This document shows positions 1-8,017 of a stretch of DNA of 8,017 bases, piece after piece (position 1 is the stretch's first letter; every line of letters starts with the position of its first letter). Source of the stretch: Desulfobacula sp. Lineage in GTDB: Bacteria; Desulfobacterota; Desulfobacteria; Desulfobacterales; Desulfobacteraceae. Below the pieces are notes generated by a model. It did no database searches. It worked only from the letters and a program-made list of their open reading frames with translations, and was not told the origin of the DNA. Position numbers and translations under genes: made by a program. Location of the stretch: NCBI GenBank assembly GCA_027858355.1, contig JAQICW010000130.1, positions 1 to 8,017 on the forward strand, read 5' to 3'.

Positions 1-1
1 A

Positions 2-604
2 GACCTGGATCTTTATTTCTGGTTAGAAACCAGAGTTGATCTGGTGGATGAAGAGGATATAAAACTTTTATCAAAATTGAAAATTAAGATCGATTTTGGA
101 ATTGATTCCTTATCAAAGACCATGCTCAGGATCATGAGAAAAACCATAAGCCCTGAATCTTTTCTGGATAACTTTTTAAACATATCAAAAGCATGCAGTG
201 AATATGGAATTTTACATGATATGTTTATGATTTTTAACCATCCGGGTGAAACTCAAAAAACCTATGAAGAATTTAAATACTTTTTTACAGACAAGGTTTG
301 CCCAGATCTTAAGGGTGGATACTTAAGGATAAAATACCAACGATTCTCCTATTACCCGGGCAGCTATATTTATAATCATAAAACTGAATTTCAAGAACAA
401 TATGGGTTCAAGGCACTCCATCCCCAGTGGTGGAAAGAATCAGCTGATCAATATTCTAATTCAAGGGATATTATCCCTTCAATCGATGAAAAAGGTGCGC
501 CATACTATGTTCCGCTTAAAGAAACATCAAAAATGATAAAAGAGTTTAATCATTTTTCAAAGGAGCAAGCGCTCTGGGAAAGGATGCATTCCTTTAATAT
601 TTAA
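2..604 (+). CDS. Radical SAM protein, C-terminal part (5' end outside window)
   Basis: The frame is open from the left edge (codons from position 2, starting DLDLYFWLETRVDLV) to the TAA at 602-604, so this is the 3' part of a longer gene; the GTG at 44 is probably internal. The visible part resembles the second half of the radical SAM barrel in B12-binding-type radical SAM proteins. It has an 'ETRVDLVDEE' strand, then 'IDFGIDSLSKTMLRIMRK' (family form FGIES.S..ML..M.K), then 'FMIFNHPGET', matching the usual G.PGET turn. The CxxxCxxC cluster motif and any cobalamin domain would lie upstream, outside the window. The C-terminal ~90 residues are rich in aromatic residues and give no clue to substrate. 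The family does radical chemistry with S-adenosylmethionine and a 4Fe-4S cluster; the reaction here cannot be named. It stands apart from the next plus-strand genes, being separated by convergent tRNAs. Confidence 0.8.
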   Translation, partial: DLDLYFWLETRVDLVDEEDIKLLSKLKIKIDFGIDSLSKTMLRIMRKTISPESFLDNFLNISKACSEYGILHDMFMIFNHPGETQKTYEEFKYFFTDKVCPDLKGGYLRIKYQRFSYYPGSYIYNHKTEFQEQYGFKALHPQWWKESADQYSNSRDIIPSIDEKGAPYYVPLKETSKMIKEFNHFSKEQALWERMHSFNI

Positions 605-653
605 TCAAATTACCTTATAAAAACAAGAGTGATACCATTTTTGACTTCATAGA

Positions 654-690
654 AAACAAAAAGGAATTAAAAGCTACAGCTTTTAATTCC
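654..690 (-). terminator. Rho-independent terminator of the tRNA-Ser unit
   Basis: A perfect 12-bp inverted repeat (663-674 with 679-690, loop of four bases) lies 16 bases past the encoded CCA of tRNA-Ser(GCU). Read on the minus strand it is followed by a U-rich run (UUUUUGUUUUCU, complement of 651-662). There is no comparable T-run on the plus-strand side, so it mainly serves the minus strand, although the hairpin could also slow transcription coming out of the radical SAM gene. Confidence 0.85.
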
Positions 691-705
691 TAAGATTGTT
701 ATTTG

Positions 706-797
706 TGGCGGAGAAATAGAGATTCGAACTCTAGAAGGGTAACAACACCCTTACTCGCTTAGCAGGCGAGCGCCTTCAGCCACTCGGCCATTTCTCC
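706..797 (-). tRNA. tRNA-Ser, anticodon GCU
   Basis: Read on the minus strand this folds as a class II tRNA. The acceptor arm GGAGAAA (797-791) pairs with TTTCTCC (716-710), the discriminator base is G (709), and CCA is encoded (708-706). The D arm carries GGCCGAGTGGCTGAAGGC, typical of bacterial tRNA-Ser. The anticodon stem CTCGC/GCGAG encloses the loop CTGCTAA with anticodon GCT (complement of 761-763), reading AGC and AGU. A long variable arm (AAGGGTG.TG..ACCCTT type) and the T arm GAGTTCGAATCTC follow. It is the second tRNA of a two-gene unit, 13 bases after tRNA-Ser(UGA). Confidence 0.97.
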
Positions 798-810
798 GTA
801 TTTTGTAAAC

Positions 811-897
811 TGGCGGAGGAGGTAGGATTCGAACCCACGAAGCTTGACACTTAACGGTTTTCAAGACCGCCGCCTTCAGCCACTCGGCCACTCCTCC
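811..897 (-). tRNA. tRNA-Ser, anticodon UGA
   Basis: Minus-strand class II tRNA. The acceptor GGAGGAG (897-891) pairs with CTCCTCC (821-815), the discriminator is G (814), and CCA is encoded (813-811). The anticodon stem GCGGT/ACCGT holds the loop CTTGAAA with anticodon TGA (complement of 861-863), reading UCA and probably other UCN codons. The long variable arm and the T arm (GGGTTCGAATCC) are present. Its 5' part is nearly identical to that of the neighbouring tRNA-Ser(GCU) through the D arm, as expected for isoacceptors recognised by the same SerRS. It is the first gene of the unit. Confidence 0.97.
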
Positions 898-912
898 GAA
901 ATGAACCCCGAT

Positions 913-941
913 TTTATATCATCTTGTCAAAAACAGGTCAA
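913..941 (-). promoter_or_regulatory. Sigma70-type promoter for the tRNA-Ser pair
   Basis: On the minus strand TTGACC (complement of 936-941) is separated by exactly 17 bases from TATAAA (complement of 913-918). Transcription would start around 905-907, only some 8-10 bases before the mature tRNA 5' end at 897. The stretch after the -10 box is GC-rich (TCGGGG), the kind of discriminator associated with growth-rate and stringent control of stable RNA genes; that last point is inference. Confidence 0.7.
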
Positions 942-989
942 GACCTAACTTGTGCCAAATAGTAGGATCAGGTAAAATTCATCTTATCA

Positions 990-1017
990 TTGACAGGAAG
1001 ATCAGTTGAGCTATATT
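990..1017 (+). promoter_or_regulatory. Sigma70-type promoter of the argS-gatCA operon
   Basis: A perfect -35 box TTGACA (990-995), a 16-base spacer and a -10 box TATATT (1012-1017) lie upstream of the first gene of the operon. The expected start is near 1023-1025, giving a leader of about 35 bases that ends in the ribosome site AGGAGA (1047-1052). No attenuator or T-box-like structure fits in so short a leader. Confidence 0.65.
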
Positions 1018-1058
1018 AAGAAGTTTTAGGTTAACCCAAATTTTACAGGAGATAATGG

Positions 1059-1511
1059 ATGAGACAGAAAATAAGATTTGAAAAACACATGAAAGCTGAC
1101 AAGATAATAATTCTGGAATCCAGTGAAGTGGATCCAGGTGTTGTTTTGCTGCTCCATGAAGAAGAATACAGTCTTAAAGAGATGACAAAAGCTTATGAGG
1201 AAGGCTTCCTGCCTTTTTCCGATTTTATAAGAAGGAGAAGCTTTTTCCCCACTTCTGACCTTTGCAATAAGCTTTTTGAGAGCATGATTGAATTTTTTAA
1301 AAATGATGCCCAGGAAAAAATTATCATTGAATATAATGATATCGAAGCTTTTCCAAAGGAAGAAGAATTTCAACTGGAAGATGATGATGTCGAGATTGAT
1401 AAGATACTGGAGGAAGATGGGGAAACCAGTGAAGATGAGATAAAAGAAATAGACTCTGAAGATGACAGACCGAATTTCACCCCTGAAGATATTTCTGAAC
1501 ACGAAAATTAG
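1059..1511 (+). CDS. Unrecognised 150-aa protein with acidic C-terminal tail, first gene of argS operon
   Basis: I do not recognise this family. The start at 1059 is chosen because AGGAGA (1047-1052) sits six bases upstream; an out-of-frame ATG at 1055 opens only a nine-codon frame. The protein has two parts. Residues ~1-95 are mixed and look folded, with a basic start ([15 protein letters not shown]), a hydrophobic strand 'KIIILESS', the segment '[29 protein letters not shown]', the motif '[10 protein letters not shown]', and a helix to about residue 95. Residues ~100-150 are very rich in Asp and Glu, probably disordered. There is no signal peptide or membrane segment, so it is likely cytoplasmic. 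The stop is TAG, followed after one codon by TGA in the same frame. argS begins only 8 bases after the stop, so the two genes are surely cotranscribed. Acidic tails can bind basic partners or mimic nucleic acid; that is speculation. Confidence 0.8.
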
Positions 1512-1519
1512 AGTTGATA

Positions 1520-3223
1520 ATGAAACATAAGATTAGAACAATTGTGCTCAATGCTGCTCAAAAAGGATTTGAAAATGGTTTGCTGCCATCTGATCATGTC
1601 CCTGAAATGGAAATAGAGGAGCCCCGGAATCCTTCCCATGGAGATTTTTCCACAAATTTTGCAATGGTTTCAGCCGCCATCCAGAAAATGCCGCCCAGAA
1701 AAATTGCTGAGAGCCTGGTATCATCAATTGAAACTTTGGGTGAGGCCCAGGAAGAAATCTCGGGTGAAACAGCAAATTTGATTGAAAAGGTTGAGATAGC
1801 AGGTCCTGGATTTATTAATTTTTTTCTTTCCAATAAAGCATGGCATCCAGTGGTTGACCGGATCCTTGAACAGGACAAAAGATATGGTGCCTCAGATATG
1901 GGGGGAAATGAAAAGGTGCAGGTGGAATTTGTCAGTGCAAATCCCACAGGTCCATTGCATGTAGGGCATGGCAGGGGGGCTGCCGTTGGAGATTCTGTCG
2001 GGAATATTCTTTGTTTTGCCGGGTTTGATGTTCAAAAAGAATATTATATTAATGATTCCGGGCGCCAGATAAGAACCCTGGGAACATCTGTCTGGCTGAG
2101 GCTGTTGCAAAAAACTGGCAAGGAAATTGAGTTTCCCGATGATTGTTATCAGGGCAATTATATCAAAGATCTGGCCGGAAAAATCCTTGAAAAAGAAGGC
2201 GATGACTTTATCCAAAGGGATGAAAAGGAAGCCATTGATGCCTGTGCAAAATTTGCAGCAAAGAAAATTCTTGTCAATATAAAAGAAGATTTATCAAGTT
2301 TTGGGGTTACATTTGACCACTGGTTTAGCGAGCAGAGCCTGTATGATTCAGGACGGGTACAAAAGACCATTGAAGACTTTAAATCAAAGGATTTGATTTA
2401 TAAAGAAGATGGTGCGCTCTGGTTTCGAACACAGGATTTTGGTGATGAGAAAAACAGGGTGGTTGTCAGAAATAACGGGCTGAACACCTATTTTGCTTCT
2501 GATATTGCCTATCACATGGAAAAATATGAGCGCGGATTTGACCGGGTTATTGATGTCTGGGGAGCAGATCACCATGGCTATATCAAAAGAATTGATGCCT
2601 CTGTTGTTGCGTCAGGAAGAAAAAGCAAACAATTTGAAGTGATATTGGTCCAGCTGGTGAATCTGCTGAGAGGCGGCAAACCATTTCAGATGTCCAAAAG
2701 GGCTGGTGACTTTGTCACATTAAAAGATATTGTTGATGAAGTGGGCAAGGATGCTGCAAGGTTTATTTTTTTAAGCCGCAGTTATGATTCTGGTCTTGAT
2801 TTTGATCTGGAACTTGCCAAGCAGAAAAATTCAGATAATCCTGTCTATTATGTCCAATATGTCCATGCCAGAATCACGGGGATTCTGTTAAAGGCAAAAC
2901 AGGAAAATATTATTCAGGATATTGATTTTAATAAGGGTGAAAATCTGAATTTACTGGATGCTGTCGAAGAAATTAATCTTATAAAAATTCTGGATACATT
3001 TAAGGCCAATGTGGAAAAAAGTGCTCAAACATTGCATCCACATGTGATTTTTACATATCTGATGGGTCTTGCATCTGTATTCCATGGTTATTATAACAGG
3101 CACAAGGTCATTACAGACAATCGGGAATTAACCCTGGCCAGGTTAAGCCTTGTTTTAGGCGTAAAAAAAGTCATTAGAAACGGGTTGACACTTCTTGGGG
3201 TTAATGCACCTGAAAGAATGTAA
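1520..3223 (+). CDS. argS: Arginyl-tRNA synthetase
   Basis: This class Ia synthetase charges tRNA-Arg with arginine using ATP in the cytoplasm. I take the ATG at 1520 (567 aa) because the weak ribosome site TAGAG (1509-1513) is six bases upstream; an in-frame TTG at 1514 would add two residues. The N-terminal ~110 residues form the Arg-tRNA-synthetase-specific additional domain ('[13 protein letters not shown]'). The HIGH signature appears as HVGH (residues 147-150) within '[17 protein letters not shown]', and the KMSKS loop as MSKR (391-394) within '[14 protein letters not shown]'. '[12 protein letters not shown]' is the conserved catalytic-domain stretch between them. The C-terminal DALR anticodon-binding domain follows ('[13 protein letters not shown]') and the chain ends in the typical '[10 protein letters not shown]'. 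Length is normal for bacterial ArgS and no key residue is missing. The next gene starts two bases after the stop. Confidence 0.98.
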
Positions 3224-3225
3224 AA

Positions 3226-3927
3226 ATGATATCCTTTAAAGGGATTTTAAAATATTTAATTTACATATTTATTGCCGGATGGATGTTTTTATTGGGCATC
3301 ATGGTAGGGCGCGGCACTTCTCCTGTAACTTTTGATACCCATGAATTTCAAAAAAGGCTTGAAATCATTGCCAATGAATTCGGGGAAAAAAAAGACGTCC
3401 CCCAAAAAATGGATCTAAAATTTTATGATGTCCTGGATAGACCTGTGCGTGAAGAAAGCGTGCTTTCCAAAAATAAACCTTTGGAAATTATGCCTAAAAA
3501 AGAAATATCTGAAACAAAATTACCTGAGACTGAATTACCTGAAACAGAAACGCTGGAAAAGCAAACAAGTGTTACCCCGGATATCCTTCCACCAAAGATC
3601 AGCAGAAAAAAATTAACGTTTAAAAAGATGACTCAAAAGGTTCCGGCAGATATTGGAGCAAATGAACCCCTTAAAACAGACAAGGGAATATACACGATTC
3701 AGATTGCAGCCTTTAAAGAGTTTAAAGATGCTATTTCTCAAATGGCCCTGCTTGATGAAAAAGGATTCCCTTCTTACCGTGAAAAAAGTGAAAAAGATGG
3801 CGTTACCTGGTACAGGGTGAGAACGGGTTCCTTTGCAAATTGGGAAGAAGCTGAAAAAATGAAAGATAAATTAAATAAAGCCAGGATCAATGCCCAAATC
3901 ATAAAAATAGATCATAAAAAAGGATAA
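3226..3927 (+). CDS. Membrane-anchored SPOR-domain protein
   Basis: This is a single-pass inner-membrane protein with an extracytoplasmic SPOR domain, a fold that binds denuded glycan strands of peptidoglycan at division sites. Residues ~7-28 form one hydrophobic segment ending in 'MVGRG', a usual junction in such proteins. Residues ~30-150 are a charged, Lys/Glu/Pro-rich linker containing three tandem pentapeptides of the T-x-x-x-E type (TKLPE, TELPE, TETLE; ~97-111). Residues ~154-231 are the SPOR domain: 'GIYTIQIAAFKEFKDAISQM' at its start, 'WYRVRTGSFANWEEAEKM' in the middle, and a final strand 'NAQIIKID'. The ATG at 3226 is the only sensible start; it lies two bases after argS, and translation is probably coupled because the upstream ribosome site is weak. 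Its last base overlaps the first possible start of gatC. The gene name cannot be assigned from sequence; a role in cell envelope or division is inferred from the domain. Confidence 0.88.
   Translation: MISFKGILKYLIYIFIAGWMFLLGIMVGRGTSPVTFDTHEFQKRLEIIANEFGEKKDVPQKMDLKFYDVLDRPVREESVLSKNKPLEIMPKKEISETKLPETELPETETLEKQTSVTPDILPPKISRKKLTFKKMTQKVPADIGANEPLKTDKGIYTIQIAAFKEFKDAISQMALLDEKGFPSYREKSEKDGVTWYRVRTGSFANWEEAEKMKDKLNKARINAQIIKIDHKKG
3514..3558 (+). repeat. 15-bp tandem repeat (3 units) in the SPOR-protein linker
   Basis: Three consecutive 15-base units (3514-3528, 3529-3543, 3544-3558) encode TKLPE, TELPE and TETLE. The first two differ at three bases; the third is more diverged. Since the unit is a multiple of three, copy-number change would only lengthen or shorten the periplasmic linker. 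Confidence 0.7.
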
Positions 3928-3929
3928 TG

Positions 3930-4217
3930 ATGAAGATATCAACAAATGAAGTTGCAAAGATTGCCCACCTTGCTCGGTTGGAGGTTGATACATCGCAAAA
4001 AGAGGAAATGGCTGAACAGCTGAGCCATATCCTTGGATATATTGATAAACTCAAAGATGTAGATGTTGAGGGGGTCAAGCTTTCTTCAGGAGCGGCTTTT
4101 ATGAATAATGTGTTAAGGGATGATGAATTGAAAGTATCACCAGGTCCTTGTGTAACCCTTGCCAATGCACCGCAAAGGGATGAGGATTTTTATATTGTTC
4201 CCAGGATTGTTAAATAA
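3930..4217 (+). CDS. gatC: Aspartyl/glutamyl-tRNA amidotransferase subunit C
   Basis: GatC is the small stabilising subunit of the GatCAB complex, which converts Glu-tRNAGln and/or Asp-tRNAAsn to the correctly charged form in organisms lacking GlnRS or AsnRS. The 95-residue product has the family signature at its N-terminus ('VAKIAHLARLEV'), the middle helix 'LSHILGYIDKLKDVDVEGV', and the C-terminal 'LRDDE' and 'NAPQRDEDFYIVPRIV' segments that wrap around GatA. ATG codons occur at 3927 and 3930; the second is preferred because AGGA (3921-3924) is then five bases away and the product begins MKIS as is usual. The 3927 start would overlap the preceding stop by one base. The final codons (Arg-Ile-Val-Lys-stop) are themselves the first unit of a 16-bp tandem repeat that continues downstream. 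Confidence 0.96.
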   Translation: MKISTNEVAKIAHLARLEVDTSQKEEMAEQLSHILGYIDKLKDVDVEGVKLSSGAAFMNNVLRDDELKVSPGPCVTLANAPQRDEDFYIVPRIVK

Positions 4218-4316
4218 TTGGATTGTTAAATAATTGGATTGTTAAATAATTGGATTGTTAAATAATTTGGGTGGTTAAATAATTTTGGTAGTTAAATACT
4301 TGGATTGTTAAATAAT
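4203..4316 (+). repeat. 16-bp tandem repeat, seven units, covering the gatC stop and gatC-gatA gap
   Basis: Units with consensus TGGATTGTTAAATAAT lie head to tail: 4203-4218 (first base A), 4219-4234, 4235-4250, 4251-4266, then two diverged 17-base units (4267-4283, 4284-4300), and a last perfect unit at 4301-4316. Unit one encodes the end of GatC, so the array most likely grew by duplication of the gatC 3' end. Because 16 is not a multiple of three, the TAA in each unit falls in successive frames, so the array blocks translation in all three. It separates gatC from gatA, which often sit almost together. Confidence 0.95.
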
Positions 4317-4348
4317 TCACAGGTATGAGAGAATAAGGAAAAGATAGA

Positions 4349-5818
4349 ATGGAATACCACGAACTGACCATTGAAAGAGCTGGGAAATTGCTTTGTGACC
4401 ATCAAATTTCTTCTTTTGAGTTGACATCTGCCCTGCTTGACCGCATTGAAAAATATGATGATGAAATAGGTGCATTTATAACTATTGATAAAACCATGGC
4501 CCTTGAACAGGCCAGAAAAGCTGACAAGGATATTTGCGACAACAAAATTTTGCCATTAACGGGTGTGCCCATTGCATTAAAGGATCTTTTGTGTACCAAG
4601 GGAATAAAAACAACCTGCGGATCACAGATTCTTAATAATTTTATTCCGCAATATGATGGTACAATTGTTAAAAAATTAAAGGAAAATGGTGCTGTCATTA
4701 TCGGCAAAACCAATCTGGACGAGTTTGGCATGGGGTCTTCAACTGAAAATTCTTCTTATAAAATTACGGCCAATCCCTGGAATAAAGCCTATGTGCCTGG
4801 TGGTTCCAGCGGGGGATCTGCTGCAGCCGTGGCAGCCGGGTTTTGCTGCGCTGCCCTTGGGACGGATACAGGGGGTTCCATCCGCCAGCCAGCGTCCCAT
4901 TGCGGGGTGGTGGGTCTTAAACCCACCTATGGCAGGGTATCCAGGTTTGGACTGGTTTCCTATGCATCTTCCCTTGATCAGATCGGCCCCATTGCTAAAG
5001 ATGTTAAAGATGCGGCAATATTGCTGAATATCATATCTGGAAATGACAAAATGGATTCCACCAGTGCAAAGGTTGATGTGCCTGATTTTACCAAAGCCTT
5101 TGATCTATTTGAAAAGGGTTCCTTAAAAGGAATGACAGCAGGAATTCCAAAAGAATATTTGTGTGTTGACGGCATTGACCCTGAAGTTGAAAATGTCTTT
5201 AATGATGCCAGGCGGATTCTTGAGGATATGGGGGTTGAAATTAAAGAAATATCTCTGCCCCATACTGACTATGTTGTTGCAGCCTATTATATTATCGCGC
5301 CCAGTGAAGCCAGCTCCAATCTTGCCAGATTTGACGGGGTTAAATATGGTTTCAGGGAAAAAGTGTGTAATGATCTTGTTGATATGTATAAAAGAACCAG
5401 GTCAAAAGGGTTTGGACCGGAAGTGAAAAGAAGAATCATGATCGGGACCTAGGCGCTTTCAGCTGGTTACTATGATGCTTATTATGGAAGGGCCTCAAAG
5501 GTTCGAACCTTGATCATGGAGGATTTTTCAAAGGCCTTTGATGCCTGTGATTTTATCCTGTCTCCTGTGGCGCCTGCTCCTGCATTTAAGATTGGTGAAA
5601 AAATGGATGATCCATTAACCATGTATTTGACAGATATTTTTACGCTTTCTGCCAACATGGCAGGTATTCCCGGGATATCCGTCCCGGCAGGCTTTTCTTC
5701 GGCAGGGCTTCCCATCGGCATCCAGATGATGGGAAGGCGATTTGATGAATTGTCGCTTTTAAGGGCAGGCTATGGATTTGAAAAGACAATTAAGTTAGAT
5801 GTGAGATGTGAGATTTGA
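4349..5818 (+). CDS. gatA: Aspartyl/glutamyl-tRNA amidotransferase subunit A, with in-frame TAG at codon 368
   Basis: GatA is the glutaminase subunit of GatCAB: it releases ammonia from glutamine (or asparagine), which GatB uses to amidate misacylated tRNA. The start ATG at 4349 has AAGGA (4335-4339) nine bases upstream. The amidase-signature triad is visible: Lys78 in 'GVPIALKDL', cis-Ser153 in '[15 protein letters not shown]' and nucleophile Ser177 in '[12 protein letters not shown]'. After 'KRRIMIGT' (residue 367) comes TAG (5450-5452), then in the same frame '[12 protein letters not shown]', 'KVRTLI', '[13 protein letters not shown]', '[24 protein letters not shown]' and '[10 protein letters not shown]', ending at TGA 5816-5818. 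The full frame is 489 residues counting codon 368, normal for GatA. Stopping at 368 would remove about a quarter of the enzyme, including conserved substrate-site regions such as the Asp of 'YLTDIFT'. There is no frameshift. Readthrough, suppression, mutation and sequencing error all remain possible. The last six residues (DVRCEI) fall at or inside a heptamer repeat. Confidence 0.93.
5450..5452 (+). other. In-frame amber (TAG) codon inside gatA
   Basis: This TAG sits between 'RRIMIGT' and '[11 protein letters not shown]'. GatA proteins carry an aromatic residue here (GTY or GTF followed by ALS), so a single base change from TAC or TAT (Tyr) explains it. Sequence on both sides keeps the same frame and family conservation. 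Confidence 0.95.
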
Positions 5819-5856
5819 ATTGTGAATGGTGAGTGGTGAGTGGTGAGTGGTGAACT
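5801..5856 (+). repeat. Degenerate 7-bp tandem repeat across the gatA stop codon
   Basis: Eight heptamers stand in perfect register: GTGAGAT twice (5801-5814), TTGAATT (5815-5821), GTGAATG (5822-5828), GTGAGTG three times (5829-5849) and GTGAACT (5850-5856). The gatA stop TGA (5816-5818) lies within the third unit, so the last GatA residues are repeat-encoded. An 8-bp inverted repeat overlaps the array ends: AGATTTGA (5811-5818) and TCAAATCT (5856-5863). Heptamer arrays of this kind occur as dispersed spacer repeats in some bacteria, which may apply here. Confidence 0.85.
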
Positions 5857-5882
5857 CAAATCTAAATAAAAGGAGATAAAGT

Positions 5883-6065
5883 ATGTCAACACTGCAACCA
5901 AAAGGAGAGAAATTGAAAAAAGCGATCAAATGGATTTCAGAGAAGAGAAAGGAAAATCCTGATATTAAACTTTCCAAATTAGTTGATGATGCCAGCTTTC
6001 AATTTGATTTAAGTCCGAAAGATTCCCAGTTTTTATTAAGGTTTGTAAAGAATGACGACCATTAG
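5883..6065 (+). CDS. Unrecognised 60-aa basic protein overlapping mutL
   Basis: I do not recognise this family. It is well supported as a gene: a strong ribosome site AGGAGA (5871-5876) lies six bases before the ATG, and its last 14 bases overlap the start of mutL in another frame, a typical sign of translational coupling. The product is small and Lys-rich, with no signal peptide or membrane segment. Predicted by eye it is mostly helical: a basic helix 'KGEKLKKAIKWISEKRKENP' (~7-26), then 'KLSKLVDDASFQF' (~29-41), then 'SPKDSQFLLRFV' (~44-55). The shape (two or three short helices, basic) would suit a small nucleic-acid or partner-binding protein, but this is a guess. It ends in TAG, with TGA in the same frame three codons later. 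Its position suggests it is made together with MutL. Confidence 0.82.
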   Translation: MSTLQPKGEKLKKAIKWISEKRKENPDIKLSKLVDDASFQFDLSPKDSQFLLRFVKNDDH

Positions 6066-7842
6066 AATCCTGCCTGAAATCCTTTCCAATCAGATTGCAG
6101 CAGGTGAAGTGGTACAAAGGCCTTCATCCATTGTTAAGGAGCTTGTTGAAAACAGTATTGATGCCGGCGCCACAAGTATAAGCGTGGAAATTGAAAAAGG
6201 GGGGAAATCTTTAATCCGGATTTCAGATAACGGCTGCGGTCTTTCAAAGGACGACGCGCTTTTATCCATTGAAAGGTATGCCACAAGTAAAATATTTACC
6301 AAACAAGACCTTTTTTCCATCTCAACCATGGGATTTCGGGGAGAGGCTCTTCCTTCCATTGCATCCGTGTCAAAATTTACCCTTGTGACAAGAACAAAAA
6401 AATCTGATATTGGAACAAAAATTGATATTGTGGGCGGTAAAATAAGGGATGTGTCTGATGCAGGAGCGCCCGTTGGAACCATGGTGGAAGTGAAGAATCT
6501 TTTTTTTAATACGCCGGCGCGAAAGAAATTTTTAAAATCCGATAATACTGAAACAAGTCATATTGCCGATATGATATCTGGTATGGCCCTTGGAAATTCT
6601 CATATCCAGTTCAGATTGTTTTTAAACAAGAACCTGGTAAAGAACTTTTCATTGTCTGATGATCTGTTCCAACGATCTATAAATGTACTGGGAAAAGATG
6701 TTTCCAAAAATCTTTACAAGATAGAGTACGCAGATGATTTTATGGATATAAACGGTTTTGCTGTTGATCCAAAGGTTGTCCGCAGCAGTTCTTCAAAGAT
6801 TTTTCTTTTTGTGAACAACAGGCTGATTTATGACAGGGGACTTATTTCTGCAATTTTTCAGGGGTATAAAGAAAGAATAATGAAAGGCAGATTTCCTTTA
6901 GCTGTCCTGTTTATTAAAATTCCCTTTGACCAGGTGGATGTAAATGTTCATCCTTCCAAACGTGAAATTAAGTTCTTTGATCATCAAAGGGTCTATCAGA
7001 CTGTAGCACAGGAAATAGGGAAAATGCTTTTAAAATCCCAAGAAAATTTTACAGGGCCTTTAAAATCCAGAGCAATTGAGAATAGGTCGCAGGATCTGTA
7101 TCAAGGCAGCACAAAAGAAAGTGTAAAGGATTCTTTTCATAAAGTTGAGCAATCCGTCTTTGAATGGGGTATAGATTCAAGCTTGGGCTATGCTCAAAAA
7201 GAGAAAGGCATTGAACAGAAGGCGGGAAGCCCTTCCCCTTCTGTTTACTCCTTTTTAGAACCCAATACTCTGAAAATACTTGGCCAGGTGATGGGAACTT
7301 ATATCCTGGCTGAATCAGAAGCAGGGTTGATGATGATTGACCAGCATGCAGCCCATGAAAGGATTGTTTATGAATCCTTAAAAAAAAGATATCTCTCCCT
7401 TGAAGTGATAAGCCAGAATTTGATGGTTCCGGAAATCCTGGAATTCAATTTTAAGGAATCAGATATCCTTGTTGATATTTCCAGGGATCTGGCCGGTCTT
7501 GGTATTATTATCGAGCCTTTTGGCAAAAATACATTTGTAATAAAATCCATCCCGTCCATCATCGATGAAAAAGAAGTAAAACCCATCATAATAGAAATCA
7601 TAGAAAAAATTCTTAAAGATAAAAATGATTTTTCAAAAGAAAACTGGCTTGAAGAATGCCTGATTTTGATGTCCTGCCACAGCGCTGTCCGGGCAAATAA
7701 ATCTATGAATATAAAGGAAATGGAAAAACTCCTTGAAGATCTTGAAAAATGTGATAACCCAATGCATTGCCCCCATGGAAGACCGACCATGATAATCATA
7801 CAAAAAGCTGAAATGGAAAAGCTGTTTAAAAGAGTTGTTTGA
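6052..7842 (+). CDS. mutL: DNA mismatch repair protein MutL (endonuclease type)
   Basis: MutL links mismatch recognition by MutS to strand removal. The N-terminal GHKL ATPase has its motifs in order: 'KELVENSIDAGA' (general base Glu30, Mg-binding Asn34), 'DNGCGL' (~59-64), 'MGFRGEALPSIASVS' (~97-111) and 'FNTPARKKFLK' (~153-163). The transducer domain ends with 'DVNVHPSKREIKFFD' near residue 300. A poorly conserved linker (~330-405) leads to the C-terminal dimerisation domain. That domain carries the metal-binding endonuclease motifs: DQHA-x2-E-x4-E (430-441), the C-x4-R motif ('SCHSAVRA', Cys542 and Arg547) and CPHGRP (573-578). Such MutL proteins nick DNA themselves and occur where MutH is absent. 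Length (596 aa) is normal and all key residues are present. The ATG at 6052 has AAGG (6038-6041) ten bases upstream and overlaps the end of the preceding small gene. Confidence 0.97.
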   Translation: MTTIRILPEILSNQIAAGEVVQRPSSIVKELVENSIDAGATSISVEIEKGGKSLIRISDNGCGLSKDDALLSIERYATSKIFTKQDLFSISTMGFRGEALPSIASVSKFTLVTRTKKSDIGTKIDIVGGKIRDVSDAGAPVGTMVEVKNLFFNTPARKKFLKSDNTETSHIADMISGMALGNSHIQFRLFLNKNLVKNFSLSDDLFQRSINVLGKDVSKNLYKIEYADDFMDINGFAVDPKVVRSSSSKIFLFVNNRLIYDRGLISAIFQGYKERIMKGRFPLAVLFIKIPFDQVDVNVHPSKREIKFFDHQRVYQTVAQEIGKMLLKSQENFTGPLKSRAIENRSQDLYQGSTKESVKDSFHKVEQSVFEWGIDSSLGYAQKEKGIEQKAGSPSPSVYSFLEPNTLKILGQVMGTYILAESEAGLMMIDQHAAHERIVYESLKKRYLSLEVISQNLMVPEILEFNFKESDILVDISRDLAGLGIIIEPFGKNTFVIKSIPSIIDEKEVKPIIIEIIEKILKDKNDFSKENWLEECLILMSCHSAVRANKSMNIKEMEKLLEDLEKCDNPMHCPHGRPTMIIIQKAEMEKLFKRVV

Positions 7843-7865
7843 TTGCGTTGTATGATGTATATAAT
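7839..7865 (+). promoter_or_regulatory. Possible promoter for the exported-protein gene
   Basis: A perfect -10 box TATAAT (7860-7865) lies just after mutL, about 50 bases before the next start codon. The -35 match is poor: TTGATT (7839-7844) with a 15-base spacer, or TTGTTT (7835-7840) with 19. No clear terminator separates it from mutL, so readthrough from mutL is also likely. Confidence 0.3.
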
Positions 7866-7915
7866 TGCCAAAATAAAAAAACATGATTTTTAGAACCATA
7901 TAAAGGAGTTGTATT

Positions 7916-8017
7916 TTGAAGCCCAATAAAATGATGAGAAACGCGTGGCTATTTGTTGTTGTTTTGTCAATTTTTACTATAGTCACTATCACCCCGGGCC
8001 TGTGTTCCCAGCCGAAA
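7916..8017 (+). CDS. Exported protein, N-terminus only (cut by window end)
   Basis: The start is the TTG at 7916: the strong ribosome site AAAGGAG (7902-7908) is seven bases upstream, whereas the ATG codons at 7931 and 7934 are 22 or more bases away. From the TTG the frame stays open to the window edge for 34 codons. It encodes a classical Sec signal peptide: a basic start (MKPNKMMRNAW), a hydrophobic core (LFVVVLSIFTIVTIT, ~12-26) and 'PGLCSQPK', with cleavage likely near the Cys-Ser-Gln. The Cys lacks a proper lipobox (PGL precedes it, with no Leu at -3 and no small residue at -1), so a lipoprotein is unlikely. The mature part lies outside the window and no function can be given. Confidence 0.7.
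   Translation, partial: MKPNKMMRNAWLFVVVLSIFTIVTITPGLCSQPK

Follow-up and report, generated by a model that had tools for sequence, protein, structure and literature searches.

Pyrrolysine (Pyl) is placed by PMC8318568 in the trimethylamine methyltransferase of Deltaproteobacteria close to Desulfobacula, and selenocysteine in other proteins of these bacteria. Parts of PMC3639795 treat the prediction of Pyl genes, and parts of PMC7593587 treat Pyl in gut Bilophila. Bacteria are described in PMC3941956 as handling Pyl through regulation, not through codon avoidance. As for the amidotransferase whose gene is considered here, PMC4206432 describes Bdellovibrio as making asparagine on tRNA by means of GatCAB and a non-discriminating AspRS.

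The window (the whole stretch of DNA analysed, 8,017 nucleotides from Desulfobacula sp.) contains a plus-strand gatA frame that runs from an ATG at 4349 to a TGA at 5816-5818 and amounts to 489 residues if a TAG at 5450-5452 is read through. This TAG is codon 368, in frame on the plus strand, as both the ORF listing and a direct check of the letters indicate. It is the sole stop inside the frame, which is open on both sides. The part up to and including the TAG (4349..5452, 367 residues) was delimited from the ORF listing and from alignment to GatA structures; the remainder (5453..5818) consists of 121 codons and the TGA, and is conserved as protein. With the TAG taken as a residue, the frame aligned with six bacterial GatA structure sequences, from residues 2-18 to 479-482, and with a seventh, mitochondrial, over residues 69-471; homology to the solved GatA 3h0l and 2df4 reaches residue 482. 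By homology, then, the frame appears to be a full-length GatA of GatCAB, and the preliminary description was right about the codon, its coordinates and its intact flanks. Residue 368 aligns with Phe364 of Staphylococcus aureus GatA, six residues past Arg358; this arginine and Asp425, whose numbering was confirmed by alignment, are presumably functional residues. The site had also been described as aromatic in the family, and it is: across 124 proteins (the query and 123 matches) there were 84 Tyr and 37 Phe, the others being the query itself and two proteins without a match to the motif used.

The closest loci, as judged from GatA, belong to Desulfobacula or near kin. Identity to the window GatA is 97% for L001 (genome G001), 96% for L002 (G002, Candidatus Desulfobacula maris), 96% for L004 (G004, whose GatA is cut and ends at residue 440) and 91% for L003 (G003). 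Over 1320 bases of gatA DNA, G001 is 96.8% identical to the window, G004 95.3% and G002 95.2%; the figures are about equal for argS-gatC (G001 96.2%, G004 96.3%) and for part of mutL (G001 92.9%, G002 93.2%). A gatA tree of 24 rows, comprising the window and 23 relatives (G015, with a short gatA, was left out), pairs the window with G001 (support 99/97).

Codon 368 is covered in 24 of 26 Desulfobacula genomes, G014 having no gatA match and G021 a match to residues 1-128 only. It is TAT in 22 of these and TTT in two; TAG occurs in none of the 24, 12 of which have a tRNA-Pyl match. The comparison with orthologues that the preliminary description had proposed thus finds the TAG unshared. Among the properties expected of natural Pyl proteins, conservation of the protein across the TAG is present here; retention of the TAG at the same site in the orthologues of Pyl users, was not seen. 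Outside the genus assemblies, a metagenome protein of 489 residues, P0002, is 99% identical to the window GatA and shares its private residues Ala216, Met294 and Arg349, and it has Tyr368. It comes from a JGI contig of 3326 bases, and its cluster has 39 member sequences. Residues 285, 288 and 291 of P0002 are odd, and its sequence may be of poor quality, a point against what follows.

We consider it probable, with good confidence, that a lone T-to-G change turned TAT into TAG, either as a base or assembly error or as a recent nonsense variant, no recoding being established. The reading is based on the single base that separates TAG from TAT, on the sense codon in 24 of 24 covering relatives, on the near-identical P0002 with Tyr368 and on the state of the frame past the TAG. 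According to this scheme, the change would have hit a conserved Tyr codon in one sequence, and its two possible origins, an error or a recent variant in a Desulfobacula population, would have about even chances. Error, population variant and fresh mutation had been listed as alternatives in the preliminary description, and they now fit best.

The state of the frame was assessed from silent and replacement differences. For codons 369-489 there were 12 silent and 1 replacement differences to G002, 7 and 4 to G001, and 34 and 10 to G003; for codons 1-367 the numbers were 30 and 16, 21 and 11, and 55 and 31, respectively. Replacement codons are therefore not raised 3' of the TAG relative to the 5' part. 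As the frame also has no other stop, decay as a pseudogene was rejected. The absence of decay implies that the change is young, or absent from the cell (an error), or that the TAG is read through. A very young change or an error needs no extra assumption.

The rest of the window bears on the question of error. In plus-strand order it contains an ORF without Pfam match, argS, a SPOR-domain gene, gatC, gatA, a small ORF without match and mutL; two tRNA-Ser genes lie on the minus strand. The argS, SPOR, gatC and mutL genes are all open. Directly upstream of gatA, gatC (3927..4217, plus strand; Pfam GatC, E 2.2e-16) is intact and ends in TAA. A 16-base tandem repeat, in seven copies and resembling the end of gatC, occupies 4204-4317 between the two genes. 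At otherwise fixed columns, changes private to the window numbered 10 of 2152, compared with 4 of 1948 in G001, 3 of 1169 in G002, 13 of 1274 in G003 and 1 of 1449 in G004. Since the count for the window is within the range of its relatives, poor sequence across the whole window was rejected, while one wrong base is still possible. The otherwise clean window counts against the reading as a lone change.

A second gatA, which could relieve the first, had been another alternative. It was discarded: in 25 of the 26 genus genomes a single match reaches at least 75% identity and in G014 there is none, further matches of the search being amidases at 30-45% identity. More widely, GatA was matched, by strong and sometimes partial matches, in 77 of 86 family genomes. 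No inner TAG was found in the matched parts, and 76 of the 77 had no inner stop of any kind there, which indicates that loss of gatA is selected against over longer times and which also weighs against the lone change. The remaining genome has an inner TGA in its gatA match (G071:C125:27821-28837). A truncated GatA of 367 residues was absent from the 120 protein-collection matches listed, out of 8000 candidates scored; clusters at 90% identity can hide one.

The TAG might instead be read. If the organism had a pyl cassette and decoded TAG at least partly as Pyl, it would make a full-length GatA with Pyl replacing Tyr368, and the conserved frame past the TAG would be accounted for. In the genus, matches to tRNA-Pyl, found by pattern and then by similarity, occur in 13 of 26 genomes, and CUA anticodon and fold were inspected in nine of these 13; the loop motif of the pattern is one that we take to be characteristic of tRNA-Pyl. 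PylS was matched in 10 of the 26 (9 over the cut-off) and PylD in 10; among the matches listed, 11 genomes have an MttB with a single in-frame TAG. All four are carried by G002. G004 has a tRNA-Pyl, a TAG-bearing MttB and a partial PylB at a contig end, and PylS and PylD gave no match in it. Run on ten short pylS loci, ARAGORN did not report a tRNA. It is very likely that the Desulfobacula lineage reads TAG as pyrrolysine, patchily, in line with what the preliminary description had said of some Desulfobacterota.

Two of the three nearest relatives have a tRNA-Pyl match, which tells against the reading as a lone change. The nearest of all by the gatA tree, G001, has no PylS, PylD, tRNA-Pyl or TAG-bearing MttB in 4.1 Mb. 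Absence from an assembly that may be incomplete is weak evidence, but the four together make it plausible that G001 is Pyl-free, which speaks for the lone change and against insertion of Pyl. An 18-kb contig of G001 carries the neighbours of the G002 pyl genes, and seven pyl-region proteins had no match there; the flank arrangement in G004 and G017 differs from that of G002, and the G001 contig is no demonstrated empty site. On balance we lean towards a window organism that carries a pyl cassette. Even so, Pyl insertion in GatA is unlikely, and it retains what weight it has because a suppressor is close at hand in the genus. GatA would hinge on the supply of Pyl, which bacteria regulate according to PMC3941956, and the RNA 3' of the TAG had no clear folding excess (z -1.37; 18 of 200 shuffles were equally good).

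Some genomes have more than one tRNA-Pyl. Two distinct genes, 89% alike, are found in G002 at C16:7407-7480 (L148) and C24:24723-24791, and G006 likewise has matches at two places. The tRNA-Pyl of G002, G004, G011 and G017 are 97-100% alike, and other carriers match these at 88-90%; these similarity groups suggest two pyl cassettes within the genus. Beside the tRNA-Pyl gene of L148, about 75 bases (L148:7335-7411) form a dispersed repeat, present on many contigs of G001, G003, G004 and G017 at 76-96% identity.

How Pyl carriers use TAG is a further point. Among coding ORFs of at least 80 codons, those ending in TAG were 111 of 586 in the 0.77 Mb sampled from G002 (about 4.8 Mb) and 66 of 330 in the 0.42 Mb sampled from G011 (about 4.4 Mb), so that TAG closes roughly one ORF in five over the 1.19 Mb of these two Pyl carriers. 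The numbers were 27 of 144 in loci of other carriers (0.18 Mb) and 10 of 55 in genomes taken as Pyl-free (0.06 Mb), the latter not being a clean control, as tRNA-Pyl turned up in G004 and G006 only after these genomes had been chosen. TAG is not reassigned genome-wide in the related carriers sampled, G002 and G011. In the window, the ORF without Pfam match at 1059..1511 (plus strand), which precedes argS, ends in a TAG that is kept as terminal stop in all 10 relatives compared, the Pyl carriers G004, G006, G007, G010, G011 and G012 included, with a second stop one or two codons beyond. That Pyl carriers routinely end genes with TAG again favours the reading as a lone change.

Coding-like stretches past a TAG were sought with and without a rule against a nearby ATG. 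With the rule, there was one in G002, one in G011, two in other carriers and none in the Pyl-free set. Three are MttB pieces; in the fourth, L214:8401 of G011, an AAGGAG site separates a FecR piece from an OmpA piece downstream, and two genes are most likely. Without the rule, there were 9 of 111 in G002 and 14 of 66 in G011, of which a family scan assigned four and one, respectively, to MttB or MtbB; the others, apart from L214:8401, were sorted by eye and are likely to be the starts of next genes. In G011 the proportions without the rule were 14 of 66 for TAG versus 16 of 193 for TAA and 0 of 71 for TGA, and with the rule 1 of 66, 2 of 193 and 0 of 71. The TAG excess without the rule, which counts against the lone change, may be due to close-packed genes. 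A stricter filter left coding-like extensions past 1 of 50 TAG in G002 and 6 of 38 in G011, with 6 of 152 and 6 of 84 for TAA, and 0 of 67 and 0 of 31 for TGA.

The accepted in-frame TAGs in the 1.19 Mb of G002 and G011 are five methylamine methyltransferases, a restriction that disfavours Pyl in GatA. Two MttB and two MtbB genes of G002 are among the genes with an in-frame TAG (L166:996, L166:11392, L168:369 and L123:10287). No housekeeping gene with an accepted in-frame TAG was found in these two samples, and the earlier proposal that incidental TAGs are tolerated in the housekeeping genes of Pyl carriers is not borne out there. The filter, which took its codon scores from the very stretches that were scanned, recovers 630 of 2259 simulated stops (1648 of 2259 without the ATG rule); its sensitivity being incomplete, a rate of stray TAGs well under one per hundred genes could be missed. 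For regulation of Pyl rather than codon avoidance, PMC3941956 cites Prat and others (2012).

Read-through need not involve Pyl. According to a published survey, many inner stops of bacterial genes are read through (PMC7918605), and this too weighs against the lone change. A mutated tRNA-Tyr, -Gln or -Ser could act as an amber suppressor and read the TAG as an ordinary residue, but we judge this very unlikely: the anticodons of the two tRNA-Ser genes in the window, GCT and TGA, are normal, and TAG terminates genes in the relatives. The ARAGORN search for suppressor tRNAs covered the window and the ten short pylS loci. It is still less probable that GatA is made in two pieces that assemble, translation re-initiating at TTG 5510 or ATG 5516. 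An ORF from 5510 to 5818 is indeed present, but the two pieces would leave out a conserved stretch, from residue 368 up to the restart, both putative starts are codons that the conserved protein uses in any case, and there is no sign of selection for re-initiation.

If the lone change is real and the TAG is read as a stop, the product would lack residues 368-489, a part that contains the counterpart of S. aureus Asp425, and a GatCAB with the shortened GatA should be inactive. The preliminary description expected severe harm from such a stop, GatA being needed for Gln-tRNA or Asn-tRNA. The gene sets of the relatives do not support this expectation. GlnRS was matched in 24 of the 26 genus genomes (23 over the cut-off) and AsnRS over the cut-off in 22, G001, G002 and G004 being included in both cases. 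In most Desulfobacula genomes GlnRS, AsnRS and GatCAB co-occur, as in Bdellovibrio. With both synthetases so widespread, direct charging of tRNA-Gln and tRNA-Asn could continue in the cell, and loss of GatCAB would probably cost asparagine synthesis on tRNA, not tRNA charging; a stop in gatA is thus probably not lethal, which is in favour of the lone change. Of the 26 genus genomes, one has AsnA. Seven genomes were searched for AsnB-like genes and five gave matches, three of them (G002, G011 and G017) over the cut-off; G001 and G004 had none at E 1e-30. Outside supply or AsnB could cover the lost synthesis.

The overall interpretation in the preliminary description therefore stands for the codon, its site and the Pyl-using lineage, and is not supported for the essentiality of gatA and the tolerance of stray TAGs. 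The case is a warning that an isolated amber codon, seen in a single sequence, counts for little even where the lineage has a suppressor. Were the TAG read as Pyl, GatA would be among the rare housekeeping enzymes that naturally contain this residue, and would provide a test of how partial suppression shelters nonsense changes. The pyl genes being patchy in Desulfobacula and TAG still a common stop, the genus is well suited to a count of such sheltered changes. It is also conceivable, though improbable, that GatA is an accidental Pyl protein, with tRNA-Pyl yielding enough full-length GatCAB to tie asparagine synthesis on tRNA to methylamine metabolism. This would be a snapshot of an expanded code making a housekeeping gene dependent on it.

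Compared with the Pyl methyltransferases MttB and MtbB of Desulfobacula and other bacteria, the locus has in common a single in-frame TAG with conserved flanks, in a genus with tRNA-Pyl, PylS and PylD. However, MttB keeps its TAG (25 of 29 rows over the cut-off carry one), and in five pieces scanned the position was fixed, after profile position 355 in MtbB (3 of 3) and 313 in MttB (2 of 2), whereas the gatA TAG is private to one sequence and replaces a Tyr in a different enzyme. Ordinary nonsense variants and base errors of metagenome assemblies resemble it in being stops one base away, unshared and without downstream decay; unlike these, it lies in a gene that is normally maintained, and its lineage has a second use for TAG. 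As for GatCAB itself, the presence of both direct synthetases beside it in Desulfobacula recalls the type of Bdellovibrio, Deinococcus and Thermus, in which it serves asparagine synthesis on tRNA (PMC4206432). In Desulfobacula such a role is predicted from gene content, and AsnB-like matches, that of G002 being over the cut-off, set Desulfobacula apart from this type.
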